From a virus, in IMG/VR virus record IMGVR_UViG_3300028844_006119, positions 1 through 64,000 of that record: a DNA stretch of 64,000 bases. One strand, given 5' to 3'. This document shows positions 1 to 64,000 of the stretch, piece after piece. The translations under genes and the position numbers were made by a program. The notes under the pieces were generated by a model, which saw only the letters and a program-made list of their open reading frames with translations, did not search any database and was not told the origin of the DNA. The number at the start of each line of letters is the position of its first letter. Position 1 is the first letter of the stretch.

Positions 1-24
1 GGGCCAGACCCGAAGGCCTGACCC
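1..24 (-). terminator. Likely intrinsic terminator after the first minus-strand gene
   Basis: Read on the minus strand, this stretch folds into a hairpin with a TTC loop, pairing throughout if G-U pairs are allowed. It lies 12 bases past the stop codon of the gene at 37-597. Any T-tract would lie outside the window, so it cannot be confirmed. Confidence 0.5.
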
Positions 25-36
25 TGCTCCCTACCT

Positions 37-597
37 CTACGCGACCGTCGACCACTTGCTCCAGTAGTCCTCGATCTCCTTGGCCTCCTCGACCAGCTCC
101 TCCTTCGACTTGGCCCCCGTGATGGCGGAGCCGCCCGCGAGGTTCACGCAGAACCGCCAGGCCCCGACCGGAGCCTTCGGCCCCTTCATTGCGAGCGTAG
201 TCACCCAGCAGTGGGTGTACCCCTCGTTGATGAAGGCTGCCTTGGCCTCGTCACTGGTTTGTGGGTCAGCCAGGTACATCTCGGCCGTGTAGATGATGGC
301 GGCGACCGTATCGGGCCGTCGCTCATCATCAGTCAGGCCATCACGGCGTCGGTACGCCGCGACCTCTCCCCGATGCTCCCGGAGGACGTAGTCTTCCGGG
401 TTGGTGGTGGAAGGGGCAACGCCGCAGACAACCATGTCTGCGGCGTCCGGGATGCCCACGAAGGGCCCCGCGCCGAAGTCGTGAAACTCGACGGCCGCCT
501 GAAGGGCGGCGTGAAGCGCCATCGGCTTCGACACTTTCGTGCCGATGGCCGAGGTGGTGGTCTGGGCGGCCGCGATGGGGTGCATGAAAATCTTCAT
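37..597 (-). CDS. Hypothetical protein, 186 aa
   Basis: I do not recognise this family. The protein is soluble-looking, with no signal peptide or membrane segment. It is rich in Ala early on and has an acidic, Lys/Glu-rich C-terminal helix. The start follows a promoter-like CATAAATA box about 45 bases upstream (631-660), and a hairpin follows the stop, so it looks like a single-gene transcription unit. Base composition matches its neighbours. It belongs to the minus-strand non-structural arm, but nothing in the sequence indicates a specific role. Confidence 0.7.
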   Translation of the reverse strand: MKIFMHPIAAAQTTTSAIGTKVSKPMALHAALQAAVEFHDFGAGPFVGIPDAADMVVCGVAPSTTNPEDYVLREHRGEVAAYRRRDGLTDDERRPDTVAAIIYTAEMYLADPQTSDEAKAAFINEGYTHCWVTTLAMKGPKAPVGAWRFCVNLAGGSAITGAKSKEELVEEAKEIEDYWSKWSTVA

Positions 598-630
598 GAA
601 TACTCCAATGAGAAAGGGGGGTTGAATCCT

Positions 631-660
631 TCCTTACTACTATATTTATGCCCCTTTTTA
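631..660 (-). promoter_or_regulatory. T4-late-like promoter box (CATAAATA)
   Basis: The minus strand reads AAAAAGGGGCATAAATATAG. The same core, preceded by a purine-rich AAAARRGG stretch, recurs upstream of several minus-strand genes in this window (also near 1150-1180, 1691-1712, 5530-5560, 6246-6272 and, degenerate, 23165-23186). It resembles the T4 late promoter TATAAATA. It sits about 45 bases upstream of the start at 597. Confidence 0.65.
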
Positions 661-679
661 TCTAAGTTTTAACCCCACT

Positions 680-1123
680 TTAATGTGATAGGATGAGCTC
701 CTTCCCCTGGAGTTTTACCTTCGCAAGGATTGGCGCCCCCGTGGGAGACATCCAGACATGGACGGCGTACTTGTACTTCTTGTACTTTACGCCTGCTTCC
801 GCGCACTCCTCCTTGGAGCGCGTCTGGACACTGGTGTGCCACTGCACCCAGCCCTGCTCCTGCAGGTGCTTCGACAACTCGAACTTCGGCTCCATGCCGA
901 AAGGATGTGTATCTTTGTTGTCGGTTTTGGACTTGACCTCTCCGGAGGACCAGACCTCAATGATCTGGGCGAGGCCGTCCATGATGACCTCTCGAGCCTC
1001 CGGCCCGGCGTCTGCCAGATTCGTGTAGGAGCCCGGCCGCGACTCCCAACCGATGGGCACTCCGTTTGCGCGGAGTTCCAACATTTGCTTGAAGTCAGGA
1101 ATCTGATCGGCGTGAATAGTCAT
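680..1123 (-). CDS. Hypothetical protein, 147 aa
   Basis: This is a small soluble protein with a mixed charged and aromatic composition and no recognisable domain, signal or membrane segment. The ATG at 1123 is preceded by a good ribosome-binding sequence (AGGAGGTTTCC on the minus strand) and by a CATAAATA promoter-like box about 40 bases further upstream, so the start is well supported. It is probably a stand-alone transcription unit in the non-structural arm. I cannot propose a function. Confidence 0.75.
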   Translation of the reverse strand: MTIHADQIPDFKQMLELRANGVPIGWESRPGSYTNLADAGPEAREVIMDGLAQIIEVWSSGEVKSKTDNKDTHPFGMEPKFELSKHLQEQGWVQWHTSVQTRSKEECAEAGVKYKKYKYAVHVWMSPTGAPILAKVKLQGKELILSH

Positions 1124-1147
1124 GGAAACCTCCTTTGTATTGGTTCC

Positions 1148-1180
1148 TGACTATATTATTTATGCCTCTTTTTAGGCGGC
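1148..1180 (-). promoter_or_regulatory. T4-late-like promoter box (CATAAATA)
   Basis: The minus strand contains AAAAAGAGGCATAAATAATA, the best-matching copy of the recurring motif. It lies roughly 40 bases upstream of the start at 1123. The AAAAAGAGG extension upstream of the core is shared with the copy at 5530-5560. Confidence 0.7.
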
Positions 1181-1221
1181 TATTAAGCTAAAAGAGGAAG
1201 AGCAGCTTTTGCCTGCGACCT

Positions 1222-1241
1222 CTACCGCCGAAACGGCGGCA
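1222..1241 (-). terminator. Hairpin downstream of the MazG-like gene
   Basis: A six-base GC stem (CCGCCG/CGGCGG) with an AAA loop lies about 20 bases past the stop codon at 1259. There is no strong T-tract after it on the minus strand, so it could be a weak terminator or an RNA-stabilising hairpin. Confidence 0.4.
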
Positions 1242-1258
1242 CTTCTCTGAAGACGCTT

Positions 1259-1681
1259 TTACTCCTCGACCTCGAAGCCGTCGACGAGAGTAGAAACCCA
1301 CTCCCAGTCGATATCCTCTACTCCGTGAAAGCCCATCACTCGCGACACTTTCGTCCGCTTGCGATAGTTACTGCCACCCGCGAGAGACTCGCGGTCGAAG
1401 TCCACCCGGTGATGCGAACAGATTTTCACCCAGACATCCATCCGGGCGAGAAACTTCTCGCATGACGAACGCCCGAGTCCGTCAAGAACTCTCCATTCAT
1501 CTGCAGGGGGGTATGCCTGTGCGACCAGGCAGAGAATACTGAAGGCCACGTCATTCCACTCCTCACGGATGTGGTCGACGCTGCATTCCAGCGTTGCTTC
1601 GATGAGCTCGTGCACCTCAGATATGAGGTACCCGGCCGTCATCGGAGCAGAAAGCATCCCCCGCAAGTCCTTCACTTGCAT
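1259..1681 (-). CDS. MazG-like all-alpha NTP pyrophosphohydrolase-like protein
   Basis: 140 aa. Residues about 20-50 carry an acidic helical pattern (SEVHELIEAT, then REEWNDVAF) that resembles the metal-binding EExxE...ExxD motif of MazG and related nucleotide pyrophosphohydrolases. Known members hydrolyse NTPs or dNTPs to monophosphates, and several phages encode them to clean nucleotide pools or blunt alarmone signalling. The second half, with a Cys/His-containing stretch (KICSHHRVD), has no match I recognise. A CATAAATA box overlaps the upstream gene's stop codon just before this start, which suggests independent expression. The assignment rests on the short motif only. Confidence 0.5.
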   Translation of the reverse strand: MQVKDLRGMLSAPMTAGYLISEVHELIEATLECSVDHIREEWNDVAFSILCLVAQAYPPADEWRVLDGLGRSSCEKFLARMDVWVKICSHHRVDFDRESLAGGSNYRKRTKVSRVMGFHGVEDIDWEWVSTLVDGFEVEE

Positions 1682-1690
1682 GGTTGATGT

Positions 1691-1712
1691 TCCATATACT
1701 ATTTATGCCTCG
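1691..1712 (-). promoter_or_regulatory. Promoter-like box overlapping the upstream stop codon
   Basis: The minus strand reads AGGCATAAATAGTATATGG. The TAA stop of the coiled-coil gene (1703-2362) is embedded in the CATAAATA core. The start of the MazG-like gene is only about 20 bases downstream, so the leader of that transcript would be very short. Confidence 0.6.
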
Positions 1713-2362
1713 GAACCGCCCCGATTTTCGGTAGCGTACTTGACGCCCATGATCGTGCCGATGATAGAGAAGCTGTTGGTGAGCAAGATACCGAACATGT
1801 TGCTCCAGGTATTGCCCAGGAGGGTTGTGTCTCCTGTGGACGCGGTAGGGCCGAACAGCGCAGTCGCGTACATCATGGTCGTCGTGATTCCCACACCGGC
1901 AATGACCCACAGGGCCACTCGGACGATGTTGCCCATGAGCTCAAACTGAGTCTGCTTCTGCATGAAGTCTAGGTCCGTCTCAGCGGTGGCTTTCGCCTTC
2001 TCCGCGAGGATCCGGGCCTCCTCTGCCTCCCGACGATGGGTATCGGACTGCTCTCGAGCGTCCTCCGCCTGCTCCTTTGCCTTTTTTGCTCTGTCCAACG
2101 CCGTCTGAAGCTGAGTCATCAATTCAGTATTCTTACTGTGCGCCCTCTCCAGCTCTTTCTTTTCCTCCTGGGCAGACTTGCTCACCTCTAGGCGCTGCTT
2201 CTGCTTTTCGGCATCTTTGGCCTGGGCTCTCTTTATGTACTCCTCGTACTCCGGGCGCCCCTCGTCGTCGATAAGCCGCAGGATGTTGCCGGAGATGTAG
2301 ACTTTCTTGCTTTGCGCAGTAGCGAGTAGCGCAGCCCAGGCAATTTCATCCAGCTGGATCAT
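1703..2362 (-). CDS. Coiled-coil protein with two membrane segments, third gene of the two-component operon
   Basis: 219 aa. Residues about 38-140 are a long, highly charged heptad-like coiled coil rich in Glu, Lys, Ala and Gln. They are followed by two hydrophobic segments at about 145-168 and 185-207 and a short polar tail. The start codon overlaps the stop of the response-regulator gene (ATGA), so it is translationally coupled to the signalling pair. By position it is a candidate effector or partner of the kinase and receiver, for example a membrane-anchored scaffold or pore-like protein that senses or transmits the signal. That role is inference from gene order. I recognise no family. Confidence 0.75.
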   Translation of the reverse strand: MIQLDEIAWAALLATAQSKKVYISGNILRLIDDEGRPEYEEYIKRAQAKDAEKQKQRLEVSKSAQEEKKELERAHSKNTELMTQLQTALDRAKKAKEQAEDAREQSDTHRREAEEARILAEKAKATAETDLDFMQKQTQFELMGNIVRVALWVIAGVGITTTMMYATALFGPTASTGDTTLLGNTWSNMFGILLTNSFSIIGTIMGVKYATENRGGSEA

Positions 2363-2790
2363 TGATAGACCCGGAACTCCGCCGTTCTGTCAGCGTATTT
2401 GGAGTAGTCCTCCCGGAACGCTTCTAGGCGAGGTTCGATCTCGTCACTTTTGACCAGCCAGAACTGGGCGCCGCAGTCTTTTGCTCGTTGAATCTCCAGA
2501 GTGTCCGAGGACGAGGAGATGATGCCGATGACAACACCATTGCCGTGGATCTGATTGATCCTGCGGACAAGCTCGATGCCGTCGTAGGTGCTGCCGATGA
2601 TGTTTAGATCCACGAAAACGCACTCTGGCCTATCGGTGGGATCGCTCTTCCATTCCGAGAATAGAGAGTCTGCTCGATCGGAGCTCTTTAGGGCCCGTAG
2701 GTCCAAGGCAATGCCTAGCAGAGAGCATGCGTCCTCAAAGACAAGATGAAAGAGGTCTTCATCATCTACAAGCAAAAGACTATTAATCAT
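2359..2790 (-). CDS. CheY-like single-domain response regulator
   Basis: 143 aa from the ATG at 2790. It has the receiver signature: acidic pair D9/D10 (LLLVDDED), phospho-acceptor D61 (VFVDLN), a Ser run at 92-95 in the Thr/Ser switch position, and K114 (WLVKSDE). There is no DNA-binding or enzymatic output domain, so it should act by protein contact, as CheY and Spo0F do. An upstream in-frame start at 2832 lies inside the kinase gene and is less likely. Its ATG overlaps the end of the kinase gene (ATGATTAA), and its stop overlaps the next start, making a tight three-gene operon. It is the presumed phosphotransfer partner of the adjacent kinase. Confidence 0.9.
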   Translation of the reverse strand: MINSLLLVDDEDLFHLVFEDACSLLGIALDLRALKSSDRADSLFSEWKSDPTDRPECVFVDLNIIGSTYDGIELVRRINQIHGNGVVIGIISSSSDTLEIQRAKDCGAQFWLVKSDEIEPRLEAFREDYSKYADRTAEFRVYQ

Positions 2791-4096
2791 GGGTCTGAAT
2801 CCGAATTCGAGTACCGACAGAGGCCTTCTCACAGGTGACGGAGAAGTCGTGCTCTCTTAGAATGGCTATGCAGATGTTTAGGCCTAGGCCGGAGCCTGCC
2901 TCGGTCTGCCCTTTTTTTCTAACGTAGGGCTTCGAGTATTCCTCGAACTCTTTTTTAGTCATTCCTCGACCGTTGTCGATGATGACAATGTGGTTGCCGT
3001 CCTCAGACTCTACTCTGACTACCTTTGTCTGGGAGTCGTTGTACTTTAGGCCATTTCGTATCAAGTTATCAATGGCTGTGCAAAACAGTGGACCATTTAC
3101 CTCCACCGCCGGAAGATCCCCAAGAACTACTTGGCTCTTGTAGGAGGTCGCAGAGAGATAGTCTCGCAGAAGATCTCCTAGGTCATGGACCTGCATCTCA
3201 AGCTCTGCCCCAGGCTTTACGAGGTTGGTGAACTCCTTCACGCCGCTGTAGACTTTTTGGGTGTGGGCGAGCCCCTCCTTTAGCAAGCGAAGAGGCATCT
3301 GCAGGTTCAGCTTTTCGACGATCTCGGGGCATGACATCAGACGTCTTTCCAGGGACCGAATGCCTCGAGGTATGTATGTATTGATGCCAGAGTGCATGTC
3401 GTGACGGAGGATCTTTGCGGCGTGCTCTAAGTATGTGTTTTTACTCTGCAGTTCCATTCTGTCTTGAATCTGCTCGGTGACGTCATTGGCTACTTTCAAG
3501 ATCTCAAATACCGCCCCATCCCTGGTCTTGAGAGGGATGTATGTCCCGGTGACCCACACAGACGTTCCGTCCGTCGCAACTCTCTCGTAGGTCCCTCTGT
3601 ATGGAAGGCCTTCCCTGAGCTTCTTCCAGAAGTATTTGTATGTGCGGCTGCCGCGTACCTGATCCTTTACGAAGGACGAGTGCTGCATGCCGGGCACGGT
3701 GTCCTTATCGATCTTCAACAGATCGCAGAAATATTGATTGGCCTCGATGATGGTCGCGTCCGGCTTGAGACGCACGACAATACTATTTGTGTTCACGGCC
3801 TCCATAAACAGCGCCACACTCTTCTGCTTGAAGTCCAGAACGGAGTAGAGGGCTGTCAGGTACGACACGGTACAGACCAAGTAGAGGGGGGCCATGGGAG
3901 CCCCCTCCAAGGTAGCCATTATTGGATCCATGCGGGACCCGGAGTACGCTCCGGGGTTTAGGTCATAGATCACGTCCAGGACCAGGTATGTGATCTGTAG
4001 CCCCAGCAATGTGGACGCTACGCCGGTCAGGTGCCTAAGGTTGCTCGGAAGCGACTTAAACTCCTTGGCCATTCTGACGACAAAGGATTTGTTCAT
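2783..4096 (-). CDS. Membrane PAS-domain sensor histidine kinase
   Basis: 437 aa from the ATG at 4096, which has GGAG seven bases upstream. Two membrane segments lie at about 25-44 and 67-87, then a PAS/PAC sensor at about 95-210, then a dimerisation helix with likely phospho-acceptor H232 (LRHDMHSG). The ATPase domain shows an N box (D343, N344, N348), G1 (DNGRGM at 374-379) and G2 (GSGLGL at 401-406). All residues needed for activity appear present. It would autophosphorylate at the inner membrane of the infected host and pass phosphate to the receiver encoded immediately downstream. A complete, membrane-anchored kinase paired with its own receiver is very unusual in a phage. The signal sensed cannot be read from sequence. 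Confidence 0.92.
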   Translation of the reverse strand: MNKSFVVRMAKEFKSLPSNLRHLTGVASTLLGLQITYLVLDVIYDLNPGAYSGSRMDPIMATLEGAPMAPLYLVCTVSYLTALYSVLDFKQKSVALFMEAVNTNSIVVRLKPDATIIEANQYFCDLLKIDKDTVPGMQHSSFVKDQVRGSRTYKYFWKKLREGLPYRGTYERVATDGTSVWVTGTYIPLKTRDGAVFEILKVANDVTEQIQDRMELQSKNTYLEHAAKILRHDMHSGINTYIPRGIRSLERRLMSCPEIVEKLNLQMPLRLLKEGLAHTQKVYSGVKEFTNLVKPGAELEMQVHDLGDLLRDYLSATSYKSQVVLGDLPAVEVNGPLFCTAIDNLIRNGLKYNDSQTKVVRVESEDGNHIVIIDNGRGMTKKEFEEYSKPYVRKKGQTEAGSGLGLNICIAILREHDFSVTCEKASVGTRIRIQTHD

Positions 4097-4120
4097 AGGC
4101 TCCAAGATACACCAGGGGCT

Positions 4121-4152
4121 AAGAAAAGGTGCCGGGGAACCCCCGGACACCT
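4121..4152 (-). terminator. Intrinsic terminator between the 244-aa gene and the kinase
   Basis: CCGGGG-AAC-CCCCGG, extended by GTG/CAC flanks, forms a strong hairpin. On the minus strand it is followed by CACCTTTTCTTAG, a T-rich tract. It lies about 25 bases past the stop at 4176 and just before the kinase start, which implies that the kinase operon has its own promoter or depends on read-through. Confidence 0.65.
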
Positions 4153-4175
4153 CACCTTACCCCACAGTGGGGGCA

Positions 4176-4910
4176 TCACAGGCCTGCCTTTTTCTTCTCC
4201 TTCTTCGACACCGTTCGGAACTCCATCAAAGAGTGCCTACGGGGAATCGTGAAGGAGAGCCCGTCCGGAATGCGCGCCAGACCCGGATTGGTCAGGTACC
4301 GGTTCATCCTCGCAGGGTCAATACAGGAGGGCCTTTCGCCCCACAGCTGCGGCTCCACTCGGAGGAAGAACCAGACACCGTCTTCCCGGCGGATGTAGAA
4401 CTCCAGATCGGAGATCTTCCGCACGTTCGGATCGGCCTTCTTCTCCCTCTTCTTCGGGGCCGGACTTCGTTGCAAGATCCCGTGCTTGTCCACGTAGAAC
4501 CCACCCCACCCCTGCCCCTGCTTGGCCTCCAAGGGGCGCCAACCGCCCCATCCCGTACGACCCACCACCCCGTCCTTCCACACAGGGCGCCGTTCCACGT
4601 AGTCCCACAAGTGCTGGTAGATGTGGGCACCAACCGCCGAGTCCGACGGACTCTTCTCTCGGATCTCCGAGTGGATCTTGTCCCACGGCCTTCCGACCAC
4701 GGAGCCCAGGAAGCGGATCAACGGGTTCAGATACTCGTTGAGGTACTTCCTCTCCGAGTACTTCCTGTTGGCCGGCTTCATCCCCGACTTCGTCGAGGGC
4801 TCGGAGTCCTCGTAGATGCGCTCCCTCCGGAGCGCCCGAACCGCTCCGTTCTTCAACCTACTGCCAAGTCGCGGTCGAGTGACCAGGACCTTTTTCATGT
4901 CATCTCGCAT
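4176..4910 (-). CDS. Hypothetical basic protein, 244 aa
   Basis: This is a very basic soluble protein with Trp- and Tyr-rich motifs (GRPWDKIHSEIRE; HLWDYVE; GWGGWRPLEAKQGQGWGGFYV) and a lysine-rich tail. I have a general impression that similar uncharacterised proteins occur in environmental bacteria and phages, but I cannot name a domain. The start at 4910 is chosen because GGAGGAG precedes it by seven bases. Terminator-like hairpins flank it on both sides (4121-4152 and 4941-4990), suggesting separate expression from the frameshifted gene upstream and the kinase downstream. The basic charge would fit nucleic-acid binding, but that is speculation. Confidence 0.8.
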   Translation of the reverse strand: MRDDMKKVLVTRPRLGSRLKNGAVRALRRERIYEDSEPSTKSGMKPANRKYSERKYLNEYLNPLIRFLGSVVGRPWDKIHSEIREKSPSDSAVGAHIYQHLWDYVERRPVWKDGVVGRTGWGGWRPLEAKQGQGWGGFYVDKHGILQRSPAPKKREKKADPNVRKISDLEFYIRREDGVWFFLRVEPQLWGERPSCIDPARMNRYLTNPGLARIPDGLSFTIPRRHSLMEFRTVSKKEKKKAGL

Positions 4911-4940
4911 GTCATCTCCTCCATGATAGGACGGTTAAAA

Positions 4941-4990
4941 AAGGAAATCCCTCCCCAGGGGGAGCCCCACCCCCGAAGGGGGCGGGGCTC
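4941..4990 (-). terminator. Tandem-hairpin intrinsic terminator
   Basis: A long GC hairpin (GAGCCCC-A-CCCCC-GAA-GGGGG-C-GGGGCTC, 4962-4990) starts six bases after the stop of the frameshifted gene. On the minus strand it is followed by a smaller CTCCCC/GGGGAG hairpin and then CCTTTTTTAACC. Confidence 0.75.
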
Positions 4991-4995
4991 TTCTC

Positions 4996-5470
4996 TCAGA
5001 TGGCGGAGGCGCTGGCGCCGTTGGTGTACCGCGCCTGGCGCGCGGTCTCCCGCGCGGTCTCAGCCTTGACCCTCTCGGTCTTGGAGTTGGCCGCCTTGAC
5101 CCCGGCCTCCTCTGCACGCGTTTCCGCGTTCAGGGCCTCGGCCCCCGCCCTGGTTACCTGGGCCTGGGCCTGGGCCATGGCCACCGGTGCGAACGCCGCG
5201 ATGGCGGCGTTGGAGACGCCCTCCATCGCCTTGATGGCCGCCCGCCCGCTGGCCACGGACTCGAGGTGGACAGCGCGCTGCGGTCTCCGCACCCTTCAGG
5301 GCGGAGGCCAGGAGGCTGGATTGCGCGTCGAGCGATGCCGAGTGCATCCGCTCTTCAGTCGAGATGGCGGTCTTTACGACGTCCAGGGACGTGTCCCAGA
5401 TCTTCAGGTAGACGTCACTCTTTGCGGCTGCGGAGGCGGCGGAGGCGATGTTCTTCTTGATCGTGCTCAT
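4996..5470 (-). CDS. Helical Ala/Lys/Glu-rich protein interrupted by a frameshift
   Basis: The coding sequence continues in two frames. From the ATG at 5470 a helical sequence runs through ASALKGAETAAR. The frame then turns into Pro/Arg/Gly-rich nonsense, while the next frame continues sensibly (AVHLESVASGRAAIKAMEGV...) to the stop at 4996. The shift lies near 5269-5281, in a GCAGCGCGCTG tract. Joining the frames gives about 157 aa of heptad-like helix. There is no slippery heptamer or obvious stimulator, so a dropped GC dinucleotide in the sequence is more likely than programmed frameshifting, though a genuine mutation is possible. A CATAAATA box lies upstream (5530-5560) and a strong terminator downstream. 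Function unknown. The GTG at 5479 is an alternative start. Confidence 0.65.
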
Positions 5471-5528
5471 GATAGTCACCAGCTGGGAAAGGGAGACTTC
5501 CGCGAGAGCGCGGTAGTATGGTCTTCCC

Positions 5529-5560
5529 CAGTAGATTATTTATGCCTCTTTTTCTCCTTG
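5529..5560 (-). promoter_or_regulatory. T4-late-like promoter box (CATAAATA)
   Basis: The minus strand reads AAAAAGAGGCATAAATAATC, sharing 18 of its 20 bases with the copy at 1150-1180. It lies about 60-70 bases upstream of the start at 5470. Confidence 0.7.
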
Positions 5561-5621
5561 TTTTTACCCTATGAGGCATTATGCGGGTCCGTGAGCTATG
5601 CTCTAAGAAAGGATCGTCTCC

Positions 5622-5861
5622 ATGAAGAAGCCCCCCTCTGAGTGCATTAAGGCAGTAAAGACTCTGACGGACTTCCATGATGACGACTGTGCGTCGTACT
5701 ACTCCAGCGATGGAGGAAGCGCGGTCATCGTCATCAGCGACCAGGAAGTAGCCGAGAAAATGGTCTACATCATGGCCATGCTGATGGAGGCACTGGGAGA
5801 CGGAATAGAGGAAGAATTTGGTGTCCCTCTTTTGATCCCGCCAGAGCCCATCGAGGCATGA
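5622..5861 (+). CDS. Small acidic hypothetical protein, 79 aa
   Basis: The ATG follows AAAGGATCGTCTCC, an acceptable ribosome-binding site. The product is acidic and contains a run of Met, Ile and Val (MVYIMAMLMEAL) at about residues 46-57 that is more likely an amphipathic helix than a membrane span. It is one of few plus-strand genes in the left arm and is transcribed divergently from the frameshifted gene. No family is recognised. Confidence 0.65.
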   Translation: MKKPPSECIKAVKTLTDFHDDDCASYYSSDGGSAVIVISDQEVAEKMVYIMAMLMEALGDGIEEEFGVPLLIPPEPIEA

Positions 5862-5865
5862 GCTA

Positions 5866-5890
5866 AGAAAGCCCCGAAGGGCCGAGGCCC
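5866..5890 (-). terminator. Short hairpin between convergent genes
   Basis: GCCC-TTC-GGGGC followed by TTTCTTAG on the minus strand would terminate the gene ending at 5898. The plus-strand gene ends at 5861, so this lies between two converging units. Confidence 0.5.
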
Positions 5891-5897
5891 CCGAGCG

Positions 5898-6101
5898 CTA
5901 CTTGCGCTCGAGGAACCCCTGCTCGTAGCACCATTCAGGCACCACCGTCGGTGGTGCCCCGTTGTTCCGCACCCAGCCCTCTGACTGGATGCAGATGCGT
6001 CGGTCCTCCCTCTCGAGGCCCTCCGGGACGGCAATCGCCATCCCGATCACCGCCGCCAGCACGGCGATGATCGGGAGGACTTCGTTGAAGCTCTCTTTCA
6101 T
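5898..6101 (-). CDS. Small single-pass membrane protein, 67 aa
   Basis: Residues about 8-25 (VLPIIAVLAAVIGMAIAV) form a clear membrane segment or uncleaved signal anchor. They are followed by a polar domain with two cysteines (RICIQSE and EWCYEQ) that would lie outside the cytoplasm and could form a disulphide. The ATG overlaps the stop of the 36-aa gene upstream (ATGA), so the two are co-translated. A role at the host envelope is likely but unspecified. No lysis family is recognisable. Confidence 0.7.
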   Translation of the reverse strand: MKESFNEVLPIIAVLAAVIGMAIAVPEGLEREDRRICIQSEGWVRNNGAPPTVVPEWCYEQGFLERK

Positions 6102-6208
6102 GAGAGCTCCTTCGTGAGGCGCAGGGCCTCACGAAGATTCTCTGCCCCGCCCTTGCGGAGCAGCGCTTCAATGCGCTGCATCTTCTTCATGCGTTCTTCG
6201 TGGGTCAT
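6098..6208 (-). CDS. Very small helical protein, 36 aa
   Basis: The ATG at 6208 has a near-perfect ribosome-binding site (AGGAGGTCGCC) and lies about 50 bases downstream of a CATAAATA promoter-like box. The peptide (starting MTHEERMKKMQRIEALLRKG) is a charged amphipathic helix. Its stop overlaps the next start by ATGA. Strong translation signals make it credible despite its size. It may be a regulator, or simply a leader that couples translation to the membrane protein. Confidence 0.7.
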   Translation of the reverse strand: MTHEERMKKMQRIEALLRKGGAENLREALRLTKELS

Positions 6209-6244
6209 GGCGACCTCCTGAATAGAGAAGGGCGGTATTGCCTT

Positions 6245-6272
6245 TCCTCTACTATATTTATGACCTAAAAAG
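6245..6272 (-). promoter_or_regulatory. T4-late-like promoter box (CATAAATA)
   Basis: The minus strand reads TTTTTAGGTCATAAATATAG. The core and the trailing TATAGTAG match the copy at 631-660. It drives the 36-aa and 67-aa genes. The divergent lipoprotein gene starts about 80 bases away on the other strand. Confidence 0.65.
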
Positions 6273-6352
6273 CCCCCATATTAGCCCTCACTGGCAGGGG
6301 TAGTGATAGGCAGATACGTTGCGGGTCGCCAATTTAATGGCAAGGAGACGCT

Positions 6353-6514
6353 ATGACTAAGTACATTCTTCCCCTGTTCGCACTGCTCCTCATTGCAGGC
6401 TGTGGCGACAAGGACGACGACACTGGCTCTGAAGATACCGCATCTGTCCCCGGAGACACCGCTGACTCGGGTGACTCCGGTGAGGACACTGGCTCGGAAG
6501 ACACCGGCGAGTAA
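6353..6514 (+). CDS. Small phage lipoprotein with Asp/Thr/Gly/Ser-rich tail, 53 aa
   Basis: The start has AAGGAGACGCT immediately upstream. Residues 1-16 are a short signal peptide ending in a lipobox (LIAG|C, lipidated Cys17). The mature part is almost entirely Asp, Glu, Thr, Ser and Gly, with repeats of the DTGSEDT type. The mature protein would be anchored to a membrane by its N-terminus and expose a flexible, strongly acidic tail that could bind calcium. Superinfection-exclusion lipoproteins are one known role for phage lipoproteins, which makes that a possibility here. The DTG-rich tail resembles surface proteins of Myxococcota-type bacteria and may point to the host lineage. Confidence 0.85.
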   Translation: MTKYILPLFALLLIAGCGDKDDDTGSEDTASVPGDTADSGDSGEDTGSEDTGE

Positions 6515-6518
6515 GACC

Positions 6519-6556
6519 TAAAAAGAGAGCCCCGGCAAATAAATGCTGGGGCTCTC
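6519..6556 (-). terminator. Intrinsic terminator at the end of the tRNA array (possibly bidirectional)
   Basis: A 13-base stem (GAGAGCCCCGGCA paired with TGCTGGGGCTCTC, one G-U) with a six-base loop. On the minus strand it is followed by TTTTTAGG, so it best terminates transcripts coming from the tRNA array. It also lies just past the plus-strand lipoprotein stop at 6514. Confidence 0.8.
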
Positions 6557-6723
6557 CCGAGGAAGGCAAAGAACTATAGCAATCAGACGAGATCTGGCTG
6601 TATGCCAATTACCAGAACTCTCAGCCGCAGCACTTCATGGGCATCTCTTGAGGTGCGTGCCTCTTTGTTAGATCTCTAGTTCTCTGCCCGACTCCGCATT
6701 GGCGTCCCTATGCGGCCTCTAAA

Positions 6724-6799
6724 TGGTGGAGGATATCGGAATCGAACCGATGACATCCAGCTTGCAAAGCTGGCGCTCTCCCAACTGAGCTAATCCCCC
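6724..6799 (-). tRNA. tRNA-Ala (TGC)
   Basis: The cloverleaf folds fully: acceptor GGGGGAT/ATCCTCC, anticodon loop with TGC, and a GGTTCGATTCC T-arm. Discriminator A73 and the CCA end are encoded. Confidence 0.95.
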
Positions 6800-6800
6800 A

Positions 6801-6876
6801 TGGCTCCGGCAACAGGACTCGAACCTGTGACCCGCGGATTAACAGTCCGCTGCTCTACCAACTGAGCTATACCGGA
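6801..6876 (-). tRNA. tRNA-Asn (GTT)
   Basis: Acceptor TCCGGTA/TGCCGGA, anticodon loop CTGTTAA, T-arm GGTTCGAGTCC. The CCA end is encoded. It lies one base from the Ala tRNA. Confidence 0.95.
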
Positions 6877-6888
6877 ACATTCCTATTG

Positions 6889-6962
6889 TGGCTGGGGCAC
6901 CAGGGATCGAACCTGAGACGTCGGCGCCAAAAACCGAAGTGATACCGCTTCACCATACCCCA
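6889..6962 (-). tRNA. tRNA-Gln (TTG)
   Basis: Acceptor TGGGGTA/TGCCCCA, anticodon stem TCGGT/GCCGA with loop TTTTGGC giving anticodon TTG, and an encoded CCA. The upstream protein gene's stop codon abuts the tRNA's 5' end. Confidence 0.92.
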
Positions 6963-7157
6963 TTACTCCGGTTGAAGATCTGCCTCGTCGGTCCAGAAGG
7001 ACTCATATTCATAGGGGGACTTATCCTCCGGAAATGCCCCAAGCTCCGGGCTGTCCCACTTGACGAGAACAATAGTAGAGCCCTTTCCTTCTTCTCGCTG
7101 CATAGCCGTCCCCGTACCATAAGCATGGTGGGATACTCGCGTGCCTGGTTTGATCAT
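6963..7157 (-). CDS. SH3-like/CarD-like small protein within the tRNA array, 64 aa
   Basis: The N-terminus (MIKPGTRVSHHAYGTGTAM) followed by a strand-rich middle (STIVLVKWDSPE) resembles the small SH3-like folds with a G-x-x-V-x-H-x-x-YG-x-G signature seen in the CarD/TRCF interaction domain and in UvrD-type C-terminal tudor domains. Those domains contact RNA polymerase or nucleic acid. The acidic C-terminus is unremarkable. The gene sits between the Gln and Ser tRNA genes, directly against the former, so it is presumably co-transcribed with the tRNAs. A role in steering host transcription is possible, but the assignment rests only on the signature. Confidence 0.6.
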   Translation of the reverse strand: MIKPGTRVSHHAYGTGTAMQREEGKGSTIVLVKWDSPELGAFPEDKSPYEYESFWTDEADLQPE

Positions 7158-7181
7158 TGGGTCTCCAAAGAAGAGGTAAGG

Positions 7182-7269
7182 TGGCGGAGAGAGTGGGATT
7201 CGAACCCACGGTAGGTTGCCCTACACTCGCGTTCCAGGCGAGCACCTTCGTCCACTCGGTCATCTCTCC
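7182..7269 (-). tRNA. tRNA-Ser (GGA)
   Basis: Class II tRNA with a long variable arm. Acceptor GGAGAGA/TCTCTCC, anticodon stem CTCGC/GCGAG with loop CTGGAAC, encoded G73 and CCA. Confidence 0.95.
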
Positions 7270-7274
7270 TAAAA

Positions 7275-7359
7275 TGGTGCGAGAAGGGGGAATCGAACCC
7301 CCACTCCTTAAGGAACCAGATCCTAAATCTGGCGCGTCTACCAATTCCGCCACCCTCGC
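7275..7359 (-). tRNA. tRNA-Leu (TAG)
   Basis: Class II tRNA. Acceptor GCGAGGG/TTCTCGC, anticodon stem CCAGA/TCTGG with loop TTTAGGA giving anticodon TAG, long variable arm, encoded CCA. Confidence 0.95.
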
Positions 7360-7584
7360 TTAAGTGTCCCGAGTCTCACGAGCCTAAGGTTTATACTGAC
7401 ATCGGCTTCTACCTCTAAAGGTCCGTGTCGCCCTCAGATTTGTCCTGCCTGAGGTGCAGGGGCGACATAGGGGCCGCCAAGAAAAAGGGGGGCTGGGGAG
7501 ACCGTCCCGGGACGGTCTGGGTCCGGTCTCTTTTCCTTACGCATAAAAGGAGGTACGTAAGAAGGGCAGCCCAGCTCTGCCGAA
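7360..7584. other. Non-coding stretch in the tRNA array with two RNA-hairpin candidates
   Basis: No convincing gene is visible here. Positions 7426-7467 can fold into a hairpin (outer TGTCGCCC/GGGCGACA, inner CTCAG/CTGAG). Positions 7500-7517 are a perfect 18-base palindrome, GACCGTCCCGGGACGGTC, which forms a 7-base stem. On the minus strand CCCCCCTTTTTC follows about 15 bases further on. Either may be a terminator, a processing signal for the tRNA transcript or a small structured RNA. Confidence 0.4.
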
Positions 7585-7731
7585 TTATTCCTTCGGGCTC
7601 TCGGAATCCCCTGAGCACTTCTTACACCGAGTCTCCCCGTCTTTTAACTCTTCTCTGCTCCCGCAGGGACATTGGCGTACCTCCTTAGCAAGGCCTAGCG
7701 CCTCAATCAATGCGAACTTCATTTGGTCCAT
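7585..7731 (-). CDS. Small zinc-ribbon protein, 48 aa
   Basis: This small gene lies between two Leu tRNA genes. The ATG at 7731 follows GAGGGACCG, a reasonable ribosome-binding site. A short helix (MDQMKFALIEALGLAKEV) is followed by a zinc knuckle: CPC at residues 21-23 and CKKC at 36-39. The paired CxC/CxxC cysteines about 15 residues apart are what a single zinc ribbon needs. It is one of several such mini zinc proteins in this phage. The partner is unknown. The ATG of Met4 is an alternative start. Confidence 0.65.
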   Translation of the reverse strand: MDQMKFALIEALGLAKEVRQCPCGSREELKDGETRCKKCSGDSESPKE

Positions 7732-7750
7732 CGGTCCCTCGAAAGTGTAA

Positions 7751-7837
7751 TGGTGCCCCGAGTGGGAATCGAACCCACACGCCTGTACAGGCCAGGGATT
7801 TTAAGTCCCGTGCGTCTACCGATTCCGCCATCAGGGC
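7751..7837 (-). tRNA. tRNA-Leu (TAA)
   Basis: Class II tRNA. Acceptor GCCCTGA/TCGGGGC, anticodon loop CTTAAAA, long variable arm, encoded A73 and CCA. The outermost anticodon-stem pair is a C-U mismatch. Confidence 0.93.
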
Positions 7838-7841
7838 GCAG

Positions 7842-8372
7842 CTATGATGCCCTTTTAGCAGAAAGAGCTTCCTTTTTGCGGAGCTTATCCCTGCGGTGAG
7901 CCACACGAACTCCGCATTTACGGGAGCAGTACATGGATTTCTCGCGACCTCTTCCCTCGCAGGGAGGCCAGGCGCAGGATGGGAGGTCCCCTTCCTCCTG
8001 AGGCCCCGCCCAGATGAGACGCAGGTCGGGGTCTTCATCTCCAACTCGATAAGGGAATCCTGGGATCTCGGAAGGCATGAGACGGAGCATGCGCTGCTTC
8101 TCTCGGTATCTCCTATCCCGCTCTCTCTTCTTCTTTCGGGCTTCCGCCTCTTTCCGATCTTCTGCCTCCTGGAGAAGGCGAGCGGACTCAGCTTTTTCAG
8201 CTTTTTCGAAGTTTGAAGAGTACTGGAGGACATATGTCTGAACCTGAGGTTCTCCGTAGAGTCTCCAGCCACAGACATAGCATCCTAGATACACCTCGTC
8301 TCGCCAGTTCATTTTGGTGGACTGGAGATAGACGTGGTGAGATCCACATTTTTGGCAGGGGGGCTTGCGCAT
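7842..8372 (-). CDS. Protein with two zinc-finger-like ends and a charged helix, 176 aa
   Basis: From the ATG at 8372 (GGGAG nine bases upstream) the N-terminus holds a zinc ribbon (CQKCGSHH near residues 6-13, then CYVCGW about 20 residues later). A long Lys/Glu/Arg helix spans about 60-105. The C-terminal part has a second Cys cluster (CAWPPCEG, then MYCSRKCGVRVAHRR) that looks like a treble-clef or HNH-associated zinc finger, but no HNH catalytic pair is visible. Both zinc sites suggest nucleic-acid binding. It lies between the Leu and Ile tRNA genes on the same strand. Family not recognised. Confidence 0.7.
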   Translation of the reverse strand: MRKPPCQKCGSHHVYLQSTKMNWRDEVYLGCYVCGWRLYGEPQVQTYVLQYSSNFEKAEKAESARLLQEAEDRKEAEARKKKRERDRRYREKQRMLRLMPSEIPGFPYRVGDEDPDLRLIWAGPQEEGDLPSCAWPPCEGRGREKSMYCSRKCGVRVAHRRDKLRKKEALSAKRAS

Positions 8373-8458
8373 CGTCGTGTCTCCCAAAGTTATGTACGTT
8401 GGGTTTCTGAGGCAGGGGAGAGGGAGAGAGGCTCCAGCCTCTCTCCCTACTCCCGACT

Positions 8459-8644
8459 CTACTTCTCGAGATTAATGCTGGCCTTGCGGAGCGCCTTGAG
8501 GCGCTTCTCTAGGGCCAGGGTCGTCTTTCGAAGGTTCCGATTGGCGGTCTTCCAGCCGTATTCGCGAGCGTCGATCTTTTCGCAGTCGTCTTCGTGTTCT
8601 GCCAGCATCTCAATAAGTGCGGCGAGTTCGTCTAGTAGGCTCAT
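8459..8644 (-). CDS. Small coiled-coil protein, 61 aa
   Basis: The ATG at 8644 has AGAGGAAC upstream. The product (starting MSLLDELAALIEMLAEHEDD) is a charged amphipathic helix with leucines at heptad spacing and a basic second half. A CATAAAAA sequence about 20 bases before the start is a weak relative of the recurring promoter box. It lies between tRNA-Ile and the two-zinc-finger gene. No family is recognised. Confidence 0.6.
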   Translation of the reverse strand: MSLLDELAALIEMLAEHEDDCEKIDAREYGWKTANRNLRKTTLALEKRLKALRKASINLEK

Positions 8645-8667
8645 TTGTTCCTCTGTGTTTTTATGGG

Positions 8668-8741
8668 TAGGTCTGCTCGGAGTTGAACCGAGGCACTCTC
8701 GCATATAAGACGAGCGCTCTAACCGACTGAGCTACAGACCC
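8668..8741 (-). tRNA. tRNA-Ile (TAT)
   Basis: Acceptor GGGTCTG/CAGACCT with a terminal G-U pair. Anticodon stem CTCGT/GCGAG with loop CTTATAT gives anticodon TAT, which reads AUA. The 3' end is ACCC, so CCA is not encoded, unlike in the other tRNAs here. Confidence 0.9.
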
Positions 8742-8974
8742 AGATGGCATTCTTGGGTGTCCCCTGCATCATTTCGTACGCACTGCCCCAATTCCTCCGC
8801 AACCCTCAGGTAGTGCTGGTAGTTCGTAAAGAATCGGGGGTCCTTATTGGTCTGAGACAGGCGGTACCACCTTATCGCGATCCCGACGTAGTCGGGCTCC
8901 GCTACTAAGGTCTTCTTCAGTCTGGTTATGCCCAGGTTTCCCTCCTCTTTTACGGAGGTAGTTGGCCCTCTCAT
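8732..8974 (-). CDS. Small hypothetical protein ending inside a tRNA gene, 80 aa
   Basis: A reading frame with protein-like composition (for example EPDYVGIAIRWYRLSQTN and NYQHYLRVAEELGQC). Its TAG stop lies in the D-arm of the downstream tRNA-Ile, giving a 10-base overlap between gene and tRNA. GGAG precedes the start by about 12 bases, which is a weak signal. Processing of the tRNA would destroy the mRNA's 3' end, which could act as a crude regulatory link. It could also be a spurious frame. Confidence 0.5.
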   Translation of the reverse strand: MRGPTTSVKEEGNLGITRLKKTLVAEPDYVGIAIRWYRLSQTNKDPRFFTNYQHYLRVAEELGQCVRNDAGDTQECHLGL

Positions 8975-9028
8975 CGTTCAATCTCCGGAGGGTTGGTAGA
9001 TCCCACATCTCAGTGTCCTCAAGTAAGG

Positions 9029-9105
9029 TGGTACCCCGACCTGGACTCGAACCAGGGACCCTCGGCTTAGAAGGCCGATGCTCTATCCAGCTGAGCTACC
9101 GGGGC
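9029..9105 (-). tRNA. tRNA-Arg (TCT)
   Basis: Acceptor GCCCCGG/TCGGGGT, anticodon stem TCGGC/GCCGA with loop CTTCTAA, T-arm GGTTCGAGTCC. CCA is encoded. It reads AGA, a rare codon in many GC-rich hosts. Confidence 0.94.
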
Positions 9106-9157
9106 GTGTTAAGGTATTTTGCCTCCGTAAGCAATACTACAAAAAAAGGACAAAGAA

Positions 9158-9391
9158 ATGTTTGGGCGCATCCAAATTATAAACAACCAGGAGCAGAAGC
9201 ACTCCGCCAAGTCCACGTACAACGCAATCTGCGTTTACAGTGAGTTTGGTACTTACGAGACACTGATGCTCACCGAGAACGAGCTAGCGAGAGTCCGAGG
9301 CCGGGCTGAGAAGAACCCGGAAGATCAAATTCAGATCTCATCGCTATCCCGCTTCGTGATGGCTATCCTCAGGGGGCTACGAATCCTTTAG
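9158..9391 (+). CDS. Small hypothetical protein, 77 aa
   Basis: The start follows AAAAGGACAAAGAA, a reasonable ribosome-binding site. The product is a mixed alpha/beta-looking polypeptide (starting MFGRIQIINNQEQKHSAKST) with an Arg/Glu-rich middle and a hydrophobic C-terminus. It converges on the minus-strand gene at 9377 and overlaps it by 15 bases. No family is recognised. Confidence 0.6.
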   Translation: MFGRIQIINNQEQKHSAKSTYNAICVYSEFGTYETLMLTENELARVRGRAEKNPEDQIQISSLSRFVMAILRGLRIL

Positions 9392-9721
9392 ACGCTGCTT
9401 CCATGTCTGGGACTCTTTGCTCCAGTCATACGAGCGGAGCAGAGGCCCTTCCTCGCCCACAATCCTGCGGTGAATGACATCTACGTCATCCAGCCAGATG
9501 CGCTCGTCTCGATCATGGATGGCCAGGACGATGAGGTCGTCGTCGTCCGCAAGGAGGCCAATCAGAAGAGCGTACCGGATCTTCTCCCCCCGGGGGGTAG
9601 TAGTGGTGTTGCTCTTTGCGCACTCCCAGAGAAGCCCCTCTTCTGTAAGTTGAAGTTGGTCCCCGGTGGAAGGGAAGTACGTCTTGGGGGAAAGGCTTCC
9701 CCGTCTGCCTCGTCGTGCCAT
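9377..9721 (-). CDS. Hypothetical protein, 114 aa
   Basis: The N-terminus is basic (MARRGRRGSLSPKTYF). A hydrophobic, acidic middle (LLIGLLADDDDLIVLAIHDRDERIWL) looks like consecutive beta strands, and the C-terminal tail is charged. No membrane segment or named domain can be assigned. It is the last minus-strand gene before transcription switches to the long plus-strand structural block. A weak CATAAAAC sequence lies upstream (about 9766-9773). Confidence 0.65.
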   Translation of the reverse strand: MARRGRRGSLSPKTYFPSTGDQLQLTEEGLLWECAKSNTTTTPRGEKIRYALLIGLLADDDDLIVLAIHDRDERIWLDDVDVIHRRIVGEEGPLLRSYDWSKESQTWKQRLKDS

Positions 9722-9761
9722 GCTCTTCTCCTGCGGCTATGGATTTTCTGACGTAGTGGTT

Positions 9762-10046
9762 ATGCTGTTTTATGTCGAACTTTTTATCAGGACAACTTTC
9801 GTGAATGAAACTATCCCAGTTCCCGGCCAGACGATAGCCTCTTTCCTGCGAAAAAATGGAAAGTTAAGTGCTGGTGCGCGGTTAGGAGTCGAAAAAAGGT
9901 CAGGTAAGAGATGGGAGCAGGTTTCGCTGAAGTACCGGGTCCAGGATGGTGATAGGATTCGGGTTAAGGCCGCCAAGGGCTCCGCCCGAAATGCCCTGGG
10001 TCTCACGGCCCTTGCCCGCGCGATAGTCCTGTCCCAGAAGAGGTAA
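9762..10046 (+). CDS. Possible beta-grasp (ThiS/MoaD-like) small protein
   Basis: This opens the plus-strand structural block. The order of elements (FVNETIPVPGQTIASFLRKN, then a basic loop, then LKYRVQDGDRIRVKAAKG) follows the layout of ThiS/MoaD beta-grasp proteins, where an 'x-DGD-R-hydrophobic' strand comes near the end. It lacks the C-terminal Gly-Gly tail that sulphur carriers and ubiquitin-like modifiers need. A structural role in the tail or head is therefore as likely as a modifier role. The ATG at 9762 lacks a good ribosome-binding site, and a GTG at 9801 is an alternative start. The next gene begins three bases after the stop. Confidence 0.5.
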   Translation: MLFYVELFIRTTFVNETIPVPGQTIASFLRKNGKLSAGARLGVEKRSGKRWEQVSLKYRVQDGDRIRVKAAKGSARNALGLTALARAIVLSQKR

Positions 10047-10049
10047 CCG

Positions 10050-10796
10050 ATGCCTTCCTACAAAGTGATGACGCATTCCCTGGCGGAGCAGTCGGCCAAC
10101 CTGGCGGACGTGTTCTCCGCTGTCCCCGTGCTCCCGCTCGCGAAGGCCAAGATCCGTAAGCAGGCCCGAGAGGGTCTTCCGACTCATCCCGGACTAAGCG
10201 CCACGACGGTAGCTTCTCTGGTCGACGGATTCATCCTCTATCGCTACGGCTGGTGGGGCGCGAGCTATACCGCCCCTGCCGAGAAGATCCTGAAGCACTC
10301 TTTCCGGGAGGCATGGGCCCGGAGAAAGGCCCGACCGCAGCTCAGCGATGAGATACCCAGAACGATCAAGGGTCGGAGCGCTACTATCCCCGTGACCGAC
10401 TACACAAATCTCCTGGTATCGGAATCCAGCGGGGTTGTTACTCTATCTTTTAATGTCGTGCCGGTGTACGCGGACGGCGCGTACCCTACGGGGTATGTGG
10501 CGACAATGGAGCAGTCGGCCTCACAAGAAGCGCTGTTGGGAGTTCAGATTATCCCGGTAGACACTCTGAACTCTTTTGGGTACCCGGCGACCACGAAGGA
10601 AATAGTCTGCGAGGCTCGGGTCCAATTTAGCGATGAGGTTCCTATGTCCTCCGGGGAGACCCTTCAGTTGTTCTTCGACCTTATGCTCATCGCAGTAGAT
10701 CGTCCCCACGACGAATATGGAAACGATCTGGCCGACGTGGGGGGCTCAGTAGTGGGATGCAAATACTCCCTCCAGATCCCGGTGACCGTGCCGTGA
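10050..10796 (+). CDS. Putative virion protein, 248 aa
   Basis: The first third is helical, with a Trp/Tyr-rich stretch (LYRYGWWGASYTAPAEKILK). The rest is strand-rich with hydrophobic alternation (GVVTLSFNVVPVYADG and TLQLFFDLMLIAVDRP), as in phage neck, tail-completion or tube-like proteins. It begins three bases after the beta-grasp-like gene and overlaps the next start by GTGA, so the three are one operon. The position before the tail chaperones fits a tail or neck component. No specific family can be named. Confidence 0.6.
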   Translation: MPSYKVMTHSLAEQSANLADVFSAVPVLPLAKAKIRKQAREGLPTHPGLSATTVASLVDGFILYRYGWWGASYTAPAEKILKHSFREAWARRKARPQLSDEIPRTIKGRSATIPVTDYTNLLVSESSGVVTLSFNVVPVYADGAYPTGYVATMEQSASQEALLGVQIIPVDTLNSFGYPATTKEIVCEARVQFSDEVPMSSGETLQLFFDLMLIAVDRPHDEYGNDLADVGGSVVGCKYSLQIPVTVP

Positions 10797-10948
10797 AGCT
10801 GCCCCTCCTTAGCCGAGCCCGGTGCCCAAAGTGCCTGGCCCCGAAAGCGGAAAGACTGCGGACAGAGAAGGAAGCCTCCGTCTGGCGATGTGTTCAATGC
10901 GCCAACGAGTTTCAGGTGAAGATATTAAAACTTCATAAATCGGGTTGA
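10793..10948 (+). CDS. Small zinc-ribbon protein, 51 aa
   Basis: The GTG at 10793 overlaps the stop of the previous gene. Four cysteines in CPKC and CVQC spacing about 20 residues apart make a single zinc ribbon, followed by a basic tail (FQVKILKLHKSG). It resembles the zinc ribbons of transcription factors and ribosomal proteins in general layout only. Its role among tail genes is unknown. Confidence 0.65.
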   Translation: MKLPLLSRARCPKCLAPKAERLRTEKEASVWRCVQCANEFQVKILKLHKSG

Positions 10949-10973
10949 CTGTAAGCACGTTTGTTAGTACATC
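10945..10973 (+). promoter_or_regulatory. Possible sigma-70-type promoter
   Basis: TTGACT, 17 bases, then TACATC lies just upstream of the gene at 10980. The -35 element is good and the -10 mediocre. No CATAAATA box is present on this strand here. Confidence 0.3.
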
Positions 10974-10979
10974 TGGCAT

Positions 10980-11408
10980 ATGAGTTCGCCAGACGACCCA
11001 AATAACCCCATCAACCAGTTCCGTGCAGACGCGGAAAGACGCACCCCCGAGCCCTCGGCTGGGAGATCTGCGGCCGATGACGTCATTGACGCCATTGGAG
11101 GCTCGAGGCCCAGCAAGGGACGTGCGGCGGGGTGCCCCTCCTGCGAGAGTGCGCAGGTCACAACGACGTACCCTCTGGGCAGTGCTCCGCGGAATACGTG
11201 CGGGGCCTGTGCCCACAAGTGGTACGGGGCTCCGAGATCCGTGGCCTCCCTTGTCCTAGCCAAACTCGGCAGTCCCCAAACAGCTGTAAAGGGCCCCTTC
11301 TATCGTGGGAGCGCCGCATTGCCACCCTCCACGGATCGGCATCAGCCGACATCTAGACGAAAAGCAAAGCCCCTGTCGACGCACAGAAAAAAGACTAAAG
11401 GAGATTAG
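10980..11408 (+). CDS. Zinc-ribbon hypothetical protein, 142 aa
   Basis: An N-terminal disordered, Pro/Arg/Ser-rich segment (MSSPDDPNNPINQFRADAER) is followed by a zinc ribbon with CPSC and CGAC about 20 residues apart (residues about 52-76). A basic, low-complexity C-terminus ends in SRRKAKPLSTHRKKTKGD. The basic tail fits nucleic-acid contact. A possible sigma-70-type promoter lies just upstream. The function is unknown, and it sits in the same operon as the tail chaperones. Confidence 0.65.
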   Translation: MSSPDDPNNPINQFRADAERRTPEPSAGRSAADDVIDAIGGSRPSKGRAAGCPSCESAQVTTTYPLGSAPRNTCGACAHKWYGAPRSVASLVLAKLGSPQTAVKGPFYRGSAALPPSTDRHQPTSRRKAKPLSTHRKKTKGD

Positions 11409-11412
11409 AAGA

Positions 11413-11679
11413 ATGGATACCCCCGAAGCCGTTTCCCATCCCATCGACCTCAAGAAGGAAGACTGCGCTGTAGTCTTCCATGCCGATGGCACTCTGAATG
11501 TATACGTCCCCTCCCGAGAGCAGGGAGAGGCCGTGCCTCCGCAGATGCTGTACACGCTGTTGGTTCAGGAGATGCTCAAGGACCAGTTCATGCTCAAGGT
11601 CCTCACAGACCGCGTCGTCGCACAGGGCATCCTGGGCAAGCAGCAGGGCGAGCCCGCAAAGGAGAGCCCCGATGCCTAA
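11413..11679 (+). CDS. Small hypothetical protein upstream of the tail chaperones, 88 aa
   Basis: The ATG at 11413 has AAGGAG at a proper distance. The product is a small alpha/beta protein (CAVVFHADGTLNVYVP; MLYTLLVQEMLKDQFMLKVL). Its stop codon overlaps the start region of the chaperone gene (ATGCCTAA), so translation is coupled. Position suggests a tail-assembly partner, but no family is recognised. Confidence 0.65.
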   Translation: MDTPEAVSHPIDLKKEDCAVVFHADGTLNVYVPSREQGEAVPPQMLYTLLVQEMLKDQFMLKVLTDRVVAQGILGKQQGEPAKESPDA

Positions 11680-12490
11680 GAAGACCCCGGTCGGCCAGAG
11701 GGGAGGCTCGGTGTCCTTTCACGACGAGCCTCCGTCCTCGTCCGCCAAAGAGAAGTACAAGAACATCATTGCGCGGGCTAAGTCGCGAGAGCGACAGCGT
11801 CCCGGGGACCTGGAAAACACCCCGCGCTTTGACGAGGTGAACACCTCCTGGGAGGCTCCTGCTCAGGCTACACAGCTGTCAGACAAGACTACTGCGGGCC
11901 TGCAGGCGGTTGCAGAGGCAACCAACGCTGCGGCAGTAGAGCGTGCCGAGGCCGAGGCCGCAGAGACCATGTACGACTCCGACGGTCTCTCCGCTCCCCA
12001 GAACATCCCAGCGGCGCAGGTGGAGGAAGAGGAAGAGGAGACCCTCACCGAGAACGAGAAGCTCCGTAAGGCCGTCGAGGATCGCATCTCCACGAGCATC
12101 GACATCGGGCACTACCTGATGAACGGTGAGGCTACTCAGGCCGTTCCGATCATCCCAAATAAGCTGATCGTCAAGTTCCGCACCGTGACGGATCTCGAAG
12201 AGGGCTACGTCGACAACGAGCTCGCAAAGGAAGGCGACATGACTACTCGGGCCTTCCTACGGAAGTCTAACGAGTGGGCCCTGGCTTTTCACATTGCAGA
12301 GGTCAACGGGGTCAAGTGGCCGCCAGTCCGGGACGGGGACGGCACCGTGAGCGATAAGTCGATTAACCGTCGCCTCAGTCACGTCCGCAAGCTGTCATCC
12401 CCCATCTTCAGCCTGATCACCCAAAACCTCGCATGGTTCCTGGAACGCGTGCAGGACTCGCTGAACCAGGAAGCCCTGGGAAATGGCTAA
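11672..12490 (+). CDS. Tail assembly chaperone, short form (gpG-like)
   Basis: 272 aa with GGAG nine bases before the ATG. A long, low-complexity acidic N-terminal half (Ala/Glu-rich, with an EEEEEET run) precedes a folded C-terminal domain (VPIIPNKLIVKFRTVTDLEEG...). Its 3' end contains the heptamer GGGAAAT in the correct frame (G GGA AAT), and a long -1 open frame continues from it. This arrangement is the hallmark of the lambda G/GT tail chaperones, which bind and organise the tape-measure protein during tail assembly. Here the tape measure lies about 11 kb downstream rather than directly next door, because a cassette of other genes intervenes. Confidence 0.8.
   Translation: MPKKTPVGQRGGSVSFHDEPPSSSAKEKYKNIIARAKSRERQRPGDLENTPRFDEVNTSWEAPAQATQLSDKTTAGLQAVAEATNAAAVERAEAEAAETMYDSDGLSAPQNIPAAQVEEEEEETLTENEKLRKAVEDRISTSIDIGHYLMNGEATQAVPIIPNKLIVKFRTVTDLEEGYVDNELAKEGDMTTRAFLRKSNEWALAFHIAEVNGVKWPPVRDGDGTVSDKSINRRLSHVRKLSSPIFSLITQNLAWFLERVQDSLNQEALGNG
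12478..12484 (+). promoter_or_regulatory. Programmed -1 ribosomal frameshift site GGGAAAT
   Basis: A perfect X-XXY-YYZ heptamer in frame (codons GGA AAT), with the zero-frame stop TAA two codons later. Slippage gives GGG AAA TGG and joins the upstream protein to the frame ending at 12849. Lambda uses the sister heptamer GGGAAAG for G/GT. Confidence 0.82.
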
Positions 12491-12849
12491 ACACTCCGTT
12501 GGGCTGGGCCCGAGCCAACGTTCTGTACGACTGCTCCAAGCAGCCGCCGAAGCACGGTTCGCTGATGGAAGTGGTCTTATTGATGGTCTTCAACAGCAGA
12601 GTGGCCCAAGGGATGGCAGCTACTAGGGCTGTCGCACAGGCGTCTATCGGCGGAGAAGCCGCCGTAGAGGCATTTACAGAGTACACAGACATCGTAACTA
12701 AGAGAGTCAAGGACAAAAAGAAGTCGGACATGAGGGAAAAGCTAGACAAGCTCAAGGATATGCAGATGGTCAAGTTCCGCCCTGCGGAAGGCATCGGTAT
12801 CTCAGGCAAGAAGGCTCGACTTCGTTCGGTTCGTAGGAAGGAAACATGA
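12484..12849 (+). CDS. Tail assembly chaperone frameshift extension (gpT-like)
   Basis: This is the -1 frame continuation that begins WLNTPLGWARANVLYDCSKQ after slippage at 12478-12484 and ends at 12849, adding about 121 aa. The G+T-type fusion would be about 392 aa. The extension is helical and basic (for example KRVKDKKKSDMREKLDKLKD). In lambda the fusion protein is made at a few percent of the short form and bridges the tape measure to tail-tube protein. A stand-alone start within this frame has no good ribosome-binding site, which supports frameshift expression. The stop overlaps the next ATG. Confidence 0.78.
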   Translation, partial: WLNTPLGWARANVLYDCSKQPPKHGSLMEVVLLMVFNSRVAQGMAATRAVAQASIGGEAAVEAFTEYTDIVTKRVKDKKKSDMREKLDKLKDMQMVKFRPAEGIGISGKKARLRSVRRKET

Positions 12850-13103
12850 AAATTGTAGCTCTAATTGACGTACATCCCCTGACAGAGAACCACAAGAGGG
12901 GCCTCTCCATGCGGATCGCGGCCGACGGACAGATGTTCGATCTTCCCATCAGCAAGGAGCAGGCCACCCTGCTGCTGTCGAAGATTGCGCCAGAGCGTCC
13001 GGCTCCGCCAGCTCCTCCCAGCCCAGAAGAGATGAACCTGTTTGCGCAGTTCACCTCGGACGTTGGAATGGACGAGGAGTTCGATGAGGACGACGACCTA
13101 TGA
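12846..13103 (+). CDS. Small acidic-tailed hypothetical protein, 85 aa
   Basis: It overlaps the frameshift extension by ATGA. An N-terminal strand-rich domain (MKIVALIDVHPLTENHKRGL) leads through a proline-rich linker (PERPAPPAPPSPEE) to a very acidic C-terminus (DEEFDEDDDL). An acidic tail after a proline linker is typical of small assembly or scaffold partners, but the specific role is unknown. It is co-translated with the next gene (ATGA overlap). Confidence 0.65.
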   Translation: MKIVALIDVHPLTENHKRGLSMRIAADGQMFDLPISKEQATLLLSKIAPERPAPPAPPSPEEMNLFAQFTSDVGMDEEFDEDDDL

Positions 13104-13426
13104 CCGACGACTTAGTCCGACTCGAGTACAAGCTCGATTTGATCCTTCACGCCCTAATGGACAAGGGGATCATGGTATCCGATGTCCCTGGAATTGAAGG
13201 CATCGAGAAGGACGACTGCCCCGTCTGTGGGGGAAAGATTTCGCTCGTACCCCACTACAACTCCGAAACTCTCCAGTATCGCTGTGGGTGTCGCCTACCC
13301 AAAACCATTGTTCCGGGGATTTCGGAACTGACCGCACACCCAGAGGAAAAGAAACATGACAATTTCAGGACTACCCAAGACCCCGACCTACTCCAACCAG
13401 CGCAGGAAAGTGGTGGCAGCAGCTGA
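13100..13426 (+). CDS. Zinc-ribbon hypothetical protein, 108 aa
   Basis: A short N-terminal helix (VRLEYKLDLILHALMDKGIM) is followed by a zinc ribbon with CPVCGG and CGC (residues about 40-65). The C-terminal tail is polar. It overlaps the next gene by 71 bases in another frame, which is unusually long for this operon, so the real C-terminus may be shorter if a sequence error is present. No family is recognised. Confidence 0.6.
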   Translation: MTDDLVRLEYKLDLILHALMDKGIMVSDVPGIEGIEKDDCPVCGGKISLVPHYNSETLQYRCGCRLPKTIVPGISELTAHPEEKKHDNFRTTQDPDLLQPAQESGGSS

Positions 13427-13712
13427 CGTTGCTATCCAGCAGGTCCAGGTCGTCGACAAGGCGGGGCAGGTACGCTCCATCGTCCTGTGGCGGTGCGGTC
13501 CTGACGTCCTGTACGCCGACAACCTGGATGGGCTGTTTGACTCCGCACGACGCAAGCGAGCGCCTTCTTGGCTCACAGAGCAGTTGTCTTCCCTTACCCA
13601 GGATCGTCAGTTCCACTCTGACGGGACGGCCAAGGCCGGTGCGGTAGAGTCTGGCGATGACACCGGCCACATCCCCACGGACACCGATGCCCCAGACTTC
13701 GTGCAGGGGTAG
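13356..13712 (+). CDS. Hypothetical protein, 118 aa
   Basis: The ATG follows AGAGGAAAAGAAAC. The first half is strand-rich (VAIQQVQVVDKAGQVRSIVLWRCG) and may form a small beta domain. The second half is polar and acidic (SGDDTGHIPTDTDAPDF). It overlaps the previous gene by 71 bases and ends two bases before the GroES-like gene. It is probably a minor tail or assembly protein by position only. Confidence 0.6.
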   Translation: MTISGLPKTPTYSNQRRKVVAAADVAIQQVQVVDKAGQVRSIVLWRCGPDVLYADNLDGLFDSARRKRAPSWLTEQLSSLTQDRQFHSDGTAKAGAVESGDDTGHIPTDTDAPDFVQG

Positions 13713-13714
13713 TC

Positions 13715-14056
13715 ATGAAGATTCGACCCATGCCGGGGTGGGCGTTGTGCAGGACCCTCCCTCACGCAGAGAAGACTGCAGGCGGCATATTCATCCCCAA
13801 GGATGTGGACAAGGAAGTCACCTCTGAGGGGGTAGCCGAGGTCCTGGACATCACCCCCAAGCGGGGAGGCTCTATCCCCTTTGAGAAGGGGGATAAGATC
13901 ATTTATCGTGGATTTCTCCGATTCTGTAACCAGGTGGGAGAGATGTATGGAGAGCACAGAGCCTGTGAGTACTTCTTGCTTAACCTGGACGACGCTCTCG
14001 CCGTAGTGACCGGTCCTACCACTGTGGGTCTGTACGGCGAATATGAGGTGTCGTGA
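13715..14056 (+). CDS. GroES-like co-chaperonin (Cpn10)
   Basis: 113 aa. The pattern follows GroES from end to end. MKIRPMPGWALCRTLP is the first strand. EKTAGGIFIPKDVDKE fits the mobile loop with its GG-I-hydrophobic chaperonin contact. EGVAEVLDITP is followed by KGDKIIYRGF and a C-terminal YFLLNLDDALAVV strand. Known phage Cpn10 homologues such as T4 gp31 replace host GroES so that GroEL can fold the phage capsid protein. It is unexpected in the middle of tail genes but co-transcribed with them. The ribbon-helix-helix gene starts at its stop codon. Confidence 0.88.
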   Translation: MKIRPMPGWALCRTLPHAEKTAGGIFIPKDVDKEVTSEGVAEVLDITPKRGGSIPFEKGDKIIYRGFLRFCNQVGEMYGEHRACEYFLLNLDDALAVVTGPTTVGLYGEYEVS

Positions 14057-14229
14057 TGAAGAAAGACGAGAGACTCCAGGTAAGAGTTACGGCAGAGCAG
14101 GCCGCATTCCTAAAGAGCTACGCAGCCTCCAAAAAACTTACAATCAGCCAGATGATGCGAGACTTCATTAACTGGCTGAAGAAGCGCGAACAGGGAAGGA
14201 GGGATGATGGAGCCCAAGAAGACTCGTAG
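14056..14229 (+). CDS. Ribbon-helix-helix (Arc/CopG-like) protein, 57 aa
   Basis: The start overlaps the GroES-like stop (TGATG). The layout is one basic strand (RLQVRVTAEQ), helix 1 (AAFLKSYAASKK), a turn, and helix 2 (TISQMMRDFINWLKKRE), which is the Arc/CopG/MetJ fold. Such proteins bind DNA as dimers, with the N-terminal strand reading the major groove. The polar positions Q8, R10 and T12 would face DNA. A local regulator of the phage or a host-gene repressor are both possible. It is coupled to the genes on either side. Confidence 0.7.
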   Translation: MKKDERLQVRVTAEQAAFLKSYAASKKLTISQMMRDFINWLKKREQGRRDDGAQEDS

Positions 14230-14719
14230 GGTCAGAGTTACCGAGTCCCACTCAATTCCCCGAGCCACCGTGACCGGCCTTATGGAGGCATTCCAGGATG
14301 CCTTTCGGGGCAGGGATAAGCCCGTCCGCGTCCTCTACACCAAAGGCGAGGACTTGCTGGTCGAGAGATCGGTGATGTCCGGGGGAGAGGAGGACCCGTC
14401 CTCCCTGCTCACTCCCTACCAGATGGTCCGCCAACACGCGGAGCTCGAGATCCAGGAGGCACTAAGAGACGCACTTCTGGCCTGCTGTCTTGCGGTCCAA
14501 GAGCTACGTGCCCAAAGAGTCCCGATCACTTTCATCGTAGTGCAAGATAAGGAGCAATTAACCGCCTGGCTCCCAGAGGGCGTCCGCTTAGAGACGCTAT
14601 TCGGCGTAGAGCTTTTTGTGGACCCTGAGACCGCGGAGGACTGCCTGTTCTTTTGTGGGTCTCAGATTAGTCCTATGATCAAAGACGTAGAAAAAGCAAT
14701 CTGCTGCAGGATGGTGTGA
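14204..14719 (+). CDS. Hypothetical protein, 171 aa
   Basis: It starts inside the end of the preceding gene, with AAGGAGGG directly before two alternative ATGs (14204 and 14207). The product is alpha/beta with a basic N-terminus (MMEPKKTRRVRVTESHS), a helical middle containing a paired cysteine (LLACCLAVQEL) and a cysteine-rich end (EDCLFFCG...ICCRMV). The cysteines could bind metal, but the spacing is not a standard ribbon. Followed immediately by a cysteine-rich YkgJ-like gene. No family is recognised. Confidence 0.65.
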   Translation: MMEPKKTRRVRVTESHSIPRATVTGLMEAFQDAFRGRDKPVRVLYTKGEDLLVERSVMSGGEEDPSSLLTPYQMVRQHAELEIQEALRDALLACCLAVQELRAQRVPITFIVVQDKEQLTAWLPEGVRLETLFGVELFVDPETAEDCLFFCGSQISPMIKDVEKAICCRMV

Positions 14720-14720
14720 G

Positions 14721-15068
14721 ATGGCGTGTGTTGGAAGTTGTAGTATCTATGAAAAGCGCCCCCAATTTTGTAGGGACTATCCCCAGGTTCAGGACTTTGT
14801 GCCTCCCGGGTGTACGTTTCACTTCATCGGAGAGGAACGTCGCGGTAGTTGCCAGCCCAAAGTGTGTGGCAACGAGATCTGCTGTGCCTGGCCCCGAGAA
14901 GGAGGCGAGCCGGAGGGCAAGTCCCTGGACTCCTTGGCCGGAGGCGCCCCGTGCAAGCATCTATCGTGGGAGGAGCTGGACGCAGAAAAGACGGCCTCCG
15001 TGGACGACCCAGAATCGGCAGACCTAATAGCGTCCGTTCTGATTAACGAGTTCCTGCGGGATATGTGA
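14721..15068 (+). CDS. Cysteine-rich YkgJ/UPF0153-like metal-binding protein
   Basis: 115 aa with about ten cysteines. The N-terminal motif C-x-x-x-C-x-IYEKRPQFCRDYP matches the 'YE-x-RP-x-x-CR' signature of the YkgJ family, whose members bind zinc or an iron-sulphur cluster. More cysteines follow (GCTFHF, SCQPKVCGNEICC, APCKH). The usual N-terminal CxxCC part of the family appears shortened. The biochemical role of the family is not established. It is one of a dense group of metal-binding proteins in this segment. Confidence 0.6.
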   Translation: MACVGSCSIYEKRPQFCRDYPQVQDFVPPGCTFHFIGEERRGSCQPKVCGNEICCAWPREGGEPEGKSLDSLAGGAPCKHLSWEELDAEKTASVDDPESADLIASVLINEFLRDM

Positions 15069-15069
15069 A

Positions 15070-15582
15070 ATGCTAGAGAGACACATAACAGCCTCGAATA
15101 TTATCGAGTTGATCGAAGAAAGCTCCAACGACGACAGAACTTCCCATAAGGCACTCCTCAGAGTAGTGGGCCCGGAGAGGGCCTGGTCTGGCCTGATGCT
15201 CGAAGTCTTGAGAGTCCCCGAGGAGGGATCAGACTTTATCGTGTCCGTGCGAAAGGAGTACTTCCTCTCCGACGAGAACAAGCCCTCGTTCGTCTGGGTT
15301 CTGATGATCTGGGGAGACCTCCTGCAGGCATTTTCCGAGATCGGACCCGTACTGCAAGCTCACAAGACTCACAAGACGCCACGCAAGTCCCCGGTAGTAG
15401 GAAAGGGCGGGGCATCTTCTCCCAAGGCCAAGGGGTCCCACACGGTGGTGACTGAGTCGGTGTCCACAATCCCTTTGCCCTTTCGCCGAGGCAATAGAAA
15501 TGACCCCGGCGTTACCCGCAGCCTAAGCAACAGAAAAGGGGTCGGCGCGTTCGTCTCCACTATCCAAGACGGAGGGATGTGA
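15070..15582 (+). CDS. Hypothetical protein, 170 aa
   Basis: It begins one base after the previous stop. An alpha/beta N-terminal half (IIELIEESSNDDRTSHKALL and FVWVLMIWGDLLQAFSEIGP) is followed by a basic, Ser/Thr/Lys-rich tail after residue about 95 that looks disordered. No membrane segment is certain: the hydrophobic FVWVLMIWGDLLQAF stretch is too short. It overlaps the next gene by ATGA. Function unknown. Confidence 0.65.
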   Translation: MLERHITASNIIELIEESSNDDRTSHKALLRVVGPERAWSGLMLEVLRVPEEGSDFIVSVRKEYFLSDENKPSFVWVLMIWGDLLQAFSEIGPVLQAHKTHKTPRKSPVVGKGGASSPKAKGSHTVVTESVSTIPLPFRRGNRNDPGVTRSLSNRKGVGAFVSTIQDGGM

Positions 15583-16235
15583 TGCCCCACTCCCCGCAAG
15601 ATATTGAGCGTATTACCAATCGCCTGAACCAGCGGATCCTGGAAGCGGCCGACGAGTCGGCCAAGGAGATGGCGAAGAGAGCTGACTTCAAGATCCAGAT
15701 CTGGTTCAGGTCAGACCGCTCCATGAAGAAGCCGATTGCCTTCACTCTCTCTTTCTGGGAGTCGGGTAAGAGGCTTCATGGTGGCGGAGACGAGATGATG
15801 TTCGTCTGTCGGCGACACGCCCAGTCCCCAAAGCTCAAGCCTTTCGACCTGGCGATGTCTACGTCCAAGTCTGTCCGAGGCTGCGATGGCCTCATTCCTG
15901 GAGGGCTTGCGCAGGAGACCGGATTTGTAATGTGCCCGCACTGCCAAGCAACTCACAAGCTGGACCAGATTGGAGACTCCATCTTCTACCGGGCTACCCT
16001 TGAGCAGGCGGCGGTTATCATTGCGAATTGGTGGCGTAAGATCGGGAACAACGCGGACCTGTACGCGAAGTACAACCCCACGGACCCCAGATCCGTTATG
16101 ATGGCACAGAACTACGACTACCGGACTGCCAGGGAGAAGAAGGGTCTTACCATCTACCCTCTTCAAAGCATCCTCAAGGACACCCTTAACGGATCGACCC
16201 TAGAGTCCCGAGTAAAAGCCTTCTTATCTGCCTGA
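15579..16235 (+). CDS. Hypothetical protein, possible capsid-internal protein, 218 aa
   Basis: The N-terminus MMPHSPQDIERITNRLNQ closely echoes the next gene's MPHSPDLIDSILKEAGFF, and the two starts also share the surrounding bases. It contains I20-L21-E22|A23, which fits the T4 prohead-protease consensus (I/L-x-E|A/G). The body has a Cys/His pair region (GFVMCPHCQATHKL) that may bind zinc and a helical C-terminus (ESRVKAFLSA). It is perhaps packaged inside the head and processed, but this is inference. Overlaps the preceding gene by four bases. Confidence 0.6.
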   Translation: MMPHSPQDIERITNRLNQRILEAADESAKEMAKRADFKIQIWFRSDRSMKKPIAFTLSFWESGKRLHGGGDEMMFVCRRHAQSPKLKPFDLAMSTSKSVRGCDGLIPGGLAQETGFVMCPHCQATHKLDQIGDSIFYRATLEQAAVIIANWWRKIGNNADLYAKYNPTDPRSVMMAQNYDYRTAREKKGLTIYPLQSILKDTLNGSTLESRVKAFLSA

Positions 16236-16241
16236 GCCAAA

Positions 16242-17207
16242 ATGCCCCACTCCCCGGACCTCATTGACTCGATCCTGAAGGAAGCGGGATTCTTCGACGA
16301 CATGAAGTCGAAGTTGACGGGCTTTCTCCAGTCTCGAGAAAAGAAGAGGGCGACCTCTAGGGTAGGGGCGCACTTCGACTCTAAGGATAAGGACTGGGAC
16401 CGGGTAGTTGCGAACTCCTCCCGCAAGTCCTTCGTTAAGGAGCTTGCGGGAGATGCTCGAGCTGACGACAAGCTCAAGATGCACGTCGACAGCATGAACC
16501 GTCTCAAGACCGGCAAGGTCCTGAGCACGGTCTCCGGCACGGAGGGGAGCCGCACCGCACGTAGGGACGGTTCCCAGTCCTACAAGATCGTCAAGCTGCG
16601 CGGATCAAACCGCCTCGGCTGTACCTGCCGAGACTGGAGATTCAAGAAGTCTGTGGCGGCGCAGGGAGAGCAGGCGGACTGTAAGCACATCCGCGAGTTC
16701 AAGCAGGTGAACAAGACTGCCGGCCACGTAGAAGATCGCATCGCAGAGCGCGCTCCGGGGTCGACCTACGAGGTCGCCAAGATCAAGGCTCAGATCCCAA
16801 GCATGAAGCTCCGCAAGGGGCAGACCTACCACGTCCCCCTTAAGAGAGGGAAAGGTTACGCGGTCATCGGAGACATCGGGCCGAAGCATGTGGTCAAGAC
16901 CGTACTGGGCCCGAACATGCGCCCGCCCGGTCATCGCGCCAAGGCCCAATTCGGAAGGCTGGCCGGACAGAAGCTTGCCCGTGCTCCTCGAGACTACAAG
17001 CAAGAGTACGCCGAGTACCACGGTAAGCCTGATCAGGTCTCTAATCGCAGTCTCCGCAACCAGGCCCGAAGAAAGATGGGGCTAAAGAAGGGAGATCCTC
17101 GGGAGGTCGACCACAAGACCCCAATCTCTAAGGGTGGCGGTAACGGAAAGGGGAACCTCTCCGCAGTAAGCAGAGAGTTCAACCGACGGAAGTTCAATGG
17201 ATCATAG
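16242..17207 (+). CDS. SWIM zinc finger and HNH-like nuclease protein, 321 aa
   Basis: The N-terminus (MPHSPDLIDSILKEAGFF) contains L-K-E|A, a T4-type prohead cleavage motif. At about residues 115-150 is a SWIM zinc finger (GCTCRDW...ADCKHIREF, the CxC...CxH pattern). A strand-rich stretch at about 165-235 (RIAERAPGSTYEVAKI... HVVKTVLGP) resembles RelE/barnase-type or DUF4258-like folds seen in phage head proteins, with weak support. The C-terminus (EVDHKTPISKGGGNGKG, NL, then NRRK) carries the Asp-His and Asn positions of an HNH endonuclease. A multi-domain nuclease co-packaged with the genome and injected early would fit the layout. Confidence 0.65.
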   Translation: MPHSPDLIDSILKEAGFFDDMKSKLTGFLQSREKKRATSRVGAHFDSKDKDWDRVVANSSRKSFVKELAGDARADDKLKMHVDSMNRLKTGKVLSTVSGTEGSRTARRDGSQSYKIVKLRGSNRLGCTCRDWRFKKSVAAQGEQADCKHIREFKQVNKTAGHVEDRIAERAPGSTYEVAKIKAQIPSMKLRKGQTYHVPLKRGKGYAVIGDIGPKHVVKTVLGPNMRPPGHRAKAQFGRLAGQKLARAPRDYKQEYAEYHGKPDQVSNRSLRNQARRKMGLKKGDPREVDHKTPISKGGGNGKGNLSAVSREFNRRKFNGS

Positions 17208-17571
17208 CCCCAACTCCATGTACACCTACGATGCGGAGATCTTGTCTGTCTACGACGGAGATACCGCAACGGCTACGGTAGACCTGGGCTTCAAGGTGTC
17301 TGCCATCAAGGTCAAACTGCGCTTCTACGGCATCGACACCGCTGAGATCCGAGGCGGCACTGAAGCAACCAAGATTGCCGCAAGAGAGGCTCGCGACTAC
17401 GTCAAGGAGAAGATCCTCGGCAAGAAGGTCCGAATGAAGTCCCTCGGCAAGGGCAAGTACGGGCGATACCTGGCGATCATTTGGCCCATCGACGACAATG
17501 GGGTTCCGTCAGAAGAAAGCATTAATGACGAGCTAGTCCGTATTGGGATGGCCAGCCCGTATTTGAGGTAG
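17197..17571 (+). CDS. Staphylococcal-nuclease-like (thermonuclease) protein
   Basis: 124 aa. All SNase active-site positions are present: D20-G-D22-T, R42 and D47 with E50 (LRFYGIDTAEIRG), and R90 (GKYGRYL). These enzymes are calcium-dependent, sugar-nonspecific phosphodiesterases that degrade DNA and RNA. The usual family length is about 130-150, so this is a compact full domain. It has no signal peptide, so it would act inside the host cell or from within the particle. It overlaps the SWIM/HNH gene's end by 11 bases. The ATG of Met8 (17218) is an alternative start. Phage use could include host-DNA degradation. Confidence 0.85.
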   Translation: MDHSPNSMYTYDAEILSVYDGDTATATVDLGFKVSAIKVKLRFYGIDTAEIRGGTEATKIAAREARDYVKEKILGKKVRMKSLGKGKYGRYLAIIWPIDDNGVPSEESINDELVRIGMASPYLR

Positions 17572-17573
17572 AT

Positions 17574-18083
17574 ATGCGTTTATTTTCGGGATTTACTCTG
17601 GAGCTGATTAAGCTTGCGGCCGGCAAGGTCAAGTGCCCCAAGTGCGGGCACATGAACCATGCTGGCGCGGAAAAGTGCTCAAGCTGCGGCTATCACCTCG
17701 GCGGATCGAAAGAGGCTGCAGCGTGTCCGCTTGCGACTCGCGACCTCAAGGCCAATACAAAGAACCGCAATAAGTCGATCCAGGCCGACCACATCCAATA
17801 CGGCCCCCTGAATCTATCTGATCAAGGGTATTGGAAGCGCCTGGCTGCGCACTGGAAAACGACTCCGGCGGTAGCCAAGAAGTCAAAGTGCTCAAACTGT
17901 GTGGCCTTTGATGTCTCTCCGAGGATGCAGGATTGCATGCCGGGCATGGTGCAGGAAGATGGCCACCTCGGGTATTGCCACATGCATCACTTTAAGTGCC
18001 ACTCTGCCCGTACTTGCTACACCTGGGCGGGCGGGGGACCAATCACTAAAGACTCCGTGTCCACAGACTGGGAAAAGAAATGA
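17574..18083 (+). CDS. Zinc-ribbon plus HiPIP-like cysteine-rich protein, 169 aa
   Basis: An N-terminal amphipathic stretch (MRLFSGFTLELIKLAAGKV) is followed by a zinc ribbon (CPKCGHMN...CSSCGYH). A linker (ATRDLKANTKNRN... IQYGPLN) leads to a C-terminal cysteine cluster: CSNC, then C, then GYCHMHHFKC, then CYTWAGGGP. The final spacing and the Trp-Ala-Gly-Gly-Gly-Pro end resemble high-potential iron-sulphur proteins, whose cluster is held by four cysteines ending near a GG motif. I have low certainty about the cluster. The gene is a member of the putative internal-protein group and overlaps the next start by four bases. Confidence 0.6.
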   Translation: MRLFSGFTLELIKLAAGKVKCPKCGHMNHAGAEKCSSCGYHLGGSKEAAACPLATRDLKANTKNRNKSIQADHIQYGPLNLSDQGYWKRLAAHWKTTPAVAKKSKCSNCVAFDVSPRMQDCMPGMVQEDGHLGYCHMHHFKCHSARTCYTWAGGGPITKDSVSTDWEKK

Positions 18084-19564
18084 GCACTTACGGCGAAGAG
18101 AAGATGGCAGCATTTTCAGAGGCCTTGGACAAGCACCCCGCCCTCAAAGGCAGGCAGTCTCAGCTCCCCGATAAGATCCAGGCCGGTATTATCAAAAAGA
18201 AGCTGCGGCCCCGAAGCCCTTCTGCCCGAGAGAGGTTCATTGCGTCGAGAACTACCAAGAAGGCGGCCTCTACTGAGTCTCAGCTGCTGCAAGCACTGAG
18301 CGCAGAGGGCGGAGCTGCAGGCATGAAGGCCTTGCGCAAGCGTGTCAAGGAAGACGATCTCGAGCAAGCCCTCAAGGCACTGATTGCTTCCGGCAAGGTC
18401 CGTAGGCACCCAGACGGCGATCTGATCAAAGAGTCCGCCGCTACGGCCACCAAGACCGATCCCGCCAAGTGGGAAGCCGCAAAGCGCGAGGCCAAGTCCA
18501 AGATGGGCGGAAAGCACTCTGCGAGAGCCATGCAGCTCGCAACCAACATCTACAAGAAAAAGGGCGGCGGCTACTCCGGAGCTAAGCCCACGTCTCAGAA
18601 CAACTCTCTGAAGAAGTGGACAAAGCAGAAGTGGGGCTACTCCGGCAAGGACAAGCCGGGTCCTGGCGGCAGTGGCGTCTACCTTCCCAAGAAGAAGGCC
18701 GAGGGACTCAAGAAGACGGAATCGGGCCGCAAGCGTCTCGCTGCCGCGTCCCGCAGGAAGTCTGAGGCAACTCGCAAGGGTCAGCAGTACAGCTCACACG
18801 GCTTGGCCTCTGGAACTAGCATCAAGAAGGCGGATATTCTCCCAGAGTTTCTAGCTAAGCCTCGACGTGATGGGTTTATCGACCCCAGACACGACGATTT
18901 CTCTAAGAATCAAGCTTTCGGGCGCAGTGTCGGGGTCGGTCTTCTTCCCGCAGCTCTTGGGGCAGGAGTCGCAGTAGGAGGCCGCCGGGCCCTGGGAGCG
19001 GGAATCGCAGGAGCAGGAGCTCTGGCGGGGCTGGGCATGTATCGCCACAGGCTGCAGCAGTTCCGGGACTTACAGGCCCAGGGCAGAAACCCCGTAACAG
19101 GGCGCATGCACGACCCCGAGCGTATCGAAAGAACTCGACGCTACGTGGAAAGGATGCGGGCAGGCAAGAGAGGGGCACAAGAAGCCCTCAACCAGCAAGT
19201 TCTTGCGGATCTCAGTCCTAAAACTGCCTCCTACGCCGAGGCCAAGGAGGCTGCGGCGTCCAAGGATCCGCGTTTAGCCCGAGCAGGAGTCTCCGGGTAC
19301 AACCAAGCAAAGAGAACCCCCGGACACCCTACAAAGTCGCATATTGTTGTGGCTAAAGAAGGGGACAAGGTCAAGACCATCCGCTTCGGTCAGCAAGGCG
19401 TGAAGACCAACCAGACCGCAGGACAGAGGGAAGCCTTCAAGTCTCGCCATCGGAAGAACATCTCACGCGGCCGGATGTCCGCAGCCTACTGGGCGGATAA
19501 GGCTAAGTGGAGCCCTAAGAAGACCAAGGATAAAGACAATCCCAAGTGGGTGAAGGGGTCCTAA
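18080..19564 (+). CDS. Multi-domain DUF5872/DUF5754-like virion-associated protein, 494 aa
   Basis: A basic N-terminal helix region is followed at about residues 145-250 by a stretch (ARAMQLATNIYKKKGGGYSG... KKWTKQKWGYSG) that looks like DUF5872, known from giant viruses and some phages. Next comes a Gly/Ala-rich hydrophobic segment at about 285-325 that could insert into a membrane. The C-terminus (VVAKEGDKVKTIRFGQQG... SRHRKNIS... YWADKAKW) resembles the DUF5754 type, also common in large viruses. High Lys/Arg content throughout suits binding packaged DNA. Together with its place among nuclease genes, an internal capsid protein ejected with the genome is plausible. The domain names are from memory of the patterns. 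Confidence 0.65.
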   Translation: MSTYGEEKMAAFSEALDKHPALKGRQSQLPDKIQAGIIKKKLRPRSPSARERFIASRTTKKAASTESQLLQALSAEGGAAGMKALRKRVKEDDLEQALKALIASGKVRRHPDGDLIKESAATATKTDPAKWEAAKREAKSKMGGKHSARAMQLATNIYKKKGGGYSGAKPTSQNNSLKKWTKQKWGYSGKDKPGPGGSGVYLPKKKAEGLKKTESGRKRLAAASRRKSEATRKGQQYSSHGLASGTSIKKADILPEFLAKPRRDGFIDPRHDDFSKNQAFGRSVGVGLLPAALGAGVAVGGRRALGAGIAGAGALAGLGMYRHRLQQFRDLQAQGRNPVTGRMHDPERIERTRRYVERMRAGKRGAQEALNQQVLADLSPKTASYAEAKEAAASKDPRLARAGVSGYNQAKRTPGHPTKSHIVVAKEGDKVKTIRFGQQGVKTNQTAGQREAFKSRHRKNISRGRMSAAYWADKAKWSPKKTKDKDNPKWVKGS

Positions 19565-19687
19565 AACACACCCTGCTTTCCCGAATGATCCGGTGCGCCC
19601 AAGGTGCGGCGTGTACTTCTTTGCTTCCTCCGGAGGTCTCGCGGTTTCCTCGCAAATTTGTTATGACAGCAAAAAGGAGAAAATAAT

Positions 19688-19963
19688 ATGCCTCGGCAAA
19701 AAAAGAAGACCGTCGGCGACATGCTCCAGCAGATCTCAGAACTCGAACAAAGGGCCGCCATTCAGCAAACGCTGGTCCTCATCTTGCGTTCTAGATACCT
19801 TCCTCGAGATTCGTCCCCCACTCCCCCAGCTCAGATCCCCTGCAACGGGGCCCCTGTAGATCCTGACCTCATCGAAGAGGTTGTGGAGGAGATGGAAGAC
19901 GGCATCGAAGAAATGCACAAAGCAGTAAAACTATACAAAGAAGAGGAAGTAACAGATGTCTAA
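19688..19963 (+). CDS. Small acidic coiled-coil protein, 91 aa
   Basis: The ATG has AAGGAGAAAATAAT directly upstream, a strong ribosome-binding site. The protein has a basic start (MPRQKKKTVGDMLQQ), a coiled-coil segment, a Pro/Ser linker with one cysteine and an acidic C-terminal helix (DLIEEVVEEMEDGIEEMHKA). It overlaps the next gene by eight bases. The 123 bases before it (19565-19687) hold no convincing gene. It is perhaps a tail or head accessory protein. Family not recognised. Confidence 0.65.
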   Translation: MPRQKKKTVGDMLQQISELEQRAAIQQTLVLILRSRYLPRDSSPTPPAQIPCNGAPVDPDLIEEVVEEMEDGIEEMHKAVKLYKEEEVTDV

Positions 19964-20594
19964 GAAAAGCATCGAAAAGCGCCTTGAAGTTGTCGAAAAG
20001 ATCCAGTCTGGGGGCATCGACTGGCTCGCCAAAGAGGTCCAGGGCCTGTTTCAGAATGACAATGTCATTGGCGAGGCGGTAGAAGACCACGACACCACCA
20101 TCGCAGCACTCAAAGCACTCCTGGTGGAGAAGGGCATCATCACAGAAGATGAGGTTCAGGCTAAGCGCAAGCAGATCGACAAGATGCGCGCAGACGCCCT
20201 GAAGGCTCGCCAGAAGGAAGCAGAGATGCGCCAGGTCGCAGAGAATGCTAAAAAAGCAGCTCTGGAGGATCAAGGGCATCCCAATCTGAGTTCCCTCTTT
20301 CTGCGTCCAGATGGGGTCTACCCCGAGAGCCTTGTTGCTGTACCGGATCTCAGTGATGATGTCCTCATCTAACCACCGGCCGATCTCCGACCGGCAGTTG
20401 TAGACGATCAACGGCCGCGCCGCTTCGCCATACAGGCGTCGGCGCGGCCGTCTCTTTACGTACCCAGTCAGGGGCTTAGGGCGAAGAAACTTGTAGATCT
20501 TCACTCGGATCTTTTCCAACCTGACGTACTCCAGGAGCTCCGCCAACTCTTGTTGGCACTCGTAGAACGTGCCGTTCATCTCAATGTACTTCAC
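19869..20594 (-). CDS. Basic hypothetical protein; C-terminal half runs antisense to a real gene
   Basis: The GTG at 20594 has AGGAGGTATCAG upstream and overlaps the previous stop. An ATG six codons in is an alternative. The first about 100 residues look real (MNGTFYECQQELAELLEY, KFLRPKPLTGYVKRRPRRRL, EIGRWLDEDIITEIRY). After about 20290 the frame continues without a stop to 19869, but the sequence is Leu/Cys-rich and is the antisense of the coiled-coil gene at 19956-20372. The natural protein probably ends near 20290, and the long overlap points to a recombination junction, a missing stop or a sequence error. The boundaries are therefore unsure at the 3' end. Confidence 0.5.
   Translation of the reverse strand: MKYIEMNGTFYECQQELAELLEYVRLEKIRVKIYKFLRPKPLTGYVKRRPRRRLYGEAARPLIVYNCRSEIGRWLDEDIITEIRYSNKALGVDPIWTQKEGTQIGMPLILQSCFFSILCDLAHLCFLLASLQGVCAHLVDLLALSLNLIFCDDALLHQECFECCDGGVVVFYRLANDIVILKQALDLFGEPVDAPRLDLFDNFKALFDAFLRHLLLPLLCIVLLLCAFLRCRLPSPPQPLR
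19956..20372 (+). CDS. Coiled-coil hypothetical protein, 138 aa
   Basis: The first 105 residues are a convincing helical, Lys/Glu/Ala-rich protein (for example KALKARQKEAEMRQVAENAK). The last 35 (DQGHPNLSSLFLRPDGVYPE...) differ in character and are antisense to the conserved-looking part of the minus-strand gene starting at 20594. Either the tail is a genuine overlap or a recombination or sequence error removed the natural stop near 20275. A strong plus-strand hairpin terminator (20411-20451) follows. No family is recognised. Confidence 0.65.
   Translation: MSKKSIEKRLEVVEKIQSGGIDWLAKEVQGLFQNDNVIGEAVEDHDTTIAALKALLVEKGIITEDEVQAKRKQIDKMRADALKARQKEAEMRQVAENAKKAALEDQGHPNLSSLFLRPDGVYPESLVAVPDLSDDVLI
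20411..20451 (+). terminator. Large perfect hairpin, probable terminator of the first plus-strand block
   Basis: Twelve-base arms ACGGCCGCGCCG/CGGCGCGGCCGT are perfectly complementary, with an inner CGCC/GGCG stem. CTCTTTACG follows on the plus strand, 40 bases past the stop at 20372. It lies inside the minus-strand gene, where it encodes the Arg-rich RRPRRRLYGEAARP stretch. Confidence 0.6.
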
Positions 20595-20937
20595 CTGATA
20601 CCTCCTCCTCCGCCCCGTCATAGACATGCGCAGCGGTAGACATTCCCGCACACGCTGTCCGATTTTCGATGTACCGGGCCATGTAGGCACAGAATCCATT
20701 GGTGACTCCATGCTCCTTTTTCAGCGCCGCAGCCTCCTCATGCGGAAGCTTGCACCAATCGTTGAACAGCCCCCGAACAAGGCCGTCATGCATGCCAGTC
20801 TTCTTGAAGAAGAGCCGGTAAAAGTTTTCCCCGGCCTTTTCTGCGGCCACTCGTGATAGGAGTCCCTCCGCATGGAATCCGCTCTCGTCCGTGGCCTCTT
20901 TCCATGCCTGCTCCAGCTCTGCTGCTATGTTCTTCAT
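20581..20937 (-). CDS. Hypothetical helical protein, 118 aa
   Basis: The ATG at 20937 comes just after the ligase stop (20946). An ATG 30 bases upstream, inside the ligase gene, is less likely. The product is all-alpha-looking (ELEQAWKEATDESGFH; LSRVAAEKAGENFYRLFFKK; LVRGLFNDWCKLPHEEAAALKK). Three cysteines are scattered with no metal-site pattern. Its stop overlaps the next minus-strand start, so it is part of the four- to five-gene island with the ligase. Function unknown. Confidence 0.65.
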   Translation of the reverse strand: MKNIAAELEQAWKEATDESGFHAEGLLSRVAAEKAGENFYRLFFKKTGMHDGLVRGLFNDWCKLPHEEAAALKKEHGVTNGFCAYMARYIENRTACAGMSTAAHVYDGAEEEVSGEVH

Positions 20938-20945
20938 TGCCGTCT

Positions 20946-22244
20946 CTACAGTTCGGGGTTGATGCACTCATTTTCTGCTTTGTCTTCCCGCACCACGATG
21001 AAGCGAGGGAACTGCAGAGCGTCTGTCTTGTCTCCGCGAGACCTGTAGGTCCGCGACTCGTACTTGACCTGGACGACCTTGGGCCAGCTGTCCGTAGTCG
21101 AGTTGCTCTCGATGAACTGCTTGCTCCAGCCGTTGCCCATGTCGCAGATCTTCACAGTCTCCCCCAGATGGTTGATCTGAAAGAGCTCGACCGATCCCAA
21201 CTTGCCGGTGTACTTCCCTCGGCCATAGGCTCCGATCCCGTTGTCCGGGTCCCATAGCGCAATGAAATCATCCTCGAATACCGGCTTGATCTTTGCGCAG
21301 GCATTTCTCGGACGCTCTGCCTTGCCTCGAAGATTGAAGCCGCGATCCCCGTAGCTTTCGTTCGGATCGATGGCTACGAAGCCCTCCCATTTGCGGAAGT
21401 GGGCTAACTCCATGATCTCTTCCAAGGTCTCTGGGTACTCTCCCTCGACAAAGATCTCCGGGCACACAAGGTGGGACGCACTATTTGCAAATTCCTCGGC
21501 CCAGTCCAGTCGGATGGAGATCTTGGTGGTCCCTAGGAGCTGATGGCCATCCATCCAAGCCACGTCCCAGATGACATACCGAAGAAGGTCCGCGTCGTTC
21601 TGATGCTGAAGGGCCTTGTCCGTCTTGCTCTTCAGCACCTTGGCTACGTTCCACCGATCGTCCTCGTCGGATGCCCCGATGATCTCCCCCAGGAGGATGG
21701 TCCCGTTGGGAATAGTTGGCTGCTCGATGTCCCGGACAATTTGAGGAAACCGAGCCGTCCACGGGATGTCCGGCTCGAGGTGGTGATGGGGAAGCATCCT
21801 GCGTGAGTACATCTCACACCGACCTTCCAGGGTCTTTCGGACGACCATCATCTCGCCGTCGTACTTCCGAAGAAGCCACGCCTCCGATTGCTCAATCTTC
21901 TGCTTCATGGTCGCAGTGATCGAGTTGAACGGCTTGTAAAAGCAAAGGTTCGTGGGGAGCGTCTCCGCAGAGATAACGTCCACCTCCCCCTCGTCCGACT
22001 CCGTTCCGACCTCTACATAGCCCTTCCGGGTCTTCTTCAGGACCATCCGCTCTGCCAGGAGAACGGCGTCCTCCTCTGCTGTCATCTCGTTGGCTCGGCC
22101 AACGTTCTTAGGCTCTCCGAGATCGACGACCTCTTGCATTTTGCCGTCTAACTGCCCAAACTGGGTGTGGATCTCATTGCCGAATACGGCGATACTCCAT
22201 ACCCTCACTGCACCTGTACGACTCGTGTTACGAAATTCTCGCAT
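20946..22244 (-). CDS. ATP-dependent DNA ligase with N-terminal WGR domain
   Basis: 432 aa. The start follows GGAGGTAATTA. Residues about 12-77 fit a WGR domain (VWSIAVFGNEIHTQFGQLDG... TRKGYVE), although the central Trp-Gly-Arg reads Phe-Gly-Gln. The nucleotidyltransferase follows: motif I KYDGE with adenylated K127, motif III around E197 (LLGEIIG), motif IV E287-G288, and motif V K318-x-K320. A C-terminal GKYTGKLGS stretch leads into an OB fold. It would seal nicks during replication, repair or recombination. WGR domains bind nicked DNA ends in PARPs, so this one may target the ligase to nicks. RNA ligase activity is less likely given the OB domain. Confidence 0.85.
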   Translation of the reverse strand: MREFRNTSRTGAVRVWSIAVFGNEIHTQFGQLDGKMQEVVDLGEPKNVGRANEMTAEEDAVLLAERMVLKKTRKGYVEVGTESDEGEVDVISAETLPTNLCFYKPFNSITATMKQKIEQSEAWLLRKYDGEMMVVRKTLEGRCEMYSRRMLPHHHLEPDIPWTARFPQIVRDIEQPTIPNGTILLGEIIGASDEDDRWNVAKVLKSKTDKALQHQNDADLLRYVIWDVAWMDGHQLLGTTKISIRLDWAEEFANSASHLVCPEIFVEGEYPETLEEIMELAHFRKWEGFVAIDPNESYGDRGFNLRGKAERPRNACAKIKPVFEDDFIALWDPDNGIGAYGRGKYTGKLGSVELFQINHLGETVKICDMGNGWSKQFIESNSTTDSWPKVVQVKYESRTYRSRGDKTDALQFPRFIVVREDKAENECINPEL

Positions 22245-22264
22245 TAATTACCTCCGAGTTCTTT

Positions 22265-22492
22265 ATGACCGATAAAAGCCAGATACTAAAAGACGCCGAC
22301 ACAGAGATCGACGCCTTCGAGAAGTGGTTTCGAGAGCAAGGGGCAGAGCCCCTCGCAAGATTTGAGAAGGCCATCCTGAAGACCTTTCTTGTCGCAAAAG
22401 CGACTGAGAAGTTCAGAGCAACTTCTCCCCCAGAGGAGTCGGGTACATCATCTCCGACAGCTCCGGGCCACAGCCACTACCTTCTTCCGTAA
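22265..22492 (+). CDS. Small hypothetical protein, 75 aa
   Basis: The start lies 20 bases from the ligase start on the opposite strand. There is no clear ribosome-binding site. The first 50 residues form a credible helical protein (DTEIDAFEKWFREQGAEPLARF, then KAILKTFLVAK) like small phage proteins I have seen near structural genes. The Ser/Pro/Thr-rich tail overlaps, tail to tail, the end of the minus-strand gene at 22413 by 80 bases and may be an overrun. It is the only plus-strand gene in this island. Confidence 0.5.
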   Translation: MTDKSQILKDADTEIDAFEKWFREQGAEPLARFEKAILKTFLVAKATEKFRATSPPEESGTSSPTAPGHSHYLLP

Positions 22493-22814
22493 TGGCCGGC
22501 AGATACCCCTCTGACTTCTCCTTCGCAGTGGAGAAGTATTCAATCAGTTCCTGGGATACAGACCCTGCTATCGCTGCGCCTTGACCGTCCACGGCCCATT
22601 GGAGCCAGCTGGACACATAGATGCCCAGTCGGGGGTCATAGCGAACCGCCAAGGCCTCCGCGTCATGCTCCGCTACCTCGACACAGCTAATGGCCCAAAA
22701 GGGGAATCGGCCCCCATCACGGGGGCCAGCCCCACACTTCGGGCACTGGTAGAGACCTTCTGCGATCTCTACCAGCCTGTGTCCCCTGTTGAGGGGACAC
22801 AGCATCAGGCCCAT
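22413..22814 (-). CDS. Zinc-finger-like hypothetical protein, 133 aa
   Basis: From the ATG at 22814 the N-terminus has CPLNRGH followed by CPKCGAG about 20 residues later, a rubredoxin- or zinc-ribbon-like site. The rest is mixed, with aromatic residues (GIYVSSWLQWAVDGQ) and a polar tail. Its start overlaps the end of the membrane-protein gene upstream. It converges with the small plus-strand gene (overlap 80 bases). No family is recognised. Confidence 0.6.
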   Translation of the reverse strand: MGLMLCPLNRGHRLVEIAEGLYQCPKCGAGPRDGGRFPFWAISCVEVAEHDAEALAVRYDPRLGIYVSSWLQWAVDGQGAAIAGSVSQELIEYFSTAKEKSEGYLPAITEEGSGCGPELSEMMYPTPLGEKLL

Positions 22815-23149
22815 CTCGAGGGCTGCAGGCGCGTAATGCGCCGGATTTCCGGGATGTGGTCTTGCGGCTTTTGGCACGTCCCCATCCACCACGCCGCCTC
22901 CTGCGGCGTTAGCCGGACAGACTTTCCTCCCCAGGCAGGGTCGCCTGGGGGAACCTCTACCCATTCCCGAGGGGGTACCTCTCTCTCCTCCAGCTCCTCC
23001 CCCGACTGCTTAGCCGCGTTCCCTACGCACGCTCTCTTGAAGAGCTCCATGTTCCTCGCGGCTTCCTCGTCCATCTTTTCGTTCTCGTCCAGTAGCCAAT
23101 TGGCTACTGGACCGACGACCATCATGGTCGCGGTGATTACTCCAAGCAT
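22805..23149 (-). CDS. Small membrane-anchored protein, 114 aa
   Basis: The ATG at 23149 has a perfect ATGGAGGTAAC ribosome-binding site. Residues 3-20 (GVITATMMVVGPVANWLL) form a membrane anchor, and the remainder is a charged cytoplasmic or periplasmic domain with Trp-rich segments (REWVEVPPGDPAWGG; AAWWMG). The protein resembles single-pass small phage proteins only in general layout. A degenerate CATAAGTA box upstream (23160-23190) may drive the whole minus-strand island through the ligase. Confidence 0.65.
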   Translation of the reverse strand: MLGVITATMMVVGPVANWLLDENEKMDEEAARNMELFKRACVGNAAKQSGEELEEREVPPREWVEVPPGDPAWGGKSVRLTPQEAAWWMGTCQKPQDHIPEIRRITRLQPSRWA

Positions 23150-23159
23150 GTTACCTCCA

Positions 23160-23190
23160 TGTTTGCGGTACACTGTACTTATGCCTCCAA
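23160..23190 (-). promoter_or_regulatory. Degenerate copy of the CATAAATA promoter box
   Basis: The minus strand reads GGAGGCATAAGTACAGTGTAC. The GGAGGCATAA part matches the other copies, and the core differs by one base (CATAAGTA). The small palindrome GTACACTGTAC overlaps its downstream side. It lies about 30 bases before the start at 23149. Confidence 0.5.
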
Positions 23191-23212
23191 AGGGCTCATT
23201 TTTGAGGGCTGA

Positions 23213-26200
23213 ATGATCACATCCCAACAAGTGAATCAGATGCACATGTCCTCCATGCAATCGCATGGCATGGCGCAGGGGATGATGCCCTCTCAGCCGA
23301 TGATGGGGATGTCCCAGTACCCTCCGACGTTCAGCTACTCGATGGCTGGACAGCAGAACCCCAATGAGCGGGTTGGGCGGAGAGCCGCGGGAGCTATGGT
23401 TGGCGCCGCACAGGGGGCCTTGGGCGTAGCGAGTGTGGCAAACCTGGGCCTCGGAGTGGCCGGCATGGCGGGACTCGCCGCCACCACCGGACCCGTGGGG
23501 TGGGCAGGAGGCTTGCTCGCGGGGGGAGGCATTATGGCAGCCCAGGCCACCGTGGGTGGGATGGCCCAGGGCATGAAGTTCGGTGGGCAGGTCAACCAGA
23601 TGTTCGGCAACCAGCAGTTTGCCAACGCCTCCAACCCCTCTGGCCGAGGATTCGACTCCAAGCAGCTGCACCAGATGTATGGCGCCGTGCGCGCAATCGA
23701 GAAGGACGACCCCTTCGTCAATATGAAGGACGCCCTGCGCGTCACCGAGAAGTTCGGCAGCCAGTTTGGGATACAGCAAGGAGTGCGGGACGCGGAAAAG
23801 CTGTCAGCCAGGGTCACCGAGCTGGGTAAGACTCTTTCCAGTATGGCTAAGACGATGGGCACGACCATCGACGAGGCCGGGAACATCATGGGCATGTCCC
23901 GCGGTGCCGGTTTTTACACCGCGCAGGATGTCATGGGCAATACCCAGGACTTCACGTTCAAGCGCGGTAGGGGCTTCACCTCTCAACAGACTGGGCAGAT
24001 CCAGGGAGCCGGTGCTGCAGCATCCAGGAGCATTGGCTTAACGGGACAATCTGGAGCCAGGTTCGCATCTAGGATGGTGGACGACCTGTCCATCATGGAA
24101 GAGATGGGGGCTATCGATAAGAACGCCTTGATGGATATGACGGGCACTACGACCATGAACGATGCGGCCGCAGCGTTCTCCGGGCGCACGCAGCAGCTCT
24201 TCCAGAGCACCATGTCTCAGGGCGTGGGCAACGCGATGATGACCGCACTGGGGAAGAAAGATAAGAGCGGGAGGTTTACCGGGGAGATCGACCAATCTCT
24301 CCTGCGAGAGATGACTTCTGGTTCCGTCGACTTCGAGAGTATTACCCGTAGGGGACAGAGAAACGCGTCAACTGGGACTGCGCGTGCGTCCTTCGAAGAG
24401 AACAAGGATCAGATCCTCGGGAACGTGATGGGGTCCGGCGAGGGAGTTGATGCTCTGATGAGTGTCATCCAAGTTACGGCAGAGAAGCACGATAAGTCCA
24501 TGCAGCTGGTCTTCAAGCAGATCACAGGAGGAAATGCGAAAGAATTTCGCATGCTCAATGACATGTACGAGAAGGGCGAAGCCGCTCGTGCAGAGCGCAT
24601 GAAGCAGATGACTCTTGAGGCGCAAATGCGGTCCCACCAGCAGAATCTCCGAGAAAACCACACGATTGGGGGGCTAACTCAGCAGTTCGTCGGAGGGCTC
24701 AAGGATACATTCGTCAATCCCGCCCAGGACGCGGGGGCGAACATAGCTGCCGGGTTTGGGGCCGGCGGGGAAGAGCTTCGCATGGGAATACTAAAAATGC
24801 GTAACGCCGGGACTGCGACCTTTTCTACTTCTAAGGGGGCGATATCGGGAGTCGAAGCCCTGATGGATCAGGTCGACGCCGCGACCGACGCGAAGGGAAA
24901 CATTGACTACGGCGCGCTAGGGGCTGCGGGCGTCAGCAGAGATCGAGCCGACCTCGTTACGGGCGGTTCCGCACTGCGCAACACAGACCGCCTGACGTTC
25001 GCCGCCGCCAGCGGAAGGACGGGAGATCTCCAATCGGGGCTTGCTTCGCACTTAAAGGGTACTTCGGCGGCCGGCAAGGCGGGCAATATGTCTGCTCAGG
25101 ACAAGGCGCGCATCCAGACTAAGATCTCTGAGGCAAATAGGGAAAGAGACCCAGAAAAGAAAGCCGCGCTTCTGAAGCAGATCCGGGAGGACGTAAACTC
25201 TGCGCTGAATGGTCGGCCCCCTACCAGCCAGGATCATGTAGCCGCTGCTCACGCCCACCAAGTCCTTGATATCCCGGCCCGGGAAAGTAAAGACACCCTG
25301 GACGCGGTCATCGCGGAGGTAGGGGGAGAGCTGGGGCTTCAGGTCGTGCAAGCCGGGAGGTCAGCAGATCTGGACCTCGAGAAGTCTAATCTGTACGACC
25401 AGACAGTCATGACACAGGACCAGCTTCAGGATCTGTTTGGGACGGGAGGGGGTCGCGGAGATCGAGTACTGAAGGGCGCGGCGACAGGCGCAGGACTAGG
25501 GGCCTACGCTGGAGGGGTCCCGGGTGCCGTGCTCGGCGGCATCGCCGGCGGCATCGCCGGCTCGCTGGGCGGAGGCGGCGAGATCGCCGACCTAGTCGCC
25601 GGCGGGGCAGGAGCAGCGCTGATAGGCAAAGCGACCAGCGGCAAAAAGATGAAGGATATTGATACAGCCATCGCCGCATCGGGAGGAGACGATGCGGCGG
25701 CGGCCAAGAAGCTCTCTGTCGCACTTGGCATCGAAGTCAGTGCCGACGACGTTAAGGTCTATAGGTCCGTCATAGACAGCAAGACCGGCACCAGCAATGC
25801 AGGGGAGCGCACATTACATAGTGACGGGGAGGGGGCCTACGACAAGGACTACACGGACGTCTTTGAGATGGCAGGGAAGGCGAATGACAGCCTGGAGGCC
25901 GAAGCCGCAGGCAAGCTGTTCCAGTCCATGAAAGATCTAAGCACGACGCTATCGCAGGACCTTGCGGGCGTAGAGGGCATGGACGAGGCAGCACTGGGTC
26001 TGCAGAATGCAACGGGCCTCACGGGATACCGTAAAAGCATGAAGGACGCCGTTGCGGCTGCGGCTGCAAGCGGGTTGACGAGTGACAAGCTCGGCGATGG
26101 TGCCAGCCGGCAAGCCCAGCTAGTGGCCAAGGCCAGTGAGGATGTCCTTAAGGTCAAGGCTCTCGACAAGGGCGGGCAGGTAAACATCTCCGAGCTCAAG

Positions 26201-26566
26201 AAGAAGCTCAATATAGGGAAGGGGACTGCGCTGTCCGACAAGATCAAGAATTTGGCAGGAGAGGACTCCACCATCTCGACCGAAGATGCGATGAAGCTTA
26301 TGTCCGACGCAGGAGGCGATAACATCGCCGCTCTTGCTCGAGATGGCGTTGGGGCAATGGATACGGTCTTGCAATCCGGTATGAGTCCCATGGAGATTCA
26401 GCTTAAGTCGGCTAAGGAGTCAGCTGAGTCTGTTCGCAAGAATGCTGAGATGATCGACGCCATTTACTCCAGGATGTCGGGAACGGCGCCCACCAACCCA
26501 GATAGCTCGGTGGCAGGATTCCGCACCAACATAAAGTCTTTTCGGGAAAACCCGGATGAGAACTAA
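23213..26566 (+). CDS. Tape-measure-like tail protein, 1117 aa
   Basis: This is a long protein rich in Ala, Gly, Met and Gln, with helical stretches broken by hydrophobic, Gly-rich segments (residues about 57-120 and 755-815) that would be membrane-inserting after ejection. The N-terminus is Met/Gln/Ser-rich and disordered. Length, composition and position ahead of the hub genes fit a tape-measure protein. As such it would set tail length, roughly 1.5 A per residue or about 165 nm, and be ejected with the genome. The frameshifted chaperone pair that should assemble on it is at 11.7-12.8 kb. GAGG precedes the ATG. No enzymatic motif is seen. Confidence 0.75.
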   Translation: MITSQQVNQMHMSSMQSHGMAQGMMPSQPMMGMSQYPPTFSYSMAGQQNPNERVGRRAAGAMVGAAQGALGVASVANLGLGVAGMAGLAATTGPVGWAGGLLAGGGIMAAQATVGGMAQGMKFGGQVNQMFGNQQFANASNPSGRGFDSKQLHQMYGAVRAIEKDDPFVNMKDALRVTEKFGSQFGIQQGVRDAEKLSARVTELGKTLSSMAKTMGTTIDEAGNIMGMSRGAGFYTAQDVMGNTQDFTFKRGRGFTSQQTGQIQGAGAAASRSIGLTGQSGARFASRMVDDLSIMEEMGAIDKNALMDMTGTTTMNDAAAAFSGRTQQLFQSTMSQGVGNAMMTALGKKDKSGRFTGEIDQSLLREMTSGSVDFESITRRGQRNASTGTARASFEENKDQILGNVMGSGEGVDALMSVIQVTAEKHDKSMQLVFKQITGGNAKEFRMLNDMYEKGEAARAERMKQMTLEAQMRSHQQNLRENHTIGGLTQQFVGGLKDTFVNPAQDAGANIAAGFGAGGEELRMGILKMRNAGTATFSTSKGAISGVEALMDQVDAATDAKGNIDYGALGAAGVSRDRADLVTGGSALRNTDRLTFAAASGRTGDLQSGLASHLKGTSAAGKAGNMSAQDKARIQTKISEANRERDPEKKAALLKQIREDVNSALNGRPPTSQDHVAAAHAHQVLDIPARESKDTLDAVIAEVGGELGLQVVQAGRSADLDLEKSNLYDQTVMTQDQLQDLFGTGGGRGDRVLKGAATGAGLGAYAGGVPGAVLGGIAGGIAGSLGGGGEIADLVAGGAGAALIGKATSGKKMKDIDTAIAASGGDDAAAAKKLSVALGIEVSADDVKVYRSVIDSKTGTSNAGERTLHSDGEGAYDKDYTDVFEMAGKANDSLEAEAAGKLFQSMKDLSTTLSQDLAGVEGMDEAALGLQNATGLTGYRKSMKDAVAAAAASGLTSDKLGDGASRQAQLVAKASEDVLKVKALDKGGQVNISELKKKLNIGKGTALSDKIKNLAGEDSTISTEDAMKLMSDAGGDNIAALARDGVGAMDTVLQSGMSPMEIQLKSAKESAESVRKNAEMIDAIYSRMSGTAPTNPDSSVAGFRTNIKSFRENPDEN

Positions 26567-26569
26567 GTA

Positions 26570-26839
26570 ATGAGTACCTCAGACACAGACGATCTTTTGA
26601 TCGCATCTCAGATCTCCGATACGCGGATCGAGTCTTCTTACGAAGTCGAGGCTGCTGCGGGCCGTCGTCAGACCGTTCTGCTAGTTGAGTTTCCAACTAT
26701 CGACGATCTGATGGTCCAGGGCATGAGGAACGTCGCCGGAACCATCAAGTTCCGGGACATCAAGTACCAATCCCTCATGGATAGGGATTTGGTTACTCAA
26801 TTGGTTAGGGTCCACCTTCCGATAGAGAGGTCCTCGTGA
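26570..26839 (+). CDS. Small tail or baseplate protein, 89 aa
   Basis: It lies three bases after the tape-measure stop and overlaps the next start by GTGA. A strand-rich segment (RRQTVLLVEFPTIDDLM) is flanked by polar sequence. Its position between the tape measure and the hub genes suggests a baseplate or tail-tip component such as a small hub adaptor. The sequence shows no recognisable family. Confidence 0.6.
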   Translation: MSTSDTDDLLIASQISDTRIESSYEVEAAAGRRQTVLLVEFPTIDDLMVQGMRNVAGTIKFRDIKYQSLMDRDLVTQLVRVHLPIERSS

Positions 26840-28476
26840 GCTACCTGTCCGTTTTTCAGTCCATCTCGGACGCCACGTTCGAGAGTGTCTCGGGTACCTT
26901 CGGGGGCGGAGGGGACGGGGAGGCCGTTCACCATGTCCGGCGTCCGATGCGTGGACTTCTTTTGCCGCAGGAGACCTATGCGGCGATCTCCGTCATTGGA
27001 GGCGGGCTCAAGAACTCCTCCCTCCCTGAGCATAATCAGGGGGCGTACACTACAAACTTTCTCCTGCAGTCTGTCACAGAGACGAGAAACGAGAAGGTCC
27101 AGTACGTTTCTACCTTCGGAAGCACGTACGCATTCTTCTTCGGAGAGCAGCCCCGACTCATTAACTGTTCCGCGGTACTCCTAAATACTCCCGACTTCAA
27201 CTGGGAGAAGGAATGGTGGACGAACTACGACGCCATACTTCGAGGAACGTCCCTAACGAGCAGAAATACCAAGGCTTCTCTTACGTATGACGGGACCACG
27301 GTCACCGGGTACCTGACCAACTGCACTACAATTAAGAACGCCCAAGATCCTCTTCAGGTGACTGTGAACTTCAGCATGTTTGTCGAAAGCATCGATTTTG
27401 TGGATCCCGGAGGAAACACTCAGCCGTACGGCGGAAGTGATGACACTAGGGCCGACTACCTCGGCGTCGGCAATGTCCTGAATCGCGATGATAGACGGGT
27501 CTTGTCAGAGTCCACTACCGCAGCGGTGAGGCGGGCGAACATCCAGATCTCGCCTTTGTCGGGAACCTCTAGTATCAGCGGCCTCGCCGGAGCCCTAAGT
27601 GCCATTGACGGGGCACTCTCGAATTTCGTCCGAACGGCAAGAAACCTGCTGTATGGGCGGAACATCGTGGTGCCCCGGAGCTTCACAGGCGCAAGAGCCA
27701 GTGTTCCCATTTTCCCTGAGGGCAGTGGAGCGGAGGGCCTCGCAGGTGGAGGGATAAGCAACTTCTTCGGAAAGAGCCTTCTTACCTACTCTGAGGACGG
27801 CACCAATACTGCCGGGGGAGCTTCGGTGACCCTCAGAAGCAACACCGACGGCTTCCTTACCCGGGAGTACTTGCTAGAGCAGCAAAAGAAAAAGTCGCAC
27901 ACCTACGAGAACTTCGATGAGTACGTGAACACCCCTCCCAGGTCGAGCGCCCTCAAAGAGCTTTACGCGGACGTGTACTCCGATTCCTTCTTCGGGCCCG
28001 AACTGGAGCTTGCCCTGTTAGATCTGGGGGCTTTTGCGGATAACCTAGTCCTAAATGAGAAGTCAGTGGCCGCGTTTTCGGCATTCGGGATGGGGAAAGC
28101 AGTGCTTCCGTACACCGCCCTCGGAGATCCGACAAATTCTGATATGGCGCTGTTGAATTACAATGCCGCTAAGTCCAAGGAGGCCGTTTCCGGTGTGCTA
28201 AGAACTCTCGCACGAACCGTCTACGGCGTAGCCACCTTCGCTTACGGCACCAGTGTCGTAAATAGACGGAGAGATCTGCAGGACTCCATCACCAACCCGA
28301 ATACTGGAGGTCTGGACGCCGCTACGCTATCGGACATGATCTCGGCTACCGAGGCGTCTCAGCGGAGCGCGGAGCAGGACCGCCTCGCGTCGGAAGCTGA
28401 AGCCTCCGCCCTACGAGGTAACACGGGAACTGTAGAGCCCAATCTGATCTCCGTTATCGGCGGCATCCTCACATAA
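26836..28476 (+). CDS. Putative tail-tip/baseplate protein, 546 aa
   Basis: It begins with GTG overlapping the previous stop. The N-terminal half is strand-rich, with a conserved-looking core (FLLQSVTETRNEKVQYVSTF; YAFFFGEQPRLINCSAVLLN; NWEKEWWTNYDAILRGT), features I associate with uncharacterised baseplate proteins of myophages. The C-terminal third is helical and Ala/Ser-rich (ALLNYNAAKSKEAVSGVLRT). It has no enzymatic motif. Placed directly before the hub protein with a 10-base gap, it is likely part of the tail tube/hub interface. Confidence 0.6.
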   Translation: MSYLSVFQSISDATFESVSGTFGGGGDGEAVHHVRRPMRGLLLPQETYAAISVIGGGLKNSSLPEHNQGAYTTNFLLQSVTETRNEKVQYVSTFGSTYAFFFGEQPRLINCSAVLLNTPDFNWEKEWWTNYDAILRGTSLTSRNTKASLTYDGTTVTGYLTNCTTIKNAQDPLQVTVNFSMFVESIDFVDPGGNTQPYGGSDDTRADYLGVGNVLNRDDRRVLSESTTAAVRRANIQISPLSGTSSISGLAGALSAIDGALSNFVRTARNLLYGRNIVVPRSFTGARASVPIFPEGSGAEGLAGGGISNFFGKSLLTYSEDGTNTAGGASVTLRSNTDGFLTREYLLEQQKKKSHTYENFDEYVNTPPRSSALKELYADVYSDSFFGPELELALLDLGAFADNLVLNEKSVAAFSAFGMGKAVLPYTALGDPTNSDMALLNYNAAKSKEAVSGVLRTLARTVYGVATFAYGTSVVNRRRDLQDSITNPNTGGLDAATLSDMISATEASQRSAEQDRLASEAEASALRGNTGTVEPNLISVIGGILT

Positions 28477-28486
28477 GGAGAATCCC

Positions 28487-31400
28487 ATGGCACTTACTGG
28501 GACAGGGGGAGCACATTACCTCCACTTACGTTGTTTTCTGGAAGGCATTGAGGTCCCCGTTATCGGGGCATCGGTAACCTCACAGCTGAACGCCCCCGCT
28601 ACGGCCAACATCCAGATTGTTCCCAGCGACAGGCTAGCCACGCTTCTCCCCAGGACGACAGTGCACCTGTTCTTCCTGGATTCCGTGACCTTCGCTGGTC
28701 GGGGGGAGGGAGCCGAGCCTGACGATCATGACTACCGCCTTATGTTCTGCGGAGAGGTATTCGACACATCTATTGGAAAGTCTGGGCACGGGTCGAGATC
28801 GGCGTCTCTTCGGTGTATGGACTTCTCGAATGTCTGGGACACCAACTACTCGTACATCATGAGATACGCGGTGGGCGCTCAGGAGACCGCCGAAGGCGGG
28901 GCTATCCTAAAGAATGTGTCCGGCTTTGTAGGAGGCGGCGGCACCAATAACGGGTCAGGGAACTCCAACCCCTTCGATGACATCGTCAACTCGCCCGCCG
29001 ATGTTATTGCGCGGATGGCCACCGCATCTGGAGCAGGCAACCCGGCCGCTCCAGGAAAGGGCACCGTTTTGGGGGGCCTTCTGGCCGTACTCGAGCTGTT
29101 GAGCGGCATTCAGGGCCTATATATTGGGATTAATCCGTGGGCTACGGTCCATGAGCGCCGCTGCCGAGTCATGGACTCCCTTGTCTCCGACAATGGGACG
29201 ACCGCCAAGAGCCTGTTCGACCAGCAGGTGTTTGCTGACTGGCTTCAGCAGAGGACAGGTACTGCCGCCTCTGTGATCAGCTTTCGGCAGATCATCAACC
29301 TGATCCTCGGGTACATCTACTACGACGTGGTCACCAACGTCACTCCCTCTTATTTTGCGGGAGATAACGGGGCGGGCCTTCCAGGCAGAGACGTCCCGGA
29401 GTGGAAAGTATCGGCAGGAGGTCCTGCGGAAGAGGGGGGCGAGAGCGATGCCCTATCCTTATCGGAGCTCACAAACATGGGTCCCGTGCCTCGGGGCAAA
29501 GTTGCGGGGCTCGACTCAACGTTCTGGGCCTATTGCACAGAGGTACTAACCAAACTCAGTGAACTATGTGCTACGCAGAAATTCAAATCCGGAAGTATGG
29601 CGGGCAAACCCATAAGGTTCGCGATTACCTCCGGCTATCGGAACATGGAACAGCAGCAGGCACTGAATGACAAGAAGGCGGCAGACGGGAAGGGAAAGAA
29701 GGCAACCAGGAGGGCACATACCGCTGGGTTCGCAATCGATATTGCGGCCATAGGCATCGGGGCGACAGGAACCATGCCGTACATGAAGGGGGAGAAAGGC
29801 TCTACGATGGGCAAGCCCATCCCGATAGAAGTGGCAGCTGGGCCAAAAACCAACGCCACTAAGCGCTTTAGGGCGGCTCTCTTCGCCCTTGAGATGCAGC
29901 AGGGCCCCATAATCAATGCGAGTATCACTGATTTTGATGACCTGCTGAAGAAGATCAGAGCACATGAGAATACCTTGAGTAAGTGCTTTGTGAACGAGGC
30001 CGGACTGGCAGTGGCGGAGGCTACTGTTCGCAACGCCGCTCAATTTTGGAAGCTGTATGGCGAGGCAGTAAAGGCAGTAAATAAAACCACGAAGACGGGC
30101 ATCAGAGGTTGGTGGGGCGGGGACTGGAAGACCGCCACGGACCCCCTCTGGGGAATGTTCGGCGTTGGACTAGATCCCGTTCACGTAGAGGACGAGGACT
30201 GGGACGGAAAAACTGCCAGCACCTTGGGAGGATTCGCGCCCCCCACAGAGGTGAGCGCAGTTCTACGTAAGGGGGAGTCCCGGGAGACGCTCAAGTCCTT
30301 CATCTTCCGGCCCAATATCTGGTTTTGTGCGCCGCCCCTGTGCAATGTAGTTCTGCCGCATATGTACGAGACCATGTCTGTGAGCAGGCAGATGATGCGG
30401 GAAACCACGCGACTTCAGCTGGACGCGTTCAACCAGTTCTTTGAGAGCAACGTACTAAACACATTTTACTACGCCCCGCAGTTTCAGGCAGCGGAGGGAA
30501 AGACCTCCGCAAACCACGTTATGGGCGAGGGCATGGGCTCCGTCACCAAGACCATCGTCATGGATCACGAGGTATTCTCGGGAATCATCCCGAAGATGGA
30601 GCGGATCTCGGAGATCTCTTTTTACGCAAAACAGTCGGGGCAGGGATCGGAGCTCCGAGTGACTGACTCGGGAGAGGTGGAGGCATCGTCCGCCCAAGCA
30701 ACTATTGTTGACTACGGGGAGCGGGTCGCACATTACAACTTCCTGACCCACAGGTTTGCGGCCCGCAGCGGCTCCTTCGGGGGCCCATTCAACCCCTACC
30801 TGGTGTGCGGGTTTCCAGCGGTGCTTGTTGACTCCGTCCCTTCACTCAGCAAGGAAGAAGACCGGGCGGGCGTACTACAGAGTATTGCGGAGGGAGAGAG
30901 GCCCTCAACTAAGGTCCACTGGCTGGGGACTATTGAATCCCTGAGTCATACGTATGACCAGTCCGGGGCCAGGACAACTGCGCAGCTCAAGTATGTGAGG
31001 TCCCACAGAACGGGGGACAACACAGACGATTTGCTTGCGGAGTCTGTTACGGACCAGGGCATCTTCAAGATTCAGGATGCCGACTACTCTCCGGCTATAG
31101 GTGATGGGGCGGTTGCGTGGCCTGTCACGTCCGTCAAGACCATGACCGCCGAGCACCAGAAGAAGCTAGAGGATTTCAAGGATGCCTGGATCTTCCAGTA
31201 CGTAGCCAAGACCGTGGGTGGGAGCCTGGAGAAGCTTTCGCAGTCCTTCCTCATCAAGCTGTATTCTGGGATCCCCCCGGAGAAGGATGATGTGCCGCCG
31301 GCAGATCAGTACAGGGCGCTAGGTCCGAATACTGCCGATAAGTCCAAGGAGAAGGTCTCCGTAGACGCCAGCATTAAGAGTCCCACCGGGACGGAGATTA

Positions 31401-32473
31401 CGGAGGTTTCTTGGTCCGGAGCAGAGACTTGGGCTGTGGTCCGGTTCAAGGTCGCCCTCCCCGAACAGGGCCGGAAGCAGTTTCTCTCCTTTAAGGCGGG
31501 TCTTACTGAGATCACCCTCATGGAGATGTCCAGGTCTTCGGCTTACCCATTCACAAAGGATGTGGAAGAGCATAAGGCCTTGGCGGCGTTTGGGGAGATG
31601 AGTGAGATCTACGACATAGGCGCCATTCAGTCAGATCCGACTGGAAGGTTTGCGCCAGTGCAGATTGATGTCCCTGTGCTTTTGCCGGGAGATACCCTCA
31701 CTATTGCGTATAAGGGGTCTTCGGGATCTGTAGCGGGCAGCCGGGATCTGCCCATTGAGGAGGCTATTAGGCCCCCATTCATAGACAAGGGTGTGTACAC
31801 CAATGCGCCGTCAGAGGAGGAGGGGTACTCCAAGATAGACTTGCTTTATGGGCATCTCTTTGGCTCCCCTTCGGTCATCCATAACCTACTCCTGGCGGGG
31901 GCTACTCCGTACGACGGCATGGATATCCACTCAGTGGAGCAGGCCGTTGACTACATCGTGGCGACTGCTAGTATTCAGGAGGGAACTCAGCAATCATACG
32001 TTTCCGCGTTGACCAGCAGGAACATTGCAAGCCTGCCTGACATTTTGGCCCCTAAGGGGTGGAAGCCTAAGCCCGCCTCAGAAGGGGGGTACCTGTGGGA
32101 GTACGACGCAGGCACCAGCGCCAAGGACATCAAACTCACCGGCGGGTTCCACTCCAACGCCGTCACGGGGAAGAGCCACATAGGCCTTAAGGGGGTCTCT
32201 GAGATCTCCGAGGTCGGGCAGAAGCTGAAGTTTGGCTCTCGTCTGGAGTTCCTGGACCTAGAGACGACCCGGGAGCTGGGCTCTCGTTTGATGCCCGAGG
32301 AGAAGGTGACCCTTGGCGAAGACACCTCAATCCGACTAGACCCTAGAGCGCCCCGCGCGAAGAGGGTTACCGAGTACTTGCAGGATATTGGTGGAACTTC
32401 TGCTCTCCGTAAGTTAGACTTTGGGTCTACTGGATTTACTACGACGCCGGACGGCCGAGGAGGAAAAGGATGA
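28487..32473 (+). CDS. Baseplate hub-like protein with embedded M15-type peptidase domain, 1328 aa
   Basis: The N-terminus (LRCFLEGIEVPVIGASVTSQ; ATANIQIVPSDR; LMFCGEVFDTSIG) follows the layout of gp27/gpD-type hub proteins. At about residues 372-425 an insertion reads FAITSGYRNMEQQQALN, then RRAHTAGFAIDIA. This matches the SGYR...HxxGxAxD motif of M15 D,D-/L,D-carboxypeptidases, with His and Asp as zinc ligands; the third ligand is not identified. That domain would cleave peptidoglycan cross-bridges during entry. The remaining 900 residues are long beta-rich and alpha/beta segments without recognised domains. At 1328 aa it is much longer than classical hubs. A GGAG site precedes the start. 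Confidence 0.65.
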   Translation: MALTGTGGAHYLHLRCFLEGIEVPVIGASVTSQLNAPATANIQIVPSDRLATLLPRTTVHLFFLDSVTFAGRGEGAEPDDHDYRLMFCGEVFDTSIGKSGHGSRSASLRCMDFSNVWDTNYSYIMRYAVGAQETAEGGAILKNVSGFVGGGGTNNGSGNSNPFDDIVNSPADVIARMATASGAGNPAAPGKGTVLGGLLAVLELLSGIQGLYIGINPWATVHERRCRVMDSLVSDNGTTAKSLFDQQVFADWLQQRTGTAASVISFRQIINLILGYIYYDVVTNVTPSYFAGDNGAGLPGRDVPEWKVSAGGPAEEGGESDALSLSELTNMGPVPRGKVAGLDSTFWAYCTEVLTKLSELCATQKFKSGSMAGKPIRFAITSGYRNMEQQQALNDKKAADGKGKKATRRAHTAGFAIDIAAIGIGATGTMPYMKGEKGSTMGKPIPIEVAAGPKTNATKRFRAALFALEMQQGPIINASITDFDDLLKKIRAHENTLSKCFVNEAGLAVAEATVRNAAQFWKLYGEAVKAVNKTTKTGIRGWWGGDWKTATDPLWGMFGVGLDPVHVEDEDWDGKTASTLGGFAPPTEVSAVLRKGESRETLKSFIFRPNIWFCAPPLCNVVLPHMYETMSVSRQMMRETTRLQLDAFNQFFESNVLNTFYYAPQFQAAEGKTSANHVMGEGMGSVTKTIVMDHEVFSGIIPKMERISEISFYAKQSGQGSELRVTDSGEVEASSAQATIVDYGERVAHYNFLTHRFAARSGSFGGPFNPYLVCGFPAVLVDSVPSLSKEEDRAGVLQSIAEGERPSTKVHWLGTIESLSHTYDQSGARTTAQLKYVRSHRTGDNTDDLLAESVTDQGIFKIQDADYSPAIGDGAVAWPVTSVKTMTAEHQKKLEDFKDAWIFQYVAKTVGGSLEKLSQSFLIKLYSGIPPEKDDVPPADQYRALGPNTADKSKEKVSVDASIKSPTGTEITEVSWSGAETWAVVRFKVALPEQGRKQFLSFKAGLTEITLMEMSRSSAYPFTKDVEEHKALAAFGEMSEIYDIGAIQSDPTGRFAPVQIDVPVLLPGDTLTIAYKGSSGSVAGSRDLPIEEAIRPPFIDKGVYTNAPSEEEGYSKIDLLYGHLFGSPSVIHNLLLAGATPYDGMDIHSVEQAVDYIVATASIQEGTQQSYVSALTSRNIASLPDILAPKGWKPKPASEGGYLWEYDAGTSAKDIKLTGGFHSNAVTGKSHIGLKGVSEISEVGQKLKFGSRLEFLDLETTRELGSRLMPEEKVTLGEDTSIRLDPRAPRAKRVTEYLQDIGGTSALRKLDFGSTGFTTTPDGRGGKG

Positions 32474-32706
32474 TTTCTCAGGACATGCTTCAGGCATTCA
32501 ATGAGGCGCTGCTCAAGGAAGCTGTTGCCCCTCCGGCTGCGGCAGCGAAGATGAGTGGCAAGATGAAGGGACTTCTGGGCCTCGGAGCTGCTGCCGGCGT
32601 GGGAGCGGGAGTTCTCGGAGAGCAGGCCAAGGATGATATCGTCCAAGGACGGCTGTCCAGAAAGCAGATGGCTCGCGGCCAGGGCGTTCACCACCTGCTT
32701 ACCTGA
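32470..32706 (+). CDS. Small putative internal protein with membrane segment, 78 aa
   Basis: It overlaps the hub stop by ATGA. The N-terminus (MISQDMLQAFNEALLKEAV) contains L15-K16-E17|A18, the T4-type prohead cleavage motif. After a Pro/Ala linker comes a Gly/Ala-rich hydrophobic segment at about 34-50 (LLGLGAAAGVGAGVLGE) that could insert in a membrane. The C-terminus is basic. Cleavage would release a small hydrophobic peptide from a propeptide. It may be an internal head protein. Confidence 0.55.
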   Translation: MISQDMLQAFNEALLKEAVAPPAAAAKMSGKMKGLLGLGAAAGVGAGVLGEQAKDDIVQGRLSRKQMARGQGVHHLLT

Positions 32707-32713
32707 GAGTCTC

Positions 32714-32968
32714 ATGAGCGACAAACACAGTCTTTTCCAGAGATCCCCGGAGGCCCTTCTCAGTGAAGGTGCCGAGCGATCTAACGTGGCCGTCACCAAT
32801 CAGATGCTGGACGACTTGTTCTCCAGAAGAGATGTGATGGGGAAGAAGGCGTATTCCCAGCTCCGCTCCCTGTTCACGGGCAAGGAGCACTATGGGCGCA
32901 ACACTCGCCTCGGCATGTCCGCGAATGAATCCTCTAAGCTCGTAAATCGGGCCTTTAGTGGTGAGTAG
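32714..32968 (+). CDS. Small putative internal protein, 84 aa
   Basis: The ATG at 32714 lies eight bases after the previous stop, preceded by GAGAG. Residues 15-19 (LLSEG) include L16-S17-E18|G19, another match to the T4-type prohead protease consensus. The mature part is helical and basic (RSNVAVTNQMLDDLFSRRDV). Its end overlaps the sigma-factor start. The shared N-terminal motif with the neighbour and with two genes near 16 kb suggests joint packaging. Confidence 0.55.
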   Translation: MSDKHSLFQRSPEALLSEGAERSNVAVTNQMLDDLFSRRDVMGKKAYSQLRSLFTGKEHYGRNTRLGMSANESSKLVNRAFSGE

Positions 32969-33791
32969 CCTGAGAGATAGGCTGCAGAAGATCGCAGCGA
33001 AGGACCCCTACGAGTTTCCCAAGACGTGGGGCACCAAGGATCGCAAGACAGGTGAGGTTACCCCTTTCTACGGTAAAGCCGCGAAAGAGGTAACTATGTG
33101 GAGGACATGGAAGGAGTCCGGGGAAGATCCCGACCACCTTGCCCCTCTTCTCCAGTCTCTAAATCCTGTGATCAACAGTAATGTTCTGCGCCACCGCGCC
33201 CCACGCATTCACAAGCCGGTGATAGAGGCCGAGGCTCGAACTCTCACCGTGAAGGCACTGCGGAGGTACAACCCCTCTCGGGGGACCATGGTCTCCTCCC
33301 ACGTACACAACAATCTGAAAGGTCTGAACCGCTTTGTAAAGAAGCACCAGAACTTCACACGCATCGTGGAGACTCAGGCCAATAAAATTGGTGATTACGA
33401 CAGGGCAAAATCCTCGTTGGCAGAGGAGCTGGGCAGGGACCCAACTACCTTAGAGATCTCGGACAGAATTAAGTTGTCCCCGAAGAAGGTGGCGCGTCTC
33501 GAGAAGGAGCTCCGTAAGGACAAGTTCTCTGCACTGCCCTCTGACGATATGATCAGTGCCAACCCTTTCGAGAAGACGCTCCCTGAATCCCGAGAGATCA
33601 TTGAGATGCTCCCCTACGAGCTCACAATGAACGAGCAGGCGGTGTTCAACCACCTGTACGGGCGTGGCGGCTTTCGCAAGGACCGGATGACCAAAAGTAT
33701 CGCCAAGAAGTTGGGCTGGTCGGAGTCCAAGGTATCGCAAGTAAAGAACTCCATTATCAAGAAGTACCACGCGTACGAGGACTCTTTTTAA
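32958..33791 (+). CDS. Phage-encoded sigma-70-family RNA polymerase sigma factor
   Basis: 277 aa with a GTG start overlapping the previous gene. Region 2-like: LNPVINSNVLRHRAPRIHKP followed by ALRRYNPSRGTMVSSHVHNN and the basic/aromatic FVKKHQN stretch that contacts the -10 element. Region 3-like: LAEELGRDPTTLEIS then LSPKKVARLEKEL. Region 4-like: LTMNEQAVFNHLYG then KSIAKKLGWSESKVSQVKN, a clear helix-turn-helix for the -35. Phage sigma factors redirect host RNA polymerase to late genes, for example T4 gp55. The recurring CATAAATA boxes resemble T4 late promoters and are candidate targets, although they precede non-structural genes here. There is no region 1. The length is near the 230-300 of group 3 sigmas. 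Confidence 0.85.
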   Translation: MVSSLRDRLQKIAAKDPYEFPKTWGTKDRKTGEVTPFYGKAAKEVTMWRTWKESGEDPDHLAPLLQSLNPVINSNVLRHRAPRIHKPVIEAEARTLTVKALRRYNPSRGTMVSSHVHNNLKGLNRFVKKHQNFTRIVETQANKIGDYDRAKSSLAEELGRDPTTLEISDRIKLSPKKVARLEKELRKDKFSALPSDDMISANPFEKTLPESREIIEMLPYELTMNEQAVFNHLYGRGGFRKDRMTKSIAKKLGWSESKVSQVKNSIIKKYHAYEDSF

Positions 33792-34027
33792 TGGCCGTGT
33801 CCGACATTGGCGAGCTCATAGATCTGATAGAGGACGAGCTGCAGCCCGTGCTCGACGAGGAGGAAAAGCGCCTTGTTGAGGAGGCACTGCTCCTAAAGCT
33901 AGTCTACGAGGGTATGACAGGAACGGCGTTTTCTGATAAAACACCCACAGAGGTAGCCGAGGCGTTCACCGTCCGGTTCATCACAGAAATGGCAGTAACC
34001 GTGGCCCCGGCAGTGGAGCCGGAATAG
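33791..34027 (+). CDS. Small acidic hypothetical protein, 78 aa
   Basis: Its ATG overlaps the sigma-factor stop (TAATG). The protein is acidic and helical (IGELIDLIEDELQPVLDEEE; LVEEALLLKLVYEGM). Co-translation with the sigma factor raises the possibility of an anti-sigma or co-regulator role, as in T4 where gp33 partners gp55. That is inference from position and acidity only. Confidence 0.6.
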   Translation: MAVSDIGELIDLIEDELQPVLDEEEKRLVEEALLLKLVYEGMTGTAFSDKTPTEVAEAFTVRFITEMAVTVAPAVEPE

Positions 34028-34068
34028 CGGCCTCCGCTCCCCCCATACTCCGACAAAAAGCGCAGACA

Positions 34069-34275
34069 ATGGTAATTCAAGATATGGCATTTGCTGCCTT
34101 CATCGTCCACATGGGGCACCCACTTGCCGGCGTCTCACGAAACGGCAGGCGAGTATCCTGGGAGTTCACCCTCACCGAGGAAGAGATCGCAAACATTGAC
34201 GCCCTCTGGCCTTCGAGTGGGGAGAGCAAGTTCTTCAACGTTTACCAAACCCTTAAAAATCAGATTCGGAAATAA
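34069..34275 (+). CDS. DUF5659-like small protein, 68 aa
   Basis: The sequence DMAFAAFIVHMGHPLAGVSR, then NGRRVSWEFTLTEEEI, then LKNQIRK follows the pattern of DUF5659, a short family found in phages and bacteria (a 'GH-x-L-x-G-V' strand, then NGRRVSF-type strand and a C-terminal helix). The biochemical role of the family is unknown to me. It is preceded by a short gap that holds nothing else. Confidence in the family name is moderate. Confidence 0.6.
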   Translation: MVIQDMAFAAFIVHMGHPLAGVSRNGRRVSWEFTLTEEEIANIDALWPSSGESKFFNVYQTLKNQIRK

Positions 34276-34299
34276 CCCCGAGTCCCGCACAAAAGAGCG

Positions 34300-34328
34300 T
34301 TGACAGAGATCTGCGCCACGGCTTTCCT
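34300..34328 (+). promoter_or_regulatory. Possible promoter before the 597-aa structural gene
   Basis: TTGACA followed 17 bases later by TTTCCT. The -35 is perfect but the -10 is poor. The downstream gene has its own terminator, so a dedicated promoter is expected near here, but I cannot identify its -10 element with confidence. Confidence 0.25.
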
Positions 34329-34360
34329 TTTTTTCAACTCCACTTTTGTGAGGCTCTACC

Positions 34361-36154
34361 ATGGCTGTTGCCAACTTCAAGAACATCGTCCCCTTCGGCA
34401 AGGACGCTCTCTTTCCTTTCCAGATGTCTGCCGCATCTCTGTCCACCTCTGCAACCGTCTACCAGCTCGCTGGTACTGATGGCGCAAAGACCACTGTCGG
34501 CAGTGGCGTCAGCGTCATTGACGATGGCGGCGGTCTGTACCGACTGAAGGTCACCTCTGGCAGCATGTCCGGCAGCAACCTGTACTACGCTACCGTGGTC
34601 GCAGGCAGCGAGCAGGTCCGTATTCCGATGTGGTCGTACGCACCCACGGGCCACACCGACGACATCCTGTCGCGCATTGGCGGCTCTGCTGCAGCAATGA
34701 GCTTCACCGGTATCCTGAGCGGCGCAAACAACCTTCAGGGCGCAGTCGATCTGCTCGGTGGCGAGCTTGGTGACTTCAGTACCTCCGGCATTACGGGTAA
34801 TCCCGCTAGCGCTGCCGCTGCCATGAAGATCATCTTCGACAACGTGGATACTCTCGAGAACTCCATCGGTCTCGAGAATGATGCCGATACGGCAGCAACT
34901 CTGTTTGGCCGCATCAAGAAGAACAAGGCGGTTGCAGACGCGATCAAGACCGACACTGACGATCTGCTCGCTGCAGTCGGAGACCACAACGACGCTGCTT
35001 CTGCGGATTACGGTACTGACAAGAGCCTCATGGGCATGGTCCGCCTCTTGGGCGCAGACGTTGGCGAGAACCAGACGGATCTCAACAGCATCATCAGTAA
35101 GGTCGATACCGTCGACGGTATCGTTGATTCCATTCTGGCTGATACCGCAGTTATTGGCGCCCCCGCCGGGGTCTCCGTCTCGGCCGACATCGCAGCCCTC
35201 AAGGCTGAGACTGCGCTGATCGTGGCGGACACCGCTGAGCTTCAGGGTGACTGGGTCAACGGAGGTCGCCTTGACCTGATCCTGGATGCCAGTGCTGCTG
35301 ACGCCCTCGCTGCCAAGACGGCGTCTCAGGCCAACAAGGCTACCCTTGAGAACGGAACCCACGGCCTCGCCCAGTTGCAGAGTGAAATCGCGGACAACCA
35401 GACGGACCTGAACTCGATTCTGGCCGCAGGTGTTAGCCGAGATTCCGCCATCGCTACTGTGGACAGCGAGATCGGCACCCTCCAGACTGACCTTACCGCT
35501 GGGTTCCTGGCTGGCGCCAAGTCCTCCGAGATCGTCGCGCTGGACAATGTTGTCGATGCCGGATTCGTTGCTGGTGCCAAGGCTTCGGATCTGGCAACCG
35601 CCAAGACCGAGATCGACGGCATTCGCACGGATACCGAGGACATCCAGGTCAAGATCGCCGCGGTCCAGGCTACTGCCGATACGCTGGCCCTGCAGGTCAA
35701 CGCTGTTCTGCAGCCGATGGTCCCGTCGGAGCGTTACTCCGGAGCTGCCGCCAAGCGGATCTCCCTCGTGATTCAGACCATCGACGGCGCAACGGGTGCT
35801 GCGGATAACATGGACCAGGCAGGCACCCCCGCCGGGCAGATGTACATCAAGGTGCTTGACGGTGCTGGCAACTCGGTTACCGATTTGCACGATGCTGCTT
35901 CTGGCGGTAATGCTCTCGCTTCCGCCGATGCATCCATCTACAGCGGTGCTGTCAGCGGGTACAAGATCATGAACAACGTGTCGACGGGCTTCTACCAGGC
36001 GTTCCTTGAGATCGCCGCGTACAAGGTCGAGAGCTACGATGTTCTCTTCTACGCCCAGGATAGCGACCCGAATACGGCACAGGAGTTCCGCGCCATGCGT
36101 CAGATGGAGGTTCGCAGCCCCGTCCAGGCTCAGTTCGCTGGCGGTGCGTTCTAA
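34361..36154 (+). CDS. Probable abundant virion protein with long coiled-coil region, 597 aa
   Basis: GTGAGG precedes the ATG. Residues about 1-100 form a beta-rich domain ending in IPMWSYAPTGHTDD, and the C-terminal 130 residues form another (YSGAAAKRISLVIQTIDGAT...). The 300 residues between are long Ala/Asp/Thr-rich helices with repeated modules (ENQTDLNSI and DNQTDLNSI; TAGFLAGAKSSEIVALDN and DAGFVAGAKASDLA). This suits a trimeric fibre or whisker. A perfect 14-base terminator follows, so the gene forms its own strongly defined unit, as expected for an abundant particle protein. No enzymatic or named domain is recognised. Confidence 0.65.
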   Translation: MAVANFKNIVPFGKDALFPFQMSAASLSTSATVYQLAGTDGAKTTVGSGVSVIDDGGGLYRLKVTSGSMSGSNLYYATVVAGSEQVRIPMWSYAPTGHTDDILSRIGGSAAAMSFTGILSGANNLQGAVDLLGGELGDFSTSGITGNPASAAAAMKIIFDNVDTLENSIGLENDADTAATLFGRIKKNKAVADAIKTDTDDLLAAVGDHNDAASADYGTDKSLMGMVRLLGADVGENQTDLNSIISKVDTVDGIVDSILADTAVIGAPAGVSVSADIAALKAETALIVADTAELQGDWVNGGRLDLILDASAADALAAKTASQANKATLENGTHGLAQLQSEIADNQTDLNSILAAGVSRDSAIATVDSEIGTLQTDLTAGFLAGAKSSEIVALDNVVDAGFVAGAKASDLATAKTEIDGIRTDTEDIQVKIAAVQATADTLALQVNAVLQPMVPSERYSGAAAKRISLVIQTIDGATGAADNMDQAGTPAGQMYIKVLDGAGNSVTDLHDAASGGNALASADASIYSGAVSGYKIMNNVSTGFYQAFLEIAAYKVESYDVLFYAQDSDPNTAQEFRAMRQMEVRSPVQAQFAGGAF

Positions 36155-36175
36155 GTAGAACGGTTGCTCAAAGTG

Positions 36176-36210
36176 AAGCCCCCAGCAGGTTCTCCTGCTG
36201 GGGGCTTTCT
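36176..36210 (+). terminator. Strong intrinsic terminator
   Basis: AAGCCCCCAGCAGG, loop TTCT, CCTGCTGGGGGCTT forms a perfect 14-base stem followed by TCTTGC. It is 22 bases past the stop of the 597-aa structural gene and separates it from the baseplate operon. Confidence 0.9.
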
Positions 36211-36286
36211 TGCTCCGGGGGCTCCGGGGTGCTACTGTAATAAAGGCACCCTACTTCTGCACAAAGTGTAACGGAGCACCCATAGA

Positions 36287-36679
36287 ATGGCAAAGCGTAT
36301 TTGGAAGTTTGTCGGAGGCAGCAAGTCTGCCCGCACATCCCTGAACGCCGCTCTCGCGGCGACCATCGAGAACCATGAAGGAGAGGTAGCGATCTACAAC
36401 TCCGAAACCGGAGAGATGTACGATCGCGCGGGCGCCCCGTATCCCCCAATCGTCCGGCATCAGTACGACACCGCATGCAACATCCTCGCTATGATTATTG
36501 TTCACGCCATGAGGGAAGAAGAGATCCCGGCCAAAACGATGGCGGGGCTGATTACCCGAATCGGCGGCGAGATGCTAGAGGACATCACCAACTCCTCCGG
36601 GCTGGTCCTCCGGGCCATAGAGGGGGCCAAGGCCGAACTGACGGGAGATCCAGATGACGCGGGACAGGGAGGCAGCTGA
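36287..36679 (+). CDS. Hypothetical protein opening the baseplate operon, 130 aa
   Basis: An ATG with CGGAGCACCC upstream opens the long baseplate/fibre operon after the terminator at 36176-36210. The product has a basic N-terminus (MAKRIWKFVGGSKSARTSLN), a beta-like segment (EGEVAIYNSETGEMYDR) and a helical C-terminal half containing a hydrophobic turn (ILAMIIVHAMREEEI). No named family. It overlaps the next gene by 26 bases. Confidence 0.6.
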   Translation: MAKRIWKFVGGSKSARTSLNAALAATIENHEGEVAIYNSETGEMYDRAGAPYPPIVRHQYDTACNILAMIIVHAMREEEIPAKTMAGLITRIGGEMLEDITNSSGLVLRAIEGAKAELTGDPDDAGQGGS

Positions 36680-37154
36680 TTGGGCAACCGGTCTTCTCGA
36701 GGAAACTCTAAAGAGAAGAGAGCTGCGCACCCAGGCCGTGGCCCCCTACCTTTACCCGTTTACTATGGGGAAAGACGGGGTTGAGCAGTACCCCTCAACT
36801 CCTATCTCCGCGGGAAACCCTCCCGACATCTCCACTGCGCTGCGCGTACTGGAGACGATGGACCCGCTCTACGCATACCTGTACCTAATGCCCGGCATTC
36901 CTATTCCGGAGTCTGTGTGGCAGGGGCCGGCGTTTACGCCTACGAAAAGGGCGAGCATCCCTCTGGGAGTGCCCCAGGAGATCATAGAAGAAGGGGACTT
37001 TGACTTCTACGTTTTTGGGGCCTTCGTGAGCCCTACGGTCAAGCGGACCTTTTGCATTCCCCTGAAAGGGGATACATTTGGTAAGCTGCAGGTCGTATCC
37101 GGGCTCTATGGAGGAGTGTTTTCCTCCCTGCAAGGCATAGGCGAGGAGGCCTGA
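36654..37154 (+). CDS. Putative baseplate protein, 166 aa
   Basis: It overlaps the previous gene by 26 bases and the next start by one (TGATG). A helical N-terminus (EAADWATGLLEETLKRREL) is followed by a Pro/Gly/Tyr-rich, strand-dominated body (YLYLMPGIPIPESVWQGP; DFYVFGAFVSPTVKRTF). The composition fits a beta-rich structural protein. The tight coupling to downstream baseplate proteins supports a tail role, but no family can be named. Confidence 0.6.
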   Translation: MTRDREAADWATGLLEETLKRRELRTQAVAPYLYPFTMGKDGVEQYPSTPISAGNPPDISTALRVLETMDPLYAYLYLMPGIPIPESVWQGPAFTPTKRASIPLGVPQEIIEEGDFDFYVFGAFVSPTVKRTFCIPLKGDTFGKLQVVSGLYGGVFSSLQGIGEEA

Positions 37155-37582
37155 TGATCGCTACCGACTCTGCCCACATAAATGTAGCCTTCACTTTGGC
37201 ATTTTACTCGTCGTCCGGCTCCTCCCTCACTGTAACGGCGGAGGTAGTTGTAGCCACCACGGGAGAGGCCACCACGGTCTCTTTAGTAAAAAGTGACGCC
37301 CTAAGCAGTGTGGCGCAGTTCGTCTACGTGGGGAACTATGTCCCTACGGCAGAGGGTTGGTATTTTGTGCAGTACCTGGCCAAGGAGTCCGGAGTCACCC
37401 GAGGTTCTTCTGTGAGCAGATTCCATGCGGCCTCGGCTACTGCGTCCTCTAGTGGGGGCAGCGGGCAGAGCTCCTCCGGGGTCACCACCAGTAGTGACCC
37501 CGAGACCGGCAACGGCACCTCGGTGCCCACTACGGTCGGCGGTAACGCCGGAACGCTGACTTTTAGCACCAGGAACGTCTGA
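37154..37582 (+). CDS. Ig-like/beta-sandwich virion protein with Ser-rich tail, 142 aa
   Basis: The first 100 residues alternate hydrophobic and polar residues (INVAFTLAFYSSSGSSLTVT; SSVAQFVYVGNYVPTAEGWY) in the pattern of an immunoglobulin-like sandwich. A Ser/Gly/Thr-rich linker (SASSSGGSGQSSSGVTTSS in part) follows and ends in a strand. Its layout resembles the next protein's N-terminal domain. It overlaps both neighbours by one base (TGATG). It is likely displayed on the tail or fibre. Confidence 0.6.
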   Translation: MIATDSAHINVAFTLAFYSSSGSSLTVTAEVVVATTGEATTVSLVKSDALSSVAQFVYVGNYVPTAEGWYFVQYLAKESGVTRGSSVSRFHAASATASSSGGSGQSSSGVTTSSDPETGNGTSVPTTVGGNAGTLTFSTRNV

Positions 37583-38247
37583 TGGCCTTCAAAGCAGTAG
37601 GGGTAGCCACCTCCTCCATTTTGACTATTCAGTTCACTACTTCGAGCGGAAGCTCGTATCTGGTGAACGCGGACGCCACCCCCACCCTGACTATCTCCAC
37701 GGGCGGCTCCGTAGTATCCACCATCACGACGGCCACAAACACTTCTACGGGGGCGTACTCGGCTACCTGGACCCCTGCCGTCGCAGGGGAGCACTCGTTG
37801 CTCTGGTCCTTTGCGGTAGAGGGAGTCAGCTACTCGTCAAGCGACACGATCTTCGTTCTGACTGCTGCGTCCTCGACCGATGTGTCAGATGCCCCAGACG
37901 TGGGCACCGCGAATACTTGCCTGATCACAGGCACCTTTATTGATGCGGCAGGAGACTTTCTATCGGGCATCCGGGTCCGCTTCTCCCCTGACCTGGCCGC
38001 ATCCCGACTCTCCGGGGTAGGGTTCATCGCGTCAGACCTTACTGCGACCTCCGGAGCCAACGGGCAGGTGTCCTTCGCAGCAGTTCGGGGGATCGTGGGG
38101 CTTCTGACTATCTCCGGCACCGACCTGGTCAGGAGGGTGACTATCCCCAGCCAGACGGCGGTTGACCTCTTCGACTTAGCATCGACGGGGCCCGACCTCC
38201 TAGAAGTTCAAGAGCTTGAGCTTCTAGACCTCCCCAGGAGATCCTGA
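37582..38247 (+). CDS. Ig-like and carboxypeptidase-regulatory-like virion protein, 221 aa
   Basis: Residues 1-95 form an Ig-like sandwich related in pattern to the previous protein (TIQFTTSSGSSYLVNADATP; AYSATWTPAVAGEHSLLWSF). Residues about 105-205 (CLITGTFIDAAGDFLSGIRV; TSGANGQVSFAAVRG; GLLTISGTDLVRRVTIP) resemble a carboxypeptidase-regulatory or Cna-B-like domain. Such domains occur in phage tail and fibre proteins and may bind host glycans or act as spacers. It overlaps the neighbouring genes by one base on each side. Confidence 0.6.
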   Translation: MAFKAVGVATSSILTIQFTTSSGSSYLVNADATPTLTISTGGSVVSTITTATNTSTGAYSATWTPAVAGEHSLLWSFAVEGVSYSSSDTIFVLTAASSTDVSDAPDVGTANTCLITGTFIDAAGDFLSGIRVRFSPDLAASRLSGVGFIASDLTATSGANGQVSFAAVRGIVGLLTISGTDLVRRVTIPSQTAVDLFDLASTGPDLLEVQELELLDLPRRS

Positions 38248-39149
38248 TGACGACCGCGACGTTCTATCTCTGGGATTCTGTCGATCAAACGGCCGCTACC
38301 GCGGTCGAGTCCGCGCAAGTCCGCCTGTACTCCAGCGATGGGACCGCCTTCATTACATACGGGACTACTGACAGCGCGGGGGAGGTCGCCCTAGACGTGC
38401 CGGATGCTACCTACTGGGTCCGATTCTTCAAGACTGGGTATGCCTTTCCGTCTAAGAGGTCTGTGGTCGTGGACGCAGCCGCAGCCAACAACACATTCGA
38501 CACCGAAGCGGAGAACCTAGAAATCCTGCCCCCATCCTCCGCATCAAATCTGTGTAGGGTCAGTGGGTACGTGGTCGGCGCAGGAGGGCAGCCCCGAAAG
38601 GGGGCAACGTTCCAGTTCATGCTTACGCACCTACGGCACATAGTCAGTGGCCGCCCCATCACCGCATCCAAGGTCACTTGCAGATCGGATGAGTATGGGT
38701 ACACAGAGGTCGAGCTTATCCAGGGGGCCTTTTACGATGTTGTCGTAGAGGGACTGGATGACCAGGTCTTCGTCGCTCAGGTTCCTGAGCTTGGGTACGC
38801 AAAGCTGACCGAGGTTATCTGGCCGTACCCCGCACGAGTCACTTTGTCTTCTGCAACGGTATCAGTTGCCGCTGCGGCAGAAGAGGATGTGACGGTTACT
38901 TTGGTCCTGAGCAGCGGGGTAGTCATGCCCCTACCCTCGGATGCCGCTGCGGGAGCCGTGGGGTTCTCTCTGGCAGCGTCCTCGAGCGACACAGATGTAG
39001 CTACGGTTGTCCTGGACGGGACTACGGCCACCATTACTGGCGTGGCCTCCGGGTCTGCCACCATTTCCTTTACCGCTGCAGGAAGCTACGAAGAGAGGTT
39101 CCCCGAGATCTCCGTGTCTCTGGATTCTATTGCAGTCACGGTGCCGTAA
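38247..39149 (+). CDS. Multi-domain Cna-B/BIG2-like virion protein, 300 aa
   Basis: Two carboxypeptidase-regulatory-like modules (SAQVRLYSSDGTAFITYGTT...; CRVSGYVVGAGGQPRKGATF...) are followed by a C-terminal BIG2-like Ig domain at about residues 205-300, recognisable by the DVATVVLDGTTATITGVASG signature. All are beta sandwiches typical of surface appendages. Overlap by one base with neighbours on both sides makes it part of the baseplate operon. A host-surface-binding or structural-spacer role is likely. Confidence 0.65.
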   Translation: MTTATFYLWDSVDQTAATAVESAQVRLYSSDGTAFITYGTTDSAGEVALDVPDATYWVRFFKTGYAFPSKRSVVVDAAAANNTFDTEAENLEILPPSSASNLCRVSGYVVGAGGQPRKGATFQFMLTHLRHIVSGRPITASKVTCRSDEYGYTEVELIQGAFYDVVVEGLDDQVFVAQVPELGYAKLTEVIWPYPARVTLSSATVSVAAAAEEDVTVTLVLSSGVVMPLPSDAAAGAVGFSLAASSSDTDVATVVLDGTTATITGVASGSATISFTAAGSYEERFPEISVSLDSIAVTVP

Positions 39150-40576
39150 TGGCTACGAAGATCAGTACGGGGGACATCTCTGCCGCATCGGGGGAGGCAG
39201 TACGCCGAAAAAGGTCCAACTCAGAGGACACTAAGGGGGCCTCGGCAGATCAGATTCGGTGGGACACCTTGCGGGGCAGGGCCTGTAGGCTCTTCCTGTC
39301 CGATCCCGATGCCAGAGTGCAGCTGTACTATTTGGCCTCTAACACCCTTTCCTCGGAGTTACGGACTTTTCACGCTCTGGTGTGTGAAGCAATCTCCCTC
39401 GCAGAGTCAAGCTTCTCCTCCAAGGAGACGTCTGCCAGCATAGCGGCGGACCTCTCGACCAAAAAGGCGGCGCTGTATTTCGAGGTGGGAAACATGAGGG
39501 CATCATCTCCCTCTGCGCCGGTCCTGCCCACCACCCTAAAAGAGGCCGCCGCCTCGTATGCCAACGCCGTAGCTAAGCAGAGCAGCCGGAATAGAAAAAT
39601 CGAGAGAGGCGATTCCGCGGGGGCATCGCTGCCTGCCCTCCTCGCAGAAGCAACCAAGAGAGGTAGGGCCTGCGTATCCCTGATCTCTGTGATGGAGCAG
39701 ACGGGCGGGCGGCTAGAGACGCTCCTCGGGCGCTGGGCGGTGGCTCCGATATTGCCGGGACTGGCTGCCTCCCTCCGGGATCCATCTCTTGCCCCTAAAG
39801 AGGAGCTGCTTAAGGTTGTGGCGGCAGTAGGGGCCTATGATGCCTTCACTGCCCCAGCTACCACCCTTCTGTTGGTCCACACAGGGGTAGGGTTTCCCTC
39901 GAAGCTTGTGCCCCGCATGGATGGGGCCGTACTTACTCTACTGGACGCTAATGGGAAAGAAACGGCCCCGGCTACCTTGCTGGTGTCCCAGGGCTGCGTT
40001 GTAACGGCAGGCACCGCTACTGCGACGATCTTATCGATCTCAGGTAGGGAGCTTACCCTGTCCTCCGAGATTTCGGTTTCAGGAGGGATCAGTATCGCAA
40101 CCAAGGCCCAAAGTGAGCTCTCCGCCTTCGTGGGGACGACACTGGGCGCGATCTCCGCTAACTCCCTGACTATGCCGGCCTCACTCCTGCGTGGAGTCTC
40201 GTTTCGCAAACTGAACAGGCCAGAGGCGTACAAAATCGTGAAGGGGCTGGTTCAGGTGGCTACGGAGCTGGCAGATATTACTACTGAGGCCTCCCGCTCT
40301 GCGGCACTACTGGGGGTTGATGTCCCTGTGACCAAGGGCCTTCTATCTGCAGTACGAGAGTTCTCTCCCTCGGTCGCGGAGTCCTCCCGCCGAGGAGCCT
40401 CCGAGATATTGGACGCTTTGCGGGCCGACGGCCTCGACGTGGTGGAGACTGCGCTTCTGTCCTCGGACCTCTGGTCACTGGATACGCCGAGCGTACACGA
40501 CGCCAGAAGATCGTCCAAAACAGCCTATCAGGTGGGGCAGCTTATGGAGATCATCAACCCGGATCTGAAGGTATAG
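39149..40576 (+). CDS. Putative baseplate/tail structural protein, 475 aa
   Basis: The N-terminal 40 residues are polar and probably disordered. The body is largely helical and Ala/Ser/Leu-rich (YLASNTLSSELRTFHALVCE; KAALYFEVGNM; ELLKVVAAVGAYDAF), with a beta-rich insert at about residues 245-320 (TTLLLVHTGVGFPSKLV; GAVLTLLDANGKETAPATLL; ATATILSISGRELTL). Function cannot be assigned. It sits two genes upstream of the gp25-like wedge protein in the same overlapping operon, so it is probably a wedge-associated component. Confidence 0.6.
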   Translation: MATKISTGDISAASGEAVRRKRSNSEDTKGASADQIRWDTLRGRACRLFLSDPDARVQLYYLASNTLSSELRTFHALVCEAISLAESSFSSKETSASIAADLSTKKAALYFEVGNMRASSPSAPVLPTTLKEAAASYANAVAKQSSRNRKIERGDSAGASLPALLAEATKRGRACVSLISVMEQTGGRLETLLGRWAVAPILPGLAASLRDPSLAPKEELLKVVAAVGAYDAFTAPATTLLLVHTGVGFPSKLVPRMDGAVLTLLDANGKETAPATLLVSQGCVVTAGTATATILSISGRELTLSSEISVSGGISIATKAQSELSAFVGTTLGAISANSLTMPASLLRGVSFRKLNRPEAYKIVKGLVQVATELADITTEASRSAALLGVDVPVTKGLLSAVREFSPSVAESSRRGASEILDALRADGLDVVETALLSSDLWSLDTPSVHDARRSSKTAYQVGQLMEIINPDLKV

Positions 40577-40578
40577 GT

Positions 40579-40998
40579 ATGGACGAAACCCTAGACAATC
40601 AGATGGTGAAGATCATCCGGGATGCCCGAGGGTCTATCTCTCAGGCACTCTCTATGATGCAACAGCTCAACGCCAGAGACCTGGCTAACGGAGTGACTCT
40701 CGAGTCCTCCATAGAGGACGCCATCTACGAAATAGACAGCGAGCCCGACTTCGTAGACCCCTACCTGGACGCTGCGTATGGGCTGGCCGAGGCCGAGGCG
40801 GGGCAGGCGCTTACCTTCGGCATCCTGCAGACCCCTAGGAGGATCGGGAGGCTGCAGAGAGTGAGAGACCTGAAGGTGACGCTCTTCGGAGGGAATGTAC
40901 GGGTCGTTAGCGACGAAGGCGTCGTTTCCACCGACAGCATCGGTGGTCTTCTCGATCAACTAAAGAACGTTTCAGTTGATGTCCCGGAGGGCCCATGA
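40579..40998 (+). CDS. Small baseplate-operon protein, 139 aa
   Basis: It starts two bases after the previous stop and overlaps the next start by ATGA. The protein is acidic and helical at first (NQMVKIIRDARGSISQALSM), then strand-rich (RVRDLKVTLFGGNVRVVSDE). No family is recognised. Its position immediately before the gp25-like protein suggests it is a small wedge or adaptor component. Confidence 0.6.
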   Translation: MDETLDNQMVKIIRDARGSISQALSMMQQLNARDLANGVTLESSIEDAIYEIDSEPDFVDPYLDAAYGLAEAEAGQALTFGILQTPRRIGRLQRVRDLKVTLFGGNVRVVSDEGVVSTDSIGGLLDQLKNVSVDVPEGP

Positions 40999-41648
40999 GC
41001 GACTTCCCCCTTTTGGCCGTCAACCAGGTGGCCCATGTAGACAACATCGATTTCTTCGGAGGGGGCTCGTCGGGGATCTTGTCGATGGATATTCGGGGCA
41101 GGGACTTTAAGGGCCTAAATGCCGTAATAATCAACGGCCACAGGTCCCCTACCTTTGTCGTCTTGAGTGACACTCGGCTCCTTGCGGATGTACCGAGAAG
41201 TCAGCTGGGAGGGCCAATTAGGACTATCACAGTGCTAAAGTCGGATGCGTCAACGTCATCCCAAGGATCAGTCATTAGTTTTGAAGCTGTGGGGACCGCC
41301 ACAGTAGTGCCTTCGTCTACATTCCTAGTCCAGAAGGTCCTGAAGTATTTATTCACCACCCCCGGGTCAGATATCTTTTCCCCCACTTCCGGAAGCGGGC
41401 TGCTGGGGCTGCTGGGAACCACGGAGACCGCAGCAGAAAGCCTGGCGCTCCTCGCCAGGCTTCGGGTAAGGGAAGCCCTTTCCCAGATTATACAGGACCA
41501 GGCCCTCTCGTCCGCCCCGATAGAGGAGAAGGTTCAGTCGATAGAGGTCCTCTCCGCGTCATTCAGCAGGACGGATACCTCGCTGGACATTAGACTGGCT
41601 GTGATATCTATGGCCGGGCAGCGAGTCGTAGCGGGCCTAACCATCTAA
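40995..41648 (+). CDS. gp25-like baseplate wedge protein with N-terminal IPT-like domain, 217 aa
   Basis: Residues about 10-95 have an IPT/TIG-like pattern (VAHVDNIDFFGGGSSGILSM; VIINGHRSPTFVVLSDTRL). The C-terminal part carries the gp25/GpW-like signature: KVLKYLFTTPGSDIFSPTSG followed by SGLLGLLG, then an E-rich helix (ALSQIIQDQ) and a final strand pair. gp25 is a conserved component of the wedge in contractile tails, where it nucleates the sheath. It lies right before the J-like giant protein, as expected for wedge genes. The IPT fusion is unusual for gp25. Confidence 0.72.
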   Translation: MSDFPLLAVNQVAHVDNIDFFGGGSSGILSMDIRGRDFKGLNAVIINGHRSPTFVVLSDTRLLADVPRSQLGGPIRTITVLKSDASTSSQGSVISFEAVGTATVVPSSTFLVQKVLKYLFTTPGSDIFSPTSGSGLLGLLGTTETAAESLALLARLRVREALSQIIQDQALSSAPIEEKVQSIEVLSASFSRTDTSLDIRLAVISMAGQRVVAGLTI

Positions 41649-41659
41649 GGAAAATTTCC

Positions 41660-44600
41660 ATGGCAAACACGGATAGCCAGGCCCAGCAAATCAAAGATCT
41701 TCTCGTCGAGAAGATGGAGGCCTATGACCCTACGCTGAACACCGCGCAGGGAAGTGCATTCTACGCTCAAGTAGTTGCCCCGGTATTTTCTGCGATGGGG
41801 GTGGACCCCTTCGATACAGATATCGAGGAGTTTCTACTCACTCGGCTGCGCCAGGAGTTCCCTTCCATGCCTGCGGAGAAGGGGGACGCGGTAGTAGACC
41901 TCCTGATTCGCCCCCTCCAGCTGCTGCTGGAGAGCTTCAAGCGAGAGCTGCAGATCATCCGGGCCGGGCAGTCGGTCAACAATTCCGATGTGATGAGGCT
42001 AGCTGACGCGGAGGACTTGGCCGCTAACTTCTTCGTCACGCGAAGGACCGGAACGCGGGCCTCCGGGATTGTCCGTCTGTACTTCAATCAGCCTACATTT
42101 GTCTCGATCCTGGTGACCACCCAGTTTCGGACAGGTGAGGGGCTGGCCTTCTTCCCCAATATCCCGCAGTTTTTCCGCGCAGAAACGGTGTCGGTGCAGA
42201 GGAGTGGGGACCAGTACTACATCGACATTACGGTTGTCGCTGAGGACGAGGGGGAGGAGTACAACGTCGAGGCGAACACCATCACCTCGGTGTCAGGCAT
42301 TAACGGCATCTCCCGAGTAACTAACCTCTTCGAGTTTGGGGGAGGGAGCATTGCCGAGACTGGGCCAGAACTACTGTCCCGGACAAAGGCTTCCCTGACC
42401 GAAAGAAGCCTCAATACTCGTCGCGGCATCCGGGCTCGGATGTTCTCTGAGTTTACTGACATCCGAAACATGGAAGTTGTTGGGTACGGGGACCCGGAGA
42501 TGAAGAGGGACCGCATCACCGGTGGCGGAGGGATGGATAATGTCTGCTCGGGCATGTGCTTCATCGTTGGCCGGTACGCGATGCTGTTCACCATGTTCGA
42601 GGACCACGGAGTAGATGCTGACCGGTTCCTGAAGGACGGAGACACTCTGGATTTGAACTTCTGGAAGTTTTTGTATGCGCCAAGCAAAGAAAAGGCCATG
42701 CAGAGGTTTGCAGTAGAAAGTGTCATCTACAACTCCGCCGGGGACCTAGAGAACATCCCAACCGTGTATTTGGTGAAGCTGGACGATGCCCCGGACATGG
42801 ACGTACCGGTGGCCAGTGCGCTGCCTGGCGTCCTCCCAGGGGTGTTCTTTACTGGCTACTCCACGGCCACCATCACGATCTCCGGGATCCCGGGGGGAAT
42901 CACCAACCCGGACGACGAGGGCCGCATTTTGGTGGAGGACGGGGCCGTTCACATTGGCGGGCACTACGATGTGTACGTCAGGCCTTCTAGCTCAAATTCC
43001 GGCACGGCCAGCACCTCTATCGAGAGAGGGAAGTTTGCCCTTCATGAGGGGACAGACCTGGTGACCTCGGGAGAGATCTCTGCTCCGTTGCTGCTGACTG
43101 AGGGACATCTATCCAACAAAGTCCACGCCCGCCTTCGCTTGTTTATCGTACCGATCAGCGGCACCTTAGGAGAGGGAGAGGTCATCACGCAGTTTGATGG
43201 GTCTGGGGTCCTAGAGGACGACACCTCAGCTTACCTTCTCGACCTTGACCTGTCCGAGGGGTACGCAGACCTGGCGGCACTTACCTCCGACAATGAGTGG
43301 ACCGCAGGCCGGTACATCAAGGGTCGGACCAGTGGGGCCACCGCAAGAATCATTTCAATTTCGCAGACCCTCTGGAGTGACCTCGGAGTCACCCACGGTA
43401 TGACGCTCAACGTCATCAATGGCGCAGACGCCGGAGTCTACAAAATCCTGGATGTGCGTGGGATTGAGCTCGTACTAGACCTCGAGATGACAGTCCTGGG
43501 GCAGGGGTACCGGTATCGGATCACGGATGAGAGCAGCGTAGACGTATTCAACCCGCAGTTTCAGATCTTTCCGTTTGCGGAGGCTACCGCGAACGACCTG
43601 TCTACGGTCATTGGCACTCCCACGGTTCGGGTCTACCAGGATCTGAGCCTGTACGGAGTGGCCACTGGGCACATCCTAGAGATCCTGTCGGGAGACAACA
43701 AAGGCGAGTACACCATCCAGGGATTCGATGACATTCTGGGCCCACAGGCACCGATCTTAGATCGGGTTCTTCGCGCCACGGACTCTGACCTTGAGTACCG
43801 AATCTTCAAGGCAGGAGTCGGCCTCACTGCGCCGCTCATTAGGATCTCCCCCGGAGGAGTGGAAGCACTAGACGCCTCGGGGCAGAGCTCTGGGTTCGTT
43901 ATCCCTCCGTCGGAGTCTGTCGGAGCAGAAGCTCACGCCGCCTTCTCGGGAGCCAAGGCCGCTTATCTGGGGCTGAACGGGTTTGTTCTCCCGGACCCTG
44001 GCCCGACCTGGATGCCTTCGGCAAATACTGTCGTAGACATCGACACCATGGATCCCGCCACTCTGGCGTACATTGAGCAGTACTACGGAACCCCAGCAGA
44101 TTGCTATTCCCGGGGCTGCACAGAATACGAAGACTCCTACATTGCGGTCATCAACATCGTAGATATGCCTAACGGTAGCGGCGGACACGACATTCGAGTG
44201 CACCTGGACCTGGACCTGCCTACAGAAGCTACTGCATTTCTGCAGACCCTGCGTACCTGGTTGGTCAGCATTGTTGACAGCTTTGAGATGGGAGACGATT
44301 TCCGGTCCCTAATCGACCTTTTTGCTCCCGTGTCGTTGGATGCAGTAGATACGACATCCTGGAACATCATCGCGCAGTACGAGGTGTTGATTCCCCAGGA
44401 GATTTTTGACGGATGCAACAACGTCTTCGTGGCGATTCCTGAATACAACTGGGGCAACGAGTTCGGTAACGACGTCACGTTCCAGGACGCGATGGACAAG
44501 TACAACAACGGAGAGCTCAAGGGGGGCAAGCCCGCGCTGACTAAGGCGGCCCCGGGGAGCGCCCTGACGGTCCTATCGGGTGCAAATGCCGGGTCTTACG

Positions 44601-47600
44601 TCATCAACAAGGTGTACCGCTACTCGTTGGTGAACGGAGGAGCGATCAACACCGCAGGAACGGATGGATTTGCAGGGGCCGACTCCGACGACTACATCAA
44701 CAAGAACAAGATGTTCGAGATCGTGCTTGTCTGCATTGATGATGGCTTCCCAGTAGAGCCGTTTAAGGGCCTTGCTGAGTACTTTGACCTGCCAGCGTCT
44801 ACAGCTCTGGCACTTCCCGCCCCGCCAGCGTTCAATGTGCAGTCAATGGTCAGAACTGGGGCCGACGCAGGCACAGTTCTGGGCCCATGGGAAGTGGTCC
44901 AGCAGGCCATGACCTGGCTCTTCCAGTTCCTGACCTCCGCAGGGTTTGACGTTCCAGAAGAGTTCGTCGTCACGCCGGACTCGGTGCTAAAGAAGCTGAC
45001 CCAGACGTTCTTCGTGGACTACGTCGTAGGAGATACAACATGCGAGCAGATCACTCGTATGAAGTTCCTGGAGCCTACGTCTGTGACTGCGTATGGGAAC
45101 CGGCCCTGCTTTAACTACACCTGGTACGAGACGGACACCACTGCCGCGTCCATTACTTCGGGAGTCATCACCCTGCCGCTAGCAGGCCTTGATGGGGCGG
45201 AACTCGTCTTCTCTCTTGAGACCCTAGGCTCCAAGGAGCAGGTGTCGGCCACCCTGAGCACCTCCATCTCTACCGAGGAAGACCCGGCCACTTTTGTGTC
45301 TCTGCTTCAGAGCGAGATGGACGCCGATAGCGCCAAGCTTCTGTTCACCTATGAGCAGGTCGGGGATCACACGCTCACGTTGACAGTGACGAGCGTCCAG
45401 GAAGGCATTGACGTAAAAATCTCCGGGGATGCCGACCAGGCAACGGACGCTACTCGCCTCATTGGATTCAGCGAGGCGGGCGCAGACTTCACGGAGATTA
45501 CTCTCAACGACCCCGGAGTGGCATACACCCCCAAATCCGTACCGGAGAGGGGAGAACAGCAAGCGAAAGTAATATTCAGCCTCTTGGGGACCACGTACGG
45601 GGTGGCCTTCACCGGAGCCCTAAGCGACTTCGGATCCCCGGAAGTAGGGGACACGATCACAGACAACGCCGGGCAAGCGGTTAATATCGTGGGCATGGTG
45701 CAGTCCACCGATGACGGCAAAGTCCTGTTTCTGCATGACACCGCAGCTCTCGGAGTAGGGCCCTATGTGATCAACGCGGTATCCTACGCGGTATCCTCCC
45801 TTGTCCACTCCTCCATAAACGGAGGCAGCCTCACTATCGCGGCCGCAGCCACGGACGGGGTCGCGGATACCGGGGGACTGGCCAGCCAGCTCACTTCGGG
45901 GGAGTATGCGACACTGGCTTCCCTATCCCTGGGAGTCTCCTCTTCGGCGGTAGGCCAGAAAGCGATCATCGAGGCCTTCGGGACAGGTGAAGTCACCTCT
46001 TCGGCCAAAGCCTGGATCTTTGACGAGATTATGCGGGCCCCCGCATATGCTACGGAGTTCCCGTCTTACGACCTCGGGGATGCCGGGATCACCGTTTATT
46101 GGTCAGAAGACATTAGTGTGGCCTCGGCAGCTGTGGATTCGGGAACGGCCCTGTCCATGACAATTACGTGCGGAAATCTGCCCACATTGCTGTCCTCAGT
46201 GGTCATCGGGACTGCGTCCCTGGGGCCCGGGTACGCGTACTTCGGGTACTCCGCGTTTACCGTCAGTGGGTCGACGTCCACTGACCTGTTGACCTACTCG
46301 GACTATTCTTTTTACGGAGAAGTAGACGGCGCAGGCTGGGGCAGCTCTTTCGAGCCCTCTTCGGTGTCAGAGGTCGACGCCCTATTGGGGCTATTAAACG
46401 CGTCTGTCGGCAGCAGCTACGACGTAGAGACTATTGTTCAGTCCCTCAACGCCCACAGCACGATCCCCTTCTTGGACAGTGATGGCACTGCGCGGGCTGT
46501 CCTGTTCTACGTCCCGGTAGACTCCTCGGCCTTCCTGCAAGTTGGAGGGGAGAGCACCATAGGAGTTCGAGCTCTGAGCCCCCTGACTGCCGGGTTCGGG
46601 GTCACGATGGACTCTGTAACCATTCCCGCTGCTTCGTCGTTTGCAGGGGGGACTTCGGACTACCCAATCAGATCCGCAGGCACAAGTGCTACCGGGGAGT
46701 CTCACACGGTCTACATGCACCCGACAGCGCCCACTCTGTTCTCTGCTACGGCGGGGGCAGCGGAGCTGCTGTACGTAGCTACTGGGTCCGAAGCTCCGTT
46801 CCAGGTCTTCCCAGGAGAGACATCTTCCGGGAAGATTGCTCCCAAGGATCTGTACCGGGATCTAAACCTCTCTACCCATTACGCCGATGCGAAGACCTTT
46901 ACTGCGACTTTCTCGTCTGAGGGCTACGCATCTCCCCTGCTGGCAGGGGTTCGGACCGGGACAGACATTCTCAGGGTCTACGAGCAGAAGGTAAGCCTTG
47001 CAGTAGCCGGCTCGGGCGGCGAAGTTCTGCCTGAGAAGTTCGACCGTGTGGTAGCCGTACAGTCTACCTACGGGTCCTCCGTCATCAACCTGCCCACTCT
47101 CAACACAGGGGCCAACGAGTTCACCTTCTTGAGCGCGTCTTCGGACCTTGAGCGGGATGAGATCGTCCCGGGAGACATTCTGTTCATCGAGGAGGGAGAT
47201 GACCTAGGCGCATACATCGTCCAGTCTGTCTCTGACACGTCGATCACTCTCGACAGGGGCCTGACAACTACCACCGTGCAGATGTACAAGGCGGGCAACG
47301 ACGGAAGCATTGACTCCGGGACGGCATTTACAGACACCAATGCCCCGTTTACTGCGGATGATGTTGGAAGGCATCTGACTATCTTCTGCTCCAACTATGA
47401 GGGCGTAGACGGCAGCTACCAAATCACCGCCGTCACAGACAGCGCCACCGTTGAGCTCGATATCCCGGACGGGGCTTTCCCGGTCACGGAGACCGGAGTT
47501 CACTACGCCGTAGTCAAGGCTCCTATTGACGATCTAGGAGATTCGGACATCGAGGGGGCGACTGCGCTCCACGGTCTGGTGCCGATCCGGATCTACAACC

Positions 47601-48544
47601 ACATCCCCACAGAGTGGCGGGTGGCGTCCTATCACCCGACGGTTTCCCGGGCATCCTCTGATCTCATCTGCACCTATGCTGGAGCTAATTACCCCGCAGA
47701 TAACGCTCATATTCGGGACTTGAGCTACGGCCCGGTACGGGGCTATCTGCAGCCCTATGAGATTGTCCGAGAGAAGGTCGTCCACATCTCGTCCACAGCC
47801 ATGAAGGCCCAGGGAAGAGACAACGGCTTGTACTACTTTGACGTGCGGACAAAGTCCCTTGGAGGCGACTCCGTCTACAACATCCCAAAGGAGACGCCCC
47901 TTACGCCCATCTTCGGTACATATTCCGCCGAAGGCTACCGGATGGAGGTAGCGGACCCTCTGTTCTCTTACTCCCTGAAGGAGCGGGCAACTCTGCACTT
48001 CACATCCAGGTTCCTGCCGGCAGATCTCAATGATATTGAGGACAACAAGGTAAGCATTGAGGGGCTCTCAATGAATATCAAGCACGAGTACTCCGCCCTC
48101 GTCTCCTCAGTTCAGTCTCTGCTCCTGTCATCGGACAACCGGACACTATGCGCCGATCCTCTGGCTCGGCATTTCCTGCCCTCATACGTGTACTTCGACG
48201 TGTCCGCTTCAGGAGGCAACGCCTCTATGGGCAACGCGATTGCGAGCTATATCGACGGACTGGAGCCGGATGAGAGACTGGATGTGTCCATCTTTGAGAA
48301 GTACCTCCATCAGTATGAGGTCACCTCGTATTCCCATCCGCTGACTGTCCAGATCATCACATATGACTTGGACCGGAAGGCGGTGCTAACGAAGTCCCAC
48401 GATGGCATCGGAGGCAGAGAGGACGAGGCGGACTTTAATGGCAGCCACAGGACTACCTACTACATTCCTGGAGAGGTCCGGACAGATTCCGAAGAGACAG
48501 ATATTCCTGACGGAGAGCGCATCTACATCAAGGGGAGAAGCTAG
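41660..48544 (+). CDS. Giant baseplate-J/gp6-like protein, 2294 aa
   Basis: AAGGAAAATTTCC precedes the ATG. The N-terminal 270 residues follow baseplate J/gp6: a helical start (QAQQIKDLLVEKMEAYDPTL), then strands with AETVSVQ and EEYNVEANTITSVSGINGIS, then SLNTRRGIRARM. J/gp6 proteins form the wedge ring of contractile tails. They are usually 300-700 residues, so about 1700 extra residues make a very long arm. That arm carries several copies of a short beta module of the type L-x-I-x-x-G-x-N-x-G-x-Y-x-I (near 43.41, 43.68, 44.57, 47.19 and 47.38 kb). The same module recurs in the proteins at 50.9 and 56.7 kb. Confidence 0.7.
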   Translation: MANTDSQAQQIKDLLVEKMEAYDPTLNTAQGSAFYAQVVAPVFSAMGVDPFDTDIEEFLLTRLRQEFPSMPAEKGDAVVDLLIRPLQLLLESFKRELQIIRAGQSVNNSDVMRLADAEDLAANFFVTRRTGTRASGIVRLYFNQPTFVSILVTTQFRTGEGLAFFPNIPQFFRAETVSVQRSGDQYYIDITVVAEDEGEEYNVEANTITSVSGINGISRVTNLFEFGGGSIAETGPELLSRTKASLTERSLNTRRGIRARMFSEFTDIRNMEVVGYGDPEMKRDRITGGGGMDNVCSGMCFIVGRYAMLFTMFEDHGVDADRFLKDGDTLDLNFWKFLYAPSKEKAMQRFAVESVIYNSAGDLENIPTVYLVKLDDAPDMDVPVASALPGVLPGVFFTGYSTATITISGIPGGITNPDDEGRILVEDGAVHIGGHYDVYVRPSSSNSGTASTSIERGKFALHEGTDLVTSGEISAPLLLTEGHLSNKVHARLRLFIVPISGTLGEGEVITQFDGSGVLEDDTSAYLLDLDLSEGYADLAALTSDNEWTAGRYIKGRTSGATARIISISQTLWSDLGVTHGMTLNVINGADAGVYKILDVRGIELVLDLEMTVLGQGYRYRITDESSVDVFNPQFQIFPFAEATANDLSTVIGTPTVRVYQDLSLYGVATGHILEILSGDNKGEYTIQGFDDILGPQAPILDRVLRATDSDLEYRIFKAGVGLTAPLIRISPGGVEALDASGQSSGFVIPPSESVGAEAHAAFSGAKAAYLGLNGFVLPDPGPTWMPSANTVVDIDTMDPATLAYIEQYYGTPADCYSRGCTEYEDSYIAVINIVDMPNGSGGHDIRVHLDLDLPTEATAFLQTLRTWLVSIVDSFEMGDDFRSLIDLFAPVSLDAVDTTSWNIIAQYEVLIPQEIFDGCNNVFVAIPEYNWGNEFGNDVTFQDAMDKYNNGELKGGKPALTKAAPGSALTVLSGANAGSYVINKVYRYSLVNGGAINTAGTDGFAGADSDDYINKNKMFEIVLVCIDDGFPVEPFKGLAEYFDLPASTALALPAPPAFNVQSMVRTGADAGTVLGPWEVVQQAMTWLFQFLTSAGFDVPEEFVVTPDSVLKKLTQTFFVDYVVGDTTCEQITRMKFLEPTSVTAYGNRPCFNYTWYETDTTAASITSGVITLPLAGLDGAELVFSLETLGSKEQVSATLSTSISTEEDPATFVSLLQSEMDADSAKLLFTYEQVGDHTLTLTVTSVQEGIDVKISGDADQATDATRLIGFSEAGADFTEITLNDPGVAYTPKSVPERGEQQAKVIFSLLGTTYGVAFTGALSDFGSPEVGDTITDNAGQAVNIVGMVQSTDDGKVLFLHDTAALGVGPYVINAVSYAVSSLVHSSINGGSLTIAAAATDGVADTGGLASQLTSGEYATLASLSLGVSSSAVGQKAIIEAFGTGEVTSSAKAWIFDEIMRAPAYATEFPSYDLGDAGITVYWSEDISVASAAVDSGTALSMTITCGNLPTLLSSVVIGTASLGPGYAYFGYSAFTVSGSTSTDLLTYSDYSFYGEVDGAGWGSSFEPSSVSEVDALLGLLNASVGSSYDVETIVQSLNAHSTIPFLDSDGTARAVLFYVPVDSSAFLQVGGESTIGVRALSPLTAGFGVTMDSVTIPAASSFAGGTSDYPIRSAGTSATGESHTVYMHPTAPTLFSATAGAAELLYVATGSEAPFQVFPGETSSGKIAPKDLYRDLNLSTHYADAKTFTATFSSEGYASPLLAGVRTGTDILRVYEQKVSLAVAGSGGEVLPEKFDRVVAVQSTYGSSVINLPTLNTGANEFTFLSASSDLERDEIVPGDILFIEEGDDLGAYIVQSVSDTSITLDRGLTTTTVQMYKAGNDGSIDSGTAFTDTNAPFTADDVGRHLTIFCSNYEGVDGSYQITAVTDSATVELDIPDGAFPVTETGVHYAVVKAPIDDLGDSDIEGATALHGLVPIRIYNHIPTEWRVASYHPTVSRASSDLICTYAGANYPADNAHIRDLSYGPVRGYLQPYEIVREKVVHISSTAMKAQGRDNGLYYFDVRTKSLGGDSVYNIPKETPLTPIFGTYSAEGYRMEVADPLFSYSLKERATLHFTSRFLPADLNDIEDNKVSIEGLSMNIKHEYSALVSSVQSLLLSSDNRTLCADPLARHFLPSYVYFDVSASGGNASMGNAIASYIDGLEPDERLDVSIFEKYLHQYEVTSYSHPLTVQIITYDLDRKAVLTKSHDGIGGREDEADFNGSHRTTYYIPGEVRTDSEETDIPDGERIYIKGRS

Positions 48545-50943
48545 TGGCCTCCCCTTACGTAGAAAACCTCAAGCCTGGGGAGTCCGATACAGGAGTCAAC
48601 CCCGAGGGACTCCTGTATTTCGGAGTGCGTGACCTGGACTCGAGGATCAATCGGGCCTCGGTGAACAGCATAGCTACGTTCTCTAAGACTCAATATCTTC
48701 CTACGGCTATCCCCGGCAGCGTCAACACGTACTTTGATGTATTCAATGACGCCCTCCCAGAGTCACGCCCTGCTGGGACCGTGGAGAGGAGTATTGACGA
48801 AGAGGTCCCCTACGACTCCACCGGAGACACAGTCCTCGACAGTACGTACGGCCCCGTTCTCCTAGTCGAGAAGGCAGTGAATGGGGAAGCTACTGAGCGA
48901 GGGGTGCTATTCGTAGAGGCCGACATTTCCGAGACATCTCCGGTGGGCTGCGAGATTCAGGTAGGGATTCAGAGCTACACCCCGTCCTCCGCCGACTACT
49001 TCGCCGATGCTACATACACGGGAGTCGTTGCGGGCTTTGTGTACTGGCCGCTGAATACTGGCGTCTTCGTCTTCTTTAAGGACGACGGAGGAACTCTGAA
49101 GATCGAGGTCGCAGGGCCGGCGCAGGATGGAGCAGGGACCCGGCTGGTGTCTACAACCACAGACTACGACTGGTCCACAAACCTGCACGCTCCCGACAGC
49201 ATCCGAGTGGTCCTGGACCCCACCAGCAGGCTCTCGAAGGTGTTCGTGTTCATCACCTCAGAGTCCGACGGTACCTACTCCGAGACTCTCCTGTTCGAGT
49301 CCACTCTTGAGGCGCTGGGCACTCTCCAGGCGGCGGCTCGGATCGGAAATTACTACGCAGAGGCTCCCCCCAATAAGGTCGTAGCATTCGCGGGCATCGA
49401 CTCCGGCCTGGTGGCGGACTTCGTGGAGATCCACAACATCAATGTCGAGGGGTACGGACTGTTCCTTCTTGGGGCTGGGTCGTCAGTTCCCACGTCCGTT
49501 GCGTCTCGCAGGCCCTCAGACTCCACAGTCGTCTCTGTCTACTCCGATACCCCGGAGTGGGACAGAGAGGAAGTCCTAGGTAGCGTCACAGAAACCGATA
49601 CAGCGTTCACCATCGAGAACTCAGATGCGGGCAACGCGGGCATCTACAAGGAGGACTCGGACCTCAGAAATGAGAGATTCCTGGTGGTCATGCAGGGCTC
49701 TGTGCGCTCATCTGTGCATGAGGGGTCCTTCAGTACTGGGGCGGGGATCGATATCGACGACGGGTCCAACGTGACCGCGATTCGATTTCTAGACGACTTC
49801 TCTACCTACCGGATCGGGCTGTGGGCTGTGCCGGGCTCAGACCTAAACAACACCAACAACTTCTCCGCAGTAGACAGTAGCTGGAATGAGACCACCCCTG
49901 AGGTCCTGGTGATTGCCGACGCGGCCCAGGGGTTCTGCAATGTCTGGGTCTCTGAGGACCCGGCCGTGGCAGTCTCGTCTCTGGATACTGTCTCGATAGC
50001 GCAGGCGTACTCTACGCAAGGGCCTAAGTACTCCGGCTTACCGAAGATGGGTGTGGGATTTGTAGACTCCGACGCTACTACTTTGGCCCACACGGGGTCA
50101 TTTACCCTCTCCAAGCTATTTGTTCTCCCGAACTTCCGGGCGTTTGTCCCTCATCTCCCTTCCGCCGTAGGAAATCTTCCTAGCAGCTCGGGATCTTGGA
50201 GCTCGTGGAGTGCTTACGGGTCAGCTACTCCAGGAGATTTCAGCACCGCCGTGGACGTCACTGATCCGGTCTGGGCCATCGTCCCTACTTCCCCTTCGAG
50301 CTACGACTACTACTCCATGCTCCTAACCGACTCCACCTACCTGGCAGGGGAGAGCGGGATCTCGGTCGTCGCCAAGATCCAGGTCAAAACATGGACCGAC
50401 CAGTTCGGGGCCGTGGACTCTATCCGAGTGCCTACGTGTGGGATCATTGCCATAGACGTGGGAGAGGGGCTATTCCTCCAACTACAGTGCCTCCTCTCCG
50501 ATACAGGAGAAAAATACATTTTCGTGTCAGAGGATGCCCAGGACTATGTGGAGGTCCTGAACCAAACAGAAGCAGGCCAGAAGATCTCTGCGCTAGTAGA
50601 CTTCGCGGAGCCCCACACCTATCTGGTGTCTTATCGCCCCGGCTACGGAGTTCAGGTGTTTGTAGACTTCGCCTCAGTCCCCGCTATCTCCTTGGCCTGG
50701 TCTGAGGAGTCGGCAGTCAAGAGATCAAGCGATTACCTATCTGCCGGGCAGACCGCGTCCGTGGGTGTGATCCCGTACTCGACCTCGGGGGAATCCGCCG
50801 AGCTGGAGATCGGAATTATCGGTGTATCTGTGGGCAGCGGCTTTGACTTCGCCACGAGGATGGTCGTCGAGGATGAGATACTGGAGTCGAGCATCTACGG
50901 AGCGGAAGCGAACATCTTCGTAGACGTCTCGGATGAGGACTAA
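48544..50943 (+). CDS. Large beta-rich virion protein, 799 aa
   Basis: It begins with GTG overlapping the previous stop. The sequence is strand-dominated, with several stretches resembling concanavalin/LamG-like jelly rolls (for example YTGVVAGFVYWPLNTGVFVF and IRVVLDPTSRLSKVFVFITS; VFVDFASVPAISLAWSEES later). These folds often bind glycans. It overlaps the next gene by one base (TAATG). It is probably a fibre, spike or baseplate arm exposed to the host. The domain assignment is by pattern only. Confidence 0.55.
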   Translation: MASPYVENLKPGESDTGVNPEGLLYFGVRDLDSRINRASVNSIATFSKTQYLPTAIPGSVNTYFDVFNDALPESRPAGTVERSIDEEVPYDSTGDTVLDSTYGPVLLVEKAVNGEATERGVLFVEADISETSPVGCEIQVGIQSYTPSSADYFADATYTGVVAGFVYWPLNTGVFVFFKDDGGTLKIEVAGPAQDGAGTRLVSTTTDYDWSTNLHAPDSIRVVLDPTSRLSKVFVFITSESDGTYSETLLFESTLEALGTLQAAARIGNYYAEAPPNKVVAFAGIDSGLVADFVEIHNINVEGYGLFLLGAGSSVPTSVASRRPSDSTVVSVYSDTPEWDREEVLGSVTETDTAFTIENSDAGNAGIYKEDSDLRNERFLVVMQGSVRSSVHEGSFSTGAGIDIDDGSNVTAIRFLDDFSTYRIGLWAVPGSDLNNTNNFSAVDSSWNETTPEVLVIADAAQGFCNVWVSEDPAVAVSSLDTVSIAQAYSTQGPKYSGLPKMGVGFVDSDATTLAHTGSFTLSKLFVLPNFRAFVPHLPSAVGNLPSSSGSWSSWSAYGSATPGDFSTAVDVTDPVWAIVPTSPSSYDYYSMLLTDSTYLAGESGISVVAKIQVKTWTDQFGAVDSIRVPTCGIIAIDVGEGLFLQLQCLLSDTGEKYIFVSEDAQDYVEVLNQTEAGQKISALVDFAEPHTYLVSYRPGYGVQVFVDFASVPAISLAWSEESAVKRSSDYLSAGQTASVGVIPYSTSGESAELEIGIIGVSVGSGFDFATRMVVEDEILESSIYGAEANIFVDVSDED

Positions 50944-53900
50944 TGCCCAGTAGAACTACCAGTACCCACCGCTTCAGCGTACAGCCGCTTACTCATCGGC
51001 CGGTGGGGGATGTTACTCCCGCAGAAGCTACGGGGATCATTGGCTCGTCCCAGATCTTCAGCGCGGCGGGGTCTACTGTCGGCGGGCAGCATCTAGAGGG
51101 CATGACGTTCGCGTGGACGGTCTCATCTCCCGAGGGATCCGCTGTAGAGAGTGTGGTTTTCGTGGAGAGCAACGGCTCTCAGGTTCGTCTGGACGCAGAC
51201 GTGACAGGCACCTATGTCCTGACCATGACCCCCACGTACGAGGGGGTCTCAGGGGACGTCGTTACGGCGCCGGCCTTCTTCTCTCCCATCATTGTCCCCG
51301 CGGTGAAGCGTCTGGCGCCTGACGGGAACTTCATGTTCACCGTTCTGTCCGACTTCTGGTCCCTGGTCAACGATAGGCAGGCGTTCCCTGTGCTGTGGTC
51401 GGGCTACACCCAGATAGTGGCCTCCGACTTCCTGCGGGCCCTTCAGGTCGATAGATCTAAGTCTATTGCGACAATTCAGGCCCTCTTCCAGAAGAGACAC
51501 ATCCCGATTTTCCCCAGGATGGACATAGATTCTTCTGACTTGGACATGTTTCTCGGAAACCACCAAAGTGGGAGCTCGGCGTTTACCGGCAACGTCACTT
51601 TCGTGGACAAGGGGATCTTGGTTTCTCCGACAGAGTTCCTGCTTCTGAACACCGCGACCTCGTCGGCCGTGGGAACGAGCATCAGTCTCTACTCCGGTGC
51701 AAACGCAGGGGAGTACCTGATCAGCAGGCTTAACCCGTCGGAGTCGGGGTACATAGTCTCCGAAGCCTCGCCGTTCCCGGACTACAGATCTACTATCTCG
51801 GTATCGGGCGTGGACCTGGTATCCACGGGGTCGGACACGGTATACGCGACCTCTACCGATTTTGCGGCTGCGGGGGCAGTAGCGGGAGATGTTTTACGTA
51901 TCAAGAGCGGACTTAACGCGGGGTACCATAGGCTCACCGCAGTAGGGACGGCTGACGGACTCTCCAACAACAAGACCCTCCAGCTTGCCGCCCCGATCTC
52001 TGCTGGCTCGAACATGCAGTTCGATGTGTTTACGGCCACTCGAGCGTCGTATCTGAAGTCCGAGGCTGCCACTACGAATACCGTATACATTCCCAGGTCC
52101 GACGCGGACTTGGACGCCTACGCGGTAGCGGCCCTGACCTCGACGGGAGGAGAGATCGTCTCCGACTACGAGATCCTGGTCAGCCAGCGGCATTTGATCG
52201 ATTCGGCTCTGGGAAGCCGGATACTCATCAAGACAGGATCCCTTAGCGGGAACTACTTTACTGTCTCATCGTTCAATCCGTCCAGGACAGGATTTATCGT
52301 CTCAGACCCGTTCTCCGGTGACTCATACCCAGAGCCGGTGACCTACGAAATTTCGGTTTCGGCGTCCATCCAGGATCGACTCCTTGTCCTGGACGGGGTG
52401 GGCCACGACATTGCATCGTATGCGCTGCTTGAGGGGCTCCCTACGGAGAGCGAAGGAGGCCGAGGAGACCTCTGGGCAATTACACTGAAGGACCCCACGG
52501 CCCCATCTAGGCGAGAAGGGCTGGAGTGGCGCATTGGTTCCACTATCTTGCTAAATAGCATTGACCATCTGGAGAGTTACGGAGTCAGCGCCGGAGACCA
52601 GATCGTCTTTGAGATCGAACGTGTGGATCTCCAGAAGTCGGCCTTCCTGTACTGCACCGTAACCGGGGTACGGGACGGGCAGGTGTCCTTTGAGCTGGGG
52701 ACCTCCCCCCTAAGCAGCGGGACAGCAGGACAACCGGATCCCGGGAATGTCGAAGAGATCTTTAGCGAGCTATCGGTTCCGTCGGTGGCACTCTCAGACG
52801 CTACGGGCGCTCCGATCTACACATCTAGTGCCCTGGAGGTCTACAGCTTCCTGACGGGATCCAGCTTCTCATCCAAGTTCTTTAATCTGCCCCTGGACGC
52901 GGAAACGCAGATTGACATAGACGAGTTCTTCTCCGTGAGACTCATTCCGCGGTACATAGTTCGGAATACGGCCATTGGGCTGGACCCTGAGGGCGACTTC
53001 GAAGACAGTCCGATATTCTCTGTCCCGGCCTTGGTGGAGTATATAACCCCGGAATCCGTAGACTCCACGGAAAGTGGCTACTTGCTGGTGGCCAAGGACG
53101 GTACCCAAAAAGACCTGAGTACTTTGCCCGTAAAGTTGACGGAGAATTCAGACTTCACGGTATCGGCGAACTCCGTAAAAGGCAGCACCGCAAGCATCCA
53201 GGCAGGAGTGGCTACTATTGTCCTGTCTGATGTGGACCTAGTGGCCCTAGACATCCGAGTGGGGGACTCAATAGAGCTCTTGAGTGGGATCAGTCAGGGC
53301 GTCTACTCCATCGCCGCTATCGTATCCAGGTCGTCCCTGAGAGTCGGGGCCCGGCTCTCCGATAGCTCCCTGCCGGTGTCTACAGAGACGTCGGTCTCGT
53401 TTACGATTGCTCGGCAGACTTCTGGGGTGTTCCTTAGATTCACTGAGCCGTACCTCACCGCCTCTCCGGCCCCAGAGAAGCTGTGGGCTCCTATGATCTT
53501 GGTAGATAACTTCAAGTACATCGAGGACAACTTTGGGGTTCTTGTAGGCGTGTCTCGGCAGGACATCGACCAGTACGGGACTACCCAACTGTCCTACAAG
53601 TCTGCAGTACGGGGACTGATGTACAGCTGGGCTACGGGGCCCACGTTCAGGTCTGCGGAGATTGGGGCACACATCCTCCTGGACGCCCCAGTATCGGAGG
53701 TCCTGGGGGAGGTCGTCGAGGTCAATGACGACTATGCCGGCAGCAGAGGCAGGATCGTCATTGAAGATCTTGCGGATGATGGGGAGACGGGGAAGGGGAT
53801 TCTTAGGACCTACCTCTACCCAAATCGGGACGAGTTCAACTTCGAGGGGTTCTACGGCTTGGGATTAAACCCCGAGACGGGAGATCCGTTTAAGTCCGGA

Positions 53901-55880
53901 GACCGGGTGTATCCGTTCACCCCTCTTTCCAACTCTGTCATCGTCAGCGACAGGGTCAGCAACCCCGGATGGTGGAAGAGGTACGGAGCAGTTTCTGGGG
54001 AGGAGGAGCTAAAGAAGTACCACACATGGCAAGTCGAGCTTGACCTGCACACTGTGGACTCCCGAGACATTGCGCTTGCGTCCGATTTTCTAATGAAGAT
54101 CCGGCCGATCTACACCTTGCCTAAGATTGTCGGAGTTCTGGCCCTGCGAGACACTGTCTATGTAGAAGATGACCTCTTCGTGGACATGGACATCTTTTTC
54201 TATGATGATCCCGCGTTCAGTCGAGAGTCTTCCCACATGGCGGACTCCTACAACGACAGCGGTGCCGCCACTAGGATGCTGGACTTTGGCTCCCTCTCTA
54301 CTCGAACTCTCTTCCAGGGCCACGACCTGGCGGTGGATAGGGCCGTAGACCCCGAGCTGGTCACCTCTGCTCGAGGAGGGTTTGCCTCGGGGTCTGTGAA
54401 TGGTGCGGGGGAAGCAGTTCTCCCCTTCATCAACACCTACTTTGATAGCGAAGTGAAGATCCGGGGGGAGAACTTCGTGCGGGTCGGGGATGTGCTGTTC
54501 ATCACGGATGGCCCCAACCGAGGTCGATTCTTAGTGTCGGAGGTGGTCAGCGACACCCAACTCAGAATTTCCCAATACGCGAACTCCGCCCCAAGAGGGA
54601 TTGACCCCTCGACGCACATGAGGACGGACGCAGCAGCGAAGTTCCACATTCAGCGTCATGAGGACGAGCTCATCACCTCGCACTCCGGGATCTCGTCTGT
54701 AGGCGCGACGGACAACATCATTGTCATCGACAGCGCCACCTTCTGGAGTAACGGGATCACTGCGGACGATGTCCTGATCATCTCTACCGGGAACAACCGT
54801 GGCACCTATCACATAGAGGACCTTGGCGTCTACAACCCCGTAAGCGAGGTCTTCGACGCAGAGGAAACTACTCTTACTCTTCGAGAGACCCTCCCGGATA
54901 ACGCGGACCTGTCTCACTCCTTCGAGATTCGTAGAAGAGCCCTGCTCTCCAATCCGTCGTTCAGCGCCACAGACGGCGTAACTACTGTCTCGACGAACTA
55001 CATCGAATCCGCGTCGAATCCCGACCTCTCCCACATCAAGAAGAGGGACACCCTGACACCCTCTTCGGGAACAGACCAGGACGTAGTCTTTCGGGTTGTA
55101 GGGGTGTCTGGGAACAAGATCTACACGGACCTCCCTTTTACGGCCACCGAGACGGCAGTATCTTTCAGCATCTCCCACCTGGCGTTTGACGAGGACGAGG
55201 ACGACAGTGACTATCGCCTCGAAAGGCTCCACCCCACGGATGAGCTAGAGCTGACCCTGTACCGACCACTGGCCTTGATCCACACCGGAACATTTACCCT
55301 GACGGACGACGGAGTAGCTGCGAATCCCGTCTGCCGGGCCACTGATGAGGGGGCTACAGACCTTACTGCCTTGGCTACCCCGGTTCAAGAGGGTGACCTC
55401 TTGGAGGTGGAGTTTGCCTACACGCCTTCTGGTGGGCCCGGCATCGCGGATGACATCACTACCAGCACTTCTCACGGAATGTACGAGATTACGTCAGTGG
55501 CCACTGACACCGTGACGGTGGCGAAGTCCTTCCCCGGCGTCGTGCTGTCCTCTGCCTCTCTTTTGGATCCCACCGATCCGGAGTATTCTGCTGCGGTCGT
55601 TCCTGAAACTGGAGTTGCCGTAAATATCTACACGCAAGAGGCCAACTTCACCGTGTCGGGGACCTCAGTGGGGCTGAGTACTGGCCTATCTGATACCCTA
55701 GGGTTCCCCATCACCCTGGAAGAAGTGGGAATTGTCCCCGGAGATTTCTTCGAGGACAGCTCTGAGGTGGGGTACCTCATCGTATCAGTATCGGGCTCGA
55801 CTCTTACGCTTGCCGAGGATACGGGAATCACCATCTCCACGCTCATGACCGGCAGAATCTTCAGAAGAGAGTCCCCATGA
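50943..55880 (+). CDS. Giant beta-rich tail/fibre protein with repeated modules, 1645 aa
   Basis: The N-terminal 120 residues resemble an Ig/PKD-like domain (GMTFAWTVSSPEGSAV; TYVLTMTPTYEGVSG). A helical junction (LSDFWSLVNDRQAFPVLWSG) is followed by at least six copies of the L-x-I-x-x-G-x-N-x-G-x-Y module (near 51.69, 51.90, 52.23, 53.28, 54.50 and 54.79 kb). Between copies are longer domains with DFL- and LYR-type strands. No catalytic motif is visible. It overlaps the following gene by ATGA. It is likely an extended fibre or baseplate arm. Confidence 0.55.
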   Translation: MPSRTTSTHRFSVQPLTHRPVGDVTPAEATGIIGSSQIFSAAGSTVGGQHLEGMTFAWTVSSPEGSAVESVVFVESNGSQVRLDADVTGTYVLTMTPTYEGVSGDVVTAPAFFSPIIVPAVKRLAPDGNFMFTVLSDFWSLVNDRQAFPVLWSGYTQIVASDFLRALQVDRSKSIATIQALFQKRHIPIFPRMDIDSSDLDMFLGNHQSGSSAFTGNVTFVDKGILVSPTEFLLLNTATSSAVGTSISLYSGANAGEYLISRLNPSESGYIVSEASPFPDYRSTISVSGVDLVSTGSDTVYATSTDFAAAGAVAGDVLRIKSGLNAGYHRLTAVGTADGLSNNKTLQLAAPISAGSNMQFDVFTATRASYLKSEAATTNTVYIPRSDADLDAYAVAALTSTGGEIVSDYEILVSQRHLIDSALGSRILIKTGSLSGNYFTVSSFNPSRTGFIVSDPFSGDSYPEPVTYEISVSASIQDRLLVLDGVGHDIASYALLEGLPTESEGGRGDLWAITLKDPTAPSRREGLEWRIGSTILLNSIDHLESYGVSAGDQIVFEIERVDLQKSAFLYCTVTGVRDGQVSFELGTSPLSSGTAGQPDPGNVEEIFSELSVPSVALSDATGAPIYTSSALEVYSFLTGSSFSSKFFNLPLDAETQIDIDEFFSVRLIPRYIVRNTAIGLDPEGDFEDSPIFSVPALVEYITPESVDSTESGYLLVAKDGTQKDLSTLPVKLTENSDFTVSANSVKGSTASIQAGVATIVLSDVDLVALDIRVGDSIELLSGISQGVYSIAAIVSRSSLRVGARLSDSSLPVSTETSVSFTIARQTSGVFLRFTEPYLTASPAPEKLWAPMILVDNFKYIEDNFGVLVGVSRQDIDQYGTTQLSYKSAVRGLMYSWATGPTFRSAEIGAHILLDAPVSEVLGEVVEVNDDYAGSRGRIVIEDLADDGETGKGILRTYLYPNRDEFNFEGFYGLGLNPETGDPFKSGDRVYPFTPLSNSVIVSDRVSNPGWWKRYGAVSGEEELKKYHTWQVELDLHTVDSRDIALASDFLMKIRPIYTLPKIVGVLALRDTVYVEDDLFVDMDIFFYDDPAFSRESSHMADSYNDSGAATRMLDFGSLSTRTLFQGHDLAVDRAVDPELVTSARGGFASGSVNGAGEAVLPFINTYFDSEVKIRGENFVRVGDVLFITDGPNRGRFLVSEVVSDTQLRISQYANSAPRGIDPSTHMRTDAAAKFHIQRHEDELITSHSGISSVGATDNIIVIDSATFWSNGITADDVLIISTGNNRGTYHIEDLGVYNPVSEVFDAEETTLTLRETLPDNADLSHSFEIRRRALLSNPSFSATDGVTTVSTNYIESASNPDLSHIKKRDTLTPSSGTDQDVVFRVVGVSGNKIYTDLPFTATETAVSFSISHLAFDEDEDDSDYRLERLHPTDELELTLYRPLALIHTGTFTLTDDGVAANPVCRATDEGATDLTALATPVQEGDLLEVEFAYTPSGGPGIADDITTSTSHGMYEITSVATDTVTVAKSFPGVVLSSASLLDPTDPEYSAAVVPETGVAVNIYTQEANFTVSGTSVGLSTGLSDTLGFPITLEEVGIVPGDFFEDSSEVGYLIVSVSGSTLTLAEDTGITISTLMTGRIFRRESP

Positions 55881-56062
55881 AGAAGCTAAAGGAATCTACC
55901 CGGATCAAGGATCGGCTCTTGATTGAGGGAGGGAGCTTTACGCACGCCAAGGGCGGCATTGTCTCTGAGAATGGAAAACCTGTGGATCCCGAGGTCGTTG
56001 CAAAGGCCTTTGGGGTATCAATAGAAAAAGCCGTAGAAATTAGCCGGAGGCTGTCCCTGTGA
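55877..56062 (+). CDS. Small hypothetical protein between fibre genes, 61 aa
   Basis: It overlaps the preceding stop by ATGA and the next start by GTGA. The protein is basic at the start (MKKLKESTRIKDRLLIEGGS) and ends in a helical segment (PEVVAKAFGVSIEKAVEISR) that could be a helix-turn-helix-like or UBA-like fold. Too short to assign. It is probably an adaptor between fibre proteins. Confidence 0.55.
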   Translation: MKKLKESTRIKDRLLIEGGSFTHAKGGIVSENGKPVDPEVVAKAFGVSIEKAVEISRRLSL

Positions 56063-56673
56063 ATTTTTCAGACCTAATGCGGTGGTTCCGCCCCGATGCG
56101 CTGGTTGAGCATAAGAATGCCCCAGCTATTAAGGGATTCTTCCAGGCGGAGACCCGCGAGCGAGGGAAGCTGGTGCAGAAGACCGAGGGGTTCAACGTAT
56201 GGACCCTCACCGGAAGAGAGTACCTCAGCGAGCTGATCTCTTTGAAGGCCGTGTCCCCCAGGACCTCGTACCGGGATGACCGCATTGCCTACATCGGCAT
56301 GGGGGTCGGCTCTCAGTCTGAGGAGGCTGGGGTGTCTTCCCTGGTTACTCCTACTCCCTACGCACCGGGAGAGTTCCTGGCGCCCGTTGCGTCTCCAGTG
56401 ACGTTTCCCGCGTCCTCCACGTCCTCCACTAAGACCTCAGTTCGGTTTATCCGAGAGTTCGGGCTCTCTGAGCTTAGCCTTGGGTACAACGTAGTTCTTA
56501 CGGAGGCCGGACTCTTTACGGACGGGAACCCTGAGGATAACTGGAAGCTAAACGCCCCCACCGGAATCGACGCTTCTGGCGACCGCGCTCCCGTGGCCTA
56601 CAAGACTTTCGAACCCATCACAAAGACGACCCAGTATACTCTTCGAGTGATCTGGGAGGTTAGGTTCCTATGA
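56059..56673 (+). CDS. Putative tail/fibre adaptor protein, 204 aa
   Basis: It begins with GTG overlapping the previous stop. The sequence (MNFSDLMRWFRPDALVEHKN) leads into a beta-rich body with RDDRIAYIGMGVGSQSEEAG and NVVLTEAGLFTDGNPED. The GMGVGSQSEEAG and VLTEAGLF elements recall short phage tail proteins that attach fibres to the baseplate. It overlaps the giant protein at 56670 by four bases and is presumably its attachment partner. The function is inferred. Confidence 0.6.
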   Translation: MNFSDLMRWFRPDALVEHKNAPAIKGFFQAETRERGKLVQKTEGFNVWTLTGREYLSELISLKAVSPRTSYRDDRIAYIGMGVGSQSEEAGVSSLVTPTPYAPGEFLAPVASPVTFPASSTSSTKTSVRFIREFGLSELSLGYNVVLTEAGLFTDGNPEDNWKLNAPTGIDASGDRAPVAYKTFEPITKTTQYTLRVIWEVRFL

Positions 56674-59600
56674 GCAAGTTTAAGCGTCGGCCGTTTATGG
56701 CGGGACACACTGATGTCTTTGTCATGTCTCAGCCCTACCTCACGGGAACCGAGCACATCAACTCTGATGGGCTCCTGGACTCCATCGAAGCCCTGACCTC
56801 GGGGGTCACCCAGTTCGAGCTCTCGTTCGAAACTGAGGAGGGTAGCGGAAACTTTCAGCTAGATGTAGCCGTTACGGCGGAGGCGGACAGGACGCTGGCG
56901 GCCATCGTAGAGGCACTAAATACCGCCTTCGGAGCCTCCTCCGTTTCCTCTCTAATCGAGGCATCGGACTTCGAGGGTTGCTTGAGAATTCAGAGTCTAG
57001 GATCGGGGCTTGTAGATACGCCTCCGTTGGATGGCATTCCGGACACTCTCTCCTACGTCAAGATCCTGCCTAACGACAGCGGCAGCTCTTTTGTGGATGG
57101 GGCCGATCTTTTTGGCTTTCCCTCGTTCCCGCATCCCACCGCAGTAGCGACCGCAGGAGACCTGGCACATTCCCCAGTTCGTCCTCTCACTCAGATCAAC
57201 CGTCCTGGGGCGGCATTCATTGCCCGTGGCGAGGACCGAGTAAGCCAGAACTTCAATAGAGCCTTGCACCAGCTGTCCATCAACGAAGACAGCCTGAACA
57301 CCCGCCTTAAGGCGCGGGTTCCTGTTCCCACGGTACTGGATATCGAAAGGGGCTCCACTCGTCTGCAGAAGGACGCATCGAACCGTATCGTAGGGCTTTT
57401 GCTAACCGGAACCCATTCCGACGCTCTTGACTCCATTCTGGGGGCAGAAAGTCGGGTATTTGTTGGGGGAGGGCTATCCCGGACATCCACTCTCCTAGAT
57501 ATCGCAGACTTCTTCAGTGTGCAGGACCAAGAAGACAACCAGATCCAGGCGGATCAACGGGTTGTCCGCGTAGGAGCCGTTACCTCCGGGTACACCGGAT
57601 CGGTAACTGTCCCCACATTTGTATCTGAGAGCGGAGCGCCGACCTCCAGCGTGCCTGACTCTACTGTCCCGCTGGACAACGGAAACCTGCTGGGGCTTCA
57701 GTACGAGAAGACCGCCGCTACGGTCATCAGCTCCGTCACAGACGGCTGTGTGCTGGTCTGCGATTCCGCTACGTTCTCTACTGACGGCGTCATCAAGGGG
57801 GACCTGGTAACTATTTCCGGGTCCTCCATCACTGCGCCTATTTCCCACAACGGGACGTACTACGTAGAGACCGTGATCTCTGAAACAGAGCTCGAAGTCC
57901 GTCCGACAGATCACAACAACGTCTTGATTCTGAACGAAAGTGAGTCTGGGGGACTGGGGAGCGCAACGGTCACTACGGACGGAAGCTTTGCTCAGAACGT
58001 CGTTCTGATGTTCAGCCCTCCCATTGCCGACTTCCCTCCCGATCGGGTTGCGGAGGACGGGACGACTCCCATCACGGGGGTGTTGCGGATTGTGCTGGGA
58101 CTGGAAGCCCCTCTCGGGGAAGTTCCTTCAGAGTTCCTTGCCCGGTCTACGGTCAAGACTGCCGCAGAGGTAGACGCATTTGTCACTCGTCGTGTCTGGC
58201 GGAGGATGTCTTTTGATGGCCTCTACCAGGGACAGAGCTACGATTTCCGAGGCTCTCAGCAAGGTGGTGGCGCCGAGGGACGGATCACCCACGGCCCGAT
58301 CAGCCTAAGCGTCGCCTCCAACCGAGATCGCCCCGCTTCCCTGACCGCAGAGATGACCGGCGCAGGCTCTCTCGAGATGCGGGGTGACGATCTGGTCCTT
58401 ACGGCAGACCCTACGTTTGTCTTCTCCGATACAGACATCGGCAAGGTCGTATTTGTCTCGGACACCGGCGGAACTCTGTTTGCGGACGAGACTCCGTTCA
58501 CTCTCTCCGAGTTTCTGAGCTACCGGGAGATCCGTCTTACTCCTCCGGTCGACTACAAGGACTGGAGAACTGCGGACCTGGTCGGCACTACTTCTTGCTC
58601 CTTCGAGGTAGTTAGCGAGGGCCAGGCGGCTATTCAAGCCGCGATGATGTTCGTGGCGAACGACAAGACCGCCGCAGGGGACGCTTCTTCTAAGACCGGA
58701 CTGGTCTTTGTGAGGAACCACCGTGATGGCGCGGATGGAGACGTTTCCCCCGGAACCAGCTTCCTCCACCTGGAGAGAATTCGTAACGTAAAGACCCGGA
58801 ACGCTGGGGTCAATTCGGATGCCGATGCCCATTTCCTGTCGGCATCGACTACGGCCGCGGCAAGGACCATTACCCTTACCGGGACGACTTCCAGCGACGT
58901 TGTGCATCTCAAGGACAACACGCACCTCTTCTGGAGTGAGAACGCTACCGTCAGGTCCTCCAACGGGATCGGCTGCACACTTCTCCGAATCGTAAACGGC
59001 CCCAATGCTGGATTCTACGAGGTCCACGAGCTGTCCGTCGATACGGGGGTATTCACCGTACAGCCCATCGAAAACGCCTTTGATGGCGCGACCACTTGGG
59101 CGGGCTTCATCTCCACGGCCGTCACTCAGGTTGCTAACCTGTACAACGTGGTCTTCTCCGTAGGCGGCAAAAGAACCGCGCAAGACCCAGTACTTGGCGC
59201 AGTAGAGGTCACCTCCGGAGTCACTGCCTTTGCGGATGCCGCAGATAAGGTGGCCGAAGGCACGTACACCCCGTCTGCGGGAGTGGCCCGCGCAATCCAG
59301 GCTCACTGGATCGGTGAGGGCTCTGCTCTGCATGTCCGTGTCAATGACCCGGACTTCTACTCTATCAGCTCTGTAAGTGCCTCCACCGGGTACGCTATCG
59401 ATGTCCGGGTCTACAACCCGGCGCAGGGTGGGTATGTGCGGGCCCACGCCAACTTCAGTAGTGGGCGGGCTGCCGATCGGGTAGCTAGGGCCCTGAGGCT
59501 GCACACTGACTCTTCTACGGTGGATCGTAAGAGGGAGTCCGTCCCCTCAGATGTCCTTACCGAGGCGTCCGGTTCCTCTCTAGAGGCGACCAGTAGGTAC

Positions 59601-62600
59601 GCAGATCCCGCGATTAAGGTCATGGCGGGTACTGCGGAGGACCCCCAGCACACAAAGCTCTTCCCCGGCGGGCCTTTCCCCGATACTTCCTCTTCGGCCC
59701 TTGTCATTATGGACAACCGGTACGCAGATTTGACGGGAGAGGCGACAGACACCTCTACCGATCAGATCAACGTTCCTCAGGGACTAAGGATCGGAGCCCT
59801 AACGATCACAGGGGCAACTACGATCAATAGGGAGTCTCCCGTACTCAGTATGAGCCCCATACTGTCTTCTGCGGTGGCCCCCTTATTCGCCCTTCGCTCT
59901 TCCGTGGGATTTGGGAGATTTAGTCCTACGGAGTCCCCAACCTGGACCTCGGGCGCGAACTACACGTTGTTCGAAAACTCCAGCTCCCACGGCATTTTCG
60001 GGGCCTGGCCTGGAAAATCCGCGCATCTCATGCCCGGCTGGTCAGACCGCTACTACGCCCATACGGCATCAGCGAGTCTCGGCTTCCCAGAGTTAGACTT
60101 AAACTACCCGACCGCAGGGAGCTCGGTGGGCAGCATTACGCTCAGCAGCTCCGATTACTCACTGTTTCAGACCAAGCACGAGTATGTGCTTTCCCTCCCG
60201 GAGGGTCAGACCCTATTCGGAGGACCCTCGGACTTTGCGGAGCACCTGCCTGGAAGAGTTCTGTGGGTCTCATTGGATGACGGAACCGGAGCAGGAGAGG
60301 CCACGCACTCCTTCCTATTCCGGGTAGAGGCGATGGTTGTATCCTCTGGAATTCGTCTTGCGCTTTATGCGCAGGACGAGGGAGGGCACCGGCCCAACTT
60401 TATGGCCTGGACCGTCATCTCTTGTGGATTAAAGGCCGCTAGGTGGAGCCACGCATACATAGACATTGCCGACTCGATGATGATCGGATCGGCTTACCAG
60501 AAAAGTGAGCTGAGTTCGCTCGAGCTCTACGAGGAGAGCCTCTCACAGGCATCATCTCACAGCCCTATCCTTACGCTTCTCCGCACCTCTCCCTATGCGC
60601 CCCAGGGGGACTACATTGGGTCGGACTGGTACGACATCGAAAAGGATGCGGATGGCTTGGCCTCTATCGAGTACACGGGAGGAGGCACGGTTGCCGTCAC
60701 CGCAGCAAACTTAGGTCTGCTCTCCGACAACGTAGTGTCCCTCGGCCCCAGCGGGTTCATTAAGTTCAGCTTCTTCGCAGACATGAGCTCGAATCCTACC
60801 GGCCAGGCTCTCTGGTTGCTCAACCACGCAATCCCAGGGTTCTCACAAGAGAGTAGCCCCTTCAGTCAATTTTTCCTGGGCGGTGGGGCTACCTGGACCC
60901 AATACGACGACGGCATCGTAAATAATTCCCAGTGGAACGTCTATGCACCAGAGATAGACCTTCTGGGCGCAGAGGCAGACAGAAAGATCTTCCGAAACGG
61001 TTACTTCTTCGAGTCTATTGCCCTGCCTGCCTCAGACCGCTCCCGTATTGATGCGGCTCTGACAGGCACTGTGTCCGACTCCTCTCATATTGTTCGCTGG
61101 TCCCCTCACCGAGGAGGGAGCCTGTCTCTGGCCCAAAGCAGGGCAGGGCAGTTTCCAGCCATTAATGAACTGAGCGGTACAAGAATTTGGATGCCCGTCG
61201 GCAGATCCTTTTCTTCTGAGTACCTGAACCTGCGTGTCAGTGTTGCTGGCTCGCATATTCTAGAGGCTATCTATGGGGCCGACATGGCCACCCCTTGGGC
61301 AACCCATACTGGGTTCTTGATCGCCATCAGGCGTGCCGACGGAACAGCTATCGCAACGAAGGAGATGACGATCGAAGTTGCGGCGGGCTCTACGGGCGAC
61401 CTGGTAGAGAAGGCATTCGCTACCAGCCAGGACATCCAAACTGGCCTGACATTCAGTGATTTCGGAGATAACGGGTTGGGAGGACAGAGCCCGACTTTCC
61501 GAGAAGATGGGTCCCTCAACAAGGGGAGAGCGGAGACAAGTGAGCCTCTATTTGTCACCATCGATTTCTACACGCTGCGACTGTCCAGTACGGAAAGCCT
61601 GGACTCCACTAAGGCTGTGGAGTTGTACGCGACACTGCCGGAGCTGGGGGGAGGCACTTCTCCGGTTATTCCGTTGCCATACGAGGAGATCGCGGGGAGT
61701 GACGCCAACAATGGCAGACTAATCTTCTCCGCACTTCAAGTAACTGACGTTCGTCCTCCCGCATACCTCACAGGCTCTGCCGCAGTTGGAGGCACCGTAA
61801 CGGCAAGGAACTTCAGGTATAGGGATGCGGTCACCAAGTATCTCAGTTCCGGCCCGGAGAAAGTGCAGTTCCATACCGGCCTTCGCTATTCCAATGTGGC
61901 CAGCTCTCATACGTTCACTCTGGCGCCTGCGGCGGACAATTACTACCCGTCCAGCTCAGCTTCTGCCTTGGGACAGCAGACGGGAAACATGTCTCTCGGC
62001 AAATCTGCCTTTAACGGGCTAGGGCCCATTACAGGCATGTTTCAGCCACTTTACGGGTCCGCCGGAGGGTTCAGGTCAACCGAGAGGATCGGATACCTCA
62101 CGGATTCGGCCCTGGATGCGGATATCACTGCCCTGGGGCTGGGGGACAATGCGTACACTTTGGGGACGAGTAACGACCAAGATTCGGTGAGGCTTGTAAA
62201 TGAGCTCAATGGGTCGGGGGTATTGGGATCTGTCAACTCCAAGACTGCGGTCGCCCCCGCGCCAGCGGGCCTGGCAACTCCCCAAGGAATGAGTAGCGTA
62301 GCGGTGCCGGACTCGGCCCTGAATCTGACATATACCGATCAGGGTCAGCCATGGGTTCAGGTAACGCACGACCAGTCTGTGCAGTTCCATAGGGGGGTTA
62401 GCGGTGCGTCTATCGTAGGGCACCACTCAAACGACCCTCTTTGGTACCAGTGTGAGGCCCTCAGCCGCAAAAGAGGCTCCGTCTCCCAGTATCTAGTAAG
62501 GGGAGTGTCGGACGGGTATACCTCTACGGCGCGCGATGCCGAGTTCCTATTCCATAGAAATGGCGTAGTAATGCCGGGCCCAACAGGATTTGTGGTCCCC

Positions 62601-63674
62601 ATTGATGCCCCGGACGGAACCCTGCTCACAGAATTCTCGTGGCATGTGTCGATTACTCCCCGTGTTTGGTCTCAGACCACGGACATCTACGAATACAGCT
62701 CTGAAAAGTCGGGTACCTACGCCGACGGCAGCCTCGACCCCCTACCGGACCACGTAAATACGCCAGAAAAGCAAGCGGATTGGGGGATTTACCACAGCTG
62801 CCCTCAATCTGCCGATGGGGTTACCTCTCCGCCCCCCATTGGGGTGTCGGAGTCGTGCCTGTCCCATGCTGTCGGAGCGTGGGAGGCTAAGGCGGGGTTT
62901 GCAGTAGATATCTACCGACTGAAGATAGGATCTTCGTCTAACCCGGAGGATTGGACTAACTTCGACCACCTAGAGGAGCATTCAATGGCCGAAAGGGTCC
63001 ATACCTCTACGGTCAGCCTGTCCTCCCTGGACAAGCAGCCCCACGAAGTGGTCGACCAGCACTACCCGGCAGCTACAGGACATTCCAGGTCAACGGGCGT
63101 CATTTTCAAATGGAGTGAGTCGGCCGTTGCTGTACCGGGCGCTGTAGGACATCCTCAGTATACGCCCCCCAATGAGTGCCACATTAAGGGCACAGAAGAC
63201 GTTTCGATAGAGATCGATAGATCTCAGTACACTTACTTCGCAGTAATCAGGGCATTTGTGACGGGTGACCGGCTGTTCACAAGTTTAGCCCACCTAGGTT
63301 CGTCAGAGGTGGCCTCAGCTACCGGGTTTGCGGACAGCGCAGGCTCTCTGTACTGGTACTCGCATTGCGGTCCTGGACAGCAGTTTCAGAATTCTGCCGG
63401 AGATCTGCCCGGAGTATGGGCCAGCGGTTGGTCCGAGCTCTCCGAGCCGTTGTCTCAAATCGACTCCTCTCTAGTCCCCCTTTGGGTCAACTCCCAGAAC
63501 GGAGCATCTAGTATGGGTAAGTCTGCTACCTGTCGAGTAGGCACCAATCCGTTTGGTGTTCCTGCCTTCTCCTATGACGTGCCGGGGCTAGGGTTCGGGC
63601 TTCGGGAGCACTTTACTCCCCCAGTATTTACGTTCCGGGCATCTAGATCGGCGTACAAGACGGACAAGCCGTGA
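56670..63674 (+). CDS. Giant putative tail-fibre/receptor-binding protein, 2334 aa
   Basis: This is the last large gene in the operon. The composition is beta-rich, Ser/Thr/Gly-heavy and low in Cys and Lys, as for long fibres. An N-terminal region to about residue 240 precedes long repeating strands. A copy of the L-x-I-x-x-G-x-N-x-G-x-Y-x-V module lies near 58.98 kb (LRIVNGPNAGFYEV). The C-terminal third has numerous aromatic- and His-rich strands (WHVSITPRVWSQ; YWYSHCGPGQQFQ), which could bind a host receptor. There are no collagen repeats, pectate-lyase ladders or peptidase motifs that I can see. GGAGG does not precede the ATG; translation is probably coupled (ATGA overlap). The receptor is unknown. 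Confidence 0.6.
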   Translation: MSKFKRRPFMAGHTDVFVMSQPYLTGTEHINSDGLLDSIEALTSGVTQFELSFETEEGSGNFQLDVAVTAEADRTLAAIVEALNTAFGASSVSSLIEASDFEGCLRIQSLGSGLVDTPPLDGIPDTLSYVKILPNDSGSSFVDGADLFGFPSFPHPTAVATAGDLAHSPVRPLTQINRPGAAFIARGEDRVSQNFNRALHQLSINEDSLNTRLKARVPVPTVLDIERGSTRLQKDASNRIVGLLLTGTHSDALDSILGAESRVFVGGGLSRTSTLLDIADFFSVQDQEDNQIQADQRVVRVGAVTSGYTGSVTVPTFVSESGAPTSSVPDSTVPLDNGNLLGLQYEKTAATVISSVTDGCVLVCDSATFSTDGVIKGDLVTISGSSITAPISHNGTYYVETVISETELEVRPTDHNNVLILNESESGGLGSATVTTDGSFAQNVVLMFSPPIADFPPDRVAEDGTTPITGVLRIVLGLEAPLGEVPSEFLARSTVKTAAEVDAFVTRRVWRRMSFDGLYQGQSYDFRGSQQGGGAEGRITHGPISLSVASNRDRPASLTAEMTGAGSLEMRGDDLVLTADPTFVFSDTDIGKVVFVSDTGGTLFADETPFTLSEFLSYREIRLTPPVDYKDWRTADLVGTTSCSFEVVSEGQAAIQAAMMFVANDKTAAGDASSKTGLVFVRNHRDGADGDVSPGTSFLHLERIRNVKTRNAGVNSDADAHFLSASTTAAARTITLTGTTSSDVVHLKDNTHLFWSENATVRSSNGIGCTLLRIVNGPNAGFYEVHELSVDTGVFTVQPIENAFDGATTWAGFISTAVTQVANLYNVVFSVGGKRTAQDPVLGAVEVTSGVTAFADAADKVAEGTYTPSAGVARAIQAHWIGEGSALHVRVNDPDFYSISSVSASTGYAIDVRVYNPAQGGYVRAHANFSSGRAADRVARALRLHTDSSTVDRKRESVPSDVLTEASGSSLEATSRYADPAIKVMAGTAEDPQHTKLFPGGPFPDTSSSALVIMDNRYADLTGEATDTSTDQINVPQGLRIGALTITGATTINRESPVLSMSPILSSAVAPLFALRSSVGFGRFSPTESPTWTSGANYTLFENSSSHGIFGAWPGKSAHLMPGWSDRYYAHTASASLGFPELDLNYPTAGSSVGSITLSSSDYSLFQTKHEYVLSLPEGQTLFGGPSDFAEHLPGRVLWVSLDDGTGAGEATHSFLFRVEAMVVSSGIRLALYAQDEGGHRPNFMAWTVISCGLKAARWSHAYIDIADSMMIGSAYQKSELSSLELYEESLSQASSHSPILTLLRTSPYAPQGDYIGSDWYDIEKDADGLASIEYTGGGTVAVTAANLGLLSDNVVSLGPSGFIKFSFFADMSSNPTGQALWLLNHAIPGFSQESSPFSQFFLGGGATWTQYDDGIVNNSQWNVYAPEIDLLGAEADRKIFRNGYFFESIALPASDRSRIDAALTGTVSDSSHIVRWSPHRGGSLSLAQSRAGQFPAINELSGTRIWMPVGRSFSSEYLNLRVSVAGSHILEAIYGADMATPWATHTGFLIAIRRADGTAIATKEMTIEVAAGSTGDLVEKAFATSQDIQTGLTFSDFGDNGLGGQSPTFREDGSLNKGRAETSEPLFVTIDFYTLRLSSTESLDSTKAVELYATLPELGGGTSPVIPLPYEEIAGSDANNGRLIFSALQVTDVRPPAYLTGSAAVGGTVTARNFRYRDAVTKYLSSGPEKVQFHTGLRYSNVASSHTFTLAPAADNYYPSSSASALGQQTGNMSLGKSAFNGLGPITGMFQPLYGSAGGFRSTERIGYLTDSALDADITALGLGDNAYTLGTSNDQDSVRLVNELNGSGVLGSVNSKTAVAPAPAGLATPQGMSSVAVPDSALNLTYTDQGQPWVQVTHDQSVQFHRGVSGASIVGHHSNDPLWYQCEALSRKRGSVSQYLVRGVSDGYTSTARDAEFLFHRNGVVMPGPTGFVVPIDAPDGTLLTEFSWHVSITPRVWSQTTDIYEYSSEKSGTYADGSLDPLPDHVNTPEKQADWGIYHSCPQSADGVTSPPPIGVSESCLSHAVGAWEAKAGFAVDIYRLKIGSSSNPEDWTNFDHLEEHSMAERVHTSTVSLSSLDKQPHEVVDQHYPAATGHSRSTGVIFKWSESAVAVPGAVGHPQYTPPNECHIKGTEDVSIEIDRSQYTYFAVIRAFVTGDRLFTSLAHLGSSEVASATGFADSAGSLYWYSHCGPGQQFQNSAGDLPGVWASGWSELSEPLSQIDSSLVPLWVNSQNGASSMGKSATCRVGTNPFGVPAFSYDVPGLGFGLREHFTPPVFTFRASRSAYKTDKP

Positions 63675-63847
63675 GCTCTCCCTTAAGCCTGGACACTATG
63701 AAGCTTATGTGGGGGATCACCCCCACTAAGCGAGCTGACAGTGTCGAGGAGAAGAAGGAGATCAAGTCTGCGGATCAGGTCCTGTCCTCTCTCACAAAGA
63801 ACCAGCTAAAAAAGCGGCGCTCCTCCAACAAGAAGAAGCGCCGCTAG
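63671..63847 (+). CDS. Small very basic protein ending the fibre operon, 58 aa
   Basis: A GTG start overlapping the giant fibre stop by GTGA, as in most neighbours, supports translation. The N-terminus (MSSPLSLDTMKLMWGITPTK) is followed by an acidic/basic mixed helix and a strongly basic tail (Lys/Arg in 11 of the last 14 residues). The tail would bind nucleic acid. It ends four bases before the stop of the convergent minus-strand gene. Confidence 0.65.
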   Translation: MSSPLSLDTMKLMWGITPTKRADSVEEKKEIKSADQVLSSLTKNQLKKRRSSNKKKRR

Positions 63848-63850
63848 TTC

Positions 63851-64000
63851 TCAGAGAGATAGGGAGATGATCCTACGAATCATGTCCTCCCTATCGCCCT
63901 CACTTGAGTACCCGAGATCGTCGAGAATGTCACGGAGACCTGAGAGGCTTACTGCCTCCAGATCGTCCGTAACGTCTACTAGACCCAGGTCGTCCCCTCT
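63851..64000 (-). CDS. SAP-domain-like C-terminus of a gene cut by the window end
   Basis: This is the 3' end (49 codons and a TGA) of a minus-strand gene whose start lies outside the window. The visible end (LEAVSLSGLRDILDDLGYSS, then a Gly and two charged residues before a final helix IRRIISLSL) fits the SAP helix-turn-helix pattern (L-x-x-L...G...G-x-x-x-x-L-x-x-R). SAP domains bind DNA in nuclear and phage proteins. The fuller product is unknown. Confidence 0.55.
   Translation of the reverse strand, partial: RGDDLGLVDVTDDLEAVSLSGLRDILDDLGYSSEGDREDMIRRIISLSL

Follow-up and report, generated by a model that had tools for sequence, protein, structure and literature searches.

Sensor kinases of the HATPase_c class have in common with the histidine kinase (HK) family of the phage operon described here the four boxes H, N, G1 and G2, modules of the PAS/GAF type and a transmembrane (TM) hairpin. 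Unlike them, the HK of this operon has no match to the HisKA (DHp) Pfam model at E values up to 1, though its H box is clear in a conserved stretch, its family is almost confined to viruses within the collections searched, and its DHp helix is almost invariant. Single-domain response regulators share with the accompanying receiver (RR) the CheY fold, acidic pocket, D61, K114, short C-terminal strand and absence of an output domain; RR differs from its fold matches in sequence (13–26% identity among the 50 matches listed), and in occurring with a viral HK and a third, membrane protein, CC. Three further systems bear comparison. In Bacteroidota type IX secretion, PorL, a subunit of the membrane core complex, is bound by the CheY-like protein PorX (PMC5005315), and the likeness is in the mode of output, through membrane-protein contact and not through DNA. 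The LytST two-component system resembles the phage module in governing holin-like proteins, LrgAB (PMC3507848), but is cellular and regulates lrgAB expression, whereas the phage module has a lone receiver without a DNA-binding domain. A Pelagiphage HK is phage-encoded, as here, and lies in curli secretion clusters, with no trio with a receiver and CC in the description consulted (PMC9599517). A literature search, with subscription journals and preprints mostly outside its coverage, returned no papers on histidine kinases, response regulators or two-component systems encoded by phages when these were sought by phrase; among the papers listed under other terms, none described a phage HK-RR-membrane operon, and a phage rhodopsin was reported in none of the titles or abstracts listed.

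The window, meaning the whole 64,000-nucleotide stretch analyzed, is the first 64 kb of a 142-kb tailed-phage record. By ORF calls, the operon reads HK, RR, CC on the minus strand, with the following features in and around it:

2783..4096, minus strand: sensor histidine kinase HK, 437 aa; TM aa 25–43 and 69–87, PAS aa ~104–208, DHp with H232, HATPase aa 340–434
2359..2790, minus strand: single-domain CheY-fold receiver RR, 143 aa; putative phospho-acceptor D61, K114; 8-nt overlap with HK
1703..2362, minus strand: CC protein, 219 aa; predicted long helix into TM1, then TM2; 4-nt overlap (ATGA) with RR
1259..1681, minus strand: neighbor gene outside the conserved module, weak MazG match (E 2.2e-4, just under the cut-off)
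1700..1709, minus strand: second copy of GGCATAAATA, promoter-like, within the CC 3' end and ahead of the next leftward gene (1259–1681)
5537..5546, minus strand: promoter-like element GGCATAAATA, upstream of the leftward genes preceding the operon

The operon transcript possibly starts at the GGCATAAATA element at 5537..5546. The initial annotation had described a complete two-component operon in a phage, closely coupled by stop/start overlaps, and both descriptions hold, with three genes, overlaps of 8 and 4 nt, and intact catalytic residues. By its sequence, the source of the window is a tailed phage: a scan of 37 proteins of the record found terminase (4.7e-60), DNA polymerase (6e-111), topoisomerase II, UvsX and DnaB. 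Codon usage of the operon agrees with that of the phage's large late-region genes, with a correlation of 0.955 to eight large ORFs from what is presumed to be the structural region, against a comparison value of 0.10 for the homologous HK of locus L019; codon usage thus answers no to the earlier question of an assembly chimera with bacterial DNA, and, together with the phage gene content, rules out a host-chromosome or chimeric origin. A second HATPase in the record (134,882–135,205) was considered as a kinase and set aside, as it reads as a gyrase B/ParE-like topoisomerase, and topoisomerase II was the strongest PHROG in the tally.

HK is 437 aa long from its ATG, or 455 aa if a GTG start is used, and matches HATPase_c (E 8.8e-14) and PAS_9 (E 1.4e-8) in Pfam; with the hydrophobic segments listed above, this bears out its earlier description as a PAS kinase with two membrane segments. 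Its catalytic residues (H232, N348, G1 D374/G376/G378, G2 G401/G403/G405) are invariant in 63 distinct HKs, the window's included. Positional entropy is low in DHp helix 1 (0.24) and high in the PAS (1.45) and TM (1.82) regions, and the input parts differ among relatives: some have TM segments alone, others PAS or GAF-PAS-PAS, and still others a second HK or a rhodopsin gene carried within the operon. DHp, RR and the CC hairpin vary little. Some family members are ~300 aa long, with two TM segments and no PAS, and we take these to resemble intramembrane-sensing kinases. The nearest solved PAS to that of HK is 3ewk (E 7.8e-8), presumably the flavin-binding PAS of MmoS.

RR is 143 aa long from its ATG, or 157 aa from a GTG, with Response_reg (E 2.1e-7) as the sole Pfam domain found. 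D9, D10, D61, S92/S93 and K114 are invariant in 52 distinct RRs, the window's included, and entropy is 0.13 in helix 1 and 0.07 in beta 3; the HK boxes and receiver D61/K114 had been placed correctly in the initial annotation. The predicted model (pLDDT 94.6) has a clear CheY fold with a short C-terminal strand, close to the phytochrome-associated response regulators 6xvu, 4zyl and Rcp1 (1i3c), and by profile to 3ilh and 4zyl. With a receiver fold, the DD pair, D61, S/T, K and no output domain, RR has the makeup of a single-domain response regulator, and since it has no DNA-binding domain, its output would be through protein contact.

CC is predicted to consist of a short N-terminal part, a ~134-residue helix (aa 37–170) entering TM1, and a TM2 helix (aa 179–214), with hydrophobic segments at aa ~142–171 and 189–207, and TM2 is nearly invariant among relatives. 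No family match was found in Pfam or PHROGs, holin families included, and no fold match at E≤0.001 in a structural search, which suggests that CC represents a new protein family; it also exceeds typical holins in size. PADLOC models gave no match for two HKs and two RRs, and a weak LeoBC match to the helical part in two of three CCs (E 9.3e-4 and 2.2e-3); a known anti-phage defense system was rejected, as no PADLOC match was convincing.

In IMG/VR scans, HK, CC and RR each matched at least 556 relatives, and the trio recurs in the same order across the loci examined. For loci found with HK, RR was present in 79/80 and CC in 77/80, the loci that miss a partner ending 35 nt past HK, or 75 and 379 nt past RR, while a homolog of the 1259–1681 gene was present in 0/80. 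For new loci found with CC, RR was present in 75/75 (L085 counted after re-reading) and HK in 71/75, the four loci without HK beginning inside RR or within ~250 nt of it. For loci found with RR (76 of 80 new), 13 were without room, and both partners were present in 62 of the 63 with room. HK and RR overlap or lie 0–20 nt apart in 110/124 loci, measured only where the RR start matched a motif; genes were called by a greedy longest-ORF procedure with no trained gene finder. Sister loci retain the genes and their catalytic residues, which answers the earlier question of whether the genes are disrupted in sister phages. Pairwise distances of HK, RR and CC correlate (Mantel r 0.67, 0.44 and 0.61), and the trio spans ~40 diverged viral lineages of differing GC (the 42 lineages used for neighbor counts include, as two of them, the metagenome-assembled genome (MAG) contigs L082 and L083). 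Because locus ids can share one public contig (e.g., L025/L099, L002/L189, L064/L091), loci are not independent, and lineages are the better unit. This linkage supports CC as a member of the operon and as its effector, as had been suggested earlier for the third protein, whose role itself we infer.

Within the collections searched, the trio is nearly confined to viruses. The RR profile, with exact peptide patterns, found only two loci among 84,980 cellular genomes, both MAG contigs, and CC was present in 1/198 Bacteroidota genomes, that one being one of the two MAGs; cellular kinases of 118 Bacteroidota genomes align weakly to HK, the best of them reaching 1.1e-11, where the viral-type copy carried by a MAG contig gives 1.1e-78. 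Among 50,697 named phages, neither RR nor CC was matched, and the earlier view of the trio as rare in phages does not stand, since uncultured phages commonly carry it and its absence is limited to the named ones. That the trio is ordinary cargo, a moron or auxiliary gene set newly acquired from a host two-component system, is most improbable: two-component genes are abundant in bacteria, and for the Pelagiphage HK, which adjoins curli genes, the partner genes are regarded as cell-derived (PMC9599517), but the near absence of RR and CC from cellular genomes, the ~40 viral lineages and a codon usage that fits the phage all argue against it.

The same data bear on a reading in which HK rewires host signaling by phosphorylating host response regulators, or RR drains phosphate from host kinases, as the initial annotation had proposed in the form of cross-phosphorylation. 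HK and RR keep all catalytic residues, and an RR without an output domain would fit a phosphate sink; yet almost without exception the loci examined carry the whole trio, the similarity of cellular kinases to HK is weak, and CC would be left unexplained. The usual interface between kinase and receiver is formed by receiver helix 1 and the DHp helix, and these are among the most conserved stretches of RR and HK, across lineages of different GC. Host rewiring is accordingly disfavored and distinctly unlikely, and a cognate phosphorelay from HK to RR is very probable.

The direction of signaling through CC can also be read the other way, with CC upstream as a sensor or scaffold in the membrane that controls HK in the manner of an inverted chemoreceptor, and RR acting on another phage or host protein. 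The long CC helix terminates in a membrane hairpin, and this hairpin is conserved while the sensor parts of HK vary; but HK carries sensor domains of its own that change from lineage to lineage, with CC retained throughout, and we consider CC as the sensor unlikely. Output through CC is the probable arrangement.

For the function of such an output, genes near the operon were grouped into families and counted by lineage. Holin (13), an 83-aa two-TM protein (11) and GH19 endolysin (10) lead, followed by a 66-aa TM protein (9), endolysin-like (8) and amidase (7); lysis cluster 16 is endolysin-like only via phrog_33083 (E 2.3e-15) and otherwise phrog_3000, of unknown function, and cluster 36 joined the lysis set after the families had been ranked. 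A lysis family lies within 4 kb of the operon in 24/42 lineages and 90/150 loci (154 loci had HK in gene calls, L001 included, and the 150 assigned to a lineage were used), and none in 18/42 lineages, many contigs being short; since the lysis families were chosen from the neighbors, these lineage counts are descriptive. In whole records, after removing 6 records without an Amidase_2/GH19 match and 3 near-duplicates (G005, G006 and G014, judged by like matches) from 20, and reading positions by hand, lysis genes were within 7 kb of the operon in 5/11 (expected 1.33, P 0.006), a test less exposed to the choice of families, yet one whose two Pfam families came from the neighbors. The major capsid control was near the operon in 0/8 (the 8 of 11 records with a Gp23 match; G004 and G007 partial or fragmentary).

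Lysis genes are thus enriched near the operon, but in six of those 11 records (G001, G004, G007, G010, G012, and G015 if linear) the lysis matches are tens of kb away. In 23 long records, no M15_3 peptidase was found, though the M15_3-domain family (cluster 36) adjoins the operon in other contigs, e.g., L100, and Holin_4_1 was found in two, adjacent in G008 and ~135 kb away in G010. The window phage has no recognizable lysis gene beside the operon, searches of its whole record for Amidase_2, GH19, M15_3 and Phage_holin_4_1 found none, and none of the lysis clusters is near the operon in L267 and L268, which are near the window in operon sequence. Besides the trio, only four ORFs of the window phage are shared with other loci, three at 17.2–19.6 kb (SNase, zinc-ribbon and one unassigned) and one at 73.7–75.1 kb, so that synteny does not carry the lysis context over to the window. 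Lipoprotein (o-spanin-like) genes were not enriched near the operon (3/534 vs 2/638, P 0.66); one cassette, in L269, is suggestive of an o-spanin-like lipoprotein.

These distances, the lack of lysis genes near the operon of the window phage, and a CC that is a membrane protein without a holin match would also suit a module that governs some other membrane function through CC, such as superinfection exclusion, a host transporter or a membrane-potential defense, with lysis genes nearby as fellow late envelope genes. We regard this as rather unlikely, as lysis-gene enrichment is above chance in whole records and lysis families head the neighbor list by lineage. The preferred reading, to which we give a probability of about 0.5, is that HK, RR and CC form a self-contained, virus-specific module acting through CC, with lysis timing as its likeliest job because the operon often adjoins holins and endolysins; the lysis role taken by itself falls just short of even odds. 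In such a module, HK would sense a condition of the infected cell through the membrane hairpin, exchangeable PAS/GAF sensors, or both, autophosphorylate on H232, and pass the phosphate to D61 of its own RR. Phosphorylated RR would then contact CC, its most likely target, and change CC assembly, and since the long CC helix is predicted to end in a two-TM membrane hairpin, output would be at the membrane, where the module may advance or delay lysis by cell state.

Burst size is decided by when lysis occurs, and the usual picture of lysis timing is a fixed clock set by holin levels; to our knowledge few inputs to it have been described. Tentatively, many tailed phages may use a dedicated phosphorelay to read cell state and set lysis via CC, with exchangeable inputs that in some would include light, via the rhodopsin gene in the operon; this variant suggests light as a phage input. 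If true, phages commonly run their own regulated signaling during infection, and environmental control of lysis would become directly testable.

The window is the opening 64 kb of a virus record of 142,186 bases. Among the 37 proteins of this record that were scanned are terminase, DNA polymerase, primase, DnaB helicase, UvsX and topoisomerase II, and the record is therefore a large tailed phage. Its first 25 kb had no close relative in 50,697 named phage records, where a tRNA gene gave the only matches, four in number and 55-70 bases long. Re-reading of the sequence upheld the three overlapping genes of the signalling operon described in the initial annotation, on the minus strand at 4096-1703, together with the catalytic residues named there:

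2783-4096, minus strand: sensor histidine kinase (HK), 437 aa, overlapping its neighbour in the trio
2359-2790, minus strand: lone receiver (RR), 143 aa, overlapping its neighbours in the trio
1703-2362, minus strand: helical protein with two transmembrane (TM) segments (CC), 219 aa, overlapping its neighbour in the trio

A promoter-like element, CATAAATA, occurs on the minus strand at window positions 643-652, 1157-1166, 1700-1709, 5537-5546 and 6255-6264; the 142 kb record contains no others, all five fall inside 6 kb around the operon, and three of them sit 27-54 nt ahead of called starts. Eight tRNA genes (6724-9105, minus strand) lie beside the operon region. In L162 (365-3415), a locus with the window phage's own genes, a VWA-type-like protein adjoins an AAA ATPase-like protein, a pair that presumably resembles CobT/CobS, and the PHROG tally of this phage includes 'porphyrin biosynthesis', with the member protein not named there.

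The operon had been thought rare, a view that the IMG/VR scans overturned: relatives numbered at least 586 for HK, 569 for CC and 556 for RR, from 586 of 597, 569 of 599 and 556 of 596 matched stretches listed. Among named phages, RR, CC and a second RR gave zero matches at E 0.01 and 0.1, and HK a single weak match in an unannotated 8.2 kb record; CC had zero matches in plasmids. The RR profile, run against 84,980 bacterial and archaeal genomes by exact peptide patterns, which distant cellular relatives may escape, returned two loci, both MAG contigs. Of 198 Bacteroidota genomes, 197 lacked CC, and the remaining genome is one of these two MAGs. The two contigs, L082 and L083, were the sole cellular-genome matches, and one has a CC of 349 aa; each may be a prophage, a phage contig binned with the genome, or host DNA.

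HK, RR and CC make up a single module. The best 80 loci were retained per IMG/VR scan (HK, CC and RR; the three sets overlap). HK-query loci contained RR in 79/80 and CC in 77/80 cases; the locus lacking RR stops 35 nt past HK, and the two further loci lacking CC have 75 and 379 nt remaining past RR. All 75 new CC-query loci contained RR (after a masked copy in L085 was re-read) and 71 contained HK, the other four starting inside RR or at most about 250 nt upstream of it. The RR query added 76 loci, 63 of them with room for the partners, and both were present in 62/63; the exception, L210, is without CC despite 622 nt downstream. Gene order and strand were invariant across HK-query loci containing the trio, and junctions were tight, with an overlap or a 0-20 nt gap for HK-RR in 110/124 and for RR-CC in 92/122 loci measured. 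Called genes were clustered over 158 loci, including the window's own stretch and the two MAG contigs; trio members were found in 154-156 of these, nearly every one on the strand of RR. Protein distances of HK, RR and CC correlate over 42 lineages, for which the catalytic part of HK was grouped at 85% identity. Since only four ORFs besides the trio are common to the window phage and any other locus, the three genes seem to have travelled together through phages that differ in most other respects.

Additional genes interrupt some operons. In 27 loci RR and CC are separated by a membrane protein of about 165 aa, and in seven (L037, L039, L041, L043, L081, L122, L152) a signal-peptide protein plus a second kinase stand between HK and RR. 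The two-kinase operons (L037 9131-13064, L081 304-3514, L122, L152) read kinase, signal-peptide protein, second kinase, then RR and CC, and in L081 a homing-endonuclease-like gene separates the second kinase from RR.

HK input regions vary, from TM-PAS in the window to PAS-PAS, GAF-PAS, GAF-PAS-PAS and, on MAG contig L082, triple PAS; the shortest HKs, of about 300 aa, lack PAS, so that DHp follows immediately on two TM segments. Such PAS-less kinases, in L128, L110, L156, L157, L154 and L143, are like intramembrane-sensing kinases. Entropy was high in the HK TM region, at 1.82 bits, and in PAS, at 1.45 bits; it fell to 0.24 bits in DHp helix 1, 0.13 bits in receiver helix 1 and 0.07 bits in receiver beta 3. 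In two-component systems generally, kinase and receiver meet through DHp helix 1 and receiver helix 1, so the conservation of these helices beside variable TM and PAS regions suggests that HK and RR are a cognate, insulated pair, in a module whose input would be modular and whose output would be fixed. RR was modelled with a CheY fold (pLDDT 94.6), and its best fold matches include phytochrome-associated single-domain regulators. The CC model (pLDDT 86, pTM 0.39) is a single helix, residues 37 to 170, continuing into a TM hairpin, and had no structural match at E<=0.001 in the viral or PDB library; its second TM segment, consensus WSNMFGILLTNAFSIVGTIMGVKYA, is nearly invariant.

After the trio, the commonest cluster was that of a holin-family protein, with 58 loci; a TM protein of 66 aa was present in 50 loci and a peptidoglycan-binding amidase in 37. 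Within 4 kb, lineage counts were 13 for the holin, 11 for an 83-aa two-TM protein, 10 for a GH19 endolysin, 9 for the 66-aa TM protein, 8 each for a multi-TM 358-aa protein, another two-TM protein and an endolysin-like protein, and 7 for the amidase. The holin matched PF05105 above cut-off in L073 and L158 and slightly below it in L117; endolysin domains near the operon were Amidase_2, GH19 and M15_3. With five lysis clusters counted, 24/42 lineages and 90/150 loci had a lysis gene within 4 kb; when the count was limited to four clusters and to loci with 4 kb or more to each side, 13/21 lineages and 28/54 loci did, and 36/43 lysis genes in those loci shared the operon's strand. In L269, one strand carries TM protein, lipoprotein, HK, RR, CC, TM protein and GH19 endolysin in that order. 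Across 11 whole, non-duplicate records with an Amidase_2 or GH19 match, this match lay less than 7 kb from HK in 5 (1.33 expected, P 0.006) and less than 4 kb in 4 (0.82 expected); the major capsid gene, taken as control, was within 7 kb in 0/8. Control of lysis is the best single explanation, short of demonstration because the matches lie tens of kb off in the other six records (for G015, if linear), lipoprotein enrichment near the operon was looked for and not found, L267 and L268, whose operon sequence is near the window's, are without a lysis cluster nearby, and none of four lysis families was found anywhere in the window phage's record.

Most likely, a signal would cause HK autophosphorylation, HK-P would phosphorylate RR, and RR-P would contact the CC helix and alter CC membrane assembly, triggering the holin earlier or later; every step is inferred from sequence, and those from RR-P onward from linkage and context. 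PorX-PorL (PMC5005315) is a precedent for a receiver whose target is a membrane protein, the output proposed here for RR on CC.

Four of 38 viral records searched (G001, G021, G022, G023) have a microbial rhodopsin gene, with a product of about 192 aa, inserted between the genes for the 165-aa membrane protein and CC; the products represent three distinct proteins. The genes, with retinal-pocket motifs, are located within operons of these uncultured phage contigs as follows:

L002, 12039-12617: rhodopsin gene
L038, 12074-12652: rhodopsin gene
L025, 7547-8122: rhodopsin gene
L032, 6529-7104: rhodopsin gene

RY-DW-T-P, the WMFYP stretch and the D-A-K stretch in the last helix are kept, and Gln occupies the position of the proton-donor Glu of proteorhodopsin, as might be expected if the photocycle is slow and sensor-like. 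The closest solved relatives are proteorhodopsins, then the viral rhodopsin OLPVRII. One carrier, the 297 kb G001, encodes a T4-type major capsid protein (2.3e-62). The literature searched, at the level of titles and abstracts, gave no description of a tailed-phage rhodopsin.

Two-component systems and lone receivers are already well known, as is, from PMC9599517, a histidine kinase that a phage carries next to curli genes. The literature searched gave no kinase-receiver-membrane trio that is widespread, restricted to viruses and equipped with a new family of membrane proteins, and the reading would be far more surprising if lysis control and light input were shown.

What the first reader, a model, noticed from the sequence alone, without database searches (positions are those of the whole stretch)
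32958..33791. Phage sigma factor linked to internal-protein genes and a candidate partner of the CATAAATA boxes
A full sigma-70-family protein with regions 2 to 4 is encoded between tail genes, next to two small proteins with prohead-cleavage-like N-termini and a small acidic protein translated from its stop codon. The window's recurrent promoter box is a natural candidate target. If the sigma factor is packaged, it could start a transcription programme immediately on infection.
Basis: partly seen in the sequence, partly recalled or inferred. Interest (0 to 1): 0.68.

Follow-up and report, generated by a model that had tools for sequence, protein, structure and literature searches.

The report
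Sigma subunit of packaged phage RNA polymerase
This virus gene encodes a sigma factor that most likely travels inside the virus particle with the virus's own RNA polymerase and switches on its early genes at infection, so a whole lineage of large phages may carry a ready-made bacterial-style transcription enzyme.

Summary
The ORF at 32958-33791 is a real sigma-70-family protein. The same 142-kb virus record encodes a fused beta-beta' RNA polymerase (84606-90944, outside the window) with an intact catalytic motif.

Sigma and RNAP are inseparable. All 18 records of at least 120 kb that carry this sigma family carry the RNAP. All 21 found through the RNAP carry the sigma. Both genes lie on the same strand in all 38 distinct records.

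Published virion mass spectrometry of Salmonella phage Arash found the homologous sigma (Gp10) beside both RNAP subunits, at similar spectra per residue. Its second sigma (Gp196) is not listed.

The five CATAAATA boxes are local copies of a lineage-wide promoter box, G(G/T)(T)(C/T)ATAA(G), with an A-rich -35-like element. It lies opposite the sigma/RNAP/structural genes in 220 of 235 hits across nine genomes.

Best reading: sigma is made late, packaged with the phage RNAP, and directs early transcription on entry. The family, the pairing and packaging in a homolog are shown. Packaging in this phage and box recognition are inferred. The lineage and the Arash and YerA41 proteomes are known. New here: the universal pairing, the fused version and the early regulon.

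The parts
32958..33791 (+). sigma-70-family factor, 277 aa (GTG start at 32958 or 32961); sigma-2 about aa 40-134, sigma-3 138-188, linker, sigma-4 209-276; N-terminal tag MSSLRDRLQKIAA
28487..32473 (+). large tail hub / hydrolase protein; its homolog precedes the sigma gene in all nine genomes compared
32470..32706 (+). 78-aa protein with head-tag-like N-terminus; small genes in the same slot of G001 and G002 (MISRAVFQGFFAELDKMA, MRFDQYVPAFVDELEKIA) look alike
32715..32968 (+). small conserved ORF just before sigma (84 aa from the ATG at 32715), 66% identical over 53 aa in G001; no clear tag in this phage
33791..34027 (+). 78-aa acidic ORF starting in the sigma stop codon (TAATG); a small gene in this slot of Arash (gp11) is in virions, homology to it not shown
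643..652 (-). early-type promoter box GGCATAAATA, 55 bp before the start of ORF 37-597
1157..1166 (-). early-type promoter box GGCATAAATA, 43 bp before the start of ORF 680-1123
1700..1709 (-). early-type promoter box GGCATAAATA upstream of ORF 1259-1681
5537..5546 (-). early-type promoter box GGCATAAATA
6255..6265 (-). early-type promoter box GGTCATAAATA, 57 bp before the start of ORF 6098-6208
22263..22270 (-). box GGTCATAA, 26 bp before the start of ORF 20946-22244
23178..23185 (-). box GGCATAAG with upstream AAAAA, 36 bp before the start of ORF 22805-23149

Best explanation
The ORF encodes the sigma subunit of a virion-carried RNA polymerase holoenzyme made by the phage. The core is a fused beta-beta' chain encoded at 84606-90944 of the same record. 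Both proteins are encoded on the structural-gene strand, are presumably made late, and are built into the particle, perhaps with help from an N-terminal head-targeting tag on sigma. On infection the holoenzyme enters with the DNA and transcribes early genes from bipartite promoters: A-rich -35-like element, about 18 bp, then G(G/T)(T)(C/T)ATAA. The five CATAAATA boxes are examples. Most relatives carry a second, more canonical sigma; in several of them the structural strand has its own box (TAAAATA or CTATACT), so a two-sigma early-late switch is likely in those. Shown: sigma family, RNAP, universal pairing, promoter class with strand bias, packaging of the homolog in Arash. Inferred: packaging in this phage, sigma-box recognition, timing.
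For: Sigma identity. RNAP with NADFDGD and five RNAP Pfam domains at E<=8e-6; beta' clamp-helix and beta flap regions align to cellular enzymes without deletion of the sigma-docking parts. Pairing: sigma to RNAP 18/18 records >=120 kb, RNAP to sigma 21/21, same strand in all 38; among named phage records the sigma is found only in Arash, D69, D148 and D181, which all carry this RNAP. Virion MS of Arash (PMC10585845): beta 3516 spectra (most of any protein), beta' 1210, sigma Gp10 467 with 24 unique peptides; spectra per residue 2.3, 2.0, 2.0; second sigma Gp196 not listed. Conserved slot after the hub gene in nine genomes. Promoter box: top enriched upstream word in eight of nine genomes and tied for top in G000, on the non-structural strand in 220 of 235 hits, bipartite; in 30 further records 510 opposite against 120 same, reversed control 193 against 209. 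N-terminus of sigma matches head-module protein 109180 (MSSLRDRLQKIAA / MSSIRDRLEKIAA; 0 of 300 shuffles). G000 and G001 have only one detectable sigma yet have the box.
Against: No protein or transcription data exist for this phage. In the window phage alone the box is weaker (19 against 7.7 expected on the - strand). Four of 30 further records lack the strand bias. The Arash particle list contains enzymes that look like carry-over, as its authors say. The tag match is not significant in the nearest relative G001. No alpha subunit was identified in the phage. 'Early' is inferred from gene content and strand, not from expression timing.
Confidence: 0.72

Rival explanations
1. The sigma is a conventional late or middle factor that redirects host RNA polymerase to phage promoters; its presence in particles is carry-over.
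For: Most phage sigma factors are thought to act on the host core (for example jumbo phages without RNAPs, PMC7598289). Carry-over enzymes are seen in the Arash particles.
Against: Perfect pairing with a phage RNAP. Its unique-peptide density in virions is that of the capsid protein, while most non-structural enzymes are far lower (one RNA ligase, gp143, is an exception). The second sigma is not listed.
Confidence: 0.13
2. The early boxes are read by host sigma-70 as extended -10 promoters; the packaged holoenzyme reads something else.
For: TGGTATAAG and TGTTATAAG in some genomes resemble TGnTATAAT.
Against: The base after ATAA is G in 148 of 163 sites of the seven non-CATAA genomes and T in only 7, although sigma-70 needs T there; no TTGACA; an A-rich element sits at the -35 position; G038 uses GGTAAAAG and G000/G001 use CATAA; the same box recurs in genomes of 44-61% GC.
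Confidence: 0.2
3. In most relatives the second sigma reads the early box and the packaged sigma reads the late box.
For: Most large relatives have both sigmas, and two kinds of box exist on the two strands in several of them.
Against: G000 and G001 lack the second sigma but keep the early box, and no late box was found in them. Late boxes appear only in genomes with the second sigma. A sigma already in the particle would be present at the start of infection.
Confidence: 0.12
4. CATAAATA is a T4-type late promoter (TATAAATA-like) read by a gp55-like factor, as its similarity suggests.
For: Resemblance of the octamer to the T4 late -10 box (own knowledge).
Against: All copies drive non-structural-strand genes, none lies before structural genes; TATAAATA itself is absent from the record; no other sigma-like gene was found.
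Confidence: 0.03

Closest known systems
mReC lineage (multi-subunit RNAP-encoding Caudovirales), Weinheimer & Aylward 2020, PMC7481178
   Same: Tailed phages with full beta and beta' RNAP clearly homologous to cellular enzymes; genome size and metagenomic origin alike
   Different: That paper does not mention sigma, promoters or virions. Here RNAP is a fused chain, with an obligate sigma and a promoter class. Formal membership by RNAP tree was not tested
Salmonella phage Arash (OQ632216), PMC10585845
   Same: Homologous sigma (Gp10) in the same tail slot, homologous split RNAP (Gp206, Gp216), same early box; RNAP and sigma found in virions
   Different: RNAP split; has a second sigma and a TAAAATA late box; the paper reports no promoters and treats packaging as one of two options
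Yersinia phage YerA41, PMC7354516
   Same: Phage RNAP subunits and a late-expressed sigma factor detected in particles
   Different: Its record matches neither our sigma profile nor PHROG 351, so its sigma is not a detectable homolog; RNAP only about 26% identical
Virion RNA polymerases of N4, phiKZ/AR9 and P23-45
   Same: Same logic: enzyme made late, packaged, transcribes early genes on entry
   Different: As described, these enzymes do not use a sigma-70-family subunit (N4: single-subunit; P23-45: fused to tape measure, no clamp); here a cellular-type core is paired with a real sigma
FliA/SigF-type alternative sigma factors
   Same: Weak sequence hits (1rp3, 1l0o); a TAAA-type -35 and a G..ATAA -10 at similar spacing resemble FliA promoters
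   Different: No orthology shown; box differs (GGTATAAG, not GCCGATAA)

Membership tests
sigma-70 family | regions 2, 3 and 4 in order | tested here: met
   Sigma70_r3 above cut-off; PHROG 351 across aa 99-271; Foldseek hits to sigma factors over about 256 columns, though whole-chain TM-score is only 0.3 because domain placement is uncertain
sigma-70 family | core-binding and promoter recognition activity | not testable with these tools
   needs protein
cellular-type multisubunit RNAP (mReC-type) | beta and beta' domains with DFDGD catalytic motif | tested here: met
cellular-type multisubunit RNAP (mReC-type) | branches with mReC RNAPs in a tree | not tested
   only pairwise and profile similarity to lineage members
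virion RNA polymerase system | polymerase and factor present in purified virions | tested here: inconclusive
   met for homolog Arash by published MS; no data for this phage
virion RNA polymerase system | promoters in front of early genes distinct from late promoters | tested here: inconclusive
   box opposite to structural strand; different boxes on the structural strand in five relatives, none found in this phage. Expression timing not tested
FliA/sigma-28 group | orthology and TAAA-N15-GCCGATAA promoter | tested here: not met
   only E 0.1 hit to FliA; box differs
T4 gp55 late-sigma system | TATAAATA boxes before late genes | tested here: not met

The most novel reading that the evidence does not exclude
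An entire lineage of large phages carries in its virions a complete sigma-dependent RNA polymerase holoenzyme of cellular type (fused into one ~2100-aa beta-beta' chain in a sublineage), reads its own early promoters on entry independently of host polymerase, and later switches to a second sigma for late genes.
Probability: 0.5. Interest if true: 0.85.

Novelty: new variant of a known kind. Interest (0 to 1): 0.72.

Why it matters
Virion RNA polymerases described so far work without a bacterial sigma. A packaged holoenzyme with a true sigma would give a second solution to host-independent early transcription, a minimal sigma-dependent polymerase (one core chain plus one sigma, no alpha identified) for structural work, and a handle on a deep-branching RNAP lineage used in tree-of-life arguments. 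It turns the mReC 'orphan' RNAP into a testable transcription programme with predicted promoters, testable in the isolated Salmonella phage Arash or the Vibrio phage D69.

Tried and rejected
(1) Host core as partner: set aside after finding the phage RNAP and the perfect pairing. (2) CATAAATA as a T4-like late box: rejected by strand and gene context. (3) YerA41 sigma as homolog: profile and PHROG searches found nothing. (4) Second sigma in G000/G001: none by PHROG 351, Pfam region 2 (G000 only) or a profile of second sigmas. (5) Random 16-mer scan to get large control contigs gave none of 120 kb or more; named phages without this sigma served as control instead. (6) The automatic motif fit drifted into A-rich sequence for G000, so a curated list was used. 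(7) Early boxes in front of the sigma gene itself as a feedback loop: seen only in Arash (11588), not in the other eight. (8) The N-terminal tag as a universal feature: clear in G000, weaker in G001/G002, absent in others.

Full report
What is at the coordinates. The ORF 32958-33791 (+) encodes 277 aa; the start is GTG 32958 or GTG 32961. Pfam Sigma70_r3 matches above its cut-off, and PHROG 351 (sigma factor) matches residues 99-271. Regions 2 and 4 are too divergent for Pfam. In an AlphaFold2 model built from 26 relatives (mean pLDDT 80) they appear as helical blocks at 40-134 and 209-276, and Foldseek returns sigma factors as best hits, E 2.9e-8. Domain placement is uncertain (pTM 0.47), so the whole-chain TM-score is low.

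The overlooked partner. The window is bases 1-64000 of a 142,186-bp IMG/VR virus record. Outside the window, 84606-90944 encodes a 2112-aa fused beta-beta' RNA polymerase with NADFDGD and Rpb2/Rpb1 domains up to E 1e-65. It follows a likely portal gene. Regions equivalent to the beta' clamp helices and the beta flap, where sigma docks in cellular enzymes, are present.

The pairing is universal. Forty IMG/VR loci carry relatives of the sigma. Of those records plus Arash and D69, all 18 of at least 120 kb carry the RNAP; those without it are fragments of at most 117 kb. Starting from the RNAP, 21 of 21 records of at least 120 kb carry the sigma. Sigma and RNAP lie on one strand in all 38 distinct records. 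Among 50,697 named phage records, the sigma appears only in Arash, D69, D148 and D181, which are also phage records with full-length RNAP of this type. The sigma gene sits just after the same hub gene in nine of nine genomes, sometimes with one or two small ORFs between.

Packaging. The Arash paper (PMC10585845) lists virion proteins by mass spectrometry. RNAP beta (Gp206) is the most detected. beta' (Gp216) and the homologous sigma (Gp10: 100% coverage, 24 unique peptides, 467 spectra) are present; the second sigma (Gp196) is not listed. Spectra per residue are 2.3, 2.0 and 2.0 for beta, beta' and sigma. Unique peptides per 100 aa place sigma with the capsid protein and far above most replication enzymes; one RNA ligase is an exception. 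The authors left carry-over open. YerA41 (PMC7354516) also has RNAP subunits and a late sigma in particles, but that sigma is not a detectable homolog. In the window phage, the sigma N-terminus MSSLRDRLQKIAA nearly equals that of the head-module protein at 109180 (MSSIRDRLEKIAA; no shuffle of 300 reached the score). A [LIVMF]EKxA motif is enriched 11.5-fold in the first 40 residues of structural-strand genes and absent there on the other strand. A head protease and a capsid protein are encoded nearby. Whether the tag targets proteins to heads is inference.

The boxes. CATAAATA occurs five times in the record, all on the - strand at 0.6-6.3 kb. An unbiased count of upstream 8-mers gave, as top word, GGTATAAG or an overlapping word in five genomes, GTTATAAG in D69, GGTAAAAG in G038 and CGTCATAA in G001; in G000 AGGCATAA ties for top. 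Fitted models show an A-rich element about 18 bp upstream in most. The base after ATAA is G in 148 of 163 sites of seven genomes, unlike sigma-70. The box is on the strand opposite to sigma, RNAP and structural genes in 220 of 235 hits in nine genomes, and in 510 of 630 hits in 30 more records, where the reversed control shows no bias and four records are exceptions. Six other RNAP phages without this sigma show no overall bias (37 against 40). The - strand of the window phage holds DNA polymerase A, DnaB-like helicase, RecA and gyrase B genes. On the structural strand, other words are enriched: TAAAATA in Arash, G004 and D69, CTATACT in G003 and G038, none found in G000 and G001. A second sigma exists in nearly all relatives but not in G000 and G001.

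Mechanism. Sigma and RNAP are encoded with late structural genes, at least one relative carries them in virions in near-equal amounts, and the lineage-specific promoter class faces the other way, towards replication and small early-type genes. The simplest account is a packaged holoenzyme that starts early transcription. The steps shown are the genes, their pairing, the promoter class and packaging in Arash. The steps inferred are packaging here, recognition of the box by this sigma, and timing.

What is known and what is new. The RNAP lineage was described in 2020 without mention of sigma (PMC7481178). RNAP plus sigma in virions was listed for Arash and YerA41. I found no paper, in the open-licence library searched, that connects them, reports the universal pairing, or describes the promoter classes. 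The fused beta-beta' version with an N-terminally extended sigma is limited to G000, G001 and G002 among the genomes examined.

Noticed in passing
record G000 84606-90944 (L006:606-6944): Fused beta-beta' RNA polymerase of 2112 aa next to the likely portal gene; split into separate proteins in most relatives.
   Followed up: yes
window 2359-4150, - strand: Phage-encoded response regulator receiver protein and PAS-containing histidine kinase side by side, unusual cargo for a phage.
   Followed up: partly
Arash, G004, D69 (TAAAATA) and G003, G038 (CTATACT), structural strand: Separate promoter-like boxes upstream of structural genes, present only in genomes with a second sigma.
   Followed up: partly
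record G000 104384, 109180, 122595, 122879 and others: Recurrent N-terminal motif (FxDExEKxA, RDRLEKIA) in head-module proteins, like a capsid-targeting tag.
   Followed up: partly
window 6353-6514 +: Small lipoprotein-like ORF with an acidic, T/D/S-rich tail (MTKYILPLFALLLIAGCGDKDDDTGSEDT...), a possible host clue.
   Followed up: no
window 6724-9105: Eight tRNA genes on the - strand.
   Followed up: no
Arash gp217 (OQ632216 141261-142679): DNA helicase encoded right after beta' is in virions at the same spectral density as RNAP; may travel with the holoenzyme.
   Followed up: no
record G000 133397-135322 -: Full DNA gyrase B-like topoisomerase subunit encoded by the phage.
   Followed up: no
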